NCBI RefSeq assembly: GCF_012985205.1
Contig: NZ_JABEKS010000002.1
Span: 518,480-582,479 of the forward strand
From: Planctomonas sp. JC2975
Lineage (GTDB): Bacteria > Actinomycetota > Actinomycetes > Actinomycetales > Microbacteriaceae
Direction: 5' to 3'
Length of the DNA stretch: 64,000 nucleotides
The position numbers were made by a program, and so were the translations under genes. The notes beneath the pieces are model-generated. The model was not told the DNA's origin. It made no database searches and saw only the letters and a list, made by a program, of their open reading frames with translations. Positions 1-64,000 of this stretch are shown piece by piece; the first letter of the stretch is position 1, and the number at the start of each line of letters is the position of its first letter.

Positions 1-288
1 GCCGTGCACGTCGACCTCGACGACCTCGTCGGCCTCGGCGAGGAGGCGGCGGATGCGGTCGCCTCCGGATTCGCCGCCACCGCTTGCCTGCATCCCGCTC
101 AGGTCGCGGTGGTGCGTGCAGCGTATCGGCCGACTGCGCAACGGATCGACTGGGCGCGACGGCTGCTCGCCGCCGCCGAGCTGGCACCGGGGGCCTTCCG
201 TTTCGAGGGCGGGATGGTCGACGAGCCACTCCTCGCGCAGGCCGGCGCGGTACTGCGGCAGGCGGAGCGCGCAGGAGCCGTCGAGTGA
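1..288 (+). CDS. CitE/HpcH-HpaI family lyase, C-terminal end (partial)
   Basis: Only the last ~95 codons are inside the window; the reading frame is open from base 1, so the true start lies to the left. The piece contains the stretch GFAATACLHPAQVAVVRAAY, typical of the C-terminal part of citrate lyase beta-subunit-like (HpcH/HpaI aldolase) proteins, where the conserved His-Pro-x-Gln follows the last barrel strand, and then an alpha-helical tail. Such proteins cleave or form CoA thioesters such as malyl-CoA or citramalyl-CoA. The substrate cannot be judged from this fragment. Confidence 0.8.
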   Translation, partial: AVHVDLDDLVGLGEEAADAVASGFAATACLHPAQVAVVRAAYRPTAQRIDWARRLLAAAELAPGAFRFEGGMVDEPLLAQAGAVLRQAERAGAVE

Positions 289-326
289 CGTCGGGCGATG
301 GCCGGCCGAGGCCCTACGATCGCTCC

Positions 327-368
327 ATGCCTCATCCCGCAGCGCCTCGGGCGCGCAGTCCACAATGA
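327..368 (+). CDS. Candidate leaderless micro-ORF (13 aa) coupled to yhhN-like gene
   Basis: A TACGAT hexamer at 315-320 is followed by exactly six bases and an ATG at 327, the same -10/leaderless layout seen at many genes in this window. The ORF reads MPHPAAPRARSPQ and its stop TGA (366-368) overlaps the ATG of the downstream membrane protein as ATGA. That gene has no obvious Shine-Dalgarno, so translation of the micro-ORF could deliver ribosomes to it. This is an inference from spacing and overlap only. There is no family match, and it may simply be part of a 5' leader. Confidence 0.35.
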   Translation: MPHPAAPRARSPQ

Positions 369-1054
369 CGTGGACCGCACGGTGGCCGCGCAGCCGTGAC
401 CTCGTCGCGTTCGCGCCCTACGTGATCGTGTCTGTCATCGACATCATCGGATCCGCCGTCGGCGAGCCGGCCATCGCGGCCGCGGTGAAGCCGCTGCTCA
501 TGCCGCTGCTCGCCATCCCATTCCTCTTGTTGGTCGGTCGGAACTCGATGCGCATCTCCGTGGTCGGAACGATCGCCCTGCTGTTCGCGTGGCTCGGCGA
601 CATCGCGTCGGACTTCATCGTCATGCTGGCGTTCTTCCTCTGCATGCAGCTCGCCTACGTCGTGCTGTTCGCCTGGCCGGCCCGGATGCGACGTCCGCGC
701 ATCTGGAGCGCGGTCTACGCGGTCTGGTGGCTCGGACTCGTCGCGCTCATCGGTCCGCAGGCGGGCGCTCTGCTCGTCCCGGTCGCGGTCTACGGCCTGG
801 CGCTCGGCGCGATGGCCGTCTTCGCAACGGGGACGAACGCGATCGCGGCGGTCGGATCCGCCGTGTTCCTCGTGTCCGACTCCGTCCTCGGCCTGGCGCA
901 TTTCCTGCCGGCATTCGCCTTCGCCGGCCACGATGCCGTCGTCATGCTCACCTACACCGTCGGGCAGCTGTTGATCGTCGCGGGTGTGATCCGGGTCGTG
1001 CGGATGCGCGCGGCCGCCGGCACGCAGCCGTCCAGCGAGCTCACCCCCGCGTGA
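365..1054 (+). CDS. YhhN/TMEM86 family membrane protein
   Basis: A 229-residue protein that is almost wholly hydrophobic, with about eight membrane segments from residue ~15 to ~215. It resembles the YhhN (TMEM86, lysoplasmalogenase-like) family: short loops, an Asp-containing segment (AWLGDIASD, near residue 80) and a second one (FLVSDSVLGL, near 180) that correspond to the paired acidic positions proposed to form the active site of these alkenyl-ether hydrolases. The ATG at 365 was chosen because upstream in-frame sequence is arginine-rich and non-hydrophobic. Lipid hydrolase activity is a family property, not visible here. A membrane protein of this family is quite sure. Confidence 0.8.
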   Translation: MTWTARWPRSRDLVAFAPYVIVSVIDIIGSAVGEPAIAAAVKPLLMPLLAIPFLLLVGRNSMRISVVGTIALLFAWLGDIASDFIVMLAFFLCMQLAYVVLFAWPARMRRPRIWSAVYAVWWLGLVALIGPQAGALLVPVAVYGLALGAMAVFATGTNAIAAVGSAVFLVSDSVLGLAHFLPAFAFAGHDAVVMLTYTVGQLLIVAGVIRVVRMRAAAGTQPSSELTPA

Positions 1055-1070
1055 CGATAACGTGTGAGGC

Positions 1071-1694
1071 ATGACCCGCGCGCTCCGCAAGCCGTTGTGG
1101 CGCTGGGAGCCGGCGCCGTACGTCCTGCTGATCCTCTTGCTGCTCGTGACGGGGTCCATCCGGCCGGACAGGCTGCCCGTTGTGTACTGGATCCTGTTCG
1201 CGATCACCGTCTTGGTCGCCGCGTGGCTGCTCGTGCAGGTGGTGATGCAGCTGGTGCACGGTCCGCGCAATCCGGATGCTGCTGGCATGCTCTCGAGTCT
1301 CGAGGGCATCGAGCTCGTACCGCTCGCGGCGAGCGACGCCCCTCGGACGCCTGTGGTGGACACGGCCCGTCATCAAGGAGCGCTGGACAGCGCGCAGGCC
1401 AGGGCCGGCAGAACGCCGGTCGCAGTCCTCGTGCCGGATGCCACGCGCTGGCTCGCTCTGCGCATCCGGATCGCGGTGCACGTCGTCGCGTCCGACCGGG
1501 TCTACCACGTCGGCTTCCTGCCAGACCAGGCGACAGCCCGATACAACGCCGAGCTCGGAGCTCTGGCATCGCGCAACCTCTTCGTCTCAGCTCCGGCCAC
1601 CGTGATGGGAACGTCTCAGCCGTACAGGCTGCAGCTGGATCTGGGGTCCCTTGCCGGCACGCTCGACGCGAGTGTCGACGCACCCTCCTCCTGA
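1071..1694 (+). CDS. Hypothetical protein with two N-terminal membrane segments
   Basis: A 207-residue protein not recognised as any named family. Residues ~15-30 and ~38-60 are hydrophobic and form a likely hairpin anchor, followed by a soluble domain of ~140 residues with alternating beta-like and polar stretches (for example AVLVPDATRWLALRIRIAVH). The start is supported by TAACGT at 1058-1063, seven bases ahead of the ATG, which fits a leaderless transcript. It lies 16 bp after the YhhN-like gene, on the same strand. The function is unknown; the C-terminal domain probably faces the cytoplasm or the cell surface, depending on topology. Confidence 0.7.
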   Translation: MTRALRKPLWRWEPAPYVLLILLLLVTGSIRPDRLPVVYWILFAITVLVAAWLLVQVVMQLVHGPRNPDAAGMLSSLEGIELVPLAASDAPRTPVVDTARHQGALDSAQARAGRTPVAVLVPDATRWLALRIRIAVHVVASDRVYHVGFLPDQATARYNAELGALASRNLFVSAPATVMGTSQPYRLQLDLGSLAGTLDASVDAPSS

Positions 1695-1785
1695 AGAAGA
1701 TGTCTCAGCCGGTGGACACGTCATCCATGGCGGCGCTCCAGGGTGTCGCCAGCGAGTGTCCAGCAACCGTCGGCATGCTGATGGC

Positions 1786-2247
1786 ATGTTCCGTCGGCAT
1801 CCGTTCCTGAGCGTCGTCACGCTCCTCTACCTGGCGGGCGTCGCGTGGATCACTCTTGGCCCTCAGCCCGACTTCGGGAACAAGAACAGCCTCGTGATGC
1901 AGGTGCTGCGCATCCTGTGGGAGCACCCCGCGACGGACTGGGTCACCTACGCCGGTGTGGAGTTCACGGCGAACATCGCGATGTTCCTGCCGATCGGACT
2001 GTTCTTCCTGCTTCTGTTCGGCCGTCGCCAGTGGTGGCTCGCCGTGCTCATCCCGTTCCTCATGACCCTCGGCATCGAGACGGCCCAGATCTGGATCCCT
2101 GGCCGGGTGTCCGACATCCGCGACGTCATCTCGAACACCATCGGCGCGATCGTCGGCGTTTTCCTGGGCTTGGCGCTCACCGCGCCGCGCGCCCGCCGCG
2201 ACCGCGAGGCGGCCCGCGCCCAGGCGCGACAACGGGTCCGCGCCTGA
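1786..2247 (+). CDS. VanZ family membrane protein
   Basis: A 153-residue protein with four membrane segments. The VanZ-like signature is present: an N-terminal segment ending in WITLGPQP, the polar loop after NKNSL, the motif FTANIAMFLPIGLFFLL (VanZ proteins have N-x-x-x-F-x-P-x-G) and a third block GIETAQIWIPGRVSDIRDVISNTIGAIVG. The last is the conserved E-x-x-Q ... R-x-x-D-x-x-D-x-x-x-N-x-x-G pattern of the family. VanZ was named for teicoplanin resistance, but most chromosomal members have no known role. The ATG at 1786 begins right at the first membrane segment; longer in-frame starts would add a polar, non-conserved tail. Confidence 0.88.
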   Translation: MFRRHPFLSVVTLLYLAGVAWITLGPQPDFGNKNSLVMQVLRILWEHPATDWVTYAGVEFTANIAMFLPIGLFFLLLFGRRQWWLAVLIPFLMTLGIETAQIWIPGRVSDIRDVISNTIGAIVGVFLGLALTAPRARRDREAARAQARQRVRA

Positions 2248-2270
2248 CCCAGGCCGCCGGACCAACCCCA

Positions 2271-2387
2271 CCTCCCGAGGGTGCCCGTTCCTCCTCCCGA
2301 GGGTGCCCGTTCGTCCTCCCGAGAGTGCGCGTTCTCTCTCTCTCTCTCTCGAGAGCGTGCGTCTTCCTCCCGAGGGTGCGCTCGCGC
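2271..2387. repeat. Degenerate 22-nt tandem array with an expanded CT tract
   Basis: Between the VanZ gene and the fructosamine kinase lie about five copies of a unit of form CCTCCCGAGGGTGCCCGTTC plus two bases. Copies begin at 2271, 2293 and 2315 (exact 22-nt spacing), then one copy stretched to 29 nt by a run of CT dinucleotides around 2334-2350, then a copy at 2366. The first two copies differ by one base in the tail; later ones diverge more (GAGGG to GAGAG, CCCG to GCGCG). The array is intergenic. It is not a CRISPR because the units abut without spacers. A variable-number tandem repeat or slippage hot-spot is the simplest reading. Confidence 0.8.
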
Positions 2388-2446
2388 GTCACGGACGGTG
2401 CGATTCCGCATGGCAGGGTGTTCCCCCGGCACTAGCGTTGCGGCTG

Positions 2447-3217
2447 ATGGTCGAGACCGTGATCAAAACCAATCCGGACGCCCCACAGCGCTTCTTCGAG
2501 GCGGAGGCGGCGGGTCTGGCTTGGCTCGCATCGGCGGCTGGCGCTCGAACGGCTGCCGTCGTGGACGTGTCACCGGGCCGCATCGAGTTGGAACGCGTGC
2601 CATCCGCCCGTCCCGCTCCGGACGCCGCCCGCAGCTTCGGCGCAGCACTCGCGGTCACGCACGACGCGGGAGCGGCGGCGTTCGGCGCGGCCCCGGACGG
2701 ATGGGACGGCCCTCTCTTCATCGGCCGTCGACCACTTCCTCGGGCGGATGAGCCGACCTGGGGCCGCTTCTACGCGCGGGATCGCGTTCTGCCGTACCTC
2801 GAACTCGCCATAGACGCCGGAGGGATCGGGCGAGGACAGGCGTCCATCGTCCGCCAGGCCTGCGAAGAGATCGCAGCAGGCGTGTTCGACGACGATGATC
2901 CGCCGGCGCGCCTGCACGGCGATCTCTGGAACGGGAACGTGCTCTGGTCACCGCACGGCGTCGTGCTCATCGATCCCGCAGCGCACGGCGGCCACCGAGA
3001 GACCGACCTCGCCATGCTCGCCCTCTTCGGATGCCCGTACCTCGACGACATCTTCGCCGGCTACGAGTGGGTGCACCCGCTGCGGCGCGGATGGCGCGAT
3101 CGGGTGCCGCTGCACCAGCTGCATCCGCTCGCTGTGCACGCCGCGAGCTACGGACGCGGCTACGGCGACGCCCTTGCGGATGCCGCTGCGCGCGTGATCG
3201 CCCTCGCCGACGCCTGA
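2447..3217 (+). CDS. Fructosamine kinase family protein
   Basis: A 256-residue protein of the fructosamine/ketosamine-3-kinase fold, within the protein-kinase-like and aminoglycoside phosphotransferase group. Near residue 155 the motif [14 protein letters not shown] provides the catalytic loop (HGDxxxxN), and [20 protein letters not shown] about 15 residues later provides the metal-binding Asp; both are diagnostic of the FN3K family. The N-terminal IKTNPD...[12 protein letters not shown] contains the Lys-like and Glu positions of the nucleotide pocket. These enzymes phosphorylate sugar-amine adducts (Amadori products) on proteins, which then decay and free the amine. TAGCGT at 2433-2438 lies eight bases before the ATG, so the transcript may be nearly leaderless. 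Confidence 0.9.
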
Positions 3218-3244
3218 ACAACCCCCTCTGCTAGGATCGTCACG

Positions 3245-3494
3245 GTTCGATAACCACACGAAACTCGCTATGCGTGGCTGGCAGGCTGCTGGTCCTCGGT
3301 GGTGGAATCCCAACCGCACCCCTCACGTGACACGTCCGACGCATGTTCCGGGCAGGCGTGAGTGCGGGTGGTGTTTTTCTACTGATGGCCGGCGCGGAGC
3401 CCATGTCGCTCGGTTTTGCCTGTTCTCCCGCACGAAAGGGCGAGTGCGTCATGTCCACATGGGACGACGCACGAACAAAGGAGAAGAGACCTTA
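3245..3494 (+). promoter_or_regulatory. Long structured 5' leader of pnp (Actino-pnp-like candidate)
   Basis: About 250 nt separate a TAGGAT -10-like hexamer (3233-3238) from the pnp ATG, with no coding potential of its own. The leader has several complementary blocks. The clearest is the pair GTGCGTC / GACGCAC just before the Shine-Dalgarno (about 3447-3473), which encloses a shorter GTCC/GGGAC hairpin. A conserved RNA element called Actino-pnp is known upstream of PNPase genes in actinobacteria, and PNPase leaders commonly mediate autocontrol by RNase processing. The position fits that element; I could not align the sequence to its model. The SD AAAGGAGAAG lies at about 3478-3487. Confidence 0.55.
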
Positions 3495-5792
3495 ATGGAA
3501 GGTCCAGAAATCAAGTTCGCCGAGGCCGTTCTCGACAACGGCCGCTTCGGCACCCGCACGATCCGGTTCGAAACCGGTCGTCTGGCGCAGCAGGCGCAGG
3601 GCGCCGTCGCCGCCTACCTCGACGAGGAGACCATGCTGCTGAGCGCGACGAGCGCCAGCAAGCACCCGAAAGACAACTTCGACTTCTTCCCGCTGACGGT
3701 CGACGTCGAGGAGCGGTCGTACGCGGCCGGCAAGATCCCCGGCTCGTTCTTCCGTCGTGAGGGACGTCCGTCGACGGAGGCCATCCTGGTCTGCCGTCTC
3801 ATCGACCGTCCGCTGCGTCCCTCGTTCGTCGAGGGCCTCCGCAACGAGGTGCAGATCGTCATCACGGTGCTGAGCATCGCGCCGGATGAGTTCTACGACG
3901 CACTCGCGATCAACGCGGCATCCGCATCCACCCAGATCTCGGGCCTGCCGTTCTCCGGCCCGATCGCCGGCGTGCGCCTGGCGTTCATCCCGGGCAACGG
4001 TGAGCACGATGACCAGTGGGTCGCGTTCCCGAAGGCCTCGCAGCTCGAGCACGCCGTGTTCGATCTCGTCGTCGCCGGCCGCGTGCTCACGAACGCCGAC
4101 GGCTCAGAGGGCGATGTCGCGATCATGATGGTCGAGGCCGAGGCCACCGAGCACAGCTGGGACCTCATCCAGGCCGGCGCCACGAAGCCGAGCGAGGACG
4201 TCGTCGCGAGCGGCCTCGAGGCCGCCAAGCCGTTCATCCGCCAGCTGGTGGGTGCGCAGACGGTGCTCGCGCAGCAGTCCGCGAAGGCCATCGCCGACTA
4301 CCCGGTGTTCCTGCCCTACTCGCAGGAGACCTACGACAACGTCGCCGGCCTCGCCTACGACGACCTGGTGAACGTGTACCAGATCGCCGACAAGATCGAG
4401 CGCCAGAACGCTGATGACGCACTCAAGGACCGCGTCAAGGTCGCCGTCGCCGAGAAGGTCGAGGCCGGCGCCCTGCCTGCCGAGACGCTCGAGCAGTTCT
4501 CCGCCGCCTACAAGTCGGTCTCGAAGGTCGTCATGCGCGGCCGCGTGCTCCGCGAGGGCATCCGCATCGACGGACGTGGTCTGCGCGACATCCGTCCGCT
4601 CGACGCCGAGGTGCAGGTCATCCCGCGCGTGCACGGATCGGCCATCTTCCAGCGCGGAGAGACCCAGATCCTGGGTGTCACCACGCTGAACATGCTCAAG
4701 ATGGAGCAGCAGATCGACTCGCTGTCGCCTGTCACCAAGAAGCGGTACCTGCACCACTACAACTTCCCGCCCTACTCGACCGGTGAGACCGGTCGTGTCG
4801 GCAGCCCGAAGCGTCGCGAGATCGGCCACGGATTCCTGGCCGAGCGCGCGCTCGTGCCGGTGCTGCCGACGCGCGAGGAGTTCCCGTACGCCATCCGCCA
4901 GGTGTCGGAGGCGCTCGGATCCAACGGATCGACGTCGATGGGCTCGGTCTGCGCGTCCACCCTGTCCCTGCTGAACGCGGGTGTGCCGCTGCGCGCTCCG
5001 GTCGCCGGTATCGCGATGGGCCTCATCTCCGACACGGTCGACGGTGAGACCCGCTACGCGGCGCTCACCGACATCCTCGGTGCCGAGGACGCCCTGGGCG
5101 ACATGGACTTCAAGGTCGCCGGCACGAGCGAGTTCGTCACCGCCATCCAGCTCGACACCAAGCTCGACGGCATCCCGTCGTCGGTCCTGGCAGGCGCGCT
5201 GCAGCAGGCGAAGGATGCCCGCACCACGATCCTGTCCGTGCTCAACGCCGCCATCGACACGCCGGACGAGATGGCGCCCACCGCGCCGCGCGTCATCAGC
5301 GTGCAGATCCCGGTCGACAAGATCGGCGAGCTGATCGGGCCGAAGGGCAAGACGATCAACGCGATCCAGGACGAGACGGGCGCCGAGATCTCCATCGAGG
5401 AGGACGGCACCGTCTACATCGGCGCGACCGACGGACCGTCGGCCGAGGCCGCTCGTGCGCAGGTGAACGCGATCGCCAACCCGACCAACCCCGAGGTGGG
5501 CGACCAGTTCCTCGGAACGGTCGTGAAGATCGCCACGTTCGGCGCCTTCATCTCCCTCCTGCCCGGCCGTGACGGCCTGCTGCACATCTCCGAGGTGCGC
5601 AAGCTCGCCGGCGGCAAGCGGGTCGAGAACGTCGAGGACGTGCTCTCCGTCGGCCAGAAGATCCTGGTGGAGATCACCAAGGTCGACGACCGCGGCAAGC
5701 TGTCGCTGCAGCCGGTCATCGCCGAGGAGACGGCGGAAGCCGACGCTCCCGCCGAGTCCGCTGAGGGCTCAACGGAGACCGTCGAGGCCTGA
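3495..5792 (+). CDS. pnp: Polyribonucleotide nucleotidyltransferase (PNPase)
   Basis: A 765-residue phosphorolytic 3'-to-5' exoribonuclease that forms trimers and degrades RNA with inorganic phosphate, releasing nucleoside diphosphates. Two RNase PH-like halves are visible (residues ~15-240 and ~345-580, the second with [30 protein letters not shown] and the catalytic-site motif [17 protein letters not shown]). These are followed by a KH domain ([19 protein letters not shown], ~605-660) and an S1 domain ([20 protein letters not shown], ~672-745). The usual length is ~720-760. The ATG follows SD AAAGGAGAAG, so upstream in-frame ATGs are not used. In many actinobacteria rpsO precedes pnp; here it does not. 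Confidence 0.97.
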
Positions 5793-5812
5793 TCGCAGAC
5801 ACTCGCATTGCA

Positions 5813-5851
5813 CGACGCGCCCGCCGCGGCTTCGGCCCGGCGGGCGCGTCG
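5813..5851 (+). terminator. Strong hairpin terminator after pnp
   Basis: A perfect 14-bp stem, CGACGCGCCCGCCG (5813-5826) pairing with 5838-5851, with an 11-nt loop, lies 21 bp after the pnp stop codon. There is no clear run of T after it (TCGTTCG), as is usual for high-GC actinobacterial terminators. Confidence 0.8.
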
Positions 5852-6162
5852 TCGTTCGAGCACTGATCGCTTCCGTCCAGGTCGGCGACAGACCGCCAGT
5901 GACGCCTCCGGCCGGGGCAGCTGCCGATCGCGACGGCACCGATCGGATCGACGCGCACGCGGCAGCGCGATCCGTACCAGAGCAAGGTTGCGCGAAATGC
6001 GTGTCGCACCCGCGTCTGAGCGACATTTGCCAAAGATTTGATAACGGTTCAATCGTTTCGACGGGGTGACGGACGGGCTGTCCACTACGCTCGCTCACAT
6101 CAGGTGTGATGTGGCATCCCGCGTCACATCGGCTCGGGGGGGCTGAGGAGCTGGAGGGGTCA
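5852..6162. other. Gene-free stretch between pnp terminator and AKR-like gene
   Basis: No ORF with convincing coding character is seen here. A relatively AT-rich patch (about 6020-6062) and a TACGCT hexamer (6086-6091) probably form the promoter of the next gene. Just after it lies a perfect inverted repeat, CACATCA-GGTG-TGATGTG (6096-6113), at or near the expected transcription start. It could be a protein-binding site or an RNA hairpin ahead of the GGAGCTGGAGGGG Shine-Dalgarno region. Confidence 0.5.
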
Positions 6163-7209
6163 ATGGCGCAGCCGTTTTCCGTGCGCGCACGGGAACACAT
6201 CAACGGGGGAGAGACCGGAATCGGACCGGTCTTCGACGCACCGGTAGTTCCCGTGGACTACGAGGGAGCGGCGACGGCGCCGCTCTCGATCGTGGCGCCG
6301 CGACGACTTGGCGAGACCGACCTCGCCGTGTACTCCCTTGCTCTGGGCACGGCCGCGCTGGCCGAGGCCGCGGATGTCGACGCGGCACAGGCGGTTCTCG
6401 ACCGTTACGTGCACCTCGGCGGCAACTTCATCGTCACCTCAGACGCGCACGCGCGTGGTCTCGGCAACGCCATCGTCGGCGGCTGGATGCACCGGCGCGA
6501 CGTGCGCGGCAGCATGATCATCGATCTGCGGATCGGCGCGGGGGAGGAGAGCCCAGGTCTCGGGCAGGTCAACGTGATCCGTGCCGTCGAAGCGGCTCTG
6601 CGTCGTCTCGGCACCGACCACGTCGACGTGCTGACCCTCGAGGGACCCGATCCGCACGTCGCGCTCTCAGACACCCTCGCCACCGTGGAGTGGCTGATCG
6701 ACACCGGAAAAGTCCGCCACGTCGGCTTCTCCGGCTTCTCAGCGGAGAGCCTCATGGAAGCCCGTGTGCTCTCTTCGTCCGGCCTTCCAAAGGTCGCCGC
6801 GATCGAGGTGCCGTACAGCCTGATGAATCGCGGTGTGTTCGAGGGCGATCTCCGCATCGTCACGGCCGCCCAGTCGCTCGGCGTGCTGCCCACCAGGCCG
6901 CTCGCGCACGGCTATCTCGCCGGTGCCTACCGATCGCGCTCCGACCTGGATGCCGGTGCTCGCCTCGCAGGTGTCGGCGGCTATCTCGGACGCCGCGGCC
7001 ACCGCGTGCGTCAGGTGCTCGATCGGGTCGCTGCCGAGCACTCGTGCAGCATGGCCACCATCGCCATCGCGTGGCTTCTCGCCAAGCGTGGAGTGGTCGC
7101 GCCCGTCGTGAATGTCGGGTCGGCCGGAGAGGTCGATGACCTCATGGCGGCGTGCAGCGTCAGCCTGAGCCGCACCGACATGCTCGAGCTCGACCGCGCT
7201 TCCGAATAG
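6163..7209 (+). CDS. Aldo/keto reductase fold protein lacking the catalytic tetrad
   Basis: A 348-residue protein with an aldo/keto-reductase barrel of the potassium-channel-beta/oxidoreductase type: RRLGETDLAVYSLALGTAAL at ~47, GGNFI at ~86, EAALRRLGTDHVDVL at ~143, VRHVGFSG at ~188 and IAIAWLLAKRGVVAPVVNVGSAGEVDDL near the end. At the four tetrad positions it has Val91 for Asp, His96 for Tyr, Arg123 for Lys and Glu160 for His, so ordinary NADPH-dependent carbonyl reduction seems unlikely. A binding or regulatory role is inferred. The first ~45 residues are a low-complexity extension. The start at 6163 follows a GGAGG-like site; an upstream in-frame ATG lacks one. Confidence 0.85.
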   Translation: MAQPFSVRAREHINGGETGIGPVFDAPVVPVDYEGAATAPLSIVAPRRLGETDLAVYSLALGTAALAEAADVDAAQAVLDRYVHLGGNFIVTSDAHARGLGNAIVGGWMHRRDVRGSMIIDLRIGAGEESPGLGQVNVIRAVEAALRRLGTDHVDVLTLEGPDPHVALSDTLATVEWLIDTGKVRHVGFSGFSAESLMEARVLSSSGLPKVAAIEVPYSLMNRGVFEGDLRIVTAAQSLGVLPTRPLAHGYLAGAYRSRSDLDAGARLAGVGGYLGRRGHRVRQVLDRVAAEHSCSMATIAIAWLLAKRGVVAPVVNVGSAGEVDDLMAACSVSLSRTDMLELDRASE

Positions 7210-7217
7210 GTCCCCGC

Positions 7218-7796
7218 TCAGGGGAGCAGACGCTCCAGAGCGCGATGGAGAGCGGCATCCGTCGCTGCTGGGTCCGCGACCGATCCACCGCCGAAGGCAC
7301 CATCGCGAGCGAGGAGCAGATCATCCGCCGCCTTTTCGGGGGAACCGGCTCGCGCCTGCGTGAAGAGGTCGACCAGCGTGGTGCGCAGCCAGGATCGCCA
7401 TTCGGCGACGGCCGGGCCGACAGGGCCGTCCGCGTCAAGCTGGGCGGCGGCGGCGTTGATGAACGGACAGCCGTGGTATCCGGGGCGCCGCGACTCGGAC
7501 GCGAAATCGTCGACGATCGCGCGCAGCACACCGAGGGCATCACCGAGGGTCTCGCGATCCGCCTCGACGCTCTCACGAGCGCGCTGCGCGCGGCCGGTGA
7601 CGTAGGCGGCGATCAGGATGTCCTTCGAGCGGTAGTGCTTGTAGAAGGTGGCCTTCGTGACGTGCGACTGGGCGATGATCCGGTCGACGCCGACTGTGTG
7701 GACGCCTTCGTCGTAGAACAGGCGGTCAGCCGTCGCCAGAATCTTCAGCTTGGCCGGCGCCGGCGGGCGCGTGATGACGGCACTCTGCTCGGGCAT
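7218..7796 (-). CDS. TetR/AcrR family transcriptional regulator
   Basis: A 192-residue protein with an N-terminal helix-turn-helix of TetR type: ILATADRLFYDEGVHTVGVDRIIAQSHVTKATFYKHYRSKDILIAAYV (~19-66), including the conserved KATFYKHYxSK recognition helix end. The rest is a ligand/dimer domain with YHGCPFINAAAAQ, common in a subgroup that responds to oxidants or xenobiotics. The start is set by an SD (GAGGAGA) directly upstream on the minus strand. A clear TATAAT hexamer sits ~65 bp upstream on that strand. It ends 8 bp from the convergent AKR-like gene and diverges from the M16 protease gene. Its target is not known. Confidence 0.9.
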   Translation of the reverse strand: MPEQSAVITRPPAPAKLKILATADRLFYDEGVHTVGVDRIIAQSHVTKATFYKHYRSKDILIAAYVTGRAQRARESVEADRETLGDALGVLRAIVDDFASESRRPGYHGCPFINAAAAQLDADGPVGPAVAEWRSWLRTTLVDLFTQARAGSPEKAADDLLLARDGAFGGGSVADPAATDAALHRALERLLP

Positions 7797-8030
7797 CCGG
7801 TTCTCCTCAACTCGCTGCGCGCACGTACTCCACGACGAGTCCCGTCGGAGATTGGTTGCAATTATATAGGGGTAGACAGTGATGTTTGTCCTCAAGAATG
7901 TGGACAGGTCATCCGCAGCAATTCCCACGGATGATCGACGCATCCGCGTACGGCCGATCGGATGCGGATCGATGACATCGGTCGTGCTGATGATCCTCGA
8001 TTCGACGGCGGTGTGGATAGGGTGGGAGTG

Positions 8031-9395
8031 ATGAACGGCGCTGTTGACCTCCCACTCGACCGTGCCGATCTGACGTTCGCAGCGTCCGGCGATGCTCTGG
8101 TCTCCCGCACCATCCTGCCAAGCGGCGTGCGCGTGCTCAGCGAGCGCGTGCCCGGCGTGCGAAGCGCGACCATCGGGTTCTGGTTCGGCGTCGGCTCCCG
8201 CGACGAGACCGGCCTCCTTCCCGGGCCCAGCGGCCACGCCGCGAGCTTCGGTTCCACGCACTTCCTCGAGCACCTTCTGTTCAAGGGGACGGCGCAGCGC
8301 ACGGCATTCGACATCGCGATCGCCTTCGACGCCGTCGGGGGCGAGCACAACGCACTCACCGCCAAGGAACAGACCTGCTACTACGCCAAGGTGCAGGACC
8401 GCGACCTCACCATGGCCACCGAGGTGCTGGCCGACATGGTGACGTCGTCCCTTCTGGACTCGACCGAATTCGAGAACGAGCGCGGCGTCATCCTCGAAGA
8501 ACTCGCGATGGCCGAGGACGACCCCGCCGATGTGGTGAACGAGCGTTTCTTCGCAGCAGTACTCGGCGATCACCCCATCGCCCGGCCGATCGGCGGCAAC
8601 CGCGACACCATCAACGCTGCGACCAGGGATGCCGTCTGGCAGCACTACCGCGCCAGCTACCGTCCGCAGGACCTCGTGGTCTCAGCTGCGGGTGCCGTCG
8701 ACCATGCCCGGCTCGTGGCCGACGTCGAGCGATCGCTGGCCGCAGGCGGATGGCCGATGACGAATGCCGTCGCCCCCGTCGCCCGACGCGGCATCGACTC
8801 CGCCCAGCTGACCGGGGTATCGGGAATCGTCACGGCGCGTCGTCCCATCGAGCAAGCGCACGTGGTGATCGGCGCCCCGTCGCTGCGAGCGGGCGACGAC
8901 GCGCGCATCACGATGGGCGTCCTCAACTCGGTGCTGGGCGGTGGGATGTCGAGCCGCCTGTTCCAGGAGGTACGGGAGAAGCGGGGGCTGGCGTACTCCG
9001 TCTACTCCTTCGCCGCCGGATACTCCGACACCGGGGTCTTCGGCATGTATGGCGCGTGCGCGCCGCAGAAGGCGCGCTCGGTGGCCGGCATCATGATCGA
9101 TCAGCTGCGAACGCTCGCCTCCGACGGCATCACTCACGACGAGCTGGCCAGGGCGGTCGGCCAGCTCTCCGGCGGTTCCGCGCTGGCGCTGGAGGACTCC
9201 GACACCCGGATGACGCGGCTCGGCCGATCCGAGCTGAGCACCGGCGAGTTCGTCGACCTCGACGAGACGCTGCGCAGGCTCGCGCTGGTCACCGCCGACG
9301 ACGTGAGAGACCTCGCCGCCGAGATCGCAGCGCAACCCCTGACCATTGCCGCAGTCGGAGCCGTCGATGATGACGTGTTCTCCGGCCTTCTCTGA
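8031..9395 (+). CDS. M16 family zinc metallopeptidase
   Basis: A 454-residue single-chain insulinase/processing-peptidase-like protein. The inverted zinc motif HxxEH is present as THFLEHLLFKGT (~residue 78-85), and the distal Glu lies in FENERGVILEELAMAEDDP (~150). The C-terminal half has the R/Y pair region SSRLFQEVREKRGLAYSVYSF that contacts substrate. Members next to pnp in actinobacteria and Firmicutes are processing proteases of unknown natural substrate. TAGGGT at 8018-8023, seven bases before the ATG, suggests a leaderless transcript. The insert LLPGPSGHAASFGS between the first strand and the zinc motif is longer than usual for the family. Confidence 0.93.
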   Translation: MNGAVDLPLDRADLTFAASGDALVSRTILPSGVRVLSERVPGVRSATIGFWFGVGSRDETGLLPGPSGHAASFGSTHFLEHLLFKGTAQRTAFDIAIAFDAVGGEHNALTAKEQTCYYAKVQDRDLTMATEVLADMVTSSLLDSTEFENERGVILEELAMAEDDPADVVNERFFAAVLGDHPIARPIGGNRDTINAATRDAVWQHYRASYRPQDLVVSAAGAVDHARLVADVERSLAAGGWPMTNAVAPVARRGIDSAQLTGVSGIVTARRPIEQAHVVIGAPSLRAGDDARITMGVLNSVLGGGMSSRLFQEVREKRGLAYSVYSFAAGYSDTGVFGMYGACAPQKARSVAGIMIDQLRTLASDGITHDELARAVGQLSGGSALALEDSDTRMTRLGRSELSTGEFVDLDETLRRLALVTADDVRDLAAEIAAQPLTIAAVGAVDDDVFSGLL

Positions 9396-9423
9396 CCGTT
9401 CTCGACCTAAGGATCCACCTGTT

Positions 9424-10026
9424 TTGCCCCACTACCTCTACCTCGTCCGCCATGGTGAGCAGCAGGATGCCGAGCACGGCATGCCAGACGGTCCACTGTC
9501 CGCGCGCGGCAAGCGCCAGGCGACGCTCATCGCGGAGCGTCTGAGCGGCGTCCCGTTCACCTCCATGTACCACTCGCCGCTGCGTCGTGCCCAGGAGACG
9601 GCGAAGATCATGGCCGAGCGACTGCCGGCGCTGAGCCCAGAGCCGTCCAGTCTGCTCTTCGACTGCATACCTTCCGGCCCGAGCAGCGACATGCCCAAGG
9701 CCTTCGAATCGTTCTTCGGCGGCGTCACGGAGGCCGAGATCGAGGCGGGGAGCGCACAGATGTCGGATGCCGTCAGCGAGTTCCTGACACCGGCCCGCGC
9801 CGACCGCCACGATCTCCTCATCACGCACAACTTTGTCATCGGATGGTTCGTACGGCACGTCTTCGACGCTCCCGAGTGGCGATGGCTGGGTCTGAATCAG
9901 GCCAATTGCGGCCTGACCATCATTCGTGTGCGCTCGGCGAAGCCGCCCGTGCTGGTCGTGCACAACGACCTCGGGCATCTTCCAGTCGAGCTGCGAACCG
10001 GAATGCCGGAGCTGCAGCCGGTCTGA
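9424..10026 (+). CDS. Histidine phosphatase family protein (phosphoglycerate-mutase-like)
   Basis: A 200-residue enzyme of the histidine acid phosphatase clan. The phospho-acceptor motif LVRHGEQ is at ~6-12 (RHG), the second Arg in SMYHSPLRRAQETAKIMA at ~50, and the second catalytic His in LLITHNFVIGWFVRH (~140). The SPLRRAQETA block is typical of broad-specificity phosphatases and phosphoglycerate mutases. The start is a TTG preceded by AAGGA at about 9409-9413; no in-frame ATG exists near the motif, and the motif must lie close to the N-terminus. The substrate is unknown. It is 28 bp downstream of the protease gene and probably co-transcribed with it. Confidence 0.88.
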   Translation: MPHYLYLVRHGEQQDAEHGMPDGPLSARGKRQATLIAERLSGVPFTSMYHSPLRRAQETAKIMAERLPALSPEPSSLLFDCIPSGPSSDMPKAFESFFGGVTEAEIEAGSAQMSDAVSEFLTPARADRHDLLITHNFVIGWFVRHVFDAPEWRWLGLNQANCGLTIIRVRSAKPPVLVVHNDLGHLPVELRTGMPELQPV

Positions 10027-10059
10027 TTCCGTCGATCGACGGAGCGGTCGAACGAGAGA

Positions 10060-10554
10060 TCACGCAGGCTCGACGTCCTTTGCATACCAATGGGTCGCGT
10101 TCGGGTTGTCGTTGTACGGCTCGACGGTGACGTATCCCGAGGTTCGATAGAGGTTGCCTGCTGCGGCCAGGCTCTCGTTCGTGTCGAGCACCAGCCGCGA
10201 CGCGCCCATCGCGCGTGCCCGACGCTCCAACTCGTTCAGGAGCGCCCGTCCAACGCCCTTGCCCCGTGCGGCGGGACTCAGGAAGAGGTGCTTGACCTCG
10301 AACTGGACGATCGGGCTGCCGTTTGGGCGCTGGAGGTCGTCGATGCGTCGCACGCCGCCGCAACCGACCGGCTCGCCATCGAGTTCCGCGAGGAGGAAGG
10401 CGCCTGACGGGGGCACGAAGCGGTCGGGATCCGGAGTGGACACCGAGTACGTCCCCTGCGCCGAGGGGAAGGTCTCCTCGCGTTCGCTGAAGTATCGGGT
10501 CAGAAGTGCGGCGGCGGTCGGGTCGTCGGTGCGGGCGGCGGTGAAGGTGAGCAT
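10060..10554 (-). CDS. GNAT family N-acetyltransferase
   Basis: A 164-residue protein with the GNAT acetyl-CoA loop: FEVKHLFLSPAARGKGVGRALLNELERRA (motif A, R-G-K-G-V-G), followed by SRLVLDTNESLAAAGNLYRTSGYVTVEPYND (motif B). The N-terminal half carries GCGGVRRID, one of the beta strands facing the substrate. It acetylates a small amine or a protein N-terminus; the substrate is not deducible. On the minus strand TAGGCT lies eight bases ahead of the start, fitting a leaderless transcript. It is convergent with the histidine phosphatase gene and divergent from dapB. The 16-bp perfect palindrome TCCGTCGATCGACGGA (10028-10043) lies in the convergent gap. Confidence 0.88.
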   Translation of the reverse strand: MLTFTAARTDDPTAAALLTRYFSEREETFPSAQGTYSVSTPDPDRFVPPSGAFLLAELDGEPVGCGGVRRIDDLQRPNGSPIVQFEVKHLFLSPAARGKGVGRALLNELERRARAMGASRLVLDTNESLAAAGNLYRTSGYVTVEPYNDNPNATHWYAKDVEPA

Positions 10555-10592
10555 CGCAGAACAGCCTAGGCTCGCGTTGCTATCGTGAATTC

Positions 10593-11336
10593 ATGACCAT
10601 TCGTGTGGCCGTCGTCGGCGCGACCGGAAGGCTCGGCAGCGTCGCGGTCGACCTCATCGAGTCAGCAGACGACCTCGAGCTCGTCGCCGCCCTGGGCTCC
10701 AGGAACGACCTCGCCGACATGCTCGGCTCCGACGACGCACCGTCCGACGTCGTGTTGGATGTGACGCTTCCCGCAGTGAGCCCCACGGTCGTCGACTTCG
10801 CGCTGGATGCCGGTCGCAACGTCGTCGTGGGAACATCCGGCTGGTCGGCGACTCGGCTGGCACCGCTCAAGTCCCGGCTCAGGGATCTGCCCGAAAGAGG
10901 CGTCATCGTCGTGCCCAACTTCTCGCTCGGATCCGCACTCGGCACGGCCTTCGCTGCGGCAGCCGCCCGCTACTTCGACTCGATCGAGATCGTCGAATCC
11001 CACGCATCGTCCAAGATCGACTCCCCGTCCGGCACCGCCGTCCGCACCGCCGAACTGATCGCTGAGGCGCGTGAGGAGCGGGGACCGGTGGCCGCGCCGC
11101 ACACCGATCAGCGTGCGCGCGGTCAGCAGGTCGCGGGTGTTCCCGTGCACAGCCTCCGGCTGAACGGGGTCGTCGCCAAGCAGAGCGTCATCCTCGGCGG
11201 GGCGGGGGAGACGCTGACGATCACGCATGACACCACGGACTCGCGGGCCTATGCGGCCGGCATCCTGCATGCACTGCGCTCCGCGCCGGCGGCCCGTGGC
11301 CTGACGGTCGGTCTCGACCGGCTGCTCGACCTGTGA
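10593..11336 (+). CDS. dapB: 4-hydroxy-tetrahydrodipicolinate reductase
   Basis: A 247-residue enzyme of the lysine/meso-diaminopimelate pathway; it reduces the product of DapA with NAD(P)H in the cytoplasm. The Rossmann motif VVGATGRLGSV is at ~6-15, the loop VVGTSGW at ~75, and the active-site stretch HASSKIDSPSGTAVRTAE at ~132-150 has the catalytic His/Lys and the SGTA substrate loop. Length and motifs fit the actinobacterial type. TATCGT (10581-10586), six bases before the ATG, points to a leaderless transcript. The next gene overlaps its stop codon by 4 bp. dapA lies 2.2 kb downstream, and dapF further on. Confidence 0.95.
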   Translation: MTIRVAVVGATGRLGSVAVDLIESADDLELVAALGSRNDLADMLGSDDAPSDVVLDVTLPAVSPTVVDFALDAGRNVVVGTSGWSATRLAPLKSRLRDLPERGVIVVPNFSLGSALGTAFAAAAARYFDSIEIVESHASSKIDSPSGTAVRTAELIAEAREERGPVAAPHTDQRARGQQVAGVPVHSLRLNGVVAKQSVILGGAGETLTITHDTTDSRAYAAGILHALRSAPAARGLTVGLDRLLDL

Positions 11337-11776
11337 AGGGGCGCATCGCGGCCGTCGTGATGGCCGTGCTCCTCGCCGTCTACATCGTGCTCGTGGTGCG
11401 ATACGGCGTGATCCTGCTGACGAGCGGATCGGGCGTCGGGATCGCCATAGCCATCGCCCTGTTCGTGCTCTCCGTGATCGCCGTCTGGGCGCTGTTGCGC
11501 GAACTCTGGTTCGGAGTGCAGACGCAGCGTCTGGTGCGCATTCTGGAATCAGAGGGCGGGCTGCCCGTTGACGACCTTCCGCATCGCGCCAGTGGACGCC
11601 CCCTGCGCGACGCGGCCGATGAGGAGTTCCCGTCGTACAAGGCCGAGGTGGAGGCCGCGCCCGAGAGCTGGCGTGCCTGGTTCCGGCTCGCCCTTGCCTA
11701 CGACGCGTCCGGCGATCGTCGACGAGCGCGAAGCGCCACACGCGAGGCCGTGAAGCTCCACAAGTCGCACCCCTGA
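11333..11776 (+). CDS. Hypothetical membrane protein with TPR-like tail
   Basis: A 147-residue protein with a GTG start overlapping the dapB stop (GTGA), so it is almost certainly co-translated with dapB. Two membrane segments (~5-28 and ~36-56) are followed by a soluble part. The C-terminal ~45 residues (SYKAEVEAAPESWRAWFRLA, then YDASGDRRRARSATREAVKL) look like one tetratricopeptide-type helical pair. Proteins of this layout sit next to dapB in several Microbacteriaceae, but I know of no assigned function. The membrane anchor plus a single TPR-like hairpin suggests a scaffold role, which is only an inference. Confidence 0.75.
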   Translation: MKGRIAAVVMAVLLAVYIVLVVRYGVILLTSGSGVGIAIAIALFVLSVIAVWALLRELWFGVQTQRLVRILESEGGLPVDDLPHRASGRPLRDAADEEFPSYKAEVEAAPESWRAWFRLALAYDASGDRRRARSATREAVKLHKSHP

Positions 11777-11933
11777 CGCCTAGGCGCCAGGGTGTCCATC
11801 ACGCAGAGAGTGCACACGTCTTCGGGACGCGAGAATGCGCTATCGGTCCTCGCCGCGGTTCCGAGCGCGCACCCATTCGTCGGCAGGCGTGCATGACTCG
11901 GCAGCGGGAACGCGCGATCTCGACGGAGCGCGG

Positions 11934-12362
11934 CTACTCGAGCTCGGCTTCGATGGTGATGGGAATGCCTGCGAGCGCCCGCGAGACCGGGCAGTTCGCC
12001 TTGGCTTCCTCGGCGAGCCGTTGGAATTCCTCCTCGCCTAGCCCGGGAACCGTCGCGCTGACCAGAAGGTGGCTGCCCGTGATGCCGGGGATGCTCGGGT
12101 CGAACGTGACGGCCGCCGTCACCTGAATGCTCTGCGGCGGTGTGCCGAAGCCGGCGAGCGTCGCCGAGAAGGCCATCGCGAAGCACGAGGAGTGCGCGGC
12201 GCCGATCAGCTCCTCAGGTGTGGTGGTCGCGGCGGCACCCTCGGACCTGGCGCGCCAGTTCACGTTGAAGTGCCCGACGGATGACGAGTCGAGGTTGACC
12301 TCGCCGGCTCCGCTGAAGAGGTCCCCTTGCCAGACCGTCGTCGCTTCGCTCGTGATGGACAT
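11934..12362 (-). CDS. OsmC/Ohr family peroxide-reducing protein
   Basis: A 142-residue protein of the OsmC type. It has the two conserved redox cysteine regions: TPEELIGAAHSSCFAMAFSA (~49-67, first Cys after the GAAHSSC pattern) and FQRLAEEAKANCPVSRALAG (~115-133, second Cys in the NCPVS motif). OsmC proteins reduce organic hydroperoxides using lipoylated or thiol partners. The start follows an AAGGAG Shine-Dalgarno on the minus strand. It lies downstream of a DUF4395 gene and a thioredoxin-like gene on the same strand, so a thiol-redox group is likely, though a 130-bp gap separates it from them. Confidence 0.92.
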   Translation of the reverse strand: MSITSEATTVWQGDLFSGAGEVNLDSSSVGHFNVNWRARSEGAAATTTPEELIGAAHSSCFAMAFSATLAGFGTPPQSIQVTAAVTFDPSIPGITGSHLLVSATVPGLGEEEFQRLAEEAKANCPVSRALAGIPITIEAELE

Positions 12363-12492
12363 GACCACTCCTTCGTTACGTGACGTTCGGCCCGAGGGCC
12401 GGCTGGGCGGCCGGAAGGCGCCCGACGTCGAACGGGGCGGCTCCGACGTGTCCAGCGTAGAAGTGGTGGAACTCAGAAAAAAGGTGCGGGAG

Positions 12493-12990
12493 TCAGACCG
12501 ATGCCTGGCTGCGCCGCACGATCCGCGCACGAACGAGAAGAAGGTAGAACTGGCATCCGAGGCAGTAGCCGAATACCGAGTTGAGGAATGCCGCCACGAA
12601 CGCAAGGGCGGCACCGACGGTCGCGGCGTACGGCACGCCGACGAGTTGGAGCACGACACCGATGGCGGTGATGACGAAGCCGACGCCCTGGGCGAAAGTG
12701 GGCGGCGTGCGGTCCTCGAGCTCGGTCGGCGGGGCGAGCCGCGGTCGGACGAACTTCTTGAAGATGAGGCCCCACGGATGCAGCGCGATTCCCGCCGACG
12801 CACCCCACAGGAACAACAGGGCGAGCACGGCCAGCAGCACGGTCGCGGCCACCGTCGCGCCAGTGAGTCCCAGGAAGATCACCACGAGAAGGAGCACAGC
12901 AGTGATCCCCGCACCGAATCGCGGGCCGCGCGGGTCGATGCCCTGACGCGCCGGTGCCTCAGCAGAAGCTCGATCAGCCGACGACGACAT
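12493..12990 (-). CDS. DUF4395 domain membrane protein
   Basis: A 165-residue protein with four membrane segments. The motif NSVFGYCLGCQFYLLLVR (~140-157), with its two cysteines in CLGC, is the hallmark of DUF4395 proteins. The first residues include QGIDPRGPRFGAGITA, also typical (the DPRxxRF motif). The gene starts inside the end of the thioredoxin-like gene (17 bp overlap). In actinobacteria DUF4395 genes regularly follow a thioredoxin, suggesting that the CxxC passes electrons through the membrane or is kept reduced by its partner. No direct function is known. Confidence 0.9.
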   Translation of the reverse strand: MSSSADRASAEAPARQGIDPRGPRFGAGITAVLLLVVIFLGLTGATVAATVLLAVLALLFLWGASAGIALHPWGLIFKKFVRPRLAPPTELEDRTPPTFAQGVGFVITAIGVVLQLVGVPYAATVGAALAFVAAFLNSVFGYCLGCQFYLLLVRARIVRRSQASV

Positions 12991-13459
12991 GGTTCTCCTT
13001 CGTTATCTCGTCGAGACGAGCGGTCACCTCATGCGCCTTCGGCACACCGACGATGCGGGACCGGATGCCTCCTGCCGCATCCACGAGCAGGATCGTCGGC
13101 GTCTGCAGCACACCGAATTCGGTCGCGAGCTGCGGTCGCGTCGTGAGGTCGACGTCCAGGTACGCGATGCCGTCGCGCTGGGCGGCGACTCCGGAGAGCA
13201 CACGCTCGGCGATGCGGCACGGACCGCAGAACTCCGTGGAGAACTGCACGATCGTCGCGTCGGATCCGAACTGGGCGTCATCCTCGAGGCTGCTCTTGAG
13301 TCCGGTCTGCTGCAACGTCGCGACACCTGATGCATCGCGTACGCGGCCGTTGCGTGCACGCCACAGCAGCCCGACGAGCGTCGCGACGACGACGAGGCCG
13401 ACGATGACGGCGAGAGCGAGCAGGGGATCCATGGCAGTGGCCACGCTACGTCGGCCCAT
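12974..13459 (-). CDS. Membrane-anchored thioredoxin-like protein
   Basis: A 161-residue protein with one N-terminal membrane segment (LLALAVIVGLVVVATLVGLL) followed by a thioredoxin fold. The active site is STEFCGPCRIAERVL (CGPC) at ~89-103; LDVDLTTRPQLATEFGVLQTPTILLVD supplies the cis-Pro loop. I chose the ATG at 13459 because GGAG lies five bases upstream; an internal ATG at 13432 would give 152 residues. The anchor orientation, with the domain on either face, cannot be proven. It overlaps DUF4395 by 17 bp, indicating one operon for thiol transfer. Confidence 0.87.
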   Translation of the reverse strand: MGRRSVATAMDPLLALAVIVGLVVVATLVGLLWRARNGRVRDASGVATLQQTGLKSSLEDDAQFGSDATIVQFSTEFCGPCRIAERVLSGVAAQRDGIAYLDVDLTTRPQLATEFGVLQTPTILLVDAAGGIRSRIVGVPKAHEVTARLDEITKENHVVVG

Positions 13460-13583
13460 GCCGTCTCCGCCGGTGTGTGACGCAGCGTGACGCATGCCGC
13501 TCGCTGGGGCGGACGTTTCCGTCCCGCCGCCGGCACCGCCGGGATTGAGGTGGAGAGCACCGAAGCCGCGATAGCCTGATGAC

Positions 13584-14561
13584 GTGCCCTCCTCAGAGAA
13601 TCCCTTCGGCCAGGTCCTCGTCGCGCTGGTGACTCCGTTCACCGCCGACGGAGAAGTGGATTGGCCGGGGGTCGAGAAGCACATCGACGACGTCATCACC
13701 GACGGTGCAGACGGCATCGTCGTCTCCGGGACGACGGGGGAGACCTCGACGCTGACGGATCCGGAGAAGCTGCGTCTCGTGGAGGTCGCTCTCGACGTGG
13801 CCGCTGGACGGGCGAAGATCATCCAGGGCGGCGGGTCCAACGAGACAGCGCACGCCATCCAGCTCTACAAGGCCAGCGAGAAGGCGGGCGCCGACGGCGT
13901 CATGATCGTCACGCCGTACTACAACAAGCCGACGCAGGCCGGGATCCTCACGCATTTCCGCCTGATCGCGGATGCCACGGATCTGCCCGTCATCCTCTAC
14001 GACATCCCCGGCCGAACCGGCGTGCCGATCAAGTACGACACGATCCTGCGTGCCGCGAAGCATCCGAACATCGTCGCCGTGAAGGATGCCAAGTGCGACC
14101 TCGCCGAGGTGTCGAGGGTCCTCAACAACACGGACCTGATGTACTTCTCCGGCGCGGACGAATACATCCTGCCGGCGCTCGCGATCGGGGCGACCGGACT
14201 CATCGGTGTCACGGCGAACATCGCCGCACGTCCGTATCGGCAGATCATCGACGCCGTCAACGCGGGCGACCTCACGACGGCGACCGCCGTGCACAAGAAG
14301 CTCGAGCCGCTGGCGCGGGCAGTCATGACCCACGTCCCCGGTACCGTCGCGGCGAAGTACGTCCTGCACGGTCTCGGTCGCATCGACTCCCCGCGCGTGC
14401 GACTGCCGCTCGTCGGCCCTGAAGACTTCGAGGCCGCCCAGATCGAGGCGGACCTCGACCTGGTGCACGGCATCGAGGGTCTCGACCTCACGAACTTCCG
14501 TCCCGATCGCAATGCCGCCGCCGGCGGTGCTCTTCCCAAGGTCGCGGGCACCACTCGCTGA
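13584..14561 (+). CDS. dapA: 4-hydroxy-tetrahydrodipicolinate synthase
   Basis: A 325-residue enzyme that condenses pyruvate with aspartate semialdehyde, the first committed step to lysine and diaminopimelate. The barrel motifs are clear: GIVVSGTTGETSTL (substrate Thr pair), IQGGGSNETAHAI, MIVTPYYNKPTQAG with the catalytic Tyr, LYDIPGRTGVPI, and the Schiff-base Lys in IVAVKDAKCDLAEV (~166-170). The C-terminus is ~30 residues longer than in enteric enzymes, ending in a polar tail. The GTG start is six bases behind TAGCCT (13572-13577), which fits a leaderless transcript. RNase J follows 45 bp downstream and is likely co-transcribed. Confidence 0.96.
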   Translation: MPSSENPFGQVLVALVTPFTADGEVDWPGVEKHIDDVITDGADGIVVSGTTGETSTLTDPEKLRLVEVALDVAAGRAKIIQGGGSNETAHAIQLYKASEKAGADGVMIVTPYYNKPTQAGILTHFRLIADATDLPVILYDIPGRTGVPIKYDTILRAAKHPNIVAVKDAKCDLAEVSRVLNNTDLMYFSGADEYILPALAIGATGLIGVTANIAARPYRQIIDAVNAGDLTTATAVHKKLEPLARAVMTHVPGTVAAKYVLHGLGRIDSPRVRLPLVGPEDFEAAQIEADLDLVHGIEGLDLTNFRPDRNAAAGGALPKVAGTTR

Positions 14562-14606
14562 GCCGCACGCCGGTTCGGCCGCAACGAAACACTGGAGGCA
14601 CGGCAT

Positions 14607-16283
14607 ATGCCCGCGTCGGTATACGATCCGCCCGCACTCGAACCAGGAACCCTGCGCATCATCCCGACCGGTGGTCTCGGCGAGGTCGGCCGCAACATGA
14701 CGGTCTTCGAGATCGACGGCAAGATCCTCATCGTCGACTGCGGCGTGCTGTTCCCGGAACAGGATCAGCCGGGCGTCGACCTGATCCTGCCTGACTTCGG
14801 TCCCGTGCGGGACCGACTCGACGACGTCGTCGGCGTGGTGCTCACGCACGGTCACGAGGACCACATCGGCGCCGTGCCGTATCTGCTGCGGCTGAAGTCG
14901 GACATCCCGCTGATCGGTTCGAGCCTGACGCTCGCCCTCGTGGAGGCGAAGCTCAAGGAGCACCGGATCCAGCCTTACGCGCTGACGGTGAAGGAGGGAC
15001 AGCACGAGCAGCTCGGGCCGTTCTCCCTTGAGTTCGTGGCTGTGAACCACTCCATTCCGGATGCGCTGGCCGTCGCCATCCGCACGTCGGCCGGTCTCGT
15101 GCTGCACACCGGCGACTTCAAGATGGACCAGCTGCCGCTGGATGACCGGCTCACGGATCTGCGCGCCTTCGCACGCCTCGGCGAAGAGGGCGTCGACCTG
15201 TTCATGGTCGACTCCACGAACGCCGACGTGCCCGGATTCACCGCCCTCGAGCGCTCCATCGGACCGGTGCTCGACACGGTCATCGCCCGCGCGCCGCGTC
15301 GCGTCATCGTCGCGAGCTTCTCCAGCCATGTGCACCGCGTGCAGCAAGTACTGCACGCCGCCGCAGCGAACGGACGCCGTGTCGCGCTCCTCGGCCGGTC
15401 GATGGTGCGCAACATGACGATCGCTGCAGACCTCGGCTATCTGCACGTCCCAGAGGGTGTGCTGATCGACTACAAGAAGGCCGCGGACCTTCCGGACGAC
15501 AAGATCGTCTACATGTCCACCGGCTCGCAGGGCGAACCGATGGCCGTCCTCGCCCGCATGGCGAACCTCGACCACCAGATCGAGGTGGGCAAGGGCGACA
15601 CGGTCATCCTGGCGTCGAGCCTCATCCCCGGCAACGAGAACGCCGTCTACCGGGTGATCGACGGCCTCACGAAGCTCGGAGCGACCGTCGTGCACAAGGG
15701 CAACGCCAAGGTGCACGTCTCGGGGCACGCCGCAGCGGGCGAACTGCTGTACTGCTACAACATCCTGAAGCCGCGAAACGTGATGCCGGTGCACGGCGAA
15801 TACCGGCATCTGGTTGCGAACGCCAAGCTGGCGCAGGACACCGGCGTGCCGGAGGAGCGCACTCTTCTCGCAGAAGACGGCACAGTGATCGACCTGAAGA
15901 ACGGTCGGGCGCGCGTCGTCGGCCAGCTGGACCTCGGCTTCGTCTACGTCGACGGGTCGTCGGTGGGTGAGATCACGGATGCCGACCTCAAGGACCGCCG
16001 CATCCTCGGTGAAGAGGGATTCATCTCGATCATCGTCGTGGTGGAGGCCGGTACAGGACGGGTCATCACCGGGCCGGAGATCCACGCGAAGGGATTCGCG
16101 GAGGACGACGCCGTCTTCGACGACGTCAAGCCGAAGATCGCCGCTGCCCTGGCGGATGCCGCCCACAACGGCGTCCGCGACGCGCACGCGCTCAGCCAGG
16201 TCGTGCGCCGCACGGTCGGGCGCTGGGTGAACACGAGCTACCGCCGTCGCCCCATGATCGTCCCCTTGGTCATCGAGGCGTAG
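14607..16283 (+). CDS. rnj: Ribonuclease J
   Basis: A 558-residue metallo-beta-lactamase/beta-CASP ribonuclease with endonuclease and 5'-to-3' exonuclease activity. The zinc signature LTHGHEDHIGAVPYL (HxHxDH) is at ~77-90; further metal ligands are VAVNHSIPDA (~145), HTGDFKMD (~170) and SGHA (~372). The beta-CASP domain spans ~215-420, and a C-terminal domain (EEGFISIIVVVEAGTGRV) follows. In actinobacteria dapA-rnj adjacency is conserved. SD-like GGAGG (14593-14597) lies nine bases upstream of the ATG. Together with PNPase at 3.5 kb, it gives this window two core RNA decay enzymes. Confidence 0.96.
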   Translation: MPASVYDPPALEPGTLRIIPTGGLGEVGRNMTVFEIDGKILIVDCGVLFPEQDQPGVDLILPDFGPVRDRLDDVVGVVLTHGHEDHIGAVPYLLRLKSDIPLIGSSLTLALVEAKLKEHRIQPYALTVKEGQHEQLGPFSLEFVAVNHSIPDALAVAIRTSAGLVLHTGDFKMDQLPLDDRLTDLRAFARLGEEGVDLFMVDSTNADVPGFTALERSIGPVLDTVIARAPRRVIVASFSSHVHRVQQVLHAAAANGRRVALLGRSMVRNMTIAADLGYLHVPEGVLIDYKKAADLPDDKIVYMSTGSQGEPMAVLARMANLDHQIEVGKGDTVILASSLIPGNENAVYRVIDGLTKLGATVVHKGNAKVHVSGHAAAGELLYCYNILKPRNVMPVHGEYRHLVANAKLAQDTGVPEERTLLAEDGTVIDLKNGRARVVGQLDLGFVYVDGSSVGEITDADLKDRRILGEEGFISIIVVVEAGTGRVITGPEIHAKGFAEDDAVFDDVKPKIAAALADAAHNGVRDAHALSQVVRRTVGRWVNTSYRRRPMIVPLVIEA

Positions 16284-16376
16284 GTCCCGCGCACGGGCTT
16301 TTGCGGTGTCGCCACTTGAGCTCTCGTCCCACCGCCTCGACACACGCCCGTAACATGCGGGGCGTACGGTCGCGCC

Positions 16377-16868
16377 ATGGATGGCGTGCAGTTGCGTCGA
16401 GCGGTGCCCGACGACGCGCGCTTCTTGAGCGAGATGCTCGTGGAGGCCGCGAACTGGAGCGCCCTGCCGGGGCGGTCTCGGGTGGCGATCCTCGACGACC
16501 CTCGGGTGTCGCGATACATCTCGGGTTGGCCCAGACCCGGCGACCTCGGTCTGGTGGCCACTGACGAGAACGGCACGGCGATCGGGGCCGGCTGGCTGCG
16601 GCTCTTTCCCGCCGACCAGCCGGGTTCGGGTTTCGTGTCGGTGGGTGTCCCCGAGCTCACGCTCGGCATCAATACGCAGTGGCGCGCTCGCGGCATCGGC
16701 CGAAGCATCCTGCAGGCACTGCACGGCGAAGCCGTCGGCGCCGGACACAGCAGGGTGAGCCTCAGCGTGGATCGAGCGAACCACGCGCGGCGGCTCTACA
16801 TCAGCGAGGGCTACACCGTCGTGAGCTCTGGCGAGCGTGCTGACGTGATGGTGCGCGTCCTGCCCTGA
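16377..16868 (+). CDS. GNAT family N-acetyltransferase
   Basis: A 163-residue GNAT protein. N-terminal residues MDGVQLRRAVPDDARFLSEML match the start of acetyltransferases of the RimI type. The acetyl-CoA loop is ELTLGINTQWRARGIGRSILQALHGEA (Q-W-R-A-R-G-I-G, ~97-123), then VSLSVDRANHARRLYISEGYTVV (~130-152), with the conserved Asn and Tyr of motif B. The substrate is unknown. TACGGT lies six bases before the ATG, fitting a leaderless transcript, so it has its own promoter between rnj and ftsK. Confidence 0.88.
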   Translation: MDGVQLRRAVPDDARFLSEMLVEAANWSALPGRSRVAILDDPRVSRYISGWPRPGDLGLVATDENGTAIGAGWLRLFPADQPGSGFVSVGVPELTLGINTQWRARGIGRSILQALHGEAVGAGHSRVSLSVDRANHARRLYISEGYTVVSSGERADVMVRVLP

Positions 16869-17007
16869 GCGGCCCTGTTCGGTGTCTGCCGGCCATCTTC
16901 TGCGGGCGCGCATCCCTGTCAATCAGCGGTGACCACCGTGTTCGCCATCTGCGAGACACCCGCGATCGTTGGCCCCCGATGACGGATGCCCCCAGTAGCG
17001 TTGACCC

Positions 17008-19851
17008 ATGGCCACGAGCACGAAGTCGACGTCGCGCGCCCGCGCGAGGGGCACGTCGACCGCGCGCACCCCTTCACGTCAGACGGCGACCCAGAAGACC
17101 AAGGTCTTGCCTACAGGACAGACGGATCGCGGTGCACTTGCTAAGGCCTGGCTCGGCTTGGCGCATCTCGTGGGCGGAGCGGCGCGTGCTTTCGGGCCGG
17201 AGAAGCTGGCCAAGGAGGAGCGCCGCGACGGACTGCCGTTCTTCATCGTGCTGCTGGCCGTCGCCGGCGCGATCGTCGAATGGTTCATGATCGACAACAC
17301 CGTCGCGCAACAGCTGGACCACTGGACGTTCGGCGGCCTGTTCGGACGCGTCGCCTTCGCGCTCCCCGTCGTGATGCTGCTGCTCGCGATATGGCTGTTC
17401 CGGCATCCATCGTCCGTGCACGACAACACGCGGATCGGCATCGGCCTGGCGCTGCTCCTCGTCACGGTGTCTGCATTGTGCGAGATCTTCTCCACTCGTC
17501 CGCAGCCGAGCGACGGGATCGACGCCCTGGCGAAGGCCGGCGGAGTCATCGGATGGATGGCGGGGGCGCCGCTCGTGGCGCTCGCCACGCAATGGGGCGC
17601 GGCGGTCATCGTCTTCGTGTTCCTGCTGCTCAGCATCCTGATCATCACCAAGACCCCGCCGAACCGCATCGGACGGCGGCTGGGCGAGTTGTACACGTAC
17701 CTGTTCGGCGCCCAGACTGCCGCTGAAGAGGAGTCGAAACCGCAGGAGGAGAAGACTCCGAAGTCCCGGCGCGGCAAGGCTGCGACGGAGGACGAAGACA
17801 AGGCCTCGGAGTCGGACGAGAACATCCCGTGGTGGCGACGCAACAAGAGCGGGCGTGAGGTCGATCCCGACTTCGACTCGACGGGTCCGTCGTTCACTGA
17901 GGTGCTGGGTGGCGACGCCTCCTCGACAGGAAGCTTCGCTTCGGCACTGGAGCCCGCGCCGCATGACTACAAGACCGAGGTTCTCGCGGATCTCCAGGAG
18001 GCGGAGAAGGCGATCAGCCGTTTCACCGGTGACGTCTCGCGAGCAGGCAAGCATCCGACCGGGTTGCGCCCGGACACCGCGACCGAGGTGCTCCCGGGGT
18101 TCGGCGGACTCAGCGACGACGACTTCGACGCGGCTGCGGCCGAAGCGGCGAAGCCGTTGGATGCATTGCCGGACGCTCCGTACGTGCTGCCGGCCGCATC
18201 CACTCTGTCGGCGGGGACGCCCGCGAAGGCGCGCTCGTCAGCGAACGACGAGGTGGTGGCGGCCATCACCTCGGTGCTCGACCAATTCCAGGTGGATGCG
18301 CGTGTCACCGGCTTCTCGCGCGGCCCGACCGTTACCCAGTACGAGATCGAACTCGGGCCGGGCGTCAAGGTGGAGCGGGTCACGGCGCTGAGCAAGAACC
18401 TCGCTTACGCGGTGGCATCCAACGAGGTGCGAATCCTCTCGCCCATCCCTGGCAAGAGCGCGATCGGCGTCGAGATCCCGAATTCCGACCGCGAGATCGT
18501 CTCGCTGGGCGACGTGCTGCGCTCCGGCGCTGCCACCAGCAGTCACCACCCGATGACGATCGGCGTCGGCAAGGACGTCGGCGGCGGCTTCGTCGTCGCG
18601 AACCTCGCCAAGATGCCGCACCTCCTGGTGGCCGGCTCGACCGGATCCGGTAAGTCCATCTTCGTGAACACCCTGATCACGAGCCTGCTGATGCGCGCGA
18701 AACCCAGCGACGTGCGCATGGTGCTCGTCGACCCGAAGCGAGTCGAGCTCTCCGTCTACGCCGGCGTTCCGCACCTGATCACCCCCATCATCACGAGCCC
18801 GAAGAAAGCGGCCGAAGCGCTGCAATGGGTCGTCAAAGAGATGGACATGCGCTACGACGACCTGGCGAGCTTCGGCTTCCGTCACATCGATGACTTCAAC
18901 AAGGCCGTGCGCAACGATGAGATCGTGCTGCCGGAGGGCAGCGAACGCAAGCTCAAGCCGTATCCGTACCTGCTGGTTGTCGTCGACGAGCTCGCAGACC
19001 TCATGATGGTCGCGCCGCGTGACGTCGAGGACTCGATCGTGCGCATCACGCAGCTCGCGCGAGCATCCGGCATACACCTCGTGCTCGCCACGCAGCGGCC
19101 GTCGGTCGATGTGGTCACCGGGCTCATCAAGGCGAACGTGCCATCGCGTCTCGCGTTCGCGGTGGCGAGTGTCACCGACTCGCGCGTCATCCTCGATCAG
19201 CCCGGTGCGGACAAGCTCATTGGACAGGGGGACGGGCTGTTCCTGCCGATGGGTGCGTCCAAGCCCATCCGTGTTCAGGGCGCGTACGTCGCCGAGAGCG
19301 AGATCCAGCGGGTCGTCGAGCATGTCACTGCGCAGGCACGCCCCGACTACCGGCAGGATGTCGCTGCCGGGCCGGACAAGAAGCAGATCGACTCCGACAT
19401 CGGCGACGACTTGGAGCTCCTGCTCGCCGCTGCGGAGCTCGTGGTGTCGAGCCAGTTCGGATCCACCTCGATGCTGCAGCGCAAGCTCCGCGTCGGATTC
19501 GCCAAGGCAGGACGCCTGATGGATCTGTTGGAGTCGCGCGACATCGTGGGTCCGTCCGAGGGATCCAAGGCACGCGACGTGCTCGTGACGCCGGAGCAGC
19601 TGTCCCAGGTGATGGCACGGTTGCGCGGCGGTGACAGCACGCCGGCATCCGCTCCGCAGCCGTCGACGGCGCAGCCGTCCGCTCCGCAGACGCCGTCCCA
19701 GCCCATCGCTCCTGCCGCCCAGCAGGCGGACACGCGCGAGCCGGCTGACGACCGGTACGACGGCGATCCCGTCGGTCGCGAGTACGGCGGTCTCGAAGAG
19801 GTCGACGGCGATTCCGACGAGGATGCCTGGGGTCTTACCGGGCGGGAGTGA
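17008..19851 (+). CDS. ftsK: DNA translocase FtsK/SpoIIIE
   Basis: A 947-residue hexameric ATP-driven pump that moves chromosome ends through the closing division septum. The first ~30 residues are basic and disordered; four membrane segments follow at ~75-225. An acidic linker runs to ~400, then the alpha/beta motor. Walker A is [13 protein letters not shown] (~541-553), Walker [14 protein letters not shown] (~653-665), with [20 protein letters not shown] downstream. The gamma winged-helix domain ([20 protein letters not shown]...[11 protein letters not shown], ~808-855) would read polarity motifs, and a Pro/Gln-rich tail ends the protein. TAGCGT lies six bases ahead of the ATG. pgsA follows 46 bp later. 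Confidence 0.97.
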
Positions 19852-19897
19852 CCAGCGGGTCCAGCGCCGCGGCTCGGTCTGACTCTAGGCTTGCAGC

Positions 19898-20509
19898 ATG
19901 ACCGATTCCGGCCAGGCCGCCGCGCCGACCGCACCAGGCAATTTCAACCTGCCGAACCTCATCACCGTCGTGCGCATCCTGCTGGCGCCGGTGTTCTTCT
20001 GGCTCCTTCTGGCGGACGCCGGCCACGACGGGGTGCTTCGCTGGATCGCTGCGGCGCTGTTCATCATCGCCATCGCCACCGACGGTGTGGACGGCGCCAT
20101 CGCGCGACGTCGCGGACTCGTCACCGATCTCGGCAAGATCCTCGATCCGATCGCCGACAAGCTTCTGACCTCCGGCGCGCTCGTCTGCCTGTCGATCCTG
20201 GGCGAGCTCTGGTGGTGGGTCACGATCGTCATCGTCGTGCGCGAGGTCGGGATCACGGTCTGGCGCATGGTCGAACTGGGCCGCGGCAACGTCGTCCCCG
20301 CCGGACGCGGAGGCAAGCTCAAGACAGTGGTGCAGGCCGTCGCGATCTCGTTCGCCCTGGCGCCGACCTGGACGATCGTCGGCGACTGGATCTTCTGGGT
20401 GAACTGGGTTCTGATGGGCGCCGCGCTCGTGCTGACCGTCTGGTCGGGCCTCGACTATCTGTGGGAGGCGTACCGCATGCGCAGGCGCGACGCGGGGGCA
20501 TCCTTGTGA
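19898..20509 (+). CDS. pgsA: CDP-diacylglycerol-glycerol-3-phosphate 3-phosphatidyltransferase
   Basis: A 203-residue integral membrane enzyme that makes phosphatidylglycerol phosphate from CDP-diacylglycerol. The CDP-alcohol phosphotransferase signature D-G-x2-A-R-x8-G-x3-D-x3-D is seen as DGVDGAIARRRGLVTDLGKILDPIAD split across ~62-87, inside the first third. About five to six membrane segments follow. TAGGCT (19886-19891), six bases ahead of the ATG, fits a leaderless transcript. Its stop codon overlaps the start of the CinA gene (GTGA), so translation is coupled. The order ftsK-pgsA-cinA is conserved in Gram-positive bacteria, which makes the glycerol-phosphate substrate more likely than inositol phosphate. 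Confidence 0.92.
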   Translation: MTDSGQAAAPTAPGNFNLPNLITVVRILLAPVFFWLLLADAGHDGVLRWIAAALFIIAIATDGVDGAIARRRGLVTDLGKILDPIADKLLTSGALVCLSILGELWWWVTIVIVVREVGITVWRMVELGRGNVVPAGRGGKLKTVVQAVAISFALAPTWTIVGDWIFWVNWVLMGAALVLTVWSGLDYLWEAYRMRRRDAGASL

Positions 20510-21072
20510 CCGGGTCTGGCGGCGCAGAGCTCGGTGATGAGGGGCTCGGTGCTGAGCATCCCGGAGCGGATGTCACGGCCGAGCTGATCGCTCGCCTGAC
20601 CGCACAGGGTCGCACGCTCGCTGTTGCGGAGTCGCTGACCGGGGGAGCGTTGACGGCCGAACTCACCAGGCCGGCAGGCGCATCCGCGGTCGTGTTGGGC
20701 GGTGCCGTCGTCTACGCCACCGAGCTCAAGCACACGATCGTCGGAGTGGATGCCGCGCTGCTCTCCGCGCACGGGCCCGTGCATCCCGAGGTGGCGCGAC
20801 AGCTCGCGCGTGGTGTGCGCACGGCCCTTGCCGTTGCCGGTCGGGCCGCCGACATCGGCATCGCCACGACGGGCGTAGCGGGTCCCGACGGCCAAGGTGG
20901 ACACGAGCCGGGGACGGTCTTCGTCGGTATCTCGTGGGGTGAAACCGAGCAGTCCATCGAGCTGACTCTCTGCGGGGATCGTGCGGAGATCCGCGCGCAG
21001 ACCGTCGCCATAGCAGTGCGGTCGTTGGCCGACCGATTTCTCGATGAGTCGTCGGCGTTCATCGCCGACTGA
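20506..21072 (+). CDS. cinA: CinA family nicotinamide-nucleotide amidohydrolase
   Basis: A 188-residue protein corresponding to the C-terminal (PncC) domain of CinA without the N-terminal molybdopterin-binding-like domain. Key blocks are TLAVAESLTGGALTAELT (~36-52), with the catalytic Ser/Thr region AESxTGG, YATELKHTIVGVD (~78-90), and IGIATTGVAGPDGQGGHEPGTVFVGI (~125-150), with the GVAGPxGG...PxGTV signature. The domain deamidates nicotinamide mononucleotide, recycling pyridine nucleotides made by DNA ligase. The GTG start overlaps the pgsA stop. Its place before the XRE regulator and recA agrees with the competence/damage-induced name, although competence is not implied here. Confidence 0.9.
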   Translation: MTGSGGAELGDEGLGAEHPGADVTAELIARLTAQGRTLAVAESLTGGALTAELTRPAGASAVVLGGAVVYATELKHTIVGVDAALLSAHGPVHPEVARQLARGVRTALAVAGRAADIGIATTGVAGPDGQGGHEPGTVFVGISWGETEQSIELTLCGDRAEIRAQTVAIAVRSLADRFLDESSAFIAD

Positions 21073-21128
21073 GGCGGTGCGGTGGGGTTGGCCGTCGCGG
21101 AATAGTCGGTGTGTCGACTTCGTTACAT

Positions 21129-21145
21129 GGTGTGTACTTCACACC
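21129..21145. promoter_or_regulatory. Inverted repeat upstream of XRE regulator gene
   Basis: GGTGTG-TACTT-CACACC is a perfect 6-bp-arm inverted repeat 107 bp upstream of the regulator ATG, in the otherwise gene-free 180-bp gap after cinA. A -10-like TAGCGT lies at about 21192-21197, so the repeat is placed as an upstream operator would be. Binding by the adjacent regulator is a guess. Confidence 0.4.
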
Positions 21146-21252
21146 CAAACCCCAACATCGATGGTTAGAGTTTCTGCACCGGATACGCGTAGCGTTGAAG
21201 GCATCAGGACTTCGAGTCGAAGGTTGTGGCAGGAAGAGAAAAGGAGGCTCCA

Positions 21253-21564
21253 ATGATTCTTGTACGTCAAGAAATCGGCGACGTGCTACGGGACTTCCGC
21301 CTGCAGAAGGGGCGCACTCTTCGTCAGGTCGCGAGCCGGGCGAGTGTAGCGCTCGGATACCTCAGCGAGGTCGAGCGTGGTCAGAAGGAAGCGTCGAGCG
21401 AGATCCTCGCCTCGGTCGCTGACGCTCTCGACACACCGATCTCGGTGATCATGCGCGAAGTCGGAGACCGGCTCGCGGTGCTCGAGGGCATCGACCAGGT
21501 CATCCCCGACACGGTGCCCGACGAGTTCGTGGCTGCGCTGGACGCAGACCTCGTCGCTCGGTGA
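21253..21564 (+). CDS. XRE-family helix-turn-helix regulator (ClgR-like)
   Basis: A 103-residue DNA-binding protein: VRQEIGDVLRDFRLQKGRTLRQVASRASVALGYLSEVERGQKEASSEILASVADALDT (~4-61) is a textbook Cro/XRE helix-turn-helix with the SxGYLSEVERGxKxxS recognition helix. Length, sequence style and location between cinA and recA match ClgR, the actinobacterial activator of clp protease and some DNA repair genes. The short C-terminal tail is acidic. A very strong SD, AAAAGGAGG, fixes the ATG at 21253; upstream in-frame codons are not needed. A rho-independent type terminator follows directly. Confidence 0.88.
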   Translation: MILVRQEIGDVLRDFRLQKGRTLRQVASRASVALGYLSEVERGQKEASSEILASVADALDTPISVIMREVGDRLAVLEGIDQVIPDTVPDEFVAALDADLVAR

Positions 21565-21587
21565 CGCCGTCGTCGCACAGTCGACAC

Positions 21588-21615
21588 GGAAACGCCCCGC
21601 TTGCGGGGCGTTTCC
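21588..21615 (+). terminator. Hairpin terminator after XRE regulator gene
   Basis: GGAAACGCCCC (21588-21598) pairs with 21605-21615 around the 6-nt loop GCTTGC; it lies 24 bp after the stop codon. A short T-containing stretch (CCCCGTT) follows. This is one of the cleanest terminators in the window. Confidence 0.85.
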
Positions 21616-21723
21616 CCGTTAAGGCAAGTCCTGGTCTTGCAGGGAGGGCTCGCATTCCGGCATGCGGGTTTCCAGGCCTGGCGCCGTTCCGCGGGCCCGG
21701 TACGCGCACTCTAGGCTGACCGG

Positions 21724-21951
21724 ATGCGAGCAAGCGAGTTCCACCGCGCCGTCGCCGCCGAGTTCGGCCAGCAGTACGGCAGGGCGCTGCTGCGCGATCT
21801 CGTAATCGACAGGCTGGGGACTCGAACGGGAGACCAGGCCCTCGCGGCCGGGGTCCCGGAGCGCGAGGTGTGGCTGGCTCTCTGCGAGGCCATGGAGGTC
21901 CCCGTCGAGCGCCGTCACGGCGTCGGCCTTCCGGCGCCGCGCCACCATTGA
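21724..21951 (+). CDS. DUF3046 domain protein
   Basis: A 75-residue protein: MRASEFHRAVAAEFGQQYG, then LLRDLVIDRLGTRTGDQALA and VPEREVWLALCEAMEVP, which match the DUF3046 pattern (MRxSEFxxxVxxEFG ... L ... LGxRTxxxALxAGVxPxxVWxALCxxxxVP). The family is restricted to actinobacteria and nearly always precedes recA; the function is not known. TAGGCT six bases ahead of the ATG indicates a leaderless transcript, with a terminator before it, so it has its own promoter. The recA promoter begins ~70 bp later. Confidence 0.88.
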   Translation: MRASEFHRAVAAEFGQQYGRALLRDLVIDRLGTRTGDQALAAGVPEREVWLALCEAMEVPVERRHGVGLPAPRHH

Positions 21952-22014
21952 TGTCGATTCCGATCGCGAGAAGCCCGTCGTCCGTTGTTCGGATGCCACC
22001 CCGCGACACGCCCA

Positions 22015-22050
22015 CGAACATACGAATGAATGTTCGGTTGTTGGTACTCT
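22015..22050 (+). promoter_or_regulatory. recA promoter with LexA-type SOS box
   Basis: CGAATGAATGTTCG (22023-22036) matches the actinobacterial LexA box core CGAAC-N4-GTTCG with one change (C to T in the left half). A second left half, CGAACAT (22015-22021), is an exact mirror of the right ATGTTCG (22030-22036), giving overlapping sites. The likely -10 is TACTCT (22045-22050), so the box covers the -35 region and LexA would block RNA polymerase. lexA itself is in this window at 34.1 kb. Confidence 0.75.
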
Positions 22051-22177
22051 GAGACCACAGTCCCGCTCGAAGCGAGTTCTCCACTGATCGGGCTGCAGAC
22101 ATCCGGATGTCGGCCGTGCCTTCTACGGTACGAAGCAGCGATTTCCCCACGATTGTCCCGGCGAAAGGAAGCCACAA

Positions 22178-23251
22178 ATGCCCACTCCAGCGGATCGCGA
22201 AAAGGCACTCGAGACCGCGCTGGCGCAGATCGACCGCCAGTTCGGCAAAGGCTCTGTCATGCGTCTGGGCAGCGACGAGCGTGCGCCGGTCGAAGTCGTT
22301 CCCACCGGATCGATCGCGCTCGACGTGGCCCTCGGCATCGGCGGGCTTCCGCGAGGCCGCATCGTCGAGATCTACGGCCCGGAGTCGTCGGGTAAGACGA
22401 CACTGACGCTGCACGCCATCGCCAACGCGCAGAAGGGCGGTGGCATCGCGGCCTTCATCGACGCCGAGCATGCGCTCGACCCCGAGTACGCCAAGAAGCT
22501 CGGCGTCGACATCGACTCGCTGCTGGTCTCGCAGCCCGACACGGGGGAGCAGGCGCTGGAGATCGCCGACATGCTCGTGCGCTCGGGATCGATCGACCTC
22601 ATCGTCATCGACTCTGTGGCGGCACTGGTGCCCCGCGCCGAGATCGAGGGCGAGATGGGGGACTCGCACGTCGGCCTGCAGGCCCGCCTCATGTCCCAGG
22701 CGCTGCGCAAGCTCACGGGTGCGCTCAACCAGACGAACACGACGTTGATCTTCATCAACCAGCTCCGCGAGAAGGTCGGCGTGTTCTTCGGAAGCCCCGA
22801 GACCACCTCCGGTGGAAAGGCACTGAAGTTCTACGCCTCCGTGCGCCTCGACATCCGTCGCATCGAGACTCTGAAGGACGGCTCGGACGCGGTCGGCAAC
22901 CGTACCCGCGTCAAGGTCGTGAAGAACAAGATGGCACCGCCCTTCAAGCAGGCAGAGTTCGACATCCTCTACGGCGTGGGAATCTCGCGCGAGGGCAGCC
23001 TCCTCGACTATGGCGTGGAGCAGGCCATCGTGAAGAAGTCCGGCGCCTGGTACACGTACGAGGGCGACCAGCTCGGTCAGGGCAAGGAGAACTCGCGCAA
23101 TTTCCTGATCGCGAACCCGGATATCGCGGCGGAGATCGAGCACAAGATCCTGGTCAAGCTCGGCGTCATCGCCGATCCGAATGCCGGCGCCGAAGTCGCC
23201 TCGAACGTCGAGTCGATCGAGCCGAAGATCGCCCAGCGCAAGGGCGCCTGA
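22178..23251 (+). CDS. recA: Recombinase RecA
   Basis: A 357-residue strand-exchange protein and co-protease for LexA. Walker [11 protein letters not shown] is at ~67-76, [20 protein letters not shown] at ~92-111, Walker [16 protein letters not shown] at ~140-155, loop L1 [23 protein letters not shown], and [37 protein letters not shown] carries the L2 loop. The C-terminus is shorter and less acidic than in enterobacteria. SD AAAGGAAG at ~22165 fixes the start. No intein interrupts it. The recA-recX gap is 13 bp, so the two share the SOS-controlled promoter. Confidence 0.98.
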
Positions 23252-23264
23252 CCCAGGTCGCGAC

Positions 23265-24056
23265 ATGGTCGTCCAGTTCCCACCGGCCGGTCCCGAGTCC
23301 GGGTCGGATCATCGCCCTCGCCGGTCTCCGCAGCGCGAGCACGGAATCGCGCCCGTGACCTACCTGCCCGGCGCGCAACCCAGTGAAGCGGCACAGGATG
23401 CCCTCGCCAAGGTGCGCGCCGTGCAGGAACGTGACGAGACGCAGTCACGTTCGGGCGTCGGCGGCCGACGGCACGGCGGAGGGCCCGCAGGCGTCGGTGG
23501 GGCCGAGCGGGCGCGTATCGGCGGTGCTGACTCGGGGTCGGACGGGACTCGAGACAAGAAGACCGCCCGGGCTGGCAATGTCGCCATCCACCAGCTCGCT
23601 CGACGCGGCATGTCGCGTTGGGAGCTCGAACAGGTGCTCGCCAAGCGGGACGTGGACGAACAGACCGCCGCTGCGGAGCTCGACCGCCTGGAGAGCATAG
23701 GGCTCGTCGACGACGCAGCACTGGCGGTATCGGTCGTGTACGCGATGCATGCTCGCAAAGGCTCCGGACGGTCTGCCATCGAACTGGAGCTGCGGCGACG
23801 CCACCTCGACGACTCGGTCATCGCCGATGCGATGTCCGAACTCGACGGCGAGGACGAAGTGGAGCGGGCGACAGAACTGGCCGTCACCCGTGCGCGCCAA
23901 GTGATGAACCTCGACTACGAGGTGGCGGCGCGTCGGTTGAGCGGATACCTCGGACGAAAGGGCTACGACGGCGAGACCGTTCGGGCCGCGGTGAGAGCCG
24001 CTCTCGCCAATCACCCGCGGGGAGCGTCCAAGAGCCCCGGCGTTCGCTTTCAGTGA
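23265..24056 (+). CDS. recX: Regulatory protein RecX
   Basis: A 263-residue RecA modulator. The RecX core is ~105-255: NVAIHQLARRGMSRWELEQVLAKRDVDEQTAAAELDRLESIGLVDDAALAVSVV spans the first two three-helix repeats, followed by GRSAIELELRRRHLDDSVIADAMSELD and ATELAVTRARQVMNLDYEVAARRLSGYLGRKGYDGETVRAAV. It binds the RecA filament and limits its extension. The first ~100 residues are low-complexity and proline/arginine/glycine rich, unlike the usual ~150-residue RecX; a later start would remove this, but no strong SD is seen further in. It lies 13 bp behind recA. Confidence 0.9.
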   Translation: MVVQFPPAGPESGSDHRPRRSPQREHGIAPVTYLPGAQPSEAAQDALAKVRAVQERDETQSRSGVGGRRHGGGPAGVGGAERARIGGADSGSDGTRDKKTARAGNVAIHQLARRGMSRWELEQVLAKRDVDEQTAAAELDRLESIGLVDDAALAVSVVYAMHARKGSGRSAIELELRRRHLDDSVIADAMSELDGEDEVERATELAVTRARQVMNLDYEVAARRLSGYLGRKGYDGETVRAAVRAALANHPRGASKSPGVRFQ

Positions 24057-24290
24057 GCCGGTCGGCGCCCGGTCGAGACGGATCCGCTTGCTGGGCGATC
24101 TCCCCCGGGGGCGTCTCGGAGTGTCCAGCGCCTCGCACCTGTCCGTCTCCGACGGGCTCTTGTTGCGATCGTCTGGTCTGGGAGCCACGAGCGGTGAGCG
24201 GGACATCGTGGAGCCCGGTGACGTACTCGATACCGTCGGGATCGGGTGTGAACCGAGCGGCCGGGCCGCGAACGTAGACTGGTCCGCACT

Positions 24291-25916
24291 ATGAGCATTG
24301 CCGACCGCGTCCGACCCAGCTCGGCGCCCACGTCGATCGCCGTGTCCGATGCGGCGCTCGATCAAGACGGCCATGTGCGCACGTACGAGGTGCGCACGTA
24401 CGGCTGCCAGATGAACGTCCACGACTCGGAACGGTTGAGCGGCTCGCTCGAGGCCGCAGGCTACGTTCCTGCGGCGGGCGCCGAAGCCGACATCGTCGTC
24501 ATCAACACCTGCGCCGTGCGCGAGAACGCCGACAACAAGCTGTACGGCAATCTCGGGCATCTGGCATCGGTGAAGCGCCGGCACGCCGGTATGCAGATCG
24601 CAGTCGGCGGATGCCTTGCGCAGAAGGACAAGAACGTCATCCTCGAGAAGGCTCCCTGGGTGGACGTCGTCTTCGGCACCCACAACATGGGATCCCTCCC
24701 GCGGCTGCTCGAGCGGGCGCGTCACAACGACGAGGCACAGCTCGAGATCCTGGACTCGCTGGAGACCTTCCCCTCCACGCTGCCGACGAAGCGTGATTCC
24801 ACGTACAGCGGATGGGTGTCCATCTCCGTCGGCTGCAACAACACCTGCACGTTCTGCATCGTGCCGTCGTTGCGCGGCAAGGAGAACGACAGGCGTCCAG
24901 GCGAGGTACTCGCCGAGATCCAGTCGCTCGTCGACGATGGTGCCGTCGAGGTCACGCTCCTCGGCCAGAACGTCAATTCCTACGGCGTCGACTTCGGCGA
25001 CCGGCAGGCATTCGGCAAGCTCCTGCGCGCGGCAGGCGAGATCGACGGACTGGAGCGCATCCGGTTCACCTCTCCGCACCCGGCTGCGTTCACCGACGAC
25101 GTGATCGACGCCATGGCGGAGACGCCAGCCGTGATGCCCCAGCTGCACATGCCGCTGCAGTCCGGATCCGATCGCATCCTTCGCGCCATGCGGCGCAGCT
25201 ATCGCTCGGAGAAGTTCCTCGGGATCCTGGATCGCGTGCGTGCACGCATCCCGGATGCCGCGATCAGCACCGACATCATCGTCGGCTTCCCCGGCGAGAC
25301 GGAAGACGACTTCCAGGAGACGCTGCGCGTGGTCGAGCAGGCTCGCTTCGCATCCGCGTTCACCTTCCAGTACTCGGCTCGCCCAGGCACCCCCGCAGCG
25401 ACCATGCCGGATCAGGTGCCGAAGGAAGTCGTGCAGGACAGGTACGACCGCCTCATCGCCCTCCAGGAGCGCATCGGCCTCGATGAGAACGAGAAGCTCG
25501 TCGGCCGTGAGGTGCACGTGCTCGTATCAACCGGTGAAGGCAAGAAGGACGCGGAGACTCACCGCATGAGCGGCCGAGCCGAGGACAGCCGCCTGGTGCA
25601 CTTCGAGATTCCGGAAGGATCTGAGATCCCCCGGCCCGGCGATGTCGTGACCGTTCGGATCACCCATGCTGCGCCGTTCCACCTCCTCGCGGACGCCGCG
25701 CCGGGCGAAATCCTCCGCGTTCGTCGCACCCGTGCGGGCGACGCTTGGGACCGCGCAGAGAGCGAGTCGTGCGCGGTGCCGTCGCATGGCGCGGAGCCGG
25801 CGGGACCGGCGGGGCCGGTCTCACTAGGGTTGCCCGTGCTGCGTTCGCGACTGGACGTGGGCTCGCCCGCCGGACCGACGACGCCGATCTACGACCTCGC
25901 CGACGGCGAGCGGTGA
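24291..25916 (+). CDS. miaB: tRNA-2-methylthio-N6-dimethylallyladenosine-37 synthase
   Basis: A 541-residue radical-SAM methylthiotransferase that converts i6A37 of tRNA to ms2i6A37. The N-terminal UPF0004 domain has three cysteines ([34 protein letters not shown]) for one 4Fe-4S cluster; the radical-SAM CxxxCxxC is [12 protein letters not shown] (~178-189). [10 protein letters not shown] and [15 protein letters not shown] are typical downstream motifs, and a TRAM domain occupies ~395-475. A ~50-residue Pro/Gly/Ala tail with PAGPAGP is not part of the family core. The start sits ten bases after TAGACT. miaA follows 16 bp later, the earlier pathway step. Confidence 0.95.
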
Positions 25917-25932
25917 CCCCGCCGGATTCCGT

Positions 25933-27000
25933 GTGAGCCATTCCGGCGGTGCGGCTGTCGGCGACGCGTCCCCGACGGCCCATGGATCAGCGTCCCCATC
26001 GTCCGACCGACCTGCAGCCGACATCGACGTGAGTCGCATCCTGGCGATCGTCGGGCCGACGGGCACCGGCAAGAGCGACTTGGCGATCGATGTCGCCACG
26101 AGGCTGGCCGAGCGCGGCATCCGCGCCGAGGTCGTGGGTGCCGATGCGATGCAGCTGTATCGAGGAATGGACATCGGCACCGCGAAGCTGCCGATCGAAG
26201 AACGAGGTGGCATCCCGCATCACTTGATCGACGTTCTCGAGCCGAGCGAAGAAGCGACGGTCGCGTGGTACCAGCCGCGGGCGCGCGAGGCGATCGAGAG
26301 CATCCGCTCGCGTGGTGCTCTGCCGATCCTCGTCGGTGGGTCAGGGCTCTATGTGTCGTCCGTGCTGTACGACTTCGCATTCCCCGCGCGGGATCCCGAG
26401 CTGCGTGCTCGTCTCGAGGCCGAGGCTGCCGCGCTCGGCACCGCTCAGCTGCTGGAGCGACTGCGGGGGCTCGACCCCGAGACGGCGGAACGAGTGGATG
26501 CCGCGAACCTTCGGCGCGTCATCCGGGCGCTCGAGGTGGCCGAGTTGCAGCAGCAGGGATACGGAGCCGCCTTGCCCGAACGGCCGGAGCTCTGGTCGCC
26601 GGCGACAGTGATCGGACTGCACGTGCCCAGAACGAACCTGGTGGGACGGTTGGATGCCCGGGTCGAGCGCATGTGGCGAGCAGGGCTCCTCGACGAGGTG
26701 CGCGGACTTCTGAATCGCGGCATCGAGCGGGGTACGACCGCATCCCGCGCCATCGGATACGCCCAGGCGATCGCGCAGTTGCGCGGCGACCTCTCCGAGG
26801 CGGACGCGATAGCCGAAACGCAGAGGCTCACCCGACGCTATGCACGTCGCCAGGTGTCGTGGTTCAAGCGATACGCCGAGCTCCAGTGGCTCAATGCGGG
26901 TGCCGAGACCGTCGCCGACGCGGAGTCCGCCCCCGAGGCGTCGTACGCCCAGGCGCGCGGTCGGTTGGCTGACGCCGCACTGGATAGGCTTGCGCGGTGA
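25933..27000 (+). CDS. miaA: tRNA dimethylallyltransferase
   Basis: A 355-residue enzyme that adds a dimethylallyl group to A37 of tRNAs reading UNN codons, supplying the substrate of MiaB. The P-loop [17 protein letters not shown] is at ~37-53; [18 protein letters not shown] (~70-87) has the catalytic Asp and Gln/Tyr of the DSMQxY equivalent; [11 protein letters not shown] and [15 protein letters not shown] follow. The C-terminal [14 protein letters not shown] is conserved. The first ~35 residues are a Ser/Pro-rich extension; the GTG at 25933 was chosen for its short distance to miaB, but a later start near the P-loop is possible. dapF overlaps its stop by 4 bp. Confidence 0.94.
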
Positions 27001-27875
27001 CCACACTCTCCTTCAGCAAGGGCCACGGGGCGGGCAACGACTTCGTGCTGTTCGCCGATCCGGAAGGCGCCATCGACCTGACGGCAGCGCAGATCGCGTT
27101 GATCTGCGACCGCCACTTCGGAGTCGGGGCGGACGGCGTGATCCGCGCGGTTCACTCCTCGGCGATCCCCGAGGGTTCGCTGGCGCTGTCGGAGGATCCG
27201 ACGGCGGAGTGGTTCATGGACTACCACAACGCCGACGGGACGCCGGCGGAGATGTGCGGGAACGGCATCCGCGTGTTCACGCGCTACCTCATCGATGGCG
27301 GCTATGCCGACCTGCGCCCAGGGCAGACCTTGCCCGTCGGCACGCGAGCAGGGGTGCGCGAGGTGCAGCAGAGCGGTAGGGGATTCCAGGTGGATCTCGG
27401 CCGCTGGTCGCTGACCGGCGATGACCCGTTGGTGCGCGCGAAGGGACTCGGCGTTGCACGTCCCGGACTCGGCATCGACGTGGGGAATCCGCACGTGGTG
27501 GTCGCTTTGGCGGACGATGACGAGCTCGACCGCCTCGACCTGGGTCCGACTCCGATCCTCGACCCCGAGCCCATCAACGGGGCGAACGTCGAGTTCGTGG
27601 TGCCGCTCGAGCCGCTCATCGAGGACGGCGTCGGCCGCATCCGCATGCGGGTGCACGAGCGCGGCAGTGGCGAAACCCTGGCCTGCGGCACGGGCACCGT
27701 GGCGGCTGCGCTCGCCACGCGGTACTGGGCCGGCGACGCCGCACCTGACAACTGGAAGGTCATCACACCCGGCGGCAACCTCGGCGTGCGGATGTTCCCT
27801 GCCGAAGACGGCGAGCACGTCTCGCTCTCCGGACCGGCCGAGCTGGTCTACGACGGCGAGGTCACGATCGGCTGA
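26997..27875 (+). CDS. dapF: Diaminopimelate epimerase
   Basis: A 292-residue enzyme that converts LL- to meso-diaminopimelate for peptidoglycan and lysine. The two halves carry the two catalytic cysteines: [19 protein letters not shown] (~79-97) and [18 protein letters not shown] (~223-240). The N-terminus has [11 protein letters not shown], and GNPHVVVAL marks the centre. The GTG start overlaps the end of miaA (GTGA), so miaB-miaA-dapF form one translation-coupled unit. Together with dapA and dapB at 10-14 kb, three of the diaminopimelate genes lie within 18 kb but in separate operons. Confidence 0.96.
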
Positions 27876-27922
27876 GGCGTCGGTCAACGGTCGCGGATCG
27901 ATCCGGGTCCGCACCATCGATG

Positions 27923-28555
27923 TCAGCCTTCGGCGCCACTGCGGGATCCCGAGTGCACGTGCAAGACGCGGAATCCCTTGCTCGACGAGGCACGCCTGAC
28001 GTCATGCGAGTCCGGGAGCTCGGCCTCGAGCCAGCGCTGAAGGGAATCGGAGCCGAGGTTGCGCTGGACGACGAGCCAGGCATCCGCATCGTCGTCGAGC
28101 CGGGGGAGCCAGCGCAGCAGAAGGGCATGCAGCTCGGCCTTGCCGATGCGGATCGGCGGGTTGGACCAGATGGCGCGGAAGGCGATGTCGTCGGGAACAT
28201 CGTCGGGCAGTACGGCGTTGATGTTTCGGAGGCCGAGGGACGCGGCGTTCCGACGCACGATGTCGAGCGCGCGTTCGTTGACGTCGACAGCCCACACCGT
28301 GGCGTCGGGCGACTCGAGTGCCAACGTGAGGGCGATCGGGCCCCAGCCGCAGCCGAGGTCGAGGAGATCGCCGCTGGGCGGGGCATCCGGCGCGTCGGCG
28401 AGCAGCACCTGGGTGCCGATGTCGATGTGATTCGGGCTGAAGATGCCACCGGCGGTCGTGAGTCGGAGGTCGCGACCCGCGAGCCGGACCGACAGTGGGT
28501 GCAGCTTGGCGTCGCCGCCGGGACGGGACGTGAAGTAGTGCTCGCCACTGGCCAT
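27923..28555 (-). CDS. RsmC-like class I SAM-dependent methyltransferase
   Basis: A 210-residue methyltransferase resembling the C-terminal half of RsmC/RlmG (rRNA guanine-N2 methyltransferases): GIFSPNHIDIGTQVLL, then LLDLGCGWGPIALTLALESP (SAM motif I, ~61-80), VWAVDVNERALDIVRRNA (motif II), and AIWSNPPIRIGKAELHALLLRWL with the catalytic N-P-P-I of N-methyltransferases. The start at 28555 is six bases downstream of TACGGT on the minus strand, which suits a leaderless transcript; longer in-frame starts would read through the hflX promoter. The exact RNA target is not determinable. It is convergent with dapF. Confidence 0.87.
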   Translation of the reverse strand: MASGEHYFTSRPGGDAKLHPLSVRLAGRDLRLTTAGGIFSPNHIDIGTQVLLADAPDAPPSGDLLDLGCGWGPIALTLALESPDATVWAVDVNERALDIVRRNAASLGLRNINAVLPDDVPDDIAFRAIWSNPPIRIGKAELHALLLRWLPRLDDDADAWLVVQRNLGSDSLQRWLEAELPDSHDVRRASSSKGFRVLHVHSGSRSGAEG

Positions 28556-28625
28556 ACAAGGACCGTACCGGAGGCACGACGCAGCGGAACCGCTGTCAGT
28601 GAGGAGAACTAGGGTGGAGCACACG

Positions 28626-30233
28626 ATGACCGAAACCCACAGCGAACGGGACGACGTGCGCGACGACGACGACGCACGCGCCAACGCAGCTCACGATGAC
28701 CTGACAGGCGGAGACGACGACCGGGCGCCCGCCGTGCACGACGACGTCGTGGCGCGGGTGCTCGCTCGCGCCGAGCAGGGATCCGCGCGAACGGCCATTT
28801 TCGGCCAGAGTGCGCAAGCGCTGCAGGGTCTGCGCGCAGAGGGCCACGATTCGGATGGCGAGCAGTTCGACCGCGAAGAGCGCGCCGCGCTCCGTCGCGT
28901 GTCCGGACTCTCCACCGAGCTGGAAGACGTCACCGAGGTCGAGTACCGGCAGTTGCGGCTGGAGAACGTCGTGCTGATCGGCGTGTATTCCGGCGGAACG
29001 CTCGCGGATGCCGAGAACTCGCTTCGCGAGCTGGCGGCGCTTGCAGAGACGGCCGGCGCCGTCGTGCTGGACGGTCTGCTTCAGCGGCGTCCGCACCCGG
29101 ATCCCAGCACCTACCTCGGAAGTGGCAAGGCTCTGGAGCTCCACGACGTGGTGCGCGCTCTCGGCGCCGACACGGTCGTCGCCGACACGGAGCTGGCGCC
29201 GAGCCAGAGGCGTGCGCTGGAAGACGTCGTCAAGGTCAAGGTGATCGACCGCACCGCCGTCATCCTCGATATCTTCAGCCAGCACGCGAAGAGCCGCGAG
29301 GGCAAGGCCCAGGTCGAACTGGCCCAGCTCGAGTACCTCCTGCCGCGACTGCGCGGCTGGGGTGAATCCATGAGCCGCCAGGCGGGTGGACAGGTCGGAT
29401 CCGGCGGTGCCGGAATGGGCAGTCGCGGCCCTGGTGAGACGAAGATCGAGCTCGACCGTCGGCGCATCCACTCGCGGATGGCGAAGCTCCGCCGACAGAT
29501 CAAGGACTTCACGCCGGCACGGGAGGCGAAGCGAGCGAACCGCAGGCGAAACAGCGTGCCATCCGTCGCCATCGCCGGGTACACGAACGCTGGCAAGTCC
29601 AGCATCCTGAACCGCATCACCAAGGCGGGCGTGCTCGTGGAGAACGCACTGTTCGCCACGCTGGATGCGACCGTGCGGCGTTCCATCACGGCCGACGGCC
29701 GTCTGTACACGCTGTCCGACACCGTGGGGTTCGTGCGCAACCTGCCGCACCAGCTCGTCGAGGCCTTCCGCTCGACGCTCGAGGAGGTGGCCGATTCCGA
29801 CCTCATCGTGCATGTCGTGGACGCGTCGCATCCGGATCCCGCTGCGCAGCTGGCCACGGTGCGAGATGTGATCGGCGAAGTGGAGGCGCGGGACCTCCCC
29901 GAGCTCGTCGTGTTCAACAAGGCCGACCTGATCGACGAGGACCGACGGCTGGAGCTCCGCGGCCTCGAGCCGAGCGCCGTGTTCGCCTCCGCGCGTACCG
30001 GCGAAGGGATCGACGAAGTGCTCGCGGCCATCGCCCGGCTGCTGCCCGATCGCTCGGAGCAGATCGACGTGCTGATCCCCTACGACAGGGGCGACCTCGT
30101 ATCGGCCCTGCACGAGCGCGGTCGTGTTCTCGAGACGTCGTACGAGCAGGACGGCACCCGGATGACGGCCAAGATCGCGCCGGAGTTCGTGCCGGTGTTC
30201 GAGCCCTTCCGGGCTGTGGCCACCGTCGCGTGA
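28626..30233 (+). CDS. hflX: GTPase HflX
   Basis: A 535-residue ribosome-splitting GTPase. It has the HflX N-terminal domain (~115-220: LENVVLIGVYSGG, GLLQRRPHPDPSTYLGSGKALEL), a coiled-coil linker (DIFSQHAKSREGKAQVELAQ...GPGETKIELDRRRIHSRMAKLRRQI) and a G domain with G1 IAGYTNAGKSSILNRI (~317), G3 LSDTVGFVRNLP and G4 VVFNKADLID. Residues 1-90 are an unusually acidic, Asp-rich extension. A GGTGGAG Shine-Dalgarno stands 10 bases from the ATG. HflX rescues stalled ribosomes after stress and is divergent here from the methyltransferase gene. Confidence 0.95.
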   Translation: MTETHSERDDVRDDDDARANAAHDDLTGGDDDRAPAVHDDVVARVLARAEQGSARTAIFGQSAQALQGLRAEGHDSDGEQFDREERAALRRVSGLSTELEDVTEVEYRQLRLENVVLIGVYSGGTLADAENSLRELAALAETAGAVVLDGLLQRRPHPDPSTYLGSGKALELHDVVRALGADTVVADTELAPSQRRALEDVVKVKVIDRTAVILDIFSQHAKSREGKAQVELAQLEYLLPRLRGWGESMSRQAGGQVGSGGAGMGSRGPGETKIELDRRRIHSRMAKLRRQIKDFTPAREAKRANRRRNSVPSVAIAGYTNAGKSSILNRITKAGVLVENALFATLDATVRRSITADGRLYTLSDTVGFVRNLPHQLVEAFRSTLEEVADSDLIVHVVDASHPDPAAQLATVRDVIGEVEARDLPELVVFNKADLIDEDRRLELRGLEPSAVFASARTGEGIDEVLAAIARLLPDRSEQIDVLIPYDRGDLVSALHERGRVLETSYEQDGTRMTAKIAPEFVPVFEPFRAVATVA

Positions 30234-30356
30234 AGAAGGCTTGCTGAGCGGGCGCGGCCCGGGCGAAGTGCGGACCGAGCGGCTCTTGGACTCGCTCCGC
30301 TCACTGACGGAGCTGGGACGGAGCTGCAACGAACTCACCACGCGCAGCGCTCTCGG

Positions 30357-30385
30357 CGTCCGGCTCCGGCACGCGTAGCCGGACG
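30357..30385 (+). terminator. Hairpin between hflX and metF leader
   Basis: CGTCCGGCT (30357-30365) pairs perfectly with 30377-30385 around an 11-nt loop that itself contains CCGG. It lies ~125 bp after the hflX stop and just before a promoter-like TACTCT, so it is a plausible terminator for hflX. A T-run is absent. Confidence 0.55.
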
Positions 30386-30416
30386 TAACACGTCGCGGGC
30401 ACCCGTTCTCGATTGG

Positions 30417-30600
30417 TACTCTGAACCCGTTATTCGTCGAGCCGGGTCGCAAGCCCGATCGACTGGTGCGACAGCCGAGCCCGGCACCCGCCCATGGACC
30501 GCGCAAATGGTGCGGTCTGCCGCTGATGCGGTGGGGATGTTCGAGGCCGAAAAGGGCGATCGCTCCCGCCGCCTGGATATCCGGGACAACGGGAGCAGTC
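30417..30600 (+). promoter_or_regulatory. Promoter and ~170-nt structured leader of metF-metE
   Basis: TACTCT at 30417-30422 looks like a -10 element; the next 170+ nt up to the metF ATG carry no convincing ORF but many GC-rich complementary blocks (GAGCCGGGTCGCAAGCCCG, GGACCGCGCAAATGGTGCGGTC and others). A regulated leader is expected for methionine genes. I compared it by eye with SAM-I, SAM-IV, SAH and cobalamin riboswitch consensus sequences, and none clearly fits: the GGCAACCC core and the B12 box are missing. The hflX-to-metF gap is 367 bp; its first ~120 bp (30234-30356) show nothing else. Confidence 0.45.
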
Positions 30601-31569
30601 ATGAGCGCACACGGGACCGCCGACGGCGTCGCGCCGTGTCCTGCCGGCACCCCGTTCTCTTTCGAGCTCTATCCGCCGCGCACCGAGGCGGCATCACGGG
30701 CACTGCCTGACACCATCAGCCAGCTGGCATCGGCCGGTCCCGACTTCATGGCCGTGACGTACGGCGCCGGCGGGTCATCCCACGACTCCTCCCTCGACGT
30801 CGTGCGGCGCATCGTGCGCGACACGAGCGTGCCGGTCATGGCGCACCTCACATGCATCGGTTCATCGCACGAGCAGGCGGCTCGGATGATCCGCGAGTTC
30901 CTCGACGCGGGCGTGACCCGGTTCCTGGCCGTCCGCGGCGATCCGCCCGTTGACGCGCCGGCGGATGCCCCGCTGGGCGACTTGAAGAGCGCTGCCGAAC
31001 TCGTGCAGCTGATCCACCGCATCCAGGCGGAGCGCGCGCCGTACCGGGAGATCCCGTTGCTGGGGCTGCCGCACGCGAGCGTGGTCGGCAAGGCCGAGAA
31101 GGTGACGATCGCGGTCGGCGCGTTCCCCAACGGGCATCCGCGGTCGCGGTCGAGGTCTCAGGACATCGACACGCTGCTCGCCAAGCAGGCCGCCGGTGCG
31201 AATCTGGCCATCACCCAGATGTTCTTCCATGCCGAGGACTATTTCGCGTTCGTCGACAGGGCACGGGTCGCCGGCGTCACGTTCCCGATCCTGCCCGGCC
31301 TCATGCCTGCCACGACGCCGACGGTGCTGCGTCGCATGCTCGACCTCAGCGGCGAGGATCTGCCCAGCGAGCTCGGCATCCGGCTGGAGGTCGAGCCGAC
31401 GGACGAGGGCCGTCGCGAGATCGGCATCGACTACGCAGCACGCCTGGCCGAGCGGCTGGTCGCAGGCGGCGCGCCAGGCATCCACCTCTACACGTTCGGG
31501 CGACCGCGCACGGCTCTCTCCGTGCTCGAGCGCTGCGGTCTCGTCGACACGGCAGCAGTCGGGTCGTAG
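30601..31569 (+). CDS. metF: Methylenetetrahydrofolate reductase
   Basis: A 322-residue flavin enzyme that reduces 5,10-methylene- to 5-methyl-tetrahydrofolate, the methyl donor for MetE. It has FSFELYPPRTEAASRAL (~18-34) with the catalytic Glu, DFMAVTYGAGGSSHD (~52-66), VMAHLTCIGSSHEQA (~82-96), FLAVRGDPP (~110) and LAITQMFFHAEDYFAFVD (~203-220), all standard MetF barrel blocks. Length is typical (~300). GGGAGC lies just before the ATG. metE follows after 48 bp, so the two successive steps are in one operon. Confidence 0.94.
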   Translation: MSAHGTADGVAPCPAGTPFSFELYPPRTEAASRALPDTISQLASAGPDFMAVTYGAGGSSHDSSLDVVRRIVRDTSVPVMAHLTCIGSSHEQAARMIREFLDAGVTRFLAVRGDPPVDAPADAPLGDLKSAAELVQLIHRIQAERAPYREIPLLGLPHASVVGKAEKVTIAVGAFPNGHPRSRSRSQDIDTLLAKQAAGANLAITQMFFHAEDYFAFVDRARVAGVTFPILPGLMPATTPTVLRRMLDLSGEDLPSELGIRLEVEPTDEGRREIGIDYAARLAERLVAGGAPGIHLYTFGRPRTALSVLERCGLVDTAAVGS

Positions 31570-31617
31570 GGCACTGAACCCACCTCTCCACTCCACACAA
31601 GATCAGAAGGAACCAGC

Positions 31618-33957
31618 ATGACCACCTCCGCGTTCCCGACAGGGACGATCACCGGTTACCCCCGTATCGGCCGACGTCGCGAGCTCAAGAAGGCCGTCGA
31701 GGCCTTCTGGGCCGGCAGCGTCTCGGCCGACGAACTCGAGGCCACCGCACTCGAGCTGCGTCGTGCGACCCGTGCTCGTCTCGTCGAGCAGGGCCTCGGA
31801 AAGGGCGACTCGTCCGTCCCCGAGACTTTCAGCTACTACGACCAGGTACTCGACGCGGCCGTGACGGTCGGCGCCGTGCCGTCTCGTTTCGCCGGGCTTC
31901 AGGATGCCGACGGCCGGGTCGATCTCGCCGGCTACTTCACGATCGCCCGCGGCGTCGGCGACGATGCTCCGCTCGAGATGACGAAGTGGTTCGACTCGAA
32001 CTACCACTACCTCGTGCCGGAGATCGGTGAGGACACTCACTTCCGTCTCGCCTCCAGCCGCATCGTCGACCAGTTCCGCGAGGCCGTCGCCGACGGATAC
32101 GTCACGCGTCCCGTCATCGTCGGACCCGTCACGTTCCTGGCGCTCAGCAAGGCGGCGGATGACGCCGCCGAAGGGTTCCGCCCGCTGTCGCGGCTCGCAG
32201 ACCTCCTGCCGGTGTACGAGGAGCTGCTGAAGTCACTGAAGGATGCAGGAGCCCAGTGGGTGCAGCTCGACGAGCCGGCGCTGGTCAGCGAGAGCCTCGA
32301 CGACGCGCGCGCCGACGTGCTCGCCGCGGCGCGTCAGGCGTACGACCGTCTGGGATCCGTCTCCGACCGCCCGAATCTCTACATCGCGGCACCGTACGGC
32401 AGCCTGGATGACGCGCTGCCCGTGCTCGCGGCGACGGGCGTCGAGGCGATCGGCCTCGATCTGGTGCGCGGTGGCGTTCCGACCGGCCTGGACGCCGCCA
32501 CCGCCGCCGCGCTTCGCGCGAAGACGGTCGTCGGTGGGGTCATCGACGGCCACAACGTGTGGCGCGGCGATCTGGAGGCGGCCTTCGGCACGCTCGAGTC
32601 GCTGCTCGCGCTCTCTCCGAACCTCGCCGCATCCACGTCGACATCGCTGCTGCACGTGCCGCACGACGTGGAGGACGAGCCGAACCTCGATGCACGTCTC
32701 AAGTCCTGGCTCGCCTTCGCCGACCAGAAGGTGGCGCAGGTCGCCACGCTTGCGCGCGGACTGGATGACGGACACGAGGCCATCCAGGAGGAGCTGGCGC
32801 AGGCGTCCGCTGCGCTCGCCGATCGCCGCGTCGCGCCCGGAGTCCGCGACGGTGCCGTCCGGCAGCGCGCCGAGGCCCTCACGGACGCCGACTTCCGTCG
32901 CGGCGAGTACGCCGACCGACTGACGGCACAGGATGCCGCGCTCGGGCTGCCCCCGCTGCCGACCACCACGATCGGCTCGTTCCCGCAGACCGGCGACATC
33001 CGCCGCGCACGCGCCCAGTTCGCGAACGGGATCATCACCGAAGCCGAGTACCTGGGCCTCATGCAGGCGGAGATCAAGCGCGTCGTCGACCTCCAGGAGG
33101 AGATCGGCATCGACGTCATCGTGCACGGCGAGCCAGAGCGCAACGACATGGTGCAGTACTTCGCAGAGAACCTCGACGGGTTCGCGGTCACCCAGAACGG
33201 CTGGGTGCAGTCGTACGGCAGCCGCTGCACGCGTCCGTCCATCCTGTGGGGCGACGTCGAGCGACCGAAGCCGATCACCGTCGACTGGTCGACCTACACG
33301 CAGTCGCTGACCGAGAAGCCGGTCAAGGGCATGCTCACCGGTCCCGTCACGATCCTGGCGTGGTCCTTCGTGCGCGACGACCAGCCGCTGGGCGAGACCG
33401 CGCGTCAGGTCGCGTTGGCGCTGCGCGACGAGATCGCGGATCTCGAGGCCGCGGGCATTCGCATCGTCCAGGTCGACGAGCCGGCGCTCCGCGAGCTGCT
33501 GCCGCTGAAGGCGGCGGCCCAGCCCGACTACCTCGACTGGTCGGTCGGATCGTTCCGCCTGGCGACGAGCGGCGTCGCCGACGCCACCCAGATCCACACG
33601 CACCTCTGCTACTCGGAGTTCGGAGTCGTGATCGACGCGATCCGCAATCTGGATGCCGACGTGACGAGCATCGAGGCGGCCCGCAGCCGCATGGAGGTCG
33701 TCGACGACATCAAGGCGAGCGGCTTCGAGCACGGCATCGGGCCGGGTGTCTACGACATCCACTCTCCGCGGGTGCCGTCGGTCGCCGAAGTGACGGAGCT
33801 GATCGAGCGGGCCCTGGAGGGCATTCCGCAGCGCCAGGTGTGGATCAACCCCGACTGCGGACTCAAGACCCGTGGATACGACGAGACCGTCGCGTCGCTG
33901 ACGAACATCATCGAGGCGACCCGAGCCGTGCGCGAGCGTGTCTCGGTGGACGCCTGA
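31618..33957 (+). CDS. metE: Cobalamin-independent methionine synthase
   Basis: A 779-residue enzyme that transfers the methyl group of 5-methyltetrahydropteroyl-glutamate to homocysteine. The N-terminal half starts at TITGYPRIGRRRELKKAVEAFW; the catalytic C-terminal half begins near LPPLPTTTIGSFPQT (~443). The zinc site is IHTHLCYSEFG (His and Cys, ~659-669) and NPDCGLKTRG (Cys, ~746). HGEPERNDMVQYFAE and PSILWGDVERPKPITVDW are family hallmarks. SD AGAAGGAA lies upstream of the ATG. No B12-dependent metH is in the window. Confidence 0.97.
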   Translation: MTTSAFPTGTITGYPRIGRRRELKKAVEAFWAGSVSADELEATALELRRATRARLVEQGLGKGDSSVPETFSYYDQVLDAAVTVGAVPSRFAGLQDADGRVDLAGYFTIARGVGDDAPLEMTKWFDSNYHYLVPEIGEDTHFRLASSRIVDQFREAVADGYVTRPVIVGPVTFLALSKAADDAAEGFRPLSRLADLLPVYEELLKSLKDAGAQWVQLDEPALVSESLDDARADVLAAARQAYDRLGSVSDRPNLYIAAPYGSLDDALPVLAATGVEAIGLDLVRGGVPTGLDAATAAALRAKTVVGGVIDGHNVWRGDLEAAFGTLESLLALSPNLAASTSTSLLHVPHDVEDEPNLDARLKSWLAFADQKVAQVATLARGLDDGHEAIQEELAQASAALADRRVAPGVRDGAVRQRAEALTDADFRRGEYADRLTAQDAALGLPPLPTTTIGSFPQTGDIRRARAQFANGIITEAEYLGLMQAEIKRVVDLQEEIGIDVIVHGEPERNDMVQYFAENLDGFAVTQNGWVQSYGSRCTRPSILWGDVERPKPITVDWSTYTQSLTEKPVKGMLTGPVTILAWSFVRDDQPLGETARQVALALRDEIADLEAAGIRIVQVDEPALRELLPLKAAAQPDYLDWSVGSFRLATSGVADATQIHTHLCYSEFGVVIDAIRNLDADVTSIEAARSRMEVVDDIKASGFEHGIGPGVYDIHSPRVPSVAEVTELIERALEGIPQRQVWINPDCGLKTRGYDETVASLTNIIEATRAVRERVSVDA

Positions 33958-33975
33958 CGAGTCATGACAACGACA

Positions 33976-34001
33976 AGGGACCCGGAGCGATCCGGGTCCC
34001 T
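33976..34001. terminator. Bidirectional hairpin terminator between metE and lexA
   Basis: AGGGACCCGGA (33976-33986) pairs with TCCGGGTCCCT (33991-34001) around the GCGA tetraloop. The stem can be extended by CGAC/GTCG on the flanks. It lies 18 bp past the metE stop and 85 bp past the lexA stop on the other strand, so it can serve both convergent genes. Confidence 0.85.
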
Positions 34002-34085
34002 CGTCGTGTCTCCGCTGTTCGGCACTCTCGAGGCCCGGAGGTTCTCGGCTCGCGCAGGCGGGCTCGCCCTTCGGCGAGCCGTTGC

Positions 34086-34820
34086 TCAGACGGCGCGCAG
34101 CACCGCCACGACCTTGCCGACGACCGTGGCGAAGTCGCCCAGAATAGGCTCGAACGCGGAGTTGCGGGGAAGCAGCCACGTGTGTCCGTCGCGCTGGCGG
34201 AACACCTTGACCGTCGCTTCGCCATCGAGCATCGCAGCGACGATGTCGCCGTTCTCCGCATCGTTCTGCTGCCGCACGACGACCCAGTCGCCGTCGCAGA
34301 TGGCGGCGTCGATCATCGACTCGCCCTGCACCTTCAGCATGAAGAGGTCGCCGCTGCCGACGAGCTGACGGGGGAGGGGGAAGACCTCCTCGATCTGCTG
34401 CTCAGCGGTGATCGGAACTCCTGCGGCGATGCGTCCGACCAGCGGCACCATCGTGGCGTCTCCGACGGGAACGATGGTGTCGAAGTCGGCTGAGGTCTCC
34501 TGGCGCCCCGTCGTCGCCGGCAGGTCGATCAAGATCTCGAGTGCACGAGGACGGTTGGGATCGCGGCGGAGGTAGCCGCTGAGTTCGAGCTGGTTGAGCT
34601 GGTGCGCCACGCTGGAGAGGGACGCGAGACCCACGGCATCCCCGATCTCCCGCATGCTCGGCGGATATCCGCGCTGGCTCACGGATCGCTGGATGACCTC
34701 GAGGATCGAGCGCTGCTTCTCGCTCAGGTTCTTGCGTCGCCGCGTGCGCGGCTTGTCGGCCGGGGTGCGCCGTGCTCGTGCTGTCGGCGCAACGGATGCT
34801 GCGCTGTCGGACTCGGTCAA
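34086..34820 (-). CDS. lexA: LexA repressor
   Basis: A 244-residue SOS repressor. The winged helix-turn-helix is ~33-95 ([44 protein letters not shown]...); the peptidase domain has the Ala133-Gly134 cleavage site (GRIAAGVP), Ser168 (QGESMID) and Lys205 (EATVKVF). A 30-residue basic N-terminal extension is typical of actinobacterial LexA. The start is a TTG (34820) with GAGAGGA about ten bases upstream. It diverges from a LysM protein gene, as in mycobacteria (lexA and Rv2719c). LexA-type boxes occur ahead of recA and ahead of that gene. Confidence 0.96.
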
Positions 34821-35054
34821 CCTGATGTCCTCTCGTTCGCCGTTCTCCGTCGTCGGATGCGGCTGTGCGGCAAATGCTCCGACACGATTTTCGAACGTTT
34901 CCGTCGTACTGACGGCGATCGATTCGCAGCGAATGTCGGTGGTACGTGGTGCTCTGTCGTCGTGACGATCGAAACTCTATCTACGAAATGGCCGAAATCG
35001 GCGGTTTTGTTCGAGCGTGTTGAGAAGTCGGCGTCGCGAAATGCGAACGTATCG

Positions 35055-35099
35055 TTGAAATTCGAAAGAATCGAAGATATATTCGGAACGCGAGTTCGA
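35055..35099 (+). promoter_or_regulatory. Promoter of LysM gene with adjoining LexA box
   Basis: TTGAAA (35055-35060), a 17-bp spacer and TATATT (35078-35083) make a near-consensus housekeeping promoter. Immediately after it, CGGAACGCGAGTTCGA (35084-35099) matches the LexA box TCGAAC-N4-GTTCGA at 10 of 12 fixed positions (both changes in the left half), over the expected transcription start. The Shine-Dalgarno CAGGAGA and the ATG at 35118 follow. The ~260 bp on the lexA side (34821-35054) hold no gene; I found no equally good second box there. Confidence 0.75.
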
Positions 35100-35117
35100 T
35101 TCTGGCAGGAGACGGAC

Positions 35118-35471
35118 ATGACGACCTTCGTACTGACACAGCAGCAGCCTCCCGTGCGCATTCGCACGCGGCTGACGCGTCGTGGACGGGTCGTCATCGC
35201 CGCCCTGATCGTGCTGCCGCTGCTCATCGGCGCTGGCGCGCTCGCTGCCAACAGCGGCGCGGTCGCCGGCGCGGTCGGAACCTCGTCGGCAGCCTTCCAT
35301 CACGTGACGGTCCGTTCCGGCGACTCGCTGTGGTCCATCGCCGAGCGGATCGCGCCGCAGTACGACCCGAGAGACGTCGTTGCCGCGCTCGTCGATCTGA
35401 ACGGTCTTCAGTCCAGCGTTCTTCAGGCAGGCCAGCAACTCGCGGTCCCGCACGAGTACGACGGTCGCTGA
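35118..35471 (+). CDS. LysM membrane protein, SOS-type division inhibitor candidate (ChiZ/DivS-like)
   Basis: A 117-residue protein: a short cytoplasmic Arg-rich start, one membrane segment (VVIAALIVLPLLIGAGALAA, ~27-46) and an outside LysM domain (HHVTVRSGDSLWSIAERIAPQYD ... LNGLQSSVLQAGQQLAVP, ~61-110), which binds peptidoglycan. This layout and the divergent position next to lexA match mycobacterial Rv2719c (ChiZ) and the Firmicute YneA group, which stop division during DNA damage. The upstream promoter carries a LexA box. Function is inferred from context; sequence identity across these groups is low. SD CAGGAGA precedes the ATG. Confidence 0.8.
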   Translation: MTTFVLTQQQPPVRIRTRLTRRGRVVIAALIVLPLLIGAGALAANSGAVAGAVGTSSAAFHHVTVRSGDSLWSIAERIAPQYDPRDVVAALVDLNGLQSSVLQAGQQLAVPHEYDGR

Positions 35472-35519
35472 CGCTTCGACGGCAATTCGGGGGCCGTTCA
35501 ACCCCTTTAACATGGAGGC

Positions 35520-36659
35520 GTGATCTCGTTCTCCGACCTCCCGATCCGCGACGATCTTCGCGGTAAGTCCCCGTACGGCGCGCCTGTGGCAGCCGTACCC
35601 GTGGCGCTGAACGTGAACGAGAACACACATCCGATTCCTGACGAGGTCGTCGCTGACATCCTCGAGTCGGTCGGCGAGGCCTTGAAGGGCGCGAACCGGT
35701 ATCCGGATCGGGAGTTCGGCGAACTCCGGGCCTCGCTCGCCGGCTATCTCGGCCACGGACTCGACGCCTCCAACATCTGGGCGGCGAACGGTTCCAACGA
35801 GGTGCTGCAGCAGATCCTTCAGGCGTTCGGAGGGCCGGGCCGTTCGGCGCTCGGCTTCGCGCCGACGTATTCGATGTATCCGCTGCTGGCATCCGGAACG
35901 GGCACGTCGTGGATCGCCGCCGATCGCGAGGCGGACTACGCCATCTCGCCTGACCACGCGGCGAAGTGGGTGCGTGAAGCGAGGCCGGATGTCGTCATCA
36001 TCTGCGCCCCGAACAACCCGACGGGGACTCCGCTCGGTCTCGATGTCGTCGAGGCCGTGTACGAGGCGAGCGACGGCATCGTCGTGGTCGACGAGGCGTA
36101 CCAGGAGTTCATGCCGGAGGATTCTTCGAGCGCCTTGACGCTTCTCCCGGGTCGTGAGCGGCTCATCGTGTCGCGCACCATGAGCAAGGCCTTCGCGTTC
36201 GCCGGCGTCCGGGTGGGCTATCTTGCAGCGGATCCCGCTGTGACTGATGCCCTGCGCCTGGTCAGACTCCCGTACCACCTCTCCGTGCTGACGCAGGCGG
36301 CAGCCATTGCGGCGCTTCGGCACTCCGACGAGATGCTCGCCACTGTTCACGACATCGTGCGCCAGCGGGACCGGATCGCAGATGGCCTGCGAGGCCTCGG
36401 ATACCTCGTGCACGACAGCGGCAGCAACTTCGTGCTCTTCGGCGGTGTGTCCGATCCGCACGCGATGTTCCTCGCGCTGCGCGACCGCGGCATCCTGGTG
36501 CGCGATGTGGGCATCACGAACCACCTGCGCGTGAGTGCCGGCACGGAGGCGGAGACCACGGCGTTCCTCGAGGCGATGATCGACCTCGGCCCTGCGTCGA
36601 CAGCGGCTTCGATGTCAGGGCTGCGCCCCTCATCGACTCAATCGGCACGCTCAGCGTGA
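35520..36659 (+). CDS. hisC: Histidinol-phosphate aminotransferase
   Basis: A 379-residue PLP enzyme of aminotransferase class I/II, for the seventh step of histidine synthesis. PLP contacts: ANGSNEVLQQILQAFG (~92), VIICAPNNPTGTPLG (~160-174), VVVDEAYQEF (~188), and the Schiff-base Lys in SRTMSKAFAFAGVRVGYL (Lys ~224). The substrate-phosphate Arg is in LRVSAGTEAET. The GTG start lies six bases after TAACAT (35508-35513), fitting a leaderless transcript. The last ~14 residues ([13 protein letters not shown]) and the stop codon lie inside the first copy of a 79-bp duplication, so the C-terminal tail may be acquired. Confidence 0.94.
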   Translation: MISFSDLPIRDDLRGKSPYGAPVAAVPVALNVNENTHPIPDEVVADILESVGEALKGANRYPDREFGELRASLAGYLGHGLDASNIWAANGSNEVLQQILQAFGGPGRSALGFAPTYSMYPLLASGTGTSWIAADREADYAISPDHAAKWVREARPDVVIICAPNNPTGTPLGLDVVEAVYEASDGIVVVDEAYQEFMPEDSSSALTLLPGRERLIVSRTMSKAFAFAGVRVGYLAADPAVTDALRLVRLPYHLSVLTQAAAIAALRHSDEMLATVHDIVRQRDRIADGLRGLGYLVHDSGSNFVLFGGVSDPHAMFLALRDRGILVRDVGITNHLRVSAGTEAETTAFLEAMIDLGPASTAASMSGLRPSSTQSARSA

Positions 36660-36780
36660 GCCTGCGGCCCCCGCTGAGCGCACCTCAATCGCCGATATCG
36701 CGGCTGCGCCCCTCATCGACTCAATCGGCACGCTCAGCGTGAGCCTGCGGCCCCCGCTGAGCGCACCTCAATCGCCGATA
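36619..36780. repeat. Exact 79-bp tandem duplication between hisC and hisB
   Basis: Bases 36619-36697 and 36702-36780 are identical over all 79 positions, separated by TCGC (period 83). Each copy contains an inverted repeat, GCTCAGCG ... CGCTGAGC, with outer pairing ATCGGC ... GCCGAT, and a smaller alternative hairpin GCTCA-GCG-TGAGC. The first copy includes the hisC stop codon; the second ends at the hisB promoter (TAGGCT at 36779-36784). Identity this complete points to a recent duplication or to selection on the hairpin. Confidence 0.95.
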
Positions 36781-36791
36781 GGCTTGAGGGC

Positions 36792-37394
36792 ATGAGCAGC
36801 CGCACCGCGAGCATCCGCCGCGAGACCAGCGAGTCGAGCATCGAGCTGTCGCTCGATCTCGATGGCACCGGCCGCAGCAGCATCCACACGACGGTGCCGT
36901 TCTACGACCATCTGCTCACGGCATTCGCCAAGCACTCGCTCACCGATCTGACCGTTCGCGCCAAGGGCGACATCGAGATCGACGTGCACCACACCGTGGA
37001 AGACGTGGGCATTGTGCTCGGTCAGGCGATCCGGGATGCGCTCGGCGACAAGTCCGGCATCTCCCGTTATGGGGACTCCACGGTGCCACTCGACGAAGCA
37101 CTCGTGCAGGCCGTCGTCGACATCTCGGGGCGCCCCTATCTGGTGCACACCGGCGAGCCGGTCGGATTCGAGCACCACCTCATCGGCGGCCACTTCACCG
37201 GATCCATGGTGCGCCACGTCTTCGAGGCCATCGCGTTCAACGCCGCGCTCACGGTGCACGTCCGGGTGCTGAGCGGCCGGGATCCGCACCACATCGCCGA
37301 GACGGAGTTCAAGGCGTTCGCGCGAGCGTTCCGGCAGGCGAAGGCACTCGATCCGCTCGTTGAGGGCATCCCGTCGACGAAGGGCGCCCTGTGA
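36792..37394 (+). CDS. hisB: Imidazoleglycerol-phosphate dehydratase
   Basis: A 200-residue monofunctional dehydratase (no fused phosphatase), for the sixth step of histidine synthesis. It consists of two similar halves with metal-binding His/Glu clusters: [18 protein letters not shown] and [19 protein letters not shown] in the first, [24 protein letters not shown] and [11 protein letters not shown] in the second. Length is as expected (~195-200). A -10-like TAGGCT seven bases before the ATG suggests that it can be started from its own leaderless promoter at the edge of the duplicated repeat. hisH overlaps its stop codon by 4 bp. Confidence 0.96.
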
Positions 37395-38068
37395 CAGGGG
37401 CGGCCGAGAACGGGTCGGCGGAGCGCGTGCCCTCGATCGTCGTCCTGGACTACGGATCCGGGAACATCCACTCGGCCGCAAAGGCGCTGGAAGCCGTCGG
37501 CGCCGATGTGACCGTGACGTCCGACCGTCGGGCCGCGATGGACGCCGACGGGCTCGTCGTGCCCGGCGTCGGCGCGTTCAAGGCCGTGATCGACCAGCTG
37601 CGTTCCGTGCGCGGGGGAGAGATCATCGATCGCCGTCTCGCCGGCGGTCGACCCGTTCTCGGGATCTGCGTCGGCATGCAGGTGCTGTTCGCGCACGGAG
37701 TCGAGCACGGACACGACGCCGAGGGCCTCGGCGAATGGCCGGGCACGATCGAGCGGCTGAAAGCTCCCGTCCTGCCGCACATGGGGTGGAACACCGTGAA
37801 CGCCCCCGCCGACTCCGTTCTCTTCGACGGTGTGCGGGACGAGCGCTTCTACTTCGTCCACTCCTTCGGCGCGCAGCAGTGGGAACTGGAGGCCTCCGGC
37901 CCGTTCGCCGCGGCGAAGCTGACCTGGGCCGACTACGGAGGTCCGTTCCTGGCCGCTGTCGAGAACGGTCCGCTCACGGCAACGCAATTCCACCCGGAGA
38001 AGTCCGGTCAGGCCGGCATGCGGCTGCTGCGCAACTGGGTGCAGAGTCTTCCCGTGCACGCGGCGTAG
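37391..38068 (+). CDS. hisH: Imidazole glycerol phosphate synthase, glutaminase subunit
   Basis: A 225-residue glutamine amidotransferase that feeds ammonia to HisF. The triad is visible: the nucleophile Cys in [13 protein letters not shown] (~93-105), His in [14 protein letters not shown] (~200), and the neighbouring Glu of the HPEKS motif. The N-terminus [23 protein letters not shown] is characteristic of HisH. The GTG start overlaps the hisB stop (GTGA). hisF, its partner, is not in the window, although priA follows. The insert [19 protein letters not shown] is typical of actinobacterial forms. Confidence 0.95.
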
Positions 38069-38129
38069 AACGCGAGACGCCGCGGTCCGGCATCCGTCAT
38101 CCCCTCCTCACCGAAAGAACCCAGCACCG

Positions 38130-38876
38130 ATGGCTCCCTTCACCGACACGCCCAAGCTCGAGCTCCTTCCCGCTGTCGACATCGCCGACGGCAAGGCGGT
38201 GCGTCTGACGCAGGGGGAGGCCGGCAGCGAGACGAGCTACGGCGATCCCGTCGATGCCGCGGCGGAGTGGGCGGATCAGGGCGCCGAGTGGATCCACCTC
38301 GTCGACCTCGACGCGGCATTCGGACGCGGCGACAACCGCGACGTGCTCAAGGCAGTGCTGCACGCGCGACGCGACGTGCAGATCGAGCTGTCGGGCGGCA
38401 TCCGTGACGACGAGTCGCTGGAGCGCGCGCTGGAACTCGGCGCGAAGCGCGTCAACCTCGGCACCGCAGCCCTGGAGAACCCCGAGTGGGCGGCGGATGC
38501 CATCTCCCGCTACGGCGAGGCGATCGCCGTCGGGCTCGACGTGCGCGGCACCACCCTTGCGGCTCGAGGATGGACGCGCGACGGCGGCGACCTCTGGGAT
38601 GTGCTGGCGCGTCTGGAAGACGCCGGATGCGCGCGCTATGTGGTGACGGACGTCACGAAGGACGGCACCCTGCGCGGCCCGAACCTCGAGCTCCTCAAGC
38701 AGGTCACGGAACGCACGGACCGGCCGGTGGTCGCATCCGGGGGCATCTCGAACCTCGACGACATCGCGGCGCTGAGGGAGCTCGTGCCGAGCGGAATCGA
38801 GGGCGCGATCGTCGGCAAGGCGCTGTACGCCGGCGCGTTCACGCTCGCGGAGGCGCTGGACGTTGCCGGACGCTGA
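38130..38876 (+). CDS. priA: Phosphoribosyl isomerase (HisA/PriA)
   Basis: A 248-residue TIM-barrel isomerase. It has the general base Asp in [23 protein letters not shown] (~9-31), the phosphate loop [13 protein letters not shown] (~89-101), the second catalytic Asp in [16 protein letters not shown] (~171-186) and [13 protein letters not shown] (~203-215). In actinobacteria the single enzyme usually serves both histidine (HisA) and tryptophan (TrpF) synthesis, for which the RSSG-like loop varies; dual activity is therefore expected but not shown. It lies 61 bp after hisH, with GAAAG upstream. The SseB gene overlaps its end. Confidence 0.92.
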
Positions 38877-39687
38877 CCCGAGCACCGGAGCCGTCGGTGG
38901 TGGGGAGCACCGTGATCGGCATCTCTTCGGCTCGACCGATCGCGCCGACTCCGCCGGGCTCCCGTGGGAGGGCCGCCACTTCGAGCAGAACACGGCGACG
39001 GACGACGACGGGTCGGCGGATCCGGCACTGCTGAAGGCTCTGACGGACTTCGCCGACGGGCGAGCGGATGCAGCGCAGGTGGTCGAGGCGGTTCGCGCCG
39101 CGCGCCTCCTGGTTCCGCTCCTCGCCCATGCGGGCGAACTGGGCGAGACGCCGGAGGGACACCTCGTCGACAAGACGCAGGAGTTGTCGATCGCGACGGT
39201 CCAGGCGCCGGACGGGCGAGCGGTGCTGCCGGCGTTCACGTCCGTCACCACCATGTCGGCCTGGAACCAGAAGGCCAGGCCCGTGCCGGCCGTCGGGCCG
39301 CGCATCGCGCTCGCCGCGGCGAGCGAAGAGACGGAGCTGGTGGTGATCGACCCGACCAGCCCGACCGAGTTCGTGCTGCGGCGGCCGATGGTGAGGGCAC
39401 TGGCGACGGGTGCGGAGTGGATCGCCCCGTGGTCCGATCCCGAAGTAGTCGACGCATTCGGCGCCGCAACGCTGGGCGAGAGCGACGTGGTCGGCCTGCG
39501 GGTGTCCAGCGGGGATCCGTCAGCGCGGCTGGCTGGTCCCGAGGCCCAGGTGGGCGTCGTGCTGCGTTCCGGCCTGGATGCCGACGCCCTGCGAGCGCTC
39601 GTCGCCAGGCTGTCGGAGGCGTGGGGCGCATCCGCGGTCATCGCCGAACGGGTCGACTCCCTGTCGCTACGGCTGCTGTCTGCCTGA
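38863..39687 (+). CDS. SseB family protein
   Basis: A 274-residue protein starting with TTG at 38863, overlapping the end of priA by 14 bp; no other in-frame start lies close by. The core (~60-185) matches SseB N-terminal domains: [35 protein letters not shown], then [22 protein letters not shown] (the L-P-x-F-T-S motif) and [15 protein letters not shown] second C-terminal ~85-residue domain has an alternating helix/strand look. SseB-like proteins downstream of hisA/priA are frequent in actinobacteria; function is unknown. Translation coupling to priA indicates a shared operon. Confidence 0.85.
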
Positions 39688-39704
39688 GCGGGCCACGGTC
39701 CGGC

Positions 39705-40127
39705 TCAGATCACCGAGCCGGTGTACTTCTCGCCCGGCCCGGACCCGGGGGCGTCCGGAATCGACGACGTCTCGCGGAACGTCAGCTGGAGGCTCCGCAG
39801 ACCGTCGCGGAGACTGCGCGCGTGCTGGTCTCCGATGTGCTGCGCACTCGCGGTCACCAAGCCGGCGAGAGCGTCGATCAGCTTGCGGGCTTCGTCGAGA
39901 TCGGTCTGCGTCTCCGGGTCGTCCGCGAGGCCGCACTTCACCGCCGCAGCACTCATCAGATGGACGGCAGTGGTCGTGATGACCTCGACCGCCGGCACAT
40001 CCGCAATGTCGCGCGTGGCGCCGGCGATCGCTGCGGCCTCCGCCTCGAGGTCGATGTCCGCTGCGGTGATCTCCACGAAGTCGGGTGAGTTCTGGTCCTC
40101 GAACCGGTGTACGTGCTGATCGGACAT
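39705..40127 (-). CDS. DUF1844 domain protein
   Basis: A 140-residue protein with the DUF1844 core at ~42-115: AVEVITTTAVHLMSAAAVKCGL, then DLDEARKLIDALAGLVTAS and LRDGLRSLQLTFRE. The family is short, soluble and helical; in actinobacteria it lies just upstream of infC, on the opposite strand, as it does here. Function is unknown. SD GGAGG is directly ahead of the ATG on the minus strand. It ends 17 bp from SseB, convergently. Confidence 0.88.
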   Translation of the reverse strand: MSDQHVHRFEDQNSPDFVEITAADIDLEAEAAAIAGATRDIADVPAVEVITTTAVHLMSAAAVKCGLADDPETQTDLDEARKLIDALAGLVTASAQHIGDQHARSLRDGLRSLQLTFRETSSIPDAPGSGPGEKYTGSVI

Positions 40128-40180
40128 GGGGCCTCCGCGTGCGTGAAGAAAAGTCGGGTGAAGGGGAGTGGTTGGGACGA

Positions 40181-40468
40181 TTCGGCCGCGCCCGCAGCGT
40201 CTGCTAGACTATGTCGGGCCTTCGGAGCACTATGCCTCGAAGGGAAAGTGGAGATTCTCCCACCCGCGCTTGACCGCTTCATCAGGTTACCGGGTCGTTA
40301 CGCACTCCGCCGAGGAGACGAAAGTCGCCGAGGTTGACGTAGAGGGTGCGGGATGCACGGCCGTGCGTGAGCACGGATCGCATGTGTGTGAGAACTCTCT
40401 GCCGACCATCCTGCGGCATCGCCGAAGGATGCCCGCCCAAGAGAAATGCTCGATCAGAGGAGCCACGC
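40181..40468 (+). promoter_or_regulatory. infC promoter and ~250-nt leader
   Basis: TTCGGC (40181-40186) and TAGACT (40205-40210), with an 18-bp spacer, form a plausible promoter in the 341-bp gap between DUF1844 and infC. The transcript would have a ~250-nt leader that holds several possible hairpins (for example CCGTGC-GTGA-GCACGG at about 40363-40378) and no credible ORF. infC-rpmI-rplT operons are often controlled by L20 or IF3 at the leader level. The leader here resembles no model that I can name. Confidence 0.55.
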
Positions 40469-41098
40469 ATCAGCGATCCCCGTACCAATGACCGTATCCG
40501 CGTCCCCGAGGTTCGCCTCGTCGGCCCAGGCGGAGAACAGATCGGCGTCGTCAAGATCGAGGTCGCCATCCGTCTCGCACAAGAGGCGGACATGGACCTC
40601 GTGGAGGTGGCTCCGAATTCGAAGCCGCCAGTCGCCAAGATCATGGACTACGGCAAGTACAAGTACGAGGCTGCGCAGAAGGCCAAAGAGGCCAGGCGCA
40701 ACCAGGCGAACACCGTGCTCAAAGAGGTGCGGTTCCGCCTCAAGATCGACAAACACGACTACGAGACCAAGCGCAAGCGCGCAGAGGGATTCCTCAAGGC
40801 CGGGGACAAGGTCAAAGCCATGATCCTGTTCCGCGGACGCGAGCAGTCCCGCCCCGAGCAGGGTGTGCGCCTGTTGCAGCGGTTCGCCGAAGATGTGGCG
40901 GAATTCGGTTCAGTGGAATCGAACCCGACCATCGACGGTCGCAACATGGTCATGGTCATCGGCCCTCTGAAGAACAAGTCGGAGGCCAAGGCCGAGGCCA
41001 ACGCACAACGTGCCGCGAACCGCGCGCGCTCCCAGCAGCAGCGCGCGGGTGTGGCCACCGAGGCGGAAACCCCCTCCGCCACCGATGAGGAGAAATAA
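40469..41098 (+). CDS. infC: Translation initiation factor IF-3, apparent ATC start
   Basis: A 209-residue initiation factor that keeps the 30S subunit free and checks the start codon. N-domain: [27 protein letters not shown] (~2-28); linker and C-domain: [40 protein letters not shown] (~88-127). A 30-residue Ala/Lys/Glu-rich tail follows. The conserved N-terminus begins at ATC (40469), six bases behind AGAGGAG (40456-40462); the nearest in-frame ATG is over 120 bases upstream and lacks a site. Rare starts (AUU, AUC) in infC permit autocontrol by IF-3 itself. rpmI overlaps its stop by one base. Confidence 0.93.
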
Positions 41099-41292
41099 TG
41101 CCCAAGCAGAAGACCCACTCCGGGGCCAAGAAGCGGTTCAAGCTCACCGGCAGCGGCAAGGTGATGAAGCAGCAGGCCGGCATGCGCCACCACCTGGAGC
41201 TGAAGACGAGCCGTCGCACGCGTCGGCTCAACCAGGACCAGGTGCTCCCGACGGTCGACGCCAAGGTCGCCAAGAAGCTTCTCGGCAAGTAA
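41098..41292 (+). CDS. rpmI: Ribosomal protein bL35
   Basis: A 64-residue basic ribosomal protein of the large subunit. [20 protein letters not shown] and [10 protein letters not shown] are the standard L35 signature stretches; length is exactly typical. Its ATG shares one base with the infC TAA stop (TAATG), so translation is coupled. rplT follows after 28 bp. Confidence 0.97.
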
Positions 41293-41320
41293 GCCGAAAC
41301 GACGCGAAGGATATTGAGCA

Positions 41321-41710
41321 ATGGCAAGAGTGAAGAGGGCCGTCAACGCCCACAAGAAGCGTCGGGTCGTCCTCGAGCGCGCTGAGGGATACCGCGGACA
41401 GCGGTCGCGCCTCTACCGCAAGGCCAAGGAGCAGGTCACCCACTCGCTGGTCTACAGCTACCGTGACCGTCGTGCCCGGAAGGGCGACTTCCGTCGCCTG
41501 TGGATCCAGCGCATCAACGCCGCGAGCCGCCAGAACGGCCTCACCTACAACCGCTTCATCCAGGGCCTGAACCTGGCCGGCATCGAGGTGGACCGTCGCA
41601 TCCTGGCCGAGCTCGCCGTGAACGAGCCCGCCACGTTCGCGTCGCTGGTCGAGACCGCGAAGAAGGCGCTGCCGGCGGACACGTCCGCTCCGCGCGCCGA
41701 CGCCGCTTAA
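41321..41710 (+). CDS. rplT: Ribosomal protein bL20
   Basis: A 129-residue early assembly protein of the large ribosomal subunit: [59 protein letters not shown] and [19 protein letters not shown]. This is the full L20 pattern, with a ~12-residue Ala/Asp tail beyond the family core. SD GAAGGA lies upstream of the ATG. It is the last gene of the infC operon and a common repressor of that operon. A strong terminator follows. Confidence 0.97.
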
Positions 41711-41722
41711 GCATCACCGCAC

Positions 41723-41757
41723 AACGGCCCGGTTCCCTCCTGGGGAGCCGGGCCGTT
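41723..41757 (+). terminator. Terminator of the infC-rpmI-rplT operon
   Basis: AACGGCCCGGTTCCC (41723-41737) pairs with GGGGAGCCGGGCCGTT (41742-41757), with one bulge and a four-base loop (TCCT). A TTTCG tail follows. The site begins 13 bp after the rplT stop. Confidence 0.88.
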
Positions 41758-41892
41758 TCGCATGTTCCGCCAGGCGTGCGCGCCGCGGCCCGGCCGTGTG
41801 ATCGCGGTGCGCCGGCCGGGGACGCGCACGGGACCGGCGGCGCGGCGCACAAGACAGGCACAGTGAACACGGCGGCACAGTAGGCTAAGCGC

Positions 41893-42693
41893 GTGCTGGA
41901 CAACCCCCGCTCGCCCAGGGTGCGCGCCGTCGCCAAGCTTGCGAAGAAGCCAGCGCGCGCGGATACGGGTCTCTTCTTGCTCGAGGGCCCTCAGGCTGCC
42001 CGTGAGGCCCTCACGTGGCGTCCCGAGCTCGTGGTCGAGTTGTTCGCGACGACGCACGCCTTCCACAAGCACGACGATGTCGCGTCGTTGGCGAAGCGGG
42101 CCGACGTGAATGTGGAGTTCGTCACGGAGCAGGTGCTGGATGCCATGGCGGACACCGTCACACCGCAGGGCTTCGTCGCGGTCTGTCGCATGTTCACGTC
42201 GTCGCTCGACGATGTCTTCGGGGCGCGTCCCAGGCTCATCGCGGTGCTGGAGGAGGTGCGTGATCCGGGGAACGCGGGCACGATCATCCGTGCCGCGGAC
42301 TCCGCGGGGGCGGACGCCGTGGTCTTCTCCGGGCACACCGTCGATCTGTACAACACGAAGGTGGTGCGGTCGACGACGGGTTCGTTGTTCCATCTGCCGG
42401 TGGCCGTCGGTGCGTCGATCGATGAGGTCTTGACCAGGTCGAAGGCGGCGGGCCTGCGTGTCATCGCCGCGGACATGGCCGGTGACGACCTTTTGGTGGC
42501 GCGGATGAGCGGTGAACTCGCCGAGCCGACTGCGTGGGTTTTCGGCAACGAGGCGCACGGCCTGTCCGAGGAGGCCGTCGAGCTGGTGGACCGAGTGATC
42601 ACCGTGCCGATCTACGGCCATGCCGAGTCGATGAATCTTGCGACCGCGGCGTCGGTCTGCCTCTACGAGTCGGCGTTCGCGCAGCGCAGCTGA
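41893..42693 (+). CDS. TrmH/SpoU family RNA 2'-O-methyltransferase
   Basis: A 266-residue SPOUT-class methyltransferase with an N-terminal SpoU substrate-binding domain (~1-95) and the knotted SAM domain. Motif 1 is LEEVRDPGNAGTIIRAADSAGADAVVF (~118-144), motif 2 AWVFGNEAHGLSEEAVELVD (~216-235), motif 3 ITVPIYGHAESMNLATAASVCLYE (~238-261). The gene position between rplT and pheS is conserved in Gram-positive bacteria, where the enzyme is believed to modify 23S rRNA. TAGGCT (41881-41886) six bases ahead of the GTG supports a leaderless start. Confidence 0.92.
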   Translation: MLDNPRSPRVRAVAKLAKKPARADTGLFLLEGPQAAREALTWRPELVVELFATTHAFHKHDDVASLAKRADVNVEFVTEQVLDAMADTVTPQGFVAVCRMFTSSLDDVFGARPRLIAVLEEVRDPGNAGTIIRAADSAGADAVVFSGHTVDLYNTKVVRSTTGSLFHLPVAVGASIDEVLTRSKAAGLRVIAADMAGDDLLVARMSGELAEPTAWVFGNEAHGLSEEAVELVDRVITVPIYGHAESMNLATAASVCLYESAFAQRS

Positions 42694-42743
42694 GTCCCAC
42701 GGCGAGGCGAACGGCAGCGCGCTCCGATGGACTTTGTCACGAG

Positions 42744-43565
42744 TCAGTGACGTCGGGTGGTTGTCGCGAGGACGGCCGCGTAATCCATGGTGAACGAGCC
42801 GCCTGCGTCGTCGATGACCGTGCTCATGCCCTCCAGCAACGGTCGCAGTTGCTCGGCGGCGAGTCGGTTGAGTCCGCCGGAGGTGGGAAGGGCGTCGATC
42901 CATTCGTCGCGCGAATAGACACGCTTCCAGTCGAAGCGCCACTGCTCGATATCGGTGAAACCACCTGCTCCGCGGATGCCGTCGGCCGCCTTGTCGAGCT
43001 GCGACCCGTACGCCCCCGCGCCGGCGGTCATGCCTGCCGCGATCGGATTGCCCGGCAGGACTCGGGCGAAGACCTCACCGAACGCGGCGCCGATCGGCTC
43101 GGGGAATCGCATCACGTTCCAGAACAACGCGAGGCGCCCGCCGGGCCGCAAGACCTCCGCGGCTTTTCGGGCACCGGCGACGGGATCGATCCAGTGCCAG
43201 GTCTGGCCCGCGATCACGAGGTCGAACCTGCGACCGGCGGCATTCCACTTCTCGAACTTCGCCACCTCGACGGTGAAGCCGCGCGAGCGGGCCAACGTCG
43301 CCATCCGATCGTCGACGTCTACGCCCAGCACGTCGGCACCGCGCTCGTGGAATGGAATGGCGGAGATCCCGGTGCCGATGCCGACGTCGAGCACGTCCAT
43401 GCGCGGTGTGTCGTGCCTGGTCTCGGCGATGATCCGGTCGACCAGCGCGTCCGGGTATCGCGGGCGCGCGCGGTCGTACGCTTCTGCGTTCGCTCCGAAC
43501 GACTCGGCCATCTGTCGTGCCCTGTGGGATTCGGATGCCACCGAACGCTCGGGTAGAGTGACCAT
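42744..43565 (-). CDS. Class I SAM-dependent methyltransferase
   Basis: A 273-residue small-molecule methyltransferase of Methyltransf_11 type: FGANAEAYDRARPRYPDALVDRII (~26-49), SAM motif I VLDVGIGTGISAIPFHERGADVLGVD (~59-84), RFDLVIAGQTWHWIDPVAGARKAAEVLRPGGRLALFWN (~115-152). Similar proteins include trans-aconitate-methyltransferase-like enzymes and stress-linked members; the substrate is unknown. The ATG lies six bases after TATAGT on the minus strand, so the transcript appears leaderless. The start codon is inside a 41-nt palindrome shared with the divergent TetR gene, which most likely represses it. Confidence 0.87.
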   Translation of the reverse strand: MVTLPERSVASESHRARQMAESFGANAEAYDRARPRYPDALVDRIIAETRHDTPRMDVLDVGIGTGISAIPFHERGADVLGVDVDDRMATLARSRGFTVEVAKFEKWNAAGRRFDLVIAGQTWHWIDPVAGARKAAEVLRPGGRLALFWNVMRFPEPIGAAFGEVFARVLPGNPIAAGMTAGAGAYGSQLDKAADGIRGAGGFTDIEQWRFDWKRVYSRDEWIDALPTSGGLNRLAAEQLRPLLEGMSTVIDDAGGSFTMDYAAVLATTTRRH

Positions 43566-43596
43566 GCGCCCACTATAGGTGGGCGCATGGTCACTC
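43556..43596. promoter_or_regulatory. 41-nt perfect palindrome over the divergent promoters
   Basis: Arms of 18 bp, GAGTGACCATGCGCCCAC (43556-43573) and its exact reverse complement (43579-43596), surround the 5-nt centre TATAG. The methyltransferase -10 (TATAGT, minus strand) is at the centre and its ATG is inside one arm; the mirror ATG on the plus strand lies in the other arm. Placement between a TetR gene and its neighbour is that of a TetR operator, but 18-bp perfect arms are longer than most such operators. Confidence 0.85.
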
Positions 43597-43635
43597 ATCC
43601 ATCGCGATCGCGCTCGGCGAACGAGGAGATCTCAC

Positions 43636-44226
43636 GTGGCGCCCACCGGAGTCGCACTGCAGGACGCCCGTGCCCGACTGTTCGAGGCGGCGGACCGGGT
43701 GGTCCTCCGCGACGGCCCGAACGGTCTCACGAGCCGAGCGGTCACCGAGGAGCTCGGTGTTGCGAAGGGCGTGCTGCACCGACATTTTCCTGACTTCGAC
43801 ACCTTCCTTGCGGAGTGGGTGGAGCAGAAGGTCGTTGGACTCGGCGACCTCGCCGACGGGCTGCGGGCCAGGGCAGGCGCGGCGAGCGTGGTGACGAACC
43901 TGCGCGGCGCCCTGGTGCGCGTCTTCGACCCCTTCGGCTTGGCGACGATCCGCATTGTCATCGCAAGGGATGGTGTGCGGGCCCGGCTGCGGGCACACGG
44001 CGAACACCCGCTGTCGTATCTCGGTGAGGCGACGAACGTGCTCACTGGCTACCTTGCGGACGAGCAAAGTCGCGACCGACTGGTGCCGTCCGCCGATCCG
44101 CGCACGCTCGCACTCGCGCTGATGGGCTCGGGCCACCTGCTGTTCGCCGGGGAGCTCAGTGCGTTGCCATCCGAGGCTGCCGTCGACGAAGTGGTGGCAT
44201 CGATTCTCATCGGTGTCGAGCCCTGA
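43636..44226 (+). CDS. TetR/AcrR family transcriptional regulator
   Basis: A 196-residue regulator whose N-terminal HTH is ARLFEAADRVVLRDGPNGLTSRAVTEELGVAKGVLHRHFPDFDTFLAEWVEQ (~12-63). The recognition helix region GVAKGVLHRHFPD is standard TetR. The remaining ~130 residues are helical, with ALMGSGHLLFAGELS near the C-terminus. A GAGGAGA Shine-Dalgarno precedes the GTG at 43636. It diverges from the methyltransferase, and the palindrome between them is its probable operator. The inducer is not known. Confidence 0.9.
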   Translation: MAPTGVALQDARARLFEAADRVVLRDGPNGLTSRAVTEELGVAKGVLHRHFPDFDTFLAEWVEQKVVGLGDLADGLRARAGAASVVTNLRGALVRVFDPFGLATIRIVIARDGVRARLRAHGEHPLSYLGEATNVLTGYLADEQSRDRLVPSADPRTLALALMGSGHLLFAGELSALPSEAAVDEVVASILIGVEP

Positions 44227-44378
44227 GACCGCGCCGAACCTCCGCTGAGGACGTGACCTGTGCCCGTCCGCACGCACTGGATTCTGTCGCCCACGATGCG
44301 AACTCGAGGCCGACGGACGCGACTGACGTCCGTCGTCACATCGGTTCCGCGGCCGACTCGAGGTAGCGAGCGTAGCGT

Positions 44379-45368
44379 GTGGCACATCCGTCGGCATCCA
44401 GATCGCACACGATGAACGGCCGCTCATACACACCCGGTCCTGGCGGCCGGGCGAGTCGGTGGGTATCCGTCGTTCGTCGCGCCGCCGTCGGTGCCGGCTC
44501 TGTTCTCGCCGTGACGGTGGGCATCGCGGCGATCACCGCTGCCGAGGCGCTGTGGACCAGAGGACAGCTCGCGACCATGCGTCCTTCGATCCCCTCTGCG
44601 CGGAACGGTCTCTTCGGCGACGCACACCAGAGCCCACCACTTCAGTTGGCGGTGATGGGTGACTCGTTGGCCGTGGGGTATGGGGCCGAGGACGAGTCCC
44701 ACACGGTCGGAGTGATACTGGCAAACGGGCTCGCGGCGGCGTCCGAACGCTCGGTGCAACTCACTAACGTGGCGGAGGTCGGCGCGGTGTCGAGCGACCT
44801 TCCTGCACAGCTGGTCAGGTTACGTCTGGTCAGCTCACCCGACGTCGCCGTCATCATCGTGGGGACGAACGATGCTTTCCATCTCGTGCCGCTCCCGGAT
44901 TCCCTGAGCCCGCTTCGGGCCACGATCACGGAACTGCGCAGCACGGGTGCTCGCGTCGTCCTCGCTTCCTGCCCCGATCTCGGCACGGTTCGCAGGTTCG
45001 TCGAGCCGATGCGGTTCGTTGCGCACTGGGCCAGCAGGTTCCTTGCCACTGGCCAGACGATCGTCGCACTGCGCGCCGGTGCTCGTACCGTCTCGCTCGC
45101 GGACGCACTCGGACCGTTGTTCCGACGTGATCCGGGCTCGATGTTCTCGCAGTTGGATCGTCTGCATCCGTCCGATCTCGGGTATTCGAACGCCGCGGCC
45201 GCGCTCCTCCCCAGCGTGCTGGCGGCCGCGGGATATCGCGCAGCAGCAGGGGGGCCCGTGCCGCATCGGGTGTATGAGAACCGCAGCCGTCGACCGCTCG
45301 CATGGATCGCGTTCCGCGCGTCGCGACGAGCCGGCGTGCGGGTGCGGAAACGCCGGCGACCCGAGTGA
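44379..45368 (+). CDS. SGNH/GDSL hydrolase with N-terminal membrane anchor
   Basis: A ~329-residue secreted or anchored esterase-type hydrolase. A basic stretch is followed by one membrane segment (AAVGAGSVLAVTVGIAAITAAEALW, ~35-60), then the GDSL block LQLAVMGDSLAVGYGAED (Ser nucleophile, ~89-106), block III IIVGTNDAFHLV (~160-171), and the block V Asp/His pair QLDRLHPSDLGYSNAA (~256-271). This family acts on acyl or acetyl esters, often of cell-wall glycans or lipids. The GTG at 44379 and an ATG at 44412 are both possible starts; neither has a convincing SD. A strongly basic C-terminus (ASRRAGVRVRKRRRPE) is unusual. Confidence 0.85.
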   Translation: MAHPSASRSHTMNGRSYTPGPGGRASRWVSVVRRAAVGAGSVLAVTVGIAAITAAEALWTRGQLATMRPSIPSARNGLFGDAHQSPPLQLAVMGDSLAVGYGAEDESHTVGVILANGLAAASERSVQLTNVAEVGAVSSDLPAQLVRLRLVSSPDVAVIIVGTNDAFHLVPLPDSLSPLRATITELRSTGARVVLASCPDLGTVRRFVEPMRFVAHWASRFLATGQTIVALRAGARTVSLADALGPLFRRDPGSMFSQLDRLHPSDLGYSNAAAALLPSVLAAAGYRAAAGGPVPHRVYENRSRRPLAWIAFRASRRAGVRVRKRRRPE

Positions 45369-45469
45369 GCGGTCGCCGAAGGAAAATCCACGGACTCGAA
45401 GGCGGCCGATGCTTCGGGCGCACGACGGGCGAGTTTTCTGCGGCTCTGCCTCCCGTAAACTTGATGTTC

Positions 45470-46510
45470 GTGCCAGAACCCATCGAGATCACCGAATCCG
45501 CGGTGCGATCGGCGGTCGACGCGGCCCTGGCCGCCGTGGATTCCGCCGCCGACATCGCGGAACTCAAGACGGCCCGTACGGAGCATTCCGGCGAGCACTC
45601 GCAGCTCGCGCGTCTGAACGCCTCGCTGCGCGATGTCGCAGCAGACCAGAAGGCCGCGCTCGGCAAGCTGGTCGGGCAGGCAAGGGGAGAGGTGAACCGT
45701 GCGTTCGCGGCTCGGGAAGCCGTGCTCGCCGAGGCGGAGAACGCGAAGCGGCTCGCCGAAGAAGCCGTCGACGTCACCGAGGTTGCGCTGCCCGGCCGAG
45801 TCGGGGCGCGGCATCCGCTCTCCCTGCTGCAGGAGCGCATCGCCGACATCTTCGTCGGCATGGGCTGGGAGGTCGCGGAGGGCCCGGAGCTCGAGAGCGA
45901 GTGGTTCAACTTCGACGCGCTGAACTTCGACGCCGATCACCCGGCGCGCGCTCTGCAGGACACGTTCTTCGTCGAACCCCCAGAGGCGCATCTCGTGCTG
46001 CGCACTCACACGTCTCCCGTGCAGGTGCGTGCCCTCTTGGAGCGCGAGCTTCCGGTGTACGTCGTCGCGCCGGGACGCGTGTACCGCACCGATGAGCTCG
46101 ATGCCACGCACCTTCCCGTGTTCAGCCAGGTCGAGGGCATCGCCGTCGACAAGGGCCTGACCATGGCGCACCTCCGCGGAACGCTCGAGCACTTCGCTCG
46201 CGCCATGTTCGGCGACGAGGCGAAGATCCGCCTGCGTCCCAACTACTTCCCGTTCACCGAGCCGAGCGCCGAGATGGACGTCTGGCATCCGGGAGCCAAG
46301 GGCGGCCCGCGCTGGATCGAGTGGGGCGGCTGCGGCATGGTGAACCGCAACGTGCTGCGCTCGGCCGGCATCGACCCCGACGTCTACACGGGATTCGCCT
46401 TCGGCATGGGCATCGAGCGCACGCTGCAGTTCCGGTACAGCCTGAACGACATGCGCGACTTCCTCGAGGGCGACATCCGCTTCTCCCAGCAGTTCGGAAT
46501 GGTGGTTTAA
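45470..46510 (+). CDS. pheS: Phenylalanyl-tRNA synthetase alpha subunit
   Basis: A 346-residue catalytic subunit of the class II (alpha-beta)2 enzyme. The N-terminal coiled coil (~5-75, ELKTARTEHSGEHSQLARLNASLRDV) binds tRNA. Motif 2 spans VYVVAPGRVYRTDELDATHLPVFSQVEG (~190-218), motif 3 is GFAFGMGIERTLQFRY (~303-318), and WIEWGGCGMVNRNVL lies between. Starts considered were ATG 45464 and GTG 45470; TAAACT at 45456-45461 puts the transcription start at about 45468, and the related N-terminus reads -PEPIEIT, so GTG in a nearly leaderless message is preferred. pheT follows 4 bp later. Confidence 0.94.
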   Translation: MPEPIEITESAVRSAVDAALAAVDSAADIAELKTARTEHSGEHSQLARLNASLRDVAADQKAALGKLVGQARGEVNRAFAAREAVLAEAENAKRLAEEAVDVTEVALPGRVGARHPLSLLQERIADIFVGMGWEVAEGPELESEWFNFDALNFDADHPARALQDTFFVEPPEAHLVLRTHTSPVQVRALLERELPVYVVAPGRVYRTDELDATHLPVFSQVEGIAVDKGLTMAHLRGTLEHFARAMFGDEAKIRLRPNYFPFTEPSAEMDVWHPGAKGGPRWIEWGGCGMVNRNVLRSAGIDPDVYTGFAFGMGIERTLQFRYSLNDMRDFLEGDIRFSQQFGMVV

Positions 46511-46514
46511 GGGC

Positions 46515-49031
46515 ATGCGAATCCCGCTGAGTTGGCTCGCCGAATACGTCGACGTCGCCCCCGGCTCGACGCCTGAGGACGTGCACGCCGCGCTCGTCAA
46601 GGTGGGGCTCGAAGAGGAGGCCATCCACCGCTTCGAGATCTCCGGTCCCGTTGTGGTCGGTGAAGTCCTCGACTTCGTCGAGGAACCGCAGACCAACGGC
46701 AAGACCATCCGCTGGTGCCAGGTGCGCGTCGCCCCCGATGGGGAGAATGCCGCAGACGGCGGGGATGCGGTACACGGCATCGTGTGCGGTGCCGGCAACT
46801 TCTTCCCCGGCGACAAGGTCGTCGTGACGTTGCCCGGCTCCGTCCTTCCCGGTCCGTTCCCGATCGCGGCCCGCAAGACGTACGGACACGTCTCCGACGG
46901 GATGATCGCCTCGGCGCGTGAGCTCGGTCTCGGCGACGAGCACAACGGCATCCTGCGGCTGAAGGAGCTCGGGATCGACGCGCCCGTCGGCACGGACGCG
47001 ATCGCGCTGCTCGGCCTGGACGACGCGTCGGTAGAGGTGAACGTGACCCCGGATCGCGGCTACGCGCTCTCCATCCGCGGCATCGCCCGCGAGTACGCCC
47101 ACTCGACCGGTGCAGCCTTCCGCGACCCTGCGGCATCCGTGGATCCGGTGGACGGCGAAGGCTTCGAGGTCGTCATCGCCGACGAGGGTCCGATCCGTGG
47201 CCGCGTCGGAGCGAGTGTCTTCGTCACGCGCGCCGTGCTGGGCGTCGACCCGGCCGCGCCGACGCCCGCCTGGATGATCGCTCGGCTCGTGCTGGCCGGC
47301 ATCCGATCCATCTCCCTCATCGTCGACGTGACCAACTACGTGATGGTCGAGTTGGGGCAGCCGATCCACGCCTACGACCTGGACAAGCTGACCGGTGGCA
47401 TCACCGTTCGCAGGGCGCAACAGGGCGAGAAGCTCGAAACCCTCGACGGACAGGTGCGCACGCTCGACGTGGAAGACCTGCTCATCACCGACGGATCCGG
47501 TCCGATCGGACTCGCCGGCGTGATGGGCGGTGCGACGACCGAGGTCGGTGACACGACGACGGACGTGCTCATCGAGGCGGCGAATTTCGACCCGGTGTCC
47601 ATCGCCCGCACGGCCCGCAGGCACAAGCTGCCCAGCGAGGCGTCCCGTCGCTTCGAGCGCAGCGTCGATCCGGATGTCGCCCGCGCCGCCGCTGCACGCG
47701 TCGTACAGCTGCTGGAGCAGCTCGGCGGAGGACGCGCCGACGGGCTCGGATCCACCCTGCACACCGCGACGGGCGCCGACCCGATCCAGCTGCCGCACGG
47801 ATACGTGACGAAGCTCGTCGGCGTCGAGTTCACCGACGACGAAGTGCGCACCACGCTCGCCGAGATCGGTGGAACCATCGAGCAGACGGATGACGGACTC
47901 CTGGTCACGCCGCCGACCTGGCGACCTGATCTCGGCGACAAGGCCGACCTGGCAGAGGAGGTCGCCCGCATCGTCGGATACGACCGCATCCCGTCGGTGC
48001 TTCCCGTCGCTCCGCCCGGACGCGGACTGACCCGCGCCCAGCAGCTGCGTCGTCAAGCCGCCACGGCACTCGCGGCCAGTGGGCTCACCGAGGTGTTGGC
48101 CTATCCGTTCGTGTCCTCGACGCAGAACGATCTGTTCGGCTCGCCCGTCGACGGCGAGGTTCCGGCGGTACGCCTGACGAACGCACTGGACGCCTCCGTG
48201 CCGTTCCTGCGCACCTCGCTGCTGCCCGGCCTGATCGACACCGCGAAGCGCAATCTCTCGCGCGGGCTCACCGACCTCGCGCTGTTCGAGATCGGCTTGG
48301 TCTTCCGTCCGGACGGCGCGGTGAGCGGAACCTCCGACCTCCCCGTCGGTGCTGCGCTCCCCGAGCCGGGCGTGCTCGCCGAGCTGGAGGCGGGCATCCC
48401 GGCGCAGCCGCAGCTGGCCGCTGCGCTGTTCACCGGCGACTCGACGGCCAAGCAGCCCGGCCAGGCCGCCATCGCATCGGGCATCGCGGACGCGCTGGGC
48501 GCGGTCCGCACCCTTGCCGCGGCACTCGGAACCGAGGTCACCGTGCGCCAGGGGTCGCACAAGGCGCTCCACCCGGGGCGTACCGCCGAGGTGCTGCTCG
48601 ACGGCAGCCCGATCGGCTACGCGGGCGAACTGCTGCCTCAGGTGGCGGAGGACGCCGACCTCCCGCGTGTCGTCGGCGTGCTCGAGGTCGACCTCGATCG
48701 CCTCATCGGCGTCGCAGGCGCTGACAAGCAGATCAGCCCCATCTCGACGTTCCCCGCCGCGACCCAGGACCTGTCGCTCGTCGTGGACGCGGCCGTGCCG
48801 GCCGCCGATGTGCTCGCGGCAGTGGTCGAGGGTGCAGGCGACCTGCTGGAGGCGGCCCACATCGTTGACGACTACCGCGGACGCGGCCTCCCTGTCGGCA
48901 GCAAGAGCCTGACGTTCGCGCTGCGTTTCCGCGCGGACGACCGCACGCTGACCGCAGCAGAGGCCAGCGATGCGAAGCTCGCAGGGGCAGCGCTCGCCGG
49001 GTCCCGGTTCGGAGCGACCGTTCGGGAGTAG
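46515..49031 (+). CDS. pheT: Phenylalanyl-tRNA synthetase beta subunit
   Basis: An 838-residue structural/editing subunit. The tRNA-binding EMAP-like domain is ~40-170 (VVGEVLDFVEEPQTNGKTIRWCQVRV ... VCGAGNFFPGDKVVVTLPGSVLPGPFPI). The B3/B4 editing domain is ~245-430 (LVDVTNYVMVELGQPIHAYDLDKL, SRRFERSVDPDVARAA), B5 ~435-510, the catalytic-like core ~520-730, and the ferredoxin-fold anticodon-binding domain ~743-838 (PISTFPAATQDLSLVVDAAVPA, LTFALRFRADDRTLT). Length is as expected for actinobacteria. ATG is preceded by TAAGGGC. A strong terminator follows. Confidence 0.96.
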   Translation: MRIPLSWLAEYVDVAPGSTPEDVHAALVKVGLEEEAIHRFEISGPVVVGEVLDFVEEPQTNGKTIRWCQVRVAPDGENAADGGDAVHGIVCGAGNFFPGDKVVVTLPGSVLPGPFPIAARKTYGHVSDGMIASARELGLGDEHNGILRLKELGIDAPVGTDAIALLGLDDASVEVNVTPDRGYALSIRGIAREYAHSTGAAFRDPAASVDPVDGEGFEVVIADEGPIRGRVGASVFVTRAVLGVDPAAPTPAWMIARLVLAGIRSISLIVDVTNYVMVELGQPIHAYDLDKLTGGITVRRAQQGEKLETLDGQVRTLDVEDLLITDGSGPIGLAGVMGGATTEVGDTTTDVLIEAANFDPVSIARTARRHKLPSEASRRFERSVDPDVARAAAARVVQLLEQLGGGRADGLGSTLHTATGADPIQLPHGYVTKLVGVEFTDDEVRTTLAEIGGTIEQTDDGLLVTPPTWRPDLGDKADLAEEVARIVGYDRIPSVLPVAPPGRGLTRAQQLRRQAATALAASGLTEVLAYPFVSSTQNDLFGSPVDGEVPAVRLTNALDASVPFLRTSLLPGLIDTAKRNLSRGLTDLALFEIGLVFRPDGAVSGTSDLPVGAALPEPGVLAELEAGIPAQPQLAAALFTGDSTAKQPGQAAIASGIADALGAVRTLAAALGTEVTVRQGSHKALHPGRTAEVLLDGSPIGYAGELLPQVAEDADLPRVVGVLEVDLDRLIGVAGADKQISPISTFPAATQDLSLVVDAAVPAADVLAAVVEGAGDLLEAAHIVDDYRGRGLPVGSKSLTFALRFRADDRTLTAAEASDAKLAGAALAGSRFGATVRE

Positions 49032-49104
49032 TCCACTGTCGCCTGCCCGTGCCCCTGCCCGTACCCGCTGAGCGCGGCGCGCTCGCAGTGCGCGGACGGC
49101 TGCA

Positions 49105-49140
49105 GATTCGGGCATCCATCGGTCGATGGATGCCCGAATC
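49105..49140. terminator. 16-bp perfect hairpin after pheT
   Basis: GATTCGGGCATCCATC (49105-49120) pairs with 49125-49140 around the loop GGTC. It lies 74 bp after the pheT stop and 50 bp before the ABC gene. No T-run follows. It is a very stable structure and a likely terminator in either direction. Confidence 0.8.
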
Positions 49141-49189
49141 CATCTCCTGCCCCATGGCGGAGAGGACCCTGTCCGACCAGCCTTGAGAC

Positions 49190-50065
49190 ATGACGAACAG
49201 CTCCGATCCCGTGGTCAGCGTCCGCGGGTTGCGCAAGGCGTACAGCGGGTTCACCGTCGTCGACGACATCGACTTCGAGATCGCCCCCGGCGAGACGTTC
49301 GCACTCCTCGGACCGAACGGCGCAGGCAAGTCCACGACCATTGAGATCCTCGCCGGCTATCGCGATCGCACCGCGGGCGATGTCCGAGTGCTGGGTGTCG
49401 ATCCGCAGCACGCGACGCGCGGCTGGAAGGCTCAGCTCGGCATCGTGCTGCAATCCACCGGCGAGCCGGGTGTCATGACCGTCGCAGAGCAGCTCAGGCA
49501 TTTCGCGCGGTTCTATCCGCGACCACGCGACGTCGACGAGACCATTGCAGCCGTCGGACTGACGGACAAGGCCGGTGCCCGGCTCGCCAAGTTGTCCGGC
49601 GGCCAGCGGAGACGGGTGGATGTCGCACTCGGCATCATCGGCAACCCGCGGCTGCTCTTCCTCGACGAGCCGACAACGGGCTTCGACCCCGAGGCGCGCC
49701 ATGAGTTCTGGGAACTCATCCGCACGCTCAAACGAGACGGGACGAGCATCCTGCTCACCACCCACTACCTCGACGAGGCCGCCCGCCTCGGCGACCGGGC
49801 CGGCGTCATCGCCGCGGGCCGCATGGTCGACATCGGAGCGATCCACGAGCTCGGCGGTGCGGATGCCCGCACGCCGCTGGTGCGCTGGCGCGACGACCGC
49901 GGGCAGCATGAGGTGCGCACGCGCGAACCCGGCCGCACTGTCGCCGACATCGTCGCCGACCTCGGCTCGGAGCCCGACGACCTCGAAGTCGTGCGACCCA
50001 GTCTGGAGGATGTCTACCTCGGCCTCCTCGGCACGGCGAGGGACCTCGAGGAGGTGGCGGCATGA
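49190..50065 (+). CDS. ABC transporter ATP-binding protein (DrrA/NodI type)
   Basis: A 291-residue ATPase subunit of an ABC-2 exporter. Walker A is LLGPNGAGKSTTIEIL (~43-58), Q-loop LGIVLQSTGEPG (~85), signature AKLSGGQRRRVDVALGI (~133-149), Walker B LLFLDEPTTGFDPEARHEFWE (~155-175) and the H-loop His in LLTTHYLDEA (~189). The C-terminal ~80 residues (VRWRDDRGQHEVRTREPGRT) are a domain usual in DrrA-like exporters. The permease follows with a 4-bp overlap and a two-component system after it, a standard arrangement for antibiotic or lipid efflux with its own sensor. The substrate is not known. Confidence 0.92.
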   Translation: MTNSSDPVVSVRGLRKAYSGFTVVDDIDFEIAPGETFALLGPNGAGKSTTIEILAGYRDRTAGDVRVLGVDPQHATRGWKAQLGIVLQSTGEPGVMTVAEQLRHFARFYPRPRDVDETIAAVGLTDKAGARLAKLSGGQRRRVDVALGIIGNPRLLFLDEPTTGFDPEARHEFWELIRTLKRDGTSILLTTHYLDEAARLGDRAGVIAAGRMVDIGAIHELGGADARTPLVRWRDDRGQHEVRTREPGRTVADIVADLGSEPDDLEVVRPSLEDVYLGLLGTARDLEEVAA

Positions 50066-50871
50066 GCACTCTGGCTCTGGGCGCCGAGCGCACGCGGTAC
50101 GAGATCGTCTCGTACTTCCGCTCGATGGACACGGTGTTCTTCACCTTCCTCTTCCCCCTCGTGATGCTGGGCATCTTCACGGCGGCGTTCAGCGCGGCGG
50201 GGGACATCGTCGCCAAGCCCGGCGAGCCGGGTATCTCCGTCGGTGCGTACTACCTGCCGGGGATGCTCGCCGCCGGCATCCTGCTCTCCGGGGTGCAGAA
50301 TCTGGGTGTCGACATCGCCGGCGAGAAGTCGGACGGCACGCTCAAGCGGCTGGGCGGGACTCCGCTGTCGCCGGTGAGCTACTTCGCGGGCAAGATCGGA
50401 CAGGTCTTCGTGACGGCGGTCATCCAGGCGCTGCTGTTGCTCGCGGTCGCGCGTCTCATCTTCGGCATCGCGCTGCCGACCGATCCCGAGAAATGGCTCA
50501 CGTTCGCCTGGATCTTCGTGCTCGGCATCGTGACCTCGGCGCTGCTCGGCATCGCGCTGTCGGCACTGCCCCGGTCCGGACGCTCGGCATCAGCCGTCAT
50601 CGTGCCCATGGTGCTGATCCTGCAGTTCATCTCCGGCGTGTATCTGAACTTCTCGCAACTCCCGGGATGGATGCAGACGATCGCATCGATCTTCCCGCTG
50701 AAGTGGATCGCGCAGGGCATGCGGAGCGTGTTCCTTCCCTCGGACTTCGTCGTTCTCGAGCCGAACGAGAGCTGGCAGCTCGGATGGGGCGCGCTCGTGC
50801 TGGTCGGCTGGCTCATCGTCGGACTGGTGATCAGCAGGCTCACCTTCCGGTGGATCCGCAAGGACGGCTGA
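50062..50871 (+). CDS. ABC-2 type transporter permease
   Basis: A 269-residue membrane subunit with six membrane segments (~27-50, ~72-95, ~112-137, ~148-170, ~178-200, ~235-258). MLAAGILLSGVQNLGVDIAGEKSDGTLKRLGGTPLSPVSYFAGKI is the ABC-2 signature: an amphipathic coupling region followed by ...GT.KRL...P. SVFLPSDFVVLEPNESW is an outer loop. The ATG at 50062 overlaps the end of the ATPase gene (ATGA). It works with the neighbouring ATPase as a homodimer or heterodimer exporter. Confidence 0.9.
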   Translation: MSTLALGAERTRYEIVSYFRSMDTVFFTFLFPLVMLGIFTAAFSAAGDIVAKPGEPGISVGAYYLPGMLAAGILLSGVQNLGVDIAGEKSDGTLKRLGGTPLSPVSYFAGKIGQVFVTAVIQALLLLAVARLIFGIALPTDPEKWLTFAWIFVLGIVTSALLGIALSALPRSGRSASAVIVPMVLILQFISGVYLNFSQLPGWMQTIASIFPLKWIAQGMRSVFLPSDFVVLEPNESWQLGWGALVLVGWLIVGLVISRLTFRWIRKDG

Positions 50872-50921
50872 CCGAGGGGCGTGGGTCGCTTGCGGTGCGG
50901 CTTCGATGCGAGAGTTGCCTC

Positions 50922-52115
50922 GTGAACATGCAGAAGCGCGCATGGTGGGATGTCGCGGTCGGCGTCACCGCACTCGCCTGCGCGTTCCTGATCTGGCTGG
51001 ACGCCGCTGTCATCCCCGGCGCACCGAAGAACACGATCGCCTCATCGAGTGCGCTGGCGGCGTTCGTGGTGGCGTACGCCGTGTTCGGCAGGTGGCTGAT
51101 CGGATGCGACGCCCCGGTAGCCGCCCATGTCTACCTCGGCCTGATGACTCTGATCGTCGCTCTCGGTTGTGCTGCCGACCCGAATCTGTCGGTGCTGCAG
51201 GCGATGGCGTATCCGCTGATCGGGTGCCTGGCGCCTGGCCGCATCCGGACAATGCTCGCGTGGGACGTCGTACTCGGCATCGCAATGTTCGCGGGCCTCG
51301 CGCTCGGACCTGCCGGCGTGAGCGCGGCCGCGATCACGGCATCCTTGTCGTTCGTCTTCGCGGTCGCGATCGGACTCTGGATCTGGCGGATCGTCGACTG
51401 GGGTGCAGAGCGCGCCCACCTTCTGGTCGAGCTGCAGGCGGCACAGAACCGGGAAGCGGCAGCTGCCAGCGACGCGGGCGCCGTTCGCGAGCGGGAGCGC
51501 CTTGCGCGCGACATGCACGACACAGTCGCACAGTCGTTGACCGGGCTTGTCATGCTCGCCGAGCGGGCTGAGCGGCAGGCGCTGAGAATCGATGCGTCTG
51601 GGGCCTTGCCGGAGACGTTGCGCACCATGGAGAGTGCCGCGCGCGAGACTCTGCGCGAGATCCGGTCCTTGGTGGCCGAGTCGGCGTCGCAGTCCGTCGA
51701 GGACGGCCTGAACGAGGCGGCCCGTCGGGTGGCGGCACGGTTCGATCGCGAGGCGGGGATCGCAGTCGACGTGCGCTTCGATGAAGTCGAACTCTCCAGG
51801 GAGCAGCAGGTGGTGCTGCTGCGCTGTCTCCAGGAGGCGCTCGCGAACGTGCGCAAGCACGCCAGTGCGAGCAAGGTCGAGGCATCACTGCGGGCCGTGG
51901 ACGACGTCCTCATGCTGGAGGTCGTCGACGACGGGGTCGGCGTGGCCCAAGGCAGGGGCGATGGTTTCGGACTGTCCGGCATGCGGGATCGCGTGCGCAC
52001 GTTCGGCGGCGATGTGACGCTGGAATCCGCCGAACCCAACGGGGCACGGCTGACCGTCACGGTGCCGACGCGCTCGACGACCGCTGCAGACGTCAGAGGG
52101 GAGCAGGTCTCGTGA
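50922..52115 (+). CDS. Sensor histidine kinase (NarL-type partner)
   Basis: A 397-residue kinase of the HisKA_3 class. Six hydrophobic segments (~8-155) form the sensor; then comes the dimerisation helix with the phospho-accepting His in [26 protein letters not shown] (His ~201) and a HATPase domain: [20 protein letters not shown] (N box, ~303-322), [10 protein letters not shown] (G1), [22 protein letters not shown] (G2). It has no large extracellular loop, which fits a membrane-perturbation sensor such as LiaS/DesK. The GTG start is 50 bp after the permease. It shares the GTGA overlap with the regulator gene. Confidence 0.91.
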
Positions 52116-52747
52116 TCCGCGTGCTGGTCGCCGACGATCATCCGCTCGTGCGGCGTGGCATCCGCGCGATGCTGGAAGACGAGCCCGATCTCGAGGTCGT
52201 CGGCGAGGCGGATGACGGTGCCGAGGCCGTCAGGACTGCCGAGGCGTTCGACCCCGACGTCGTGCTGATGGACCTGCGGATGCCCGTGCTCGGCGGATCG
52301 GACGCCACCGCGCGCATCCTCGCCGGCGCCCGAGCACGGCAGGTGGTCACGCGGGTGCTCGTCCTCACCACGTTCGAATCCGATGCGGATGTGCTCAGCG
52401 CGATCGAGGCAGGTGCCAGCGGATACCTCTTGAAGGCGGCACCCCACGACGAAGTCGTCGCGGCGGTGCGCGCGGTGGCCGCAGGTCGCACGGTGCTCGC
52501 ACCCGGGATCGCCGAGGCCCTGGTGCGCGGCACGCGTGGTCACTCCGACGAGCGGATCCGGCTGTCGGAGCGCGAGGTCGAGGTGCTGAGGCTCGTGGCG
52601 ACCGGCGCGAGCAATGCTCGCATCGCCGCTGATCTGTACATCGCCGAGTCGACCGTGAAGACGCACCTCGTGCACGTCTTCGAGAAGCTCGGCGTCGACG
52701 ACCGCACCCGAGCGGTGACCCGCGCGCAGGAACTCGGCATCCTGTGA
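52112..52747 (+). CDS. NarL/LuxR family response regulator
   Basis: A 211-residue two-component regulator. The receiver domain (~1-118) has the acid pocket [14 protein letters not shown], the phospho-acceptor Asp54 in [14 protein letters not shown], Thr ~88 in [14 protein letters not shown] and Lys ~109 in [11 protein letters not shown]. The LuxR-type HTH is ~146-205: [55 protein letters not shown]. It is translation-coupled to the kinase (GTGA). It probably controls the upstream ABC exporter genes. The order exporter-kinase-regulator, all on one strand, suggests an autoregulated operon. Confidence 0.93.
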
Positions 52748-52886
52748 TCCGTTGACGCACGGTATCCGCGGCGAGGGGGATCGCGGCGCAGGATCGTGTC
52801 GTGCGACGGTTCCTCTGCGGAAGACTCGACGGACGCTACGGGGCTCGGTTCGCACCAGTCCTCGCGCTGCCGGTAAGCTCGAGCAC

Positions 52887-52985
52887 ATGTCTTGCACCCG
52901 GCGCACCTCGAACGCACAGGTCTTCTCGACCCGTGCGGTGCGCCGACGTCAGTGCCGACTCCTTCTGGGCGCACGCCGAAGCTAG
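52887..52985 (+). CDS. Candidate arginine-rich leaderless ORF upstream of argC
   Basis: A 32-codon ORF beginning MSCTRRTSNAQVFSTR and continuing AVRRRQCRLLLGARRS. Nine of its residues are Arg (codons CGG, CGC, CGT and the usually rare CGA). TAAGCT (52874-52879) lies seven bases ahead of the ATG, the same leaderless layout as at real genes here. A GGCGACGC hairpin starts at the stop codon (52985-52992 with 53026-53033), with an inner alternative ACCGC/GCGGT. These are the marks of a transcription attenuator for arginine genes. However, argC also has its own leaderless promoter (TAAGGT, 53062-53067), so the role is unproven. Confidence 0.45.
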   Translation: MSCTRRTSNAQVFSTRAVRRRQCRLLLGARRS

Positions 52986-53073
52986 GCGACGCGTACGGGA
53001 CCGCGTGTTGAGCGGTTCGCTGTGGGCGTCGCCGTGCCGACAACCGTTCGCCCAACCCTCTTAAGGTAGAGAC

Positions 53074-54132
53074 ATGTCCTATTCGGTCGCCGTCGCCGGC
53101 GCCTCGGGCTACGCGGGGGGAGAGATCCTCCGCATTCTGGCCGATCATCCTGATTTCGAGATCCGCACCGTGACGGCCGGTTCCAATGCCGGCTCGCCGC
53201 TCATCGATCACCAGCCGCATCTGCGCTCCCTCGCTCACCTCACGCTGCAGGAGACGGATGCCACGACCCTCGCCGGTCATGACGTCGTGTTCCTCGCGCT
53301 GCCGCACGGAGCATCCGGAGCCATCAGCGCCCAGCTCGGAGACGGCACACTCGTCGTCGACTGCGGCGCGGATCACCGGCTCACGTCCGAGTCCGACTGG
53401 GACGCCTTCTACGGCGGCGACTACGCAGGTGCGTGGGCATACGGCGTTCCTGAGCTCCCCGTCGTGGATGGCAGCGGGGTGGACGGCAAGCAGCGGGATG
53501 TCCTCGCCGGCGTCACCCGCATCGCCGCACCCGGCTGCAACGCCAGCTCGGTCTCGCTCGCCATCGCACCCGGAGTCGCTGCGGGGCTCATCGACGAGAC
53601 GGACATCGTCGCCGTGCTCGCCGTCGGCCCGAGCGGCGCAGGCAAGAGCCTCAAGACCACCTATCTCGCGTCCGAATTGCTCGGCAACGCCGTGCCGTAC
53701 GGCGTCGGCGGAACCCACAGGCACATCCCCGAGATCCTGCAGAATCTGCGGGCCGCGGGGGCTGCGAACCCGGCCATCTCGTTCACGCCGGTGCTGGTGC
53801 CTATGTCGCGGGGGATCCTCGCGACGGTCAGCGCTCCTCTGAAGCCAGGCGTCTCGGTCGACGAGGTGCGGGCGGCGTGGAACGACGCGTACGCAGGAGA
53901 GCGGTTCGTGCAGGTTCTCCCGGCTGGCAGGTTCCCGCGCACGTCCGACGTGCTGGGCGCCAACACCGCTCTGATCGGCCTGGCCGTCGACGCCAGGGCG
54001 AACCGAGTCGTGTCCATCATCGCCGTGGACAATCTCGTCAAGGGCACCGCGGGTGCCGCCATCCAGTGCGCGAACATCGCACTCGGCCTGCCGGAGAGCA
54101 CCGGCCTCAGCGTGAACGGAGTCGCACCGTGA
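53074..54132 (+). CDS. argC: N-acetyl-gamma-glutamyl-phosphate reductase
   Basis: A 352-residue NADPH-dependent enzyme of arginine synthesis. It has the Rossmann start [18 protein letters not shown] (~5-22), [15 protein letters not shown] (~69-83), the catalytic Cys in [24 protein letters not shown] sequence (Cys ~153) and the substrate pocket [11 protein letters not shown] (~213). It makes the semialdehyde from N-acetylglutamyl phosphate supplied by ArgB. TAAGGT (53062-53067) six bases ahead of the ATG gives a leaderless start. argJ overlaps its stop codon by 4 bp. It opens a six-gene operon of ~6.8 kb. Confidence 0.96.
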
Positions 54133-55286
54133 GCATCACGGCCCCAGCAGGATTCGCCGCGGCGGGCATCGCCGCAGGCCTCAAGGCGACGGGGGCGCTC
54201 GACCTCGCGGTCGTGCAGAACCAGGGCCCGCTGCAGAACGCCGCAGCGGTGTTCACCTCGAACCGATGCAAGGCGAACCCGGTTCTCTGGAGCGAGCAGG
54301 TCATGAAGGACGGCACGGTGTCGGCCGTTGTCCTGAATTCCGGCGGCGCGAACTGCTACACGGGCGCGCAAGGATTCCAGACGTCGCACGCCACGGCCGA
54401 AGCGGCGGCGCAGCATCTCGGAGTGTCGGCCGCCGACGTCGTCATCTGTTCGACGGGCCTGATCGGGGACCAGCTCGATCGGGATGCCCTCACCGGCGGT
54501 GTCGCGCAGGCTGCGGCATCCCTCGGCTCCGACGACGCATCCGGTCTCGCGGCCGCACAGGCCATCATGACAACGGACACGCACGCGAAACAGGCCGTCG
54601 TGGCCGGCGACGGCTGGTCCATCGGCGGCATGGCGAAGGGCGCAGGGATGCTGGCACCCGGCCTGGCCACCATGCTCGTGGTGATCACAACGGACGCCGC
54701 GCTCGACTCCGCCGCGCTCGACACAGCGCTGCGGGCCGCAACGCGCGTCACCTTCGACCGGCTCGACTCCGACGGATGCATGTCCACGAACGACACGGTC
54801 GTTCTCCTCGCGTCGGGCGCATCCGGCGTGACCCCTGGCACGGACGAGTTCGCCCTGGCGCTCACGGATCTCTGCGACGATCTTGCACTGCAACTGCAGG
54901 GTGACGCTGAAGGCGCATCGCATGACATCGCCATCGAGGTGGTGCACGCTGCATCCGAAGACGACGCGGTCGACGTCGCGCGAGCTGTCTCGCGCAGCAA
55001 CCTGTTCAAGGCGGCCATCTTCGGCAACGACCCGAACTGGGGACGCGTGCTCGCCGCCGTCGGGACGACGGACGCAGAATTCGACCCCTACGGCATCGAC
55101 GTGGCCATCAACGGCGTCCAGGTCTGCACAGCTGGAGAGCCGGATCAGTCGCGCGACCTGGTCGATCTGACGCCGCGGGCGACCTCGATCCTGATCGATC
55201 TGCACGCAGGCGATCGCACGGCGACGATCCGCACCAACGACCTCACGCACGACTACGTGCACGAGAACAGTGCGTACGCGAGCTGA
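54129..55286 (+). CDS. argJ: Bifunctional glutamate N-acetyltransferase / ornithine acetyltransferase
   Basis: A 385-residue enzyme that recycles the acetyl group from N-acetylornithine onto glutamate, so no separate argA/argE is needed. It is a self-cleaving Ntn-type protein: the processing/nucleophile Thr is in [21 protein letters not shown] (Thr ~181), and the C-terminal part has [20 protein letters not shown] and [15 protein letters not shown]. The GTG start at 54129 overlaps the argC stop. Length is typical. It makes this a cyclic arginine pathway. Confidence 0.96.
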
Positions 55287-55296
55287 GGGACGAGCC

Positions 55297-56211
55297 ATGA
55301 CAGATCCCGCGAATACCGAGCCCCAGCCGCTGCCCGTCCTCGGACAGCCCGGCGCCAAGGCGGCAGTGCTGATGGAGGCGCTGCCCTGGCTGAAGAAGTT
55401 CCACGGACAGACGATCGTGGTGAAGTTCGGCGGGAACGCCATGGTCGACGACGAACTGGTGCGCGCGTTCGCCGACGACATCGCCTTCCTGCGCTACGTG
55501 GGCATCCGTCCCGTTGTCGTGCACGGTGGCGGCCCGCAGATCACCGCCATGCTGGACCGGCTCGGCATCGTCAGCGAGTTCCGCGGCGGCTACCGGGTCA
55601 CGACTCCGCAGACCATGGAGGTCGTGCGCATGGTCCTCACCGGTCAGATCAGCCGTGACATCGTCGGTCACATCAATATGCACGGGGCCCTGGCATCGGG
55701 GATCTCCGGCGAGGACGCCCGTCTCTTCGAGGGACGCGTCCGCAAGGCGATCGTCGACGGTGAGGTCGTCGACCTTGGGCTCGTCGGCGACGTGGTCGGC
55801 GTGAACCCGGCCGGCGTCATGGCAGAGGTGCACGCCGGTCGAGTCCCCGTGGTCTCGTCGGTGGCTCTTGATGTCGACGTTCCCGGTCGCAGCCTGAACG
55901 TCAACGCGGATGCCGCTGCCGCCGCGCTCGCCGTCGCGCTGGGCGCTGCGAAGCTCGTCATCCTGACGAACGTTCCCGGCCTCTACCGCGACTGGCCGGA
56001 CCGCGATTCGCTCATCTCCACGATCACCGCCCCCGAGCTACGTGAGCTGCTGCCTTCGCTCGACGCCGGAATGATCCCCAAGATGACGGCCTGCCTCGAC
56101 GCTGTCGACGGCGGCGTCGCGAAGGCGGCCGTCATCGACGGACGCGACGCGCATTCCCTTCTCTTCGAGCTCTTCACCACCAAAGGCAGCGGAACGGAGG
56201 TGACCGCATGA
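55297..56211 (+). CDS. argB: Acetylglutamate kinase
   Basis: A 304-residue amino-acid kinase that phosphorylates N-acetylglutamate. It has [42 protein letters not shown] (~36-78, phosphate loops), [14 protein letters not shown] and [32 protein letters not shown] (nucleotide and substrate site). The N-terminal extension of ~28 residues before the core carries helix residues found in arginine-inhibited (hexameric) forms, so feedback inhibition by arginine is expected. Eleven bases separate it from argJ, and GAGGGAC precedes the ATG. Confidence 0.96.
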
Positions 56212-57443
56212 CGGGCACACCAGGCGACACACTCACCGATTGGCGTCAGAACTTCGGCGAGGTCATGATGGGCTCCCTCGCGGTGCCGGCCGTGATGCTC
56301 GACCATGGGCACGGCACGCACGTGTGGGACGTCGAAGGCAACGAGTACCTCGACTTCCTCGGCGGTATCGCGGTGAACGCTCTCGGGCACGCGCATCCTG
56401 TGCTGTTGGAGGCGATCTCCACGCAGGCCGCGCAGCTGATCCACGTCTCCAATTACTTCGCCACGCCTCAGCAGGTGGCGCTGGCGGAGCGGCTGCAGCG
56501 CATCACGGGTGCGGGATCCTCAGGTCGCGTCTACTTCTGCAACTCGGGAACCGAAGCCAACGAGGCGGCGTTCAAACTGGCGCGCCGCAACTCGGACGGC
56601 GGCCGCAGGCGCATCCTGGCGCTGAAGAACGGATTCCACGGCAGGACGATGGGTGCACTCGCGCTGACCGGCAAGCCGCACATGCGGGAGCCGTTCGAGC
56701 CGATGGTCCCCGGCGTCGAGCACATCGACTCCACGATCGAGGCGCTCGAGGCGGCGATGGATGACAAGGTCGCCGCACTCTTCCTCGAACCGATCAAGGG
56801 CGAGGCCGGCGTCATCGACCTGCCGGCCGGATACCTCGCGGCAGCCAGGGACATCACCCGCCGTCACGGCGCGCTGCTCATCATCGACGAGATCCAGACC
56901 GGCGTCGGCCGCACCGGGGCGTGGTTCGGCTACCAGCACGCGGGAATCGTGCCAGACGCCATCACGATGGCGAAGGGCATGGCAGGGGGAGTCCCGATCG
57001 GTGCGCTCGTCACATTCGGGCACGCCTCCGAGCTGTTCACCAGAGGCCAGCACGGCAGCACCTTCGGCGGCAACCCGTTCGCGACGGCGGTCGCGGGTGC
57101 CGTGCTCGAGGAGATCGAGAGCGCCGGACTGATCGACAACGCGCGAGTGCGGGGCGAGCAGCTTCGGGAGGTCGTGCGTGGCATCGGCTCTCCGCTCATC
57201 TCCGAGCTCCGGGGCGCAGGGCTGCTCATCGGCATCGGGCTCTCCGAACCGGTCGCCGACGCGTTGGCCGGCGCCGCGCTCCGCAACGGGCTCATCATCA
57301 ACGCGCCGAACGAGTCGAGCATCCGACTCGCTCCGCCGCTCATCATCGGGGACGACGACGTCGCCGAGTTCGAACGACGCTTCCGCGCCGCACTCCTCGA
57401 CCTCGACAATCCGGCCGGATCCGGCCACCAGCAAGGAGACTGA
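56208..57443 (+). CDS. argD: Acetylornithine aminotransferase
   Basis: A 411-residue class III PLP aminotransferase. The features run in order: [18 protein letters not shown] (~45-62), [19 protein letters not shown] (~105-123, PLP phosphate), [14 protein letters not shown] (~143-156), [15 protein letters not shown] (~223-237) and the Schiff-base Lys in [15 protein letters not shown] (Lys ~256). [15 protein letters not shown] is the conserved end of the active site. It overlaps argB by 4 bp (ATGA) and is part of the arg operon. Confidence 0.96.
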
Positions 57444-57446
57444 CCC

Positions 57447-59838
<2,392 letters not shown>

Positions 59839-59880
59839 CCTCCTGGCGCGAGCCGCTCGAGGCACGACGTTCCTGACCGG

Positions 59881-60531
59881 ATGCGCTCCCTCACTCGGTC
59901 CTTCTTCGAACGGGTCTCACTGGAGGTGGCGCCCGAACTCCTCGGTGCGCTGCTCAGGCACACGACGCCCGAGGGTTCGGTCACGCTGCGCATCACGGAG
60001 GTGGAGGCCTACCTCGGCGACGGAACGGATCCGGGATCCCACGCCTACCGGGGCCGCACTCCTCGCAACGCGGTCATGTTCGGCGCGCCCGGTCACATCT
60101 ACACGTACTTCACCTACGGCATGCACACGTGCGCCAACCTCGTCTGCTCGCCGGAGGGCGTGGCATCCGCCGTGCTTCTCAGGGGCGCCGAAGTGGTCGA
60201 CGGTGTCGAGCTGGCGCGCCGACGGCGGGAACGACCGACGACGCGGGGGAGTGCGGTGCCCGACCGCGACCTGGCGAGGGGCCCGGCGCGGCTGACGGTG
60301 GCGGCGGGCATCCGTCTCGACGAGAACGGAGCGGATGCCTTCGCCCCGCCCTTCGAGGTCGAGTTGCCCACGCAGCCGGTCGCTCCGTACGCGACAGGGC
60401 CGCGAACGGGTGTCAGCGGGCCAGGCGGAGACGAGGCGGCGTTCCCGTGGCGGTTCTGGATCCCCGGCGATCCGACGGTCTCGCCGTACAAGCGGCATCC
60501 ACGCGCGATCTCGTCCTCCGCCGCCGGCTGA
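59881..60531 (+). CDS. DNA-3-methyladenine glycosylase (AAG/MPG family)
   Basis: A 216-residue base-excision enzyme that removes alkylated purines. It has [20 protein letters not shown] (~8-27), [53 protein letters not shown] (~38-90) with the base-flipping Tyr and the catalytic Glu in EVEAY, then VLLRGAEVV and [16 protein letters not shown] (~123-140). Length is typical of bacterial AAG (~200). It stands 42 bp after argH on the same strand. The C-terminal tail ([16 protein letters not shown]) is short. Confidence 0.93.
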
Positions 60532-60670
60532 GCTGGTCGAAGCCCGTCTGCCGCGGATCGAGCAGCTCCGCTCCCGCGGCTTGACTCTGGCGAAACGTGC
60601 GCGGTTGAGCCTGTCGGCCTCAGGCATTCACCCCGGCCGTCGGAGCACGGCGGAAGCTTCAGCCGACCTG

Positions 60671-61273
60671 TCAGAGCCCGATCGCGAACCGGAACAACGC
60701 GCCGCAGGCAGCGGCCCAGACGAGGCTCACGAGGGTACCGATGATGAACCGCTCTCGCGCTTCTGCGACTTCCAGCTCGGTGAACCTGCCGACACTCTTG
60801 ATCGCCACGATCACGGCGATCGCTTCGGGAAATCCGGCCATGATGCTGGCCGTGGTTGCGACACGTTCGAAGACGCCGATCACCGTGCCGCCGCGCAACA
60901 GCTCGACGTGAACGAGATTGTCGCTCGCCGGAGGCTCCGCTCGCTCCACGACGATCCCGCCGTGGTGGCCTTCCCTCACCGTCCCCTTCGATGCGAGTGC
61001 GAGCACGAAGAGCACGGCGGGTCCGCCACCGAGCACGCTGAGCGCGAGCACGAGGAGGCCGAGCACGACGCTGACGGCCGGCAACGGCTTCTCGTGCGGC
61101 ATGACCACGGCGATGATGCCCACCACGATCGTTGCTGCGGCCGTGACGACGAGCCAGCGCCGCGGCGACCTGCTTGTGATGGCGGACGCCGTGACGCCGA
61201 GCGCCACGACGATGATGACGAACGCCCAGTAGGCGATGGTCAGAGCCGCATACAGCGGGCCGGCATACGTCAT
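60671..61273 (-). CDS. Integral membrane protein paired with SatD-like protein
   Basis: A 200-residue protein not recognised as a named family. Five hydrophobic segments are seen (~10-30, ~38-58, ~65-100, ~140-158 and ~178-198), with a cytoplasmic or surface loop GTVREGHHGGIVVERAEPPASDNLVHVELLRGG between the third and fourth. Its ATG overlaps the stop of the SatD-like gene by 4 bp, so it is co-translated with it. Such membrane proteins regularly accompany SatD in actinobacteria. The role is unknown, with transport or signal relay as possibilities. Confidence 0.75.
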   Translation of the reverse strand: MTYAGPLYAALTIAYWAFVIIVVALGVTASAITSRSPRRWLVVTAAATIVVGIIAVVMPHEKPLPAVSVVLGLLVLALSVLGGGPAVLFVLALASKGTVREGHHGGIVVERAEPPASDNLVHVELLRGGTVIGVFERVATTASIMAGFPEAIAVIVAIKSVGRFTELEVAEARERFIIGTLVSLVWAAACGALFRFAIGL

Positions 61274-61893
61274 GCTCCGTCTCCTTCGGCCGAGCGGTGG
61301 TCCAGATCCTGCAACAGCCTAGTGAGCGCCGGCACCGCAGCTGCTTCGGGATGGATCCCGGCAGCGCGTGCCCGTGAACTGACGGCGGGTTCGCTGATGC
61401 CGAGCCGCGCCGCGGCATCCCGTTGCGTCATCCCGTCGGCGAGCAGGTCGTAGAGCTCCCAGCCGGCAGTGCTGCGACGGCTGCGAACGGTCAGCAGGAG
61501 GTCGATCATCGCCTCGATATCGGATGCCTGTCCCGCCGCTGCATCCGCACCAGAACGCACGGCGAAGCGCGTGGCCCGCTTCTTGGCGGCGTCCACAGCC
61601 TCGCGAGCCGCGAAGAAGGCCTGACCCGTCGCCGCGCGCACGCTTGAGGGAAGGGGTTCACGGATCGCCCCGCAACCGACTCCGATGCTCCATGCCGATC
61701 CGCGATCGAGCGCGAGAACGATCCCGAGCGCTGCGCCTGCATCCGCCGTCAGCGCCTGCACCTCGTCGCCTGCATTGCGGTCGACGGCGAGAACGAGGTG
61801 TTCCGCGAACTCACCCTGGAGTTCGTGTTGCGTCTCATCGACGATGTCGGTCCGATGACGACTGTCCACCTGGTCTGCGGTGATGACGAACAT
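61270..61893 (-). CDS. SatD-like protein with C-terminal helix-turn-helix
   Basis: A 207-residue protein. The N-terminus MFVITADQVDSRHRTDIVDETQ is characteristic of the SatD family (which begins with a short strand, I-x-x-D-x-x-x-S-R). The middle (LGIVLALDRGSAWSIGVGCGAIREP) resembles the nucleotide-cyclase-like core seen in SatD relatives. The C-terminal ~45 residues form a helix-turn-helix (LLADGMTQRDAAARLGISEPAVSSRARAAGI). It was named in streptococci for acid tolerance and secretion; function is uncertain. A pair of similar 14-mers overlies the promoter. It diverges from tyrS. Confidence 0.7.
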   Translation of the reverse strand: MFVITADQVDSRHRTDIVDETQHELQGEFAEHLVLAVDRNAGDEVQALTADAGAALGIVLALDRGSAWSIGVGCGAIREPLPSSVRAATGQAFFAAREAVDAAKKRATRFAVRSGADAAAGQASDIEAMIDLLLTVRSRRSTAGWELYDLLADGMTQRDAAARLGISEPAVSSRARAAGIHPEAAAVPALTRLLQDLDHRSAEGDGA

Positions 61894-61927
61894 GGCATCC
61901 CCAATCGCTTCCCGAAATCAATAGTGT

Positions 61928-61970
61928 AAGTCTTGAAGCTTAACCCATGACAATTTAAGTCTCAACACTT
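61928..61970. promoter_or_regulatory. Repeated 14-mers between satD-like gene and tyrS
   Basis: AAGTCTTGAAGCTT (61928-61941) and AAGTCTCAACACTT (61957-61970) match at 10 of 14 positions, with 29 bp between their starts; each is roughly palindromic. The probable -10 of the satD-like gene (TACACT, minus strand, 61922-61927) adjoins the first. The area is AT-rich against a GC-rich genome, so it is a likely binding site, perhaps for the HTH of the SatD-like protein itself. Confidence 0.55.
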
Positions 61971-62014
61971 CATTCATCGAAGAGTAAGCCGAGAGCCCTT
62001 GCTACTGTTGTCGC

Positions 62015-63313
62015 GTGCCAGCCGACGTCCTCGCATCCCAGAGCAACGACCCCAGCTTCGACGACATCTGGGAGGAGCTGGTGTGGCGCGGTCATGTCCA
62101 GGTCTCAACGGATCCAGAGGCGTTGCACACGACCCTCGCGTCCGGTCCGATCACGTTCTACTGCGGTTTCGATCCGACGGCGCCCAGTCTCCATCTCGGC
62201 CACCTCGTGCAGCTCATCATCATGCGGCGCCTTCAGCTGGCGGGCCATAGGCCACTCGGGCTGGTCGGCGGATCCACCGGTCTCATCGGCGATCCACGGC
62301 CGACTTCGGAGCGCACCCTGAACGATCCTGGCGTCGTCGCCCAGTGGGTGACGCGGCTGCAGGGTCAGGTCGCCGGCTACCTCAGCTTCGAGGGTGACAA
62401 CGCGGCGACGCTGGTCGACAACCTGGACTGGACCGCCCCGCTCACCGCGATCGACTTCCTGCGCACCATCGGCAAGCACTTCCGCGTCGGCACCATGCTC
62501 AAGAAAGACGCCGTCAGCGCACGCCTCAACTCGGAGGCGGGCATCAGCTACACGGAGTTCAGCTACCAGATCCTGCAGGCCCTCGACTTCCTCGAGCTCT
62601 ACCGCAGCCGTGGATGCCTCCTTCAGCTCGGCGGCAGCGACCAATGGGGCAACCTCACGGCGGGCATCGACCTGATCCATCGCGTCGAGGGCGTATCCGT
62701 GCACGCATTCGGAACGCCTCTTCTGACGCGCGCGGACGGCACCAAGTTCAGCAAGAGCGAGGGCACGGCCATCTGGATCGATCCCGACCAGACCAGCCCA
62801 TACGCCTTCTACCAGTTCTGGCTCAATGCAGAGGACTCCGAGGTGATCGATCGTCTAAGGGTCTTCACGTTCCTCCCGCGCGCCGAGATCGATCGCCTCG
62901 AGCGAGCGGTCGCCGAGGAGCCGTATAAGCGGGAGGCGCAGCGAACGCTGGCGCGCGAAGTCACCACGCTGGTGCACGGTCGTGACGCGACGGATGCCGT
63001 CATCGCCGCAGCCGAAGCACTCTTCGGCAACGGAGACCTCGCGGCGACGGATGCCGGCACGCTCGAGGCCGCACTGCGTGAGCTCCCGAACACGACGACC
63101 GCCCCGGATGCCCCCGTTGCGCAGCTCCTCGTGGATACCGCGTTGACGACGAGCCTCTCCGAGGCCCGTCGCGCCATCAGTCAGGGCGGTGTCTACGTGA
63201 ACAACGAGAAGGTCACCGATCCCGCCGCGACCATCTCCGGCAGCGTGCTGCCAAGCGGCATCGCCGTGCTGCGGCGCGGCAAGAAGACGCTCGCGGGCGT
63301 GTTCGTCGAATGA
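62015..63313 (+). CDS. tyrS: Tyrosyl-tRNA synthetase
   Basis: A 432-residue class I synthetase. Its HIGH-type motif is PTAPSLHLGHLVQLIIMR (~53-70) and the KMSKS equivalent is GTKFSKSEGTAIW (~245-257). QILQALDFLELY and LGGSDQWGNLTAGIDLIHR bind tyrosine and the adenylate. A C-terminal S4 RNA-binding domain is present (SLSEARRAISQGGVYVNNEKV, ~375-395). The GTG start lies six bases after TACTGT (62003-62008), so the message looks leaderless. It sits just upstream of the 16S rRNA gene, as in other Microbacteriaceae. Confidence 0.96.
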   Translation: MPADVLASQSNDPSFDDIWEELVWRGHVQVSTDPEALHTTLASGPITFYCGFDPTAPSLHLGHLVQLIIMRRLQLAGHRPLGLVGGSTGLIGDPRPTSERTLNDPGVVAQWVTRLQGQVAGYLSFEGDNAATLVDNLDWTAPLTAIDFLRTIGKHFRVGTMLKKDAVSARLNSEAGISYTEFSYQILQALDFLELYRSRGCLLQLGGSDQWGNLTAGIDLIHRVEGVSVHAFGTPLLTRADGTKFSKSEGTAIWIDPDQTSPYAFYQFWLNAEDSEVIDRLRVFTFLPRAEIDRLERAVAEEPYKREAQRTLAREVTTLVHGRDATDAVIAAAEALFGNGDLAATDAGTLEAALRELPNTTTAPDAPVAQLLVDTALTTSLSEARRAISQGGVYVNNEKVTDPAATISGSVLPSGIAVLRRGKKTLAGVFVE

Positions 63314-63360
63314 CGGCGGACGAGCGGATGCTCGCGACACGCCCGAGATGACGGCGCGAT

Positions 63361-63389
63361 TTGCACGCCCCACGGGGCATCCGTAAAGT
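63361..63389 (+). promoter_or_regulatory. rRNA operon promoter 1 (distal)
   Basis: TTGCAC, a 17-bp spacer and TAAAGT form a good sigma-70-like promoter 47 bp after the tyrS stop. The spacer includes GCCCCACGGGGC, a short inverted repeat. Confidence 0.6.
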
Positions 63390-63474
63390 AATCACTCGTC
63401 ACCCCACAGGTGCGGAAAGCTCGAAGAGCTGCCGGCCTCAAGCGGGACCATCCAAAGCCGAAGAGCTACTCCTC

Positions 63475-63504
63475 TTGCAGGAGAGAACCACTGGCTTGTA
63501 AGAT
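63475..63504 (+). promoter_or_regulatory. rRNA operon promoter 2
   Basis: TTGCAG, an 18-bp spacer and TAAGAT. It is 114 bp downstream of promoter 1 and points to the 16S gene. Confidence 0.6.
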
Positions 63505-63609
63505 GAAAAACCCACTCGAAGAGTAGATCGTCAGATCGGCTCGAACCGCCCGGGTTTCGTCACGTCGAAGGACAACGTCCAGACGAGGCGAAAGGAGCGG
63601 ATCGCCGAC

Positions 63610-63637
63610 TTGACAAGATCCGTGAGAGTGGTAAGGT
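63610..63637 (+). promoter_or_regulatory. rRNA operon promoter 3 (proximal)
   Basis: TTGACA (consensus -35), a 16-bp spacer and TAAGGT, ending about 240 bp before the 16S gene. It is the strongest of the three by match to consensus. Confidence 0.75.
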
Positions 63638-63879
63638 AGAGAAGTTGCCCCGGGGAGCAGGTCGAGAGACTGAAAACCGGGTGTGTCCGATCCTTGAGAA
63701 CTCAACAGCGTGCACTATGTCATATGCCAAATAACCTCGGCACTGATGGAATCTTCGGGTTTTGTTGGTGTAGGGATTCCTTTGGATTAGATAAATATTG
63801 ATTGTCAGTTGACATTCGATTCTAGTCAGATCAACTCGCATTCTTTCGGCCTTTTTCCGGTTGGGGTTTGCAAACATTT
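63638..63879 (+). other. 16S rRNA leader region
   Basis: Between promoter 3 and 16S there is no gene. The 12-bp palindrome TTGAGAACTCAA (63694-63705), followed by CAGCGTGCACTATG, is a block commonly found in actinobacterial rRNA leaders. Bases ~63720-63850 are markedly AT-rich. These regions normally hold antitermination (box) and RNase processing signals, which I cannot pinpoint here. The whole gap between tyrS and 16S is 566 bp (63314-63879). Confidence 0.7.
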
Positions 63880-64000
63880 TTTTATGGAGAGTTTGATCCT
63901 GGCTCAGGACGAACGCTGGCGGCGTGCTTAACACATGCAAGTCGAACGATGAACTGCGGAGCTTGCTCTGCGGGGATTAGTGGCGAACGGGTGAGTAACA
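63880..64000 (+). rRNA. rrs: 16S ribosomal RNA, 5' end (partial)
   Basis: Begins about 63880 with the universal GGAGAGTTTGATCCTGGCTC (63886 on) and continues with CAGGACGAACGCTGGCGGCG and the first variable loop; it is cut by the window edge. The sequence after AACGATGAACTGCGGAGCTT is of a kind seen in Microbacteriaceae. The exact mature 5' base is estimated from the usual distance to the GAGTTTGATC block. Confidence 0.98.

What the first reader, a model, noticed from the sequence alone, without database searches (positions are those of the whole stretch)
6163..7209. Aldo/keto-reductase fold with all four catalytic residues replaced
The barrel motifs of the family are intact, but at the tetrad positions the protein has Val91 (Asp), His96 (Tyr), Arg123 (Lys) and Glu160 (His). 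Losing all four while keeping a full-length, in-frame, well-expressed-looking gene points to a pseudoenzyme or a protein with a different chemistry or partner. Its N-terminal ~45 residues are also atypical. Nothing near it explains the role: the TetR gene and the M16 protease lie beside it.
Basis: partly seen in the sequence, partly recalled or inferred. Interest (0 to 1): 0.72.

Follow-up and report, generated by a model that had tools for sequence, protein, structure and literature searches.

The report
Reductase-fold protein lacking all catalytic residues
A soil bacterium's protein is built like a common carbonyl-reducing enzyme but has replaced all four of the amino acids that do the chemistry; nearly all its close relatives share this and natural selection keeps the gene intact, so it likely works as a binding or regulatory protein instead of an enzyme.

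Summary
Window 6163-7209 encodes a complete aldo/keto-reductase (AKR) barrel in which Asp-Tyr-Lys-His (D-Y-K-H) is Val91-His96-Arg123-Glu160. It is not misalignment: 12 of 13 distinct paralogues in the same genome read D-Y-K-H in the same columns, the other D-Y-gap-H. It is not a local mutation: all 18 homologues found at 65% identity or more lost D, K and H, and 17 of 18 also Tyr. Orthologues at the same locus (tetR, M16 and dapB downstream, pnp often upstream) mostly keep D-Y-K-H: 80 of 88 loci.

The loss recurs: H-F/Y-R-D in a Microbacterium-like genus (gene in 287 of 295 genomes; none of 80 loci read is D-Y-K-H), D-V-T-R in a third clade, S-Y-K-D in tandem copies. The single-copy tetrad-less genes are under purifying selection (dN/dS 0.03-0.18). 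In this clade the lost conserved sites cluster at the barrel mouth, and positions aligned with nicotinamide contacts change (G191, E215).

Best reading: a conserved AKR pseudoenzyme, likely ligand- or partner-binding. Ligand and partner are unknown, nothing was assayed, and independent losses are favoured but not proven.

The parts
6163..7209 (+). AKR-fold gene without the catalytic tetrad (348 aa plus stop)
6163..6273 (+). N-terminal tail, residues 1-37, predicted disordered
   Evidence: pLDDT under 50; tail printed for relatives
6433..6435 (+). codon of Val91, at the position of the catalytic Asp
   Evidence: V in 19 of 19 non-redundant members of the clade
6448..6450 (+). codon of His96, at the position of the catalytic Tyr
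   Evidence: H in 18 of 19, Y in 1
6529..6531 (+). codon of Arg123, at the position of the catalytic Lys
   Evidence: R 14, H 2, C 1, Q 1, V 1 of 19
6640..6642 (+). codon of Glu160, at the position of the catalytic His
   Evidence: E 14, Q 4, D 1 of 19
6733..6735 (+). codon of Gly191, aligned with the Asn after Ser of AKRs (nicotinamide-amide contact, role recalled)
   Evidence: alignment to DepB; G in 19 of 19 here, 4 of 124 D-Y-K-H orthologues
6805..6807 (+). codon of Glu215, aligned with the Gln that contacts nicotinamide in AKRs (role recalled)
   Evidence: alignment to DepB; E 17, D 1, G 1 of 19 here; Q in 94 of 124 D-Y-K-H
3495..5792 (+). pnp (polynucleotide phosphorylase), upstream neighbour
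   Evidence: Pfam RNase_PH, PNPase, KH, S1; start
7218..7796 (-). TetR-type regulator, convergent with the AKR gene
   Evidence: Pfam TetR_N; start codon chosen
7962..9395 (+). M16 peptidase ORF, downstream neighbour (start codon not refined)
   Evidence: Pfam Peptidase_M16
10593..11336 (+). dapB, downstream neighbour
   Evidence: Pfam DapB_N and DapB_C

Best explanation
This AKR-fold protein, with all four catalytic residues replaced and the gene kept under purifying selection at a conserved locus, is likely a pseudoenzyme that would work by binding a ligand or partner instead of reducing carbonyls. Shown by sequence: orthologues at the locus usually carry D-Y-K-H, while the Humibacter lineage has replaced all four positions. 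Inferred: without the Tyr general acid, the Lys-Asp pair that tunes it and the His of the proton relay, carbonyl reduction is not catalysed, and the changed nicotinamide-contact positions (G191, E215) weaken productive NADPH binding. Inferred: the barrel mouth is rebuilt as a binding pocket or docking face; an Arg123-Glu160 pair here, and the nearly invariant Arg123-Asp160 pair of the Microbacterium-like clade, may form a new salt bridge in place of the old Asp-Lys one. Predicted role: a regulatory or sensing protein, as Kv-beta is an AKR that serves as a channel subunit. Ligand and partner are not identified.
For: All four residues replaced in a full-length, confident AKR barrel, with same-genome paralogues as alignment control. 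Clade-wide: 18 of 18 homologues at 65% identity or more lost D, K and H; 5 of 5 same-genus genomes hold the gene without internal stops. Purifying selection: dN/dS 0.105-0.182 in 8 pairs; AKR identity to G057 is 87%, equal to DapB. Conserved sites lost here lie at the barrel mouth: 12 of 22 versus 7 of 78 elsewhere, P 1.4e-5; without the tetrad 8 of 18 versus 7 of 78, P 0.001. Nicotinamide-contact positions changed: G191 in 19 of 19, position 215 no longer Gln in 19 of 19 (roles recalled). A second, Microbacterium-like clade with H-F/Y-R-D keeps R123 (127 of 128), D160 and D215 (126 of 128 each) nearly invariant and is also predicted to fold as a full barrel. Codeinone reductase with D51N, K86M or H119F had no detectable oxidation and only trace reduction (PMC8524200, passages).
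Against: No activity, binding or expression was measured. Some AKRs with altered tetrads are active: AKR1D1 with Glu for His (PMC11354470), DRR with Pro and Met for His and Lys (PMC8524200). P0009 keeps Tyr96 and 24 of 80 Microbacterium-like loci keep Tyr (H-Y-R-D). R123 and E160 are among the less conserved core sites of this clade (entropy rank 270 and 246 of 303), which weakens a strict salt-bridge or new-active-site story. In D-Y-K-H orthologues 215 is not always Gln (94 of 124) and 191 is N, D or H, so these contacts are not strictly fixed in the active form either. Barrel-mouth clustering is not significant in the D-V-T-R clade once the tetrad is left out (P 0.34). No partner or ligand is known.
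Confidence: 0.6

Rival explanations
1. Re-tooled redox enzyme: NADPH still binds, and His96, Glu160 and Arg123 support another reduction (C=C, C=N or a quinone), in the manner of AKR1D1 or DRR.
For: The tetrad His becomes Glu, Asp, Asn, Gln, Arg or Ala in several lineages of the group, most often an acid; Glu at this place makes AKR1D1 a double-bond reductase (PMC11354470, passage); DRR works with Pro and Met there (PMC8524200). Tandem S-Y-K-D copies keep Tyr and Lys.
Against: DRR keeps Tyr and AKR1D1 keeps Tyr and Lys (recalled); this clade lost both. Positions aligned with nicotinamide contacts changed as well. E160 is Q in 4 of 19 and R123 is replaced in 5 of 19.
Confidence: 0.22
2. New non-redox active site: the barrel mouth (His, Arg and the two acids at 160 and 215) binds a metal or an anion and catalyses another reaction.
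For: Both this clade (H96, R123, E160, E215) and the Microbacterium-like one (H91, R123, D160, D215) place a His, an Arg and two acids at the mouth; in the latter R123, D160 and D215 are nearly invariant.
Against: In this clade R123 and E160 vary, and G215 occurs. No metal or ligand evidence.
Confidence: 0.12
3. On history only: one ancient tetrad-less paralogue, kept in Humibacter, the Microbacterium-like genus and the D-V-T-R clade while others kept the D-Y-K-H copy, instead of several independent losses.
For: N137, G191 and H249 are shared by all three clades and rare in D-Y-K-H. AU tests on the AKR alignment do not reject one clade (p 0.885, 0.314, 0.391, 0.386); in the quick tree the joined topology scored better.
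Against: The careful tree nests this clade in a 19-row Leifsonia-type group (96/98) next to D-Y-G-N and S-Y-K-N rows, apart from the others. Neighbouring proteins place Humibacter in a 10-row clade at 100/100 with D-Y-K-H genomes, away from the Microbacterium-like rows (AU p 0.09). No fetched locus held both a D-Y-K-H copy and a V-H, H-F or D-V type copy. N137 also occurs in DepB, so it may be an old state.
Confidence: 0.25
4. Decaying gene with no function.
For: The gene group can be lost: 8 of 295 Microbacterium-like genomes gave no match at 1e-60.
Against: dN/dS 0.105-0.182 and intact frames; replacements shared across the clade.
Confidence: 0.03

Closest known systems
DepB and 7utf (AKRs linked to deoxynivalenol conversion), nearest solved structures
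   Same: Fold, 25-26% identity, best sequence and structure matches
   Different: They align Asp, Tyr, Lys, His or near equivalents where this protein has V, H, R, E (alignment); different genes and roles
D-Y-K-H orthologues of other Microbacteriaceae (e.g. P0020, Leifsonia P0027)
   Same: Same gene position, about 50-56% identity for the nearest, similar tail
   Different: Tetrad intact; I found no functional study of them
Microbacterium-like H-F/Y-R-D orthologues (e.g. P0082)
   Same: Same locus where read, tetrad lost, predicted same fold, purifying selection
   Different: 44-45% identity, other replacements, part keep Tyr; probably separate losses
Kv-beta subunits (AKR6)
   Different: Kv-beta binds NADP(H) tightly and is a functional, slow AKR (same passages); no channel is linked here
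Glutamate-cysteine ligase modifier subunit (recalled; searches gave nothing usable)
   Same: AKR-like fold used as a regulatory subunit, as recalled
   Different: Eukaryotic; not compared here
AKR1D1 and DRR, active AKRs with altered tetrads
   Same: Natural tetrad replacements
   Different: One or two positions changed and Tyr kept (AKR1D1 recalled); here all four

Membership tests
Aldo/keto reductase superfamily as fold and homology group (PF00248) | Significant match to the family profile over the barrel | tested here: met
   150.4 bits against a cut-off of 24, residues 59-347
Aldo/keto reductase superfamily as fold and homology group (PF00248) | AKR (beta/alpha)8 barrel | tested here: met
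Catalytic aldo/keto reductase | Asp-Tyr-Lys-His tetrad | tested here: not met
   V-H-R-E, paralogue control
Catalytic aldo/keto reductase | NADPH-dependent carbonyl reduction | not testable with these tools
   needs an assay; nicotinamide-contact positions altered
AKR1D1-type double-bond reductase | Glu for His with Tyr and Lys kept (Tyr/Lys part recalled) | tested here: not met
   Glu160 present, but Tyr is His and Lys is Arg
Kv-beta (TIGR01293) | Curated family score | tested here: not met
   66.9 bits against a cut-off of 365.4
Pseudoenzyme | Homologue of an enzyme, catalytic motif absent from the sequence | tested here: met
   definition as in the abstract start of PMC10211241
Pseudoenzyme | Kept by selection, not decaying | tested here: met
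   dN/dS 0.105-0.182
Pseudoenzyme | No catalytic activity | not testable with these tools
   needs an assay

The most novel reading that the evidence does not exclude
One ordinary reductase gene, fixed at the same chromosomal place, was turned into a non-redox binding protein several times over in one bacterial family: in Humibacter, in a whole Microbacterium-like genus, in the D-V-T-R clade, and partly in tandem copies. The changes go the same way (an acid at the His position in several lineages, Gly191, His249), so the same new ligand or partner pulled each lineage to the same rebuilt pocket.
Probability: 0.33. Interest if true: 0.78.

Novelty: new variant of a known kind. Interest (0 to 1): 0.57.

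Why it matters
Database names for these proteins are 'aldo/keto reductase' or 'aryl-alcohol dehydrogenase-like predicted oxidoreductase'; for Humibacter and a large Microbacterium-like genus that name is probably wrong about function. If the inactivations are independent, the locus is a natural replicate experiment: intact and tetrad-less versions of one gene, at one place, in related bacteria. It would let one ask directly what a protein gains when catalysis goes, and whether a non-catalytic role came first. My searches for an AKR pseudoenzyme listed no bacterial one (titles shown of 54 and of 40 papers, one unrelated paper, none); most subscription papers are not held in that library.

Tried and rejected
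Misalignment: rejected, because same-genome paralogues and orthologues put D-Y-K-H in the same columns and the model places the four residues at strand ends of the barrel. Local mutation or decay: rejected by clade-wide sharing and dN/dS. A role read from the neighbours: not possible, the same neighbours flank D-Y-K-H versions. Promoter and terminator scan of 5700-8100 found none, which says little for an actinobacterium. Lineage-paired test of His160 loss against G191: only 2 independent pairs on starred branches, cannot reach significance. AU tests on the AKR alignment do not reject a single origin. Paper searches for the glutamate-cysteine ligase modifier subunit and for nicotinamide-contact residues gave nothing usable.

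Limits of the counts: 90 genomes other than the window's had a best hit of about 365 bits or more; 89 were fetched at first, G111 had been missed and was added last. The other 59 of 150 genomes were not looked at for decayed copies. pnp was found within the fetched stretch in 56 of 90 loci, M16 in 76, dapB in 81; some stretches end at contig ends. Of 287 Microbacterium-like genomes with the gene, 80 loci were read (30 best, 20 middle, 30 from 40 hand-picked, mostly low-scoring genomes); database proteins come from capped lists. Of the 8 genomes without a match at 1e-60, 6 gave weaker matches with another query at 1e-30. Choices of mine: non-redundancy at 90% (97% for this clade); 'barrel mouth' residues picked by eye from the strand ends; tetrad columns and neighbours left out of the AKR trees; the non-D-Y-K-H rows P0064 (D-Y-R-A) and P0038 (same protein as L069), two further rows and most D-Y-K-H rows left out of the 57-row tree.

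Full report

THE CLADE SHARES THE LOSS. The search found 481 homologues and listed 120. In the alignment of these with the query (121 rows), 76 read D-Y-K-H. The 18 homologues at 65% identity or more all have V91 and lack K123 and H160; 17 of 18 lack Tyr96. In 19 non-redundant members including the query: V91 19; H96 18, Y 1; R123 14, H 2, C 1, Q 1, V 1; E160 14, Q 4, D 1. All 5 genomes held for the genus carry the gene without internal stops.

ORTHOLOGUES MOSTLY KEEP D-Y-K-H. A profile search of 150 genomes of the family hit 130 at 1e-60. I fetched the loci of the 90 genomes (the window's aside) whose best hit reached about 365 bits. In 88 of 90 at least one of pnp, tetR, M16 or dapB lies nearby; pnp was found in 56, M16 in 76, dapB in 81. 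Tetrads at the 88 loci: D-Y-K-H 80, D-F-K-H 2, D-V-T-R 2, V-H-R-E or -Q 2, D-A-K-D 1, H-F-R-D 1; the two loci elsewhere are D-Y-K-H. Among 149 genomes of the order, the best hit outside the family was 374 bits, the level of paralogues, so the group looks family-specific.

THE LOSS RECURS. The genus of G106 is inferred to be Microbacterium, because a protein named Microbacterium azadirachtae matches G417 at 99%. There 287 of 295 genomes carry the gene, one match each at that threshold. Of 80 loci read, 49 are H-F-R-D, 24 H-Y-R-D, 7 other, none D-Y-K-H; of 113 database proteins, 106 are H-F-R-D, 6 H-Y-R-D, 1 Y-F-R-D. Among 128 non-redundant members R123 is 127, D160 126, D215 126. A third clade reads D-V-T-R (3 of 3 genomes of one genus and 6 of 6 further proteins), with one D-L-T-R protein. 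Seven loci carry a second AKR, S-Y-K-D, in tandem with the D-Y-K-H copy. Single rows read S-Y-K-N, D-Y-G-N, D-Y-R-A, D-A-K-D and D-Y-A-H, and three read D-D-K-H.

SELECTION. Nei-Gojobori dN/dS: 0.105-0.182 in 8 Humibacter pairs, 0.027-0.105 in 8 Microbacterium-like pairs, 0.049-0.090 in 3 D-V-T-R pairs, 0.054-0.212 in 9 D-Y-K-H pairs (a tenth had saturated dS). These are hand-picked pairs; the tandem S-Y-K-D copies were not tested. Against G057 the AKR is 87% identical, like DapB (87%); PNP is 94% and M16 83%. The protein is constrained, not decaying.

WHERE THE CHANGES LIE. Of 100 positions conserved in at least 85% of 124 non-redundant D-Y-K-H orthologues, the Humibacter clade lost 19, the Microbacterium-like clade 14, the D-V-T-R clade 14. 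At the barrel mouth the losses are 12 of 22 versus 7 of 78 elsewhere for Humibacter (P 1.4e-5; without the tetrad 8 of 18 versus 7 of 78, P 0.001), 8 of 22 versus 6 of 78 for the Microbacterium-like clade (P 0.002; without the tetrad P 0.03), 6 of 22 versus 8 of 78 for D-V-T-R (P 0.05; without the tetrad P 0.34). Three residues rare in D-Y-K-H orthologues are shared by the three clades: N137 (19 of 19, 123 of 128, 9 of 9; 12 of 124 in D-Y-K-H), G191 (19 of 19, 92 of 128, 9 of 9; 4 of 124), H249 (18 of 19, 127 of 128, 8 of 9; 9 of 124). DepB also has Asn at 137, so N137 may be an old state. By the alignment to DepB, 191 is the Asn after Ser and 215 the Gln that hold the nicotinamide amide in AKRs (role recalled). 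Among 64 tree rows G191 occurs in 31 of 38 rows without His160 and 1 of 26 with it; lineage-paired testing had too few pairs.

ONE LOSS OR SEVERAL. The careful AKR tree with the tandem copies nests the Humibacter clade in a 19-row Leifsonia-type group (96/98), next to D-Y-G-N and S-Y-K-N rows, while the H-F/Y-R-D, D-V-T-R and S-Y-K-D clades stand elsewhere; all four have long stems, 0.5-0.8. AU tests do not reject joining them (p 0.391 and 0.386; 0.314; 0.885 in the quick tree, where the joined topology scored better). The tree of neighbouring proteins puts Humibacter in a 10-row clade at 100/100 with D-Y-K-H genomes and one D-A-K-D genome, away from the Microbacterium-like rows (AU p 0.09 for joining); on a larger marker tree, loss of two or more tetrad residues needs at least 4 changes. 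Several losses are favoured, not proven.

HOW IT LIKELY WORKS. In AKRs Tyr is the acid/base, in relay with His for reduction and with Lys and Asp for oxidation; D51N, K86M or H119F in codeinone reductase left no detectable oxidation and only trace reduction (PMC8524200, passages). With all four replaced and nicotinamide-contact positions changed, carbonyl reduction is predicted to be absent (inference). What remains is a stable barrel with a rebuilt mouth and a disordered tail. I commit to a binding role, regulatory or sensing, by analogy with Kv-beta, an AKR that is also a channel subunit (PMC9317154, passages). Ligand and partner are unknown. The main rival is another reduction, on the model of AKR1D1, where Glu replaces His (PMC11354470, one passage), or of DRR (PMC8524200); against it, this clade also lost Tyr and Lys.

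NOVELTY. Searches for an AKR pseudoenzyme listed no bacterial one (listings only, capped at 20 titles of 54 and of 40 in the first two). A general review of pseudoenzymes (PMC10211241) holds neither 'aldo' nor 'reductase' in its text. The new points are the complete four-residue replacement, its preservation, and its recurrence at one syntenic locus. The kind (a pseudoenzyme on an enzyme fold) is known.

Noticed in passing
L067, L070, L077, L078, L094, L121, L127: A second AKR gene with tetrad S-Y-K-D lies in tandem, on the same strand, with the D-Y-K-H orthologue; the seven form one clade at 100/100. Tyr and Lys are kept, so it may be an active enzyme of other specificity, or a partner of the intact copy.
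   Followed up: partly
L062, L063, L074, L076, L106, L112, L115, L139: dapB is found near the AKR gene but no M16 peptidase match at 1e-15, so the order is not strictly fixed.
   Followed up: no
L053: tetR and M16 lie in the opposite orientation to the usual one next to the AKR gene, as after a local inversion.
   Followed up: no
window 7218-7796 (-): The TetR-type gene converges on the AKR stop codon with an 8-base gap; a tetR match in this place is found in 48 of 89 loci.
   Followed up: no
G193, G207, G253, G282, G325, G345, G368, G379 (genus of G106): No AKR match at 1e-60 with P0082; 6 of the 8 gave weaker matches with P0067. Possible gene loss or strong divergence.
   Followed up: partly
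L212, L215: Two Microbacterium-like orthologues read K-D-R-D and T-D-R-D: even the clade's usual H91 and F/Y96 are replaced, with Ser at 215.
   Followed up: no
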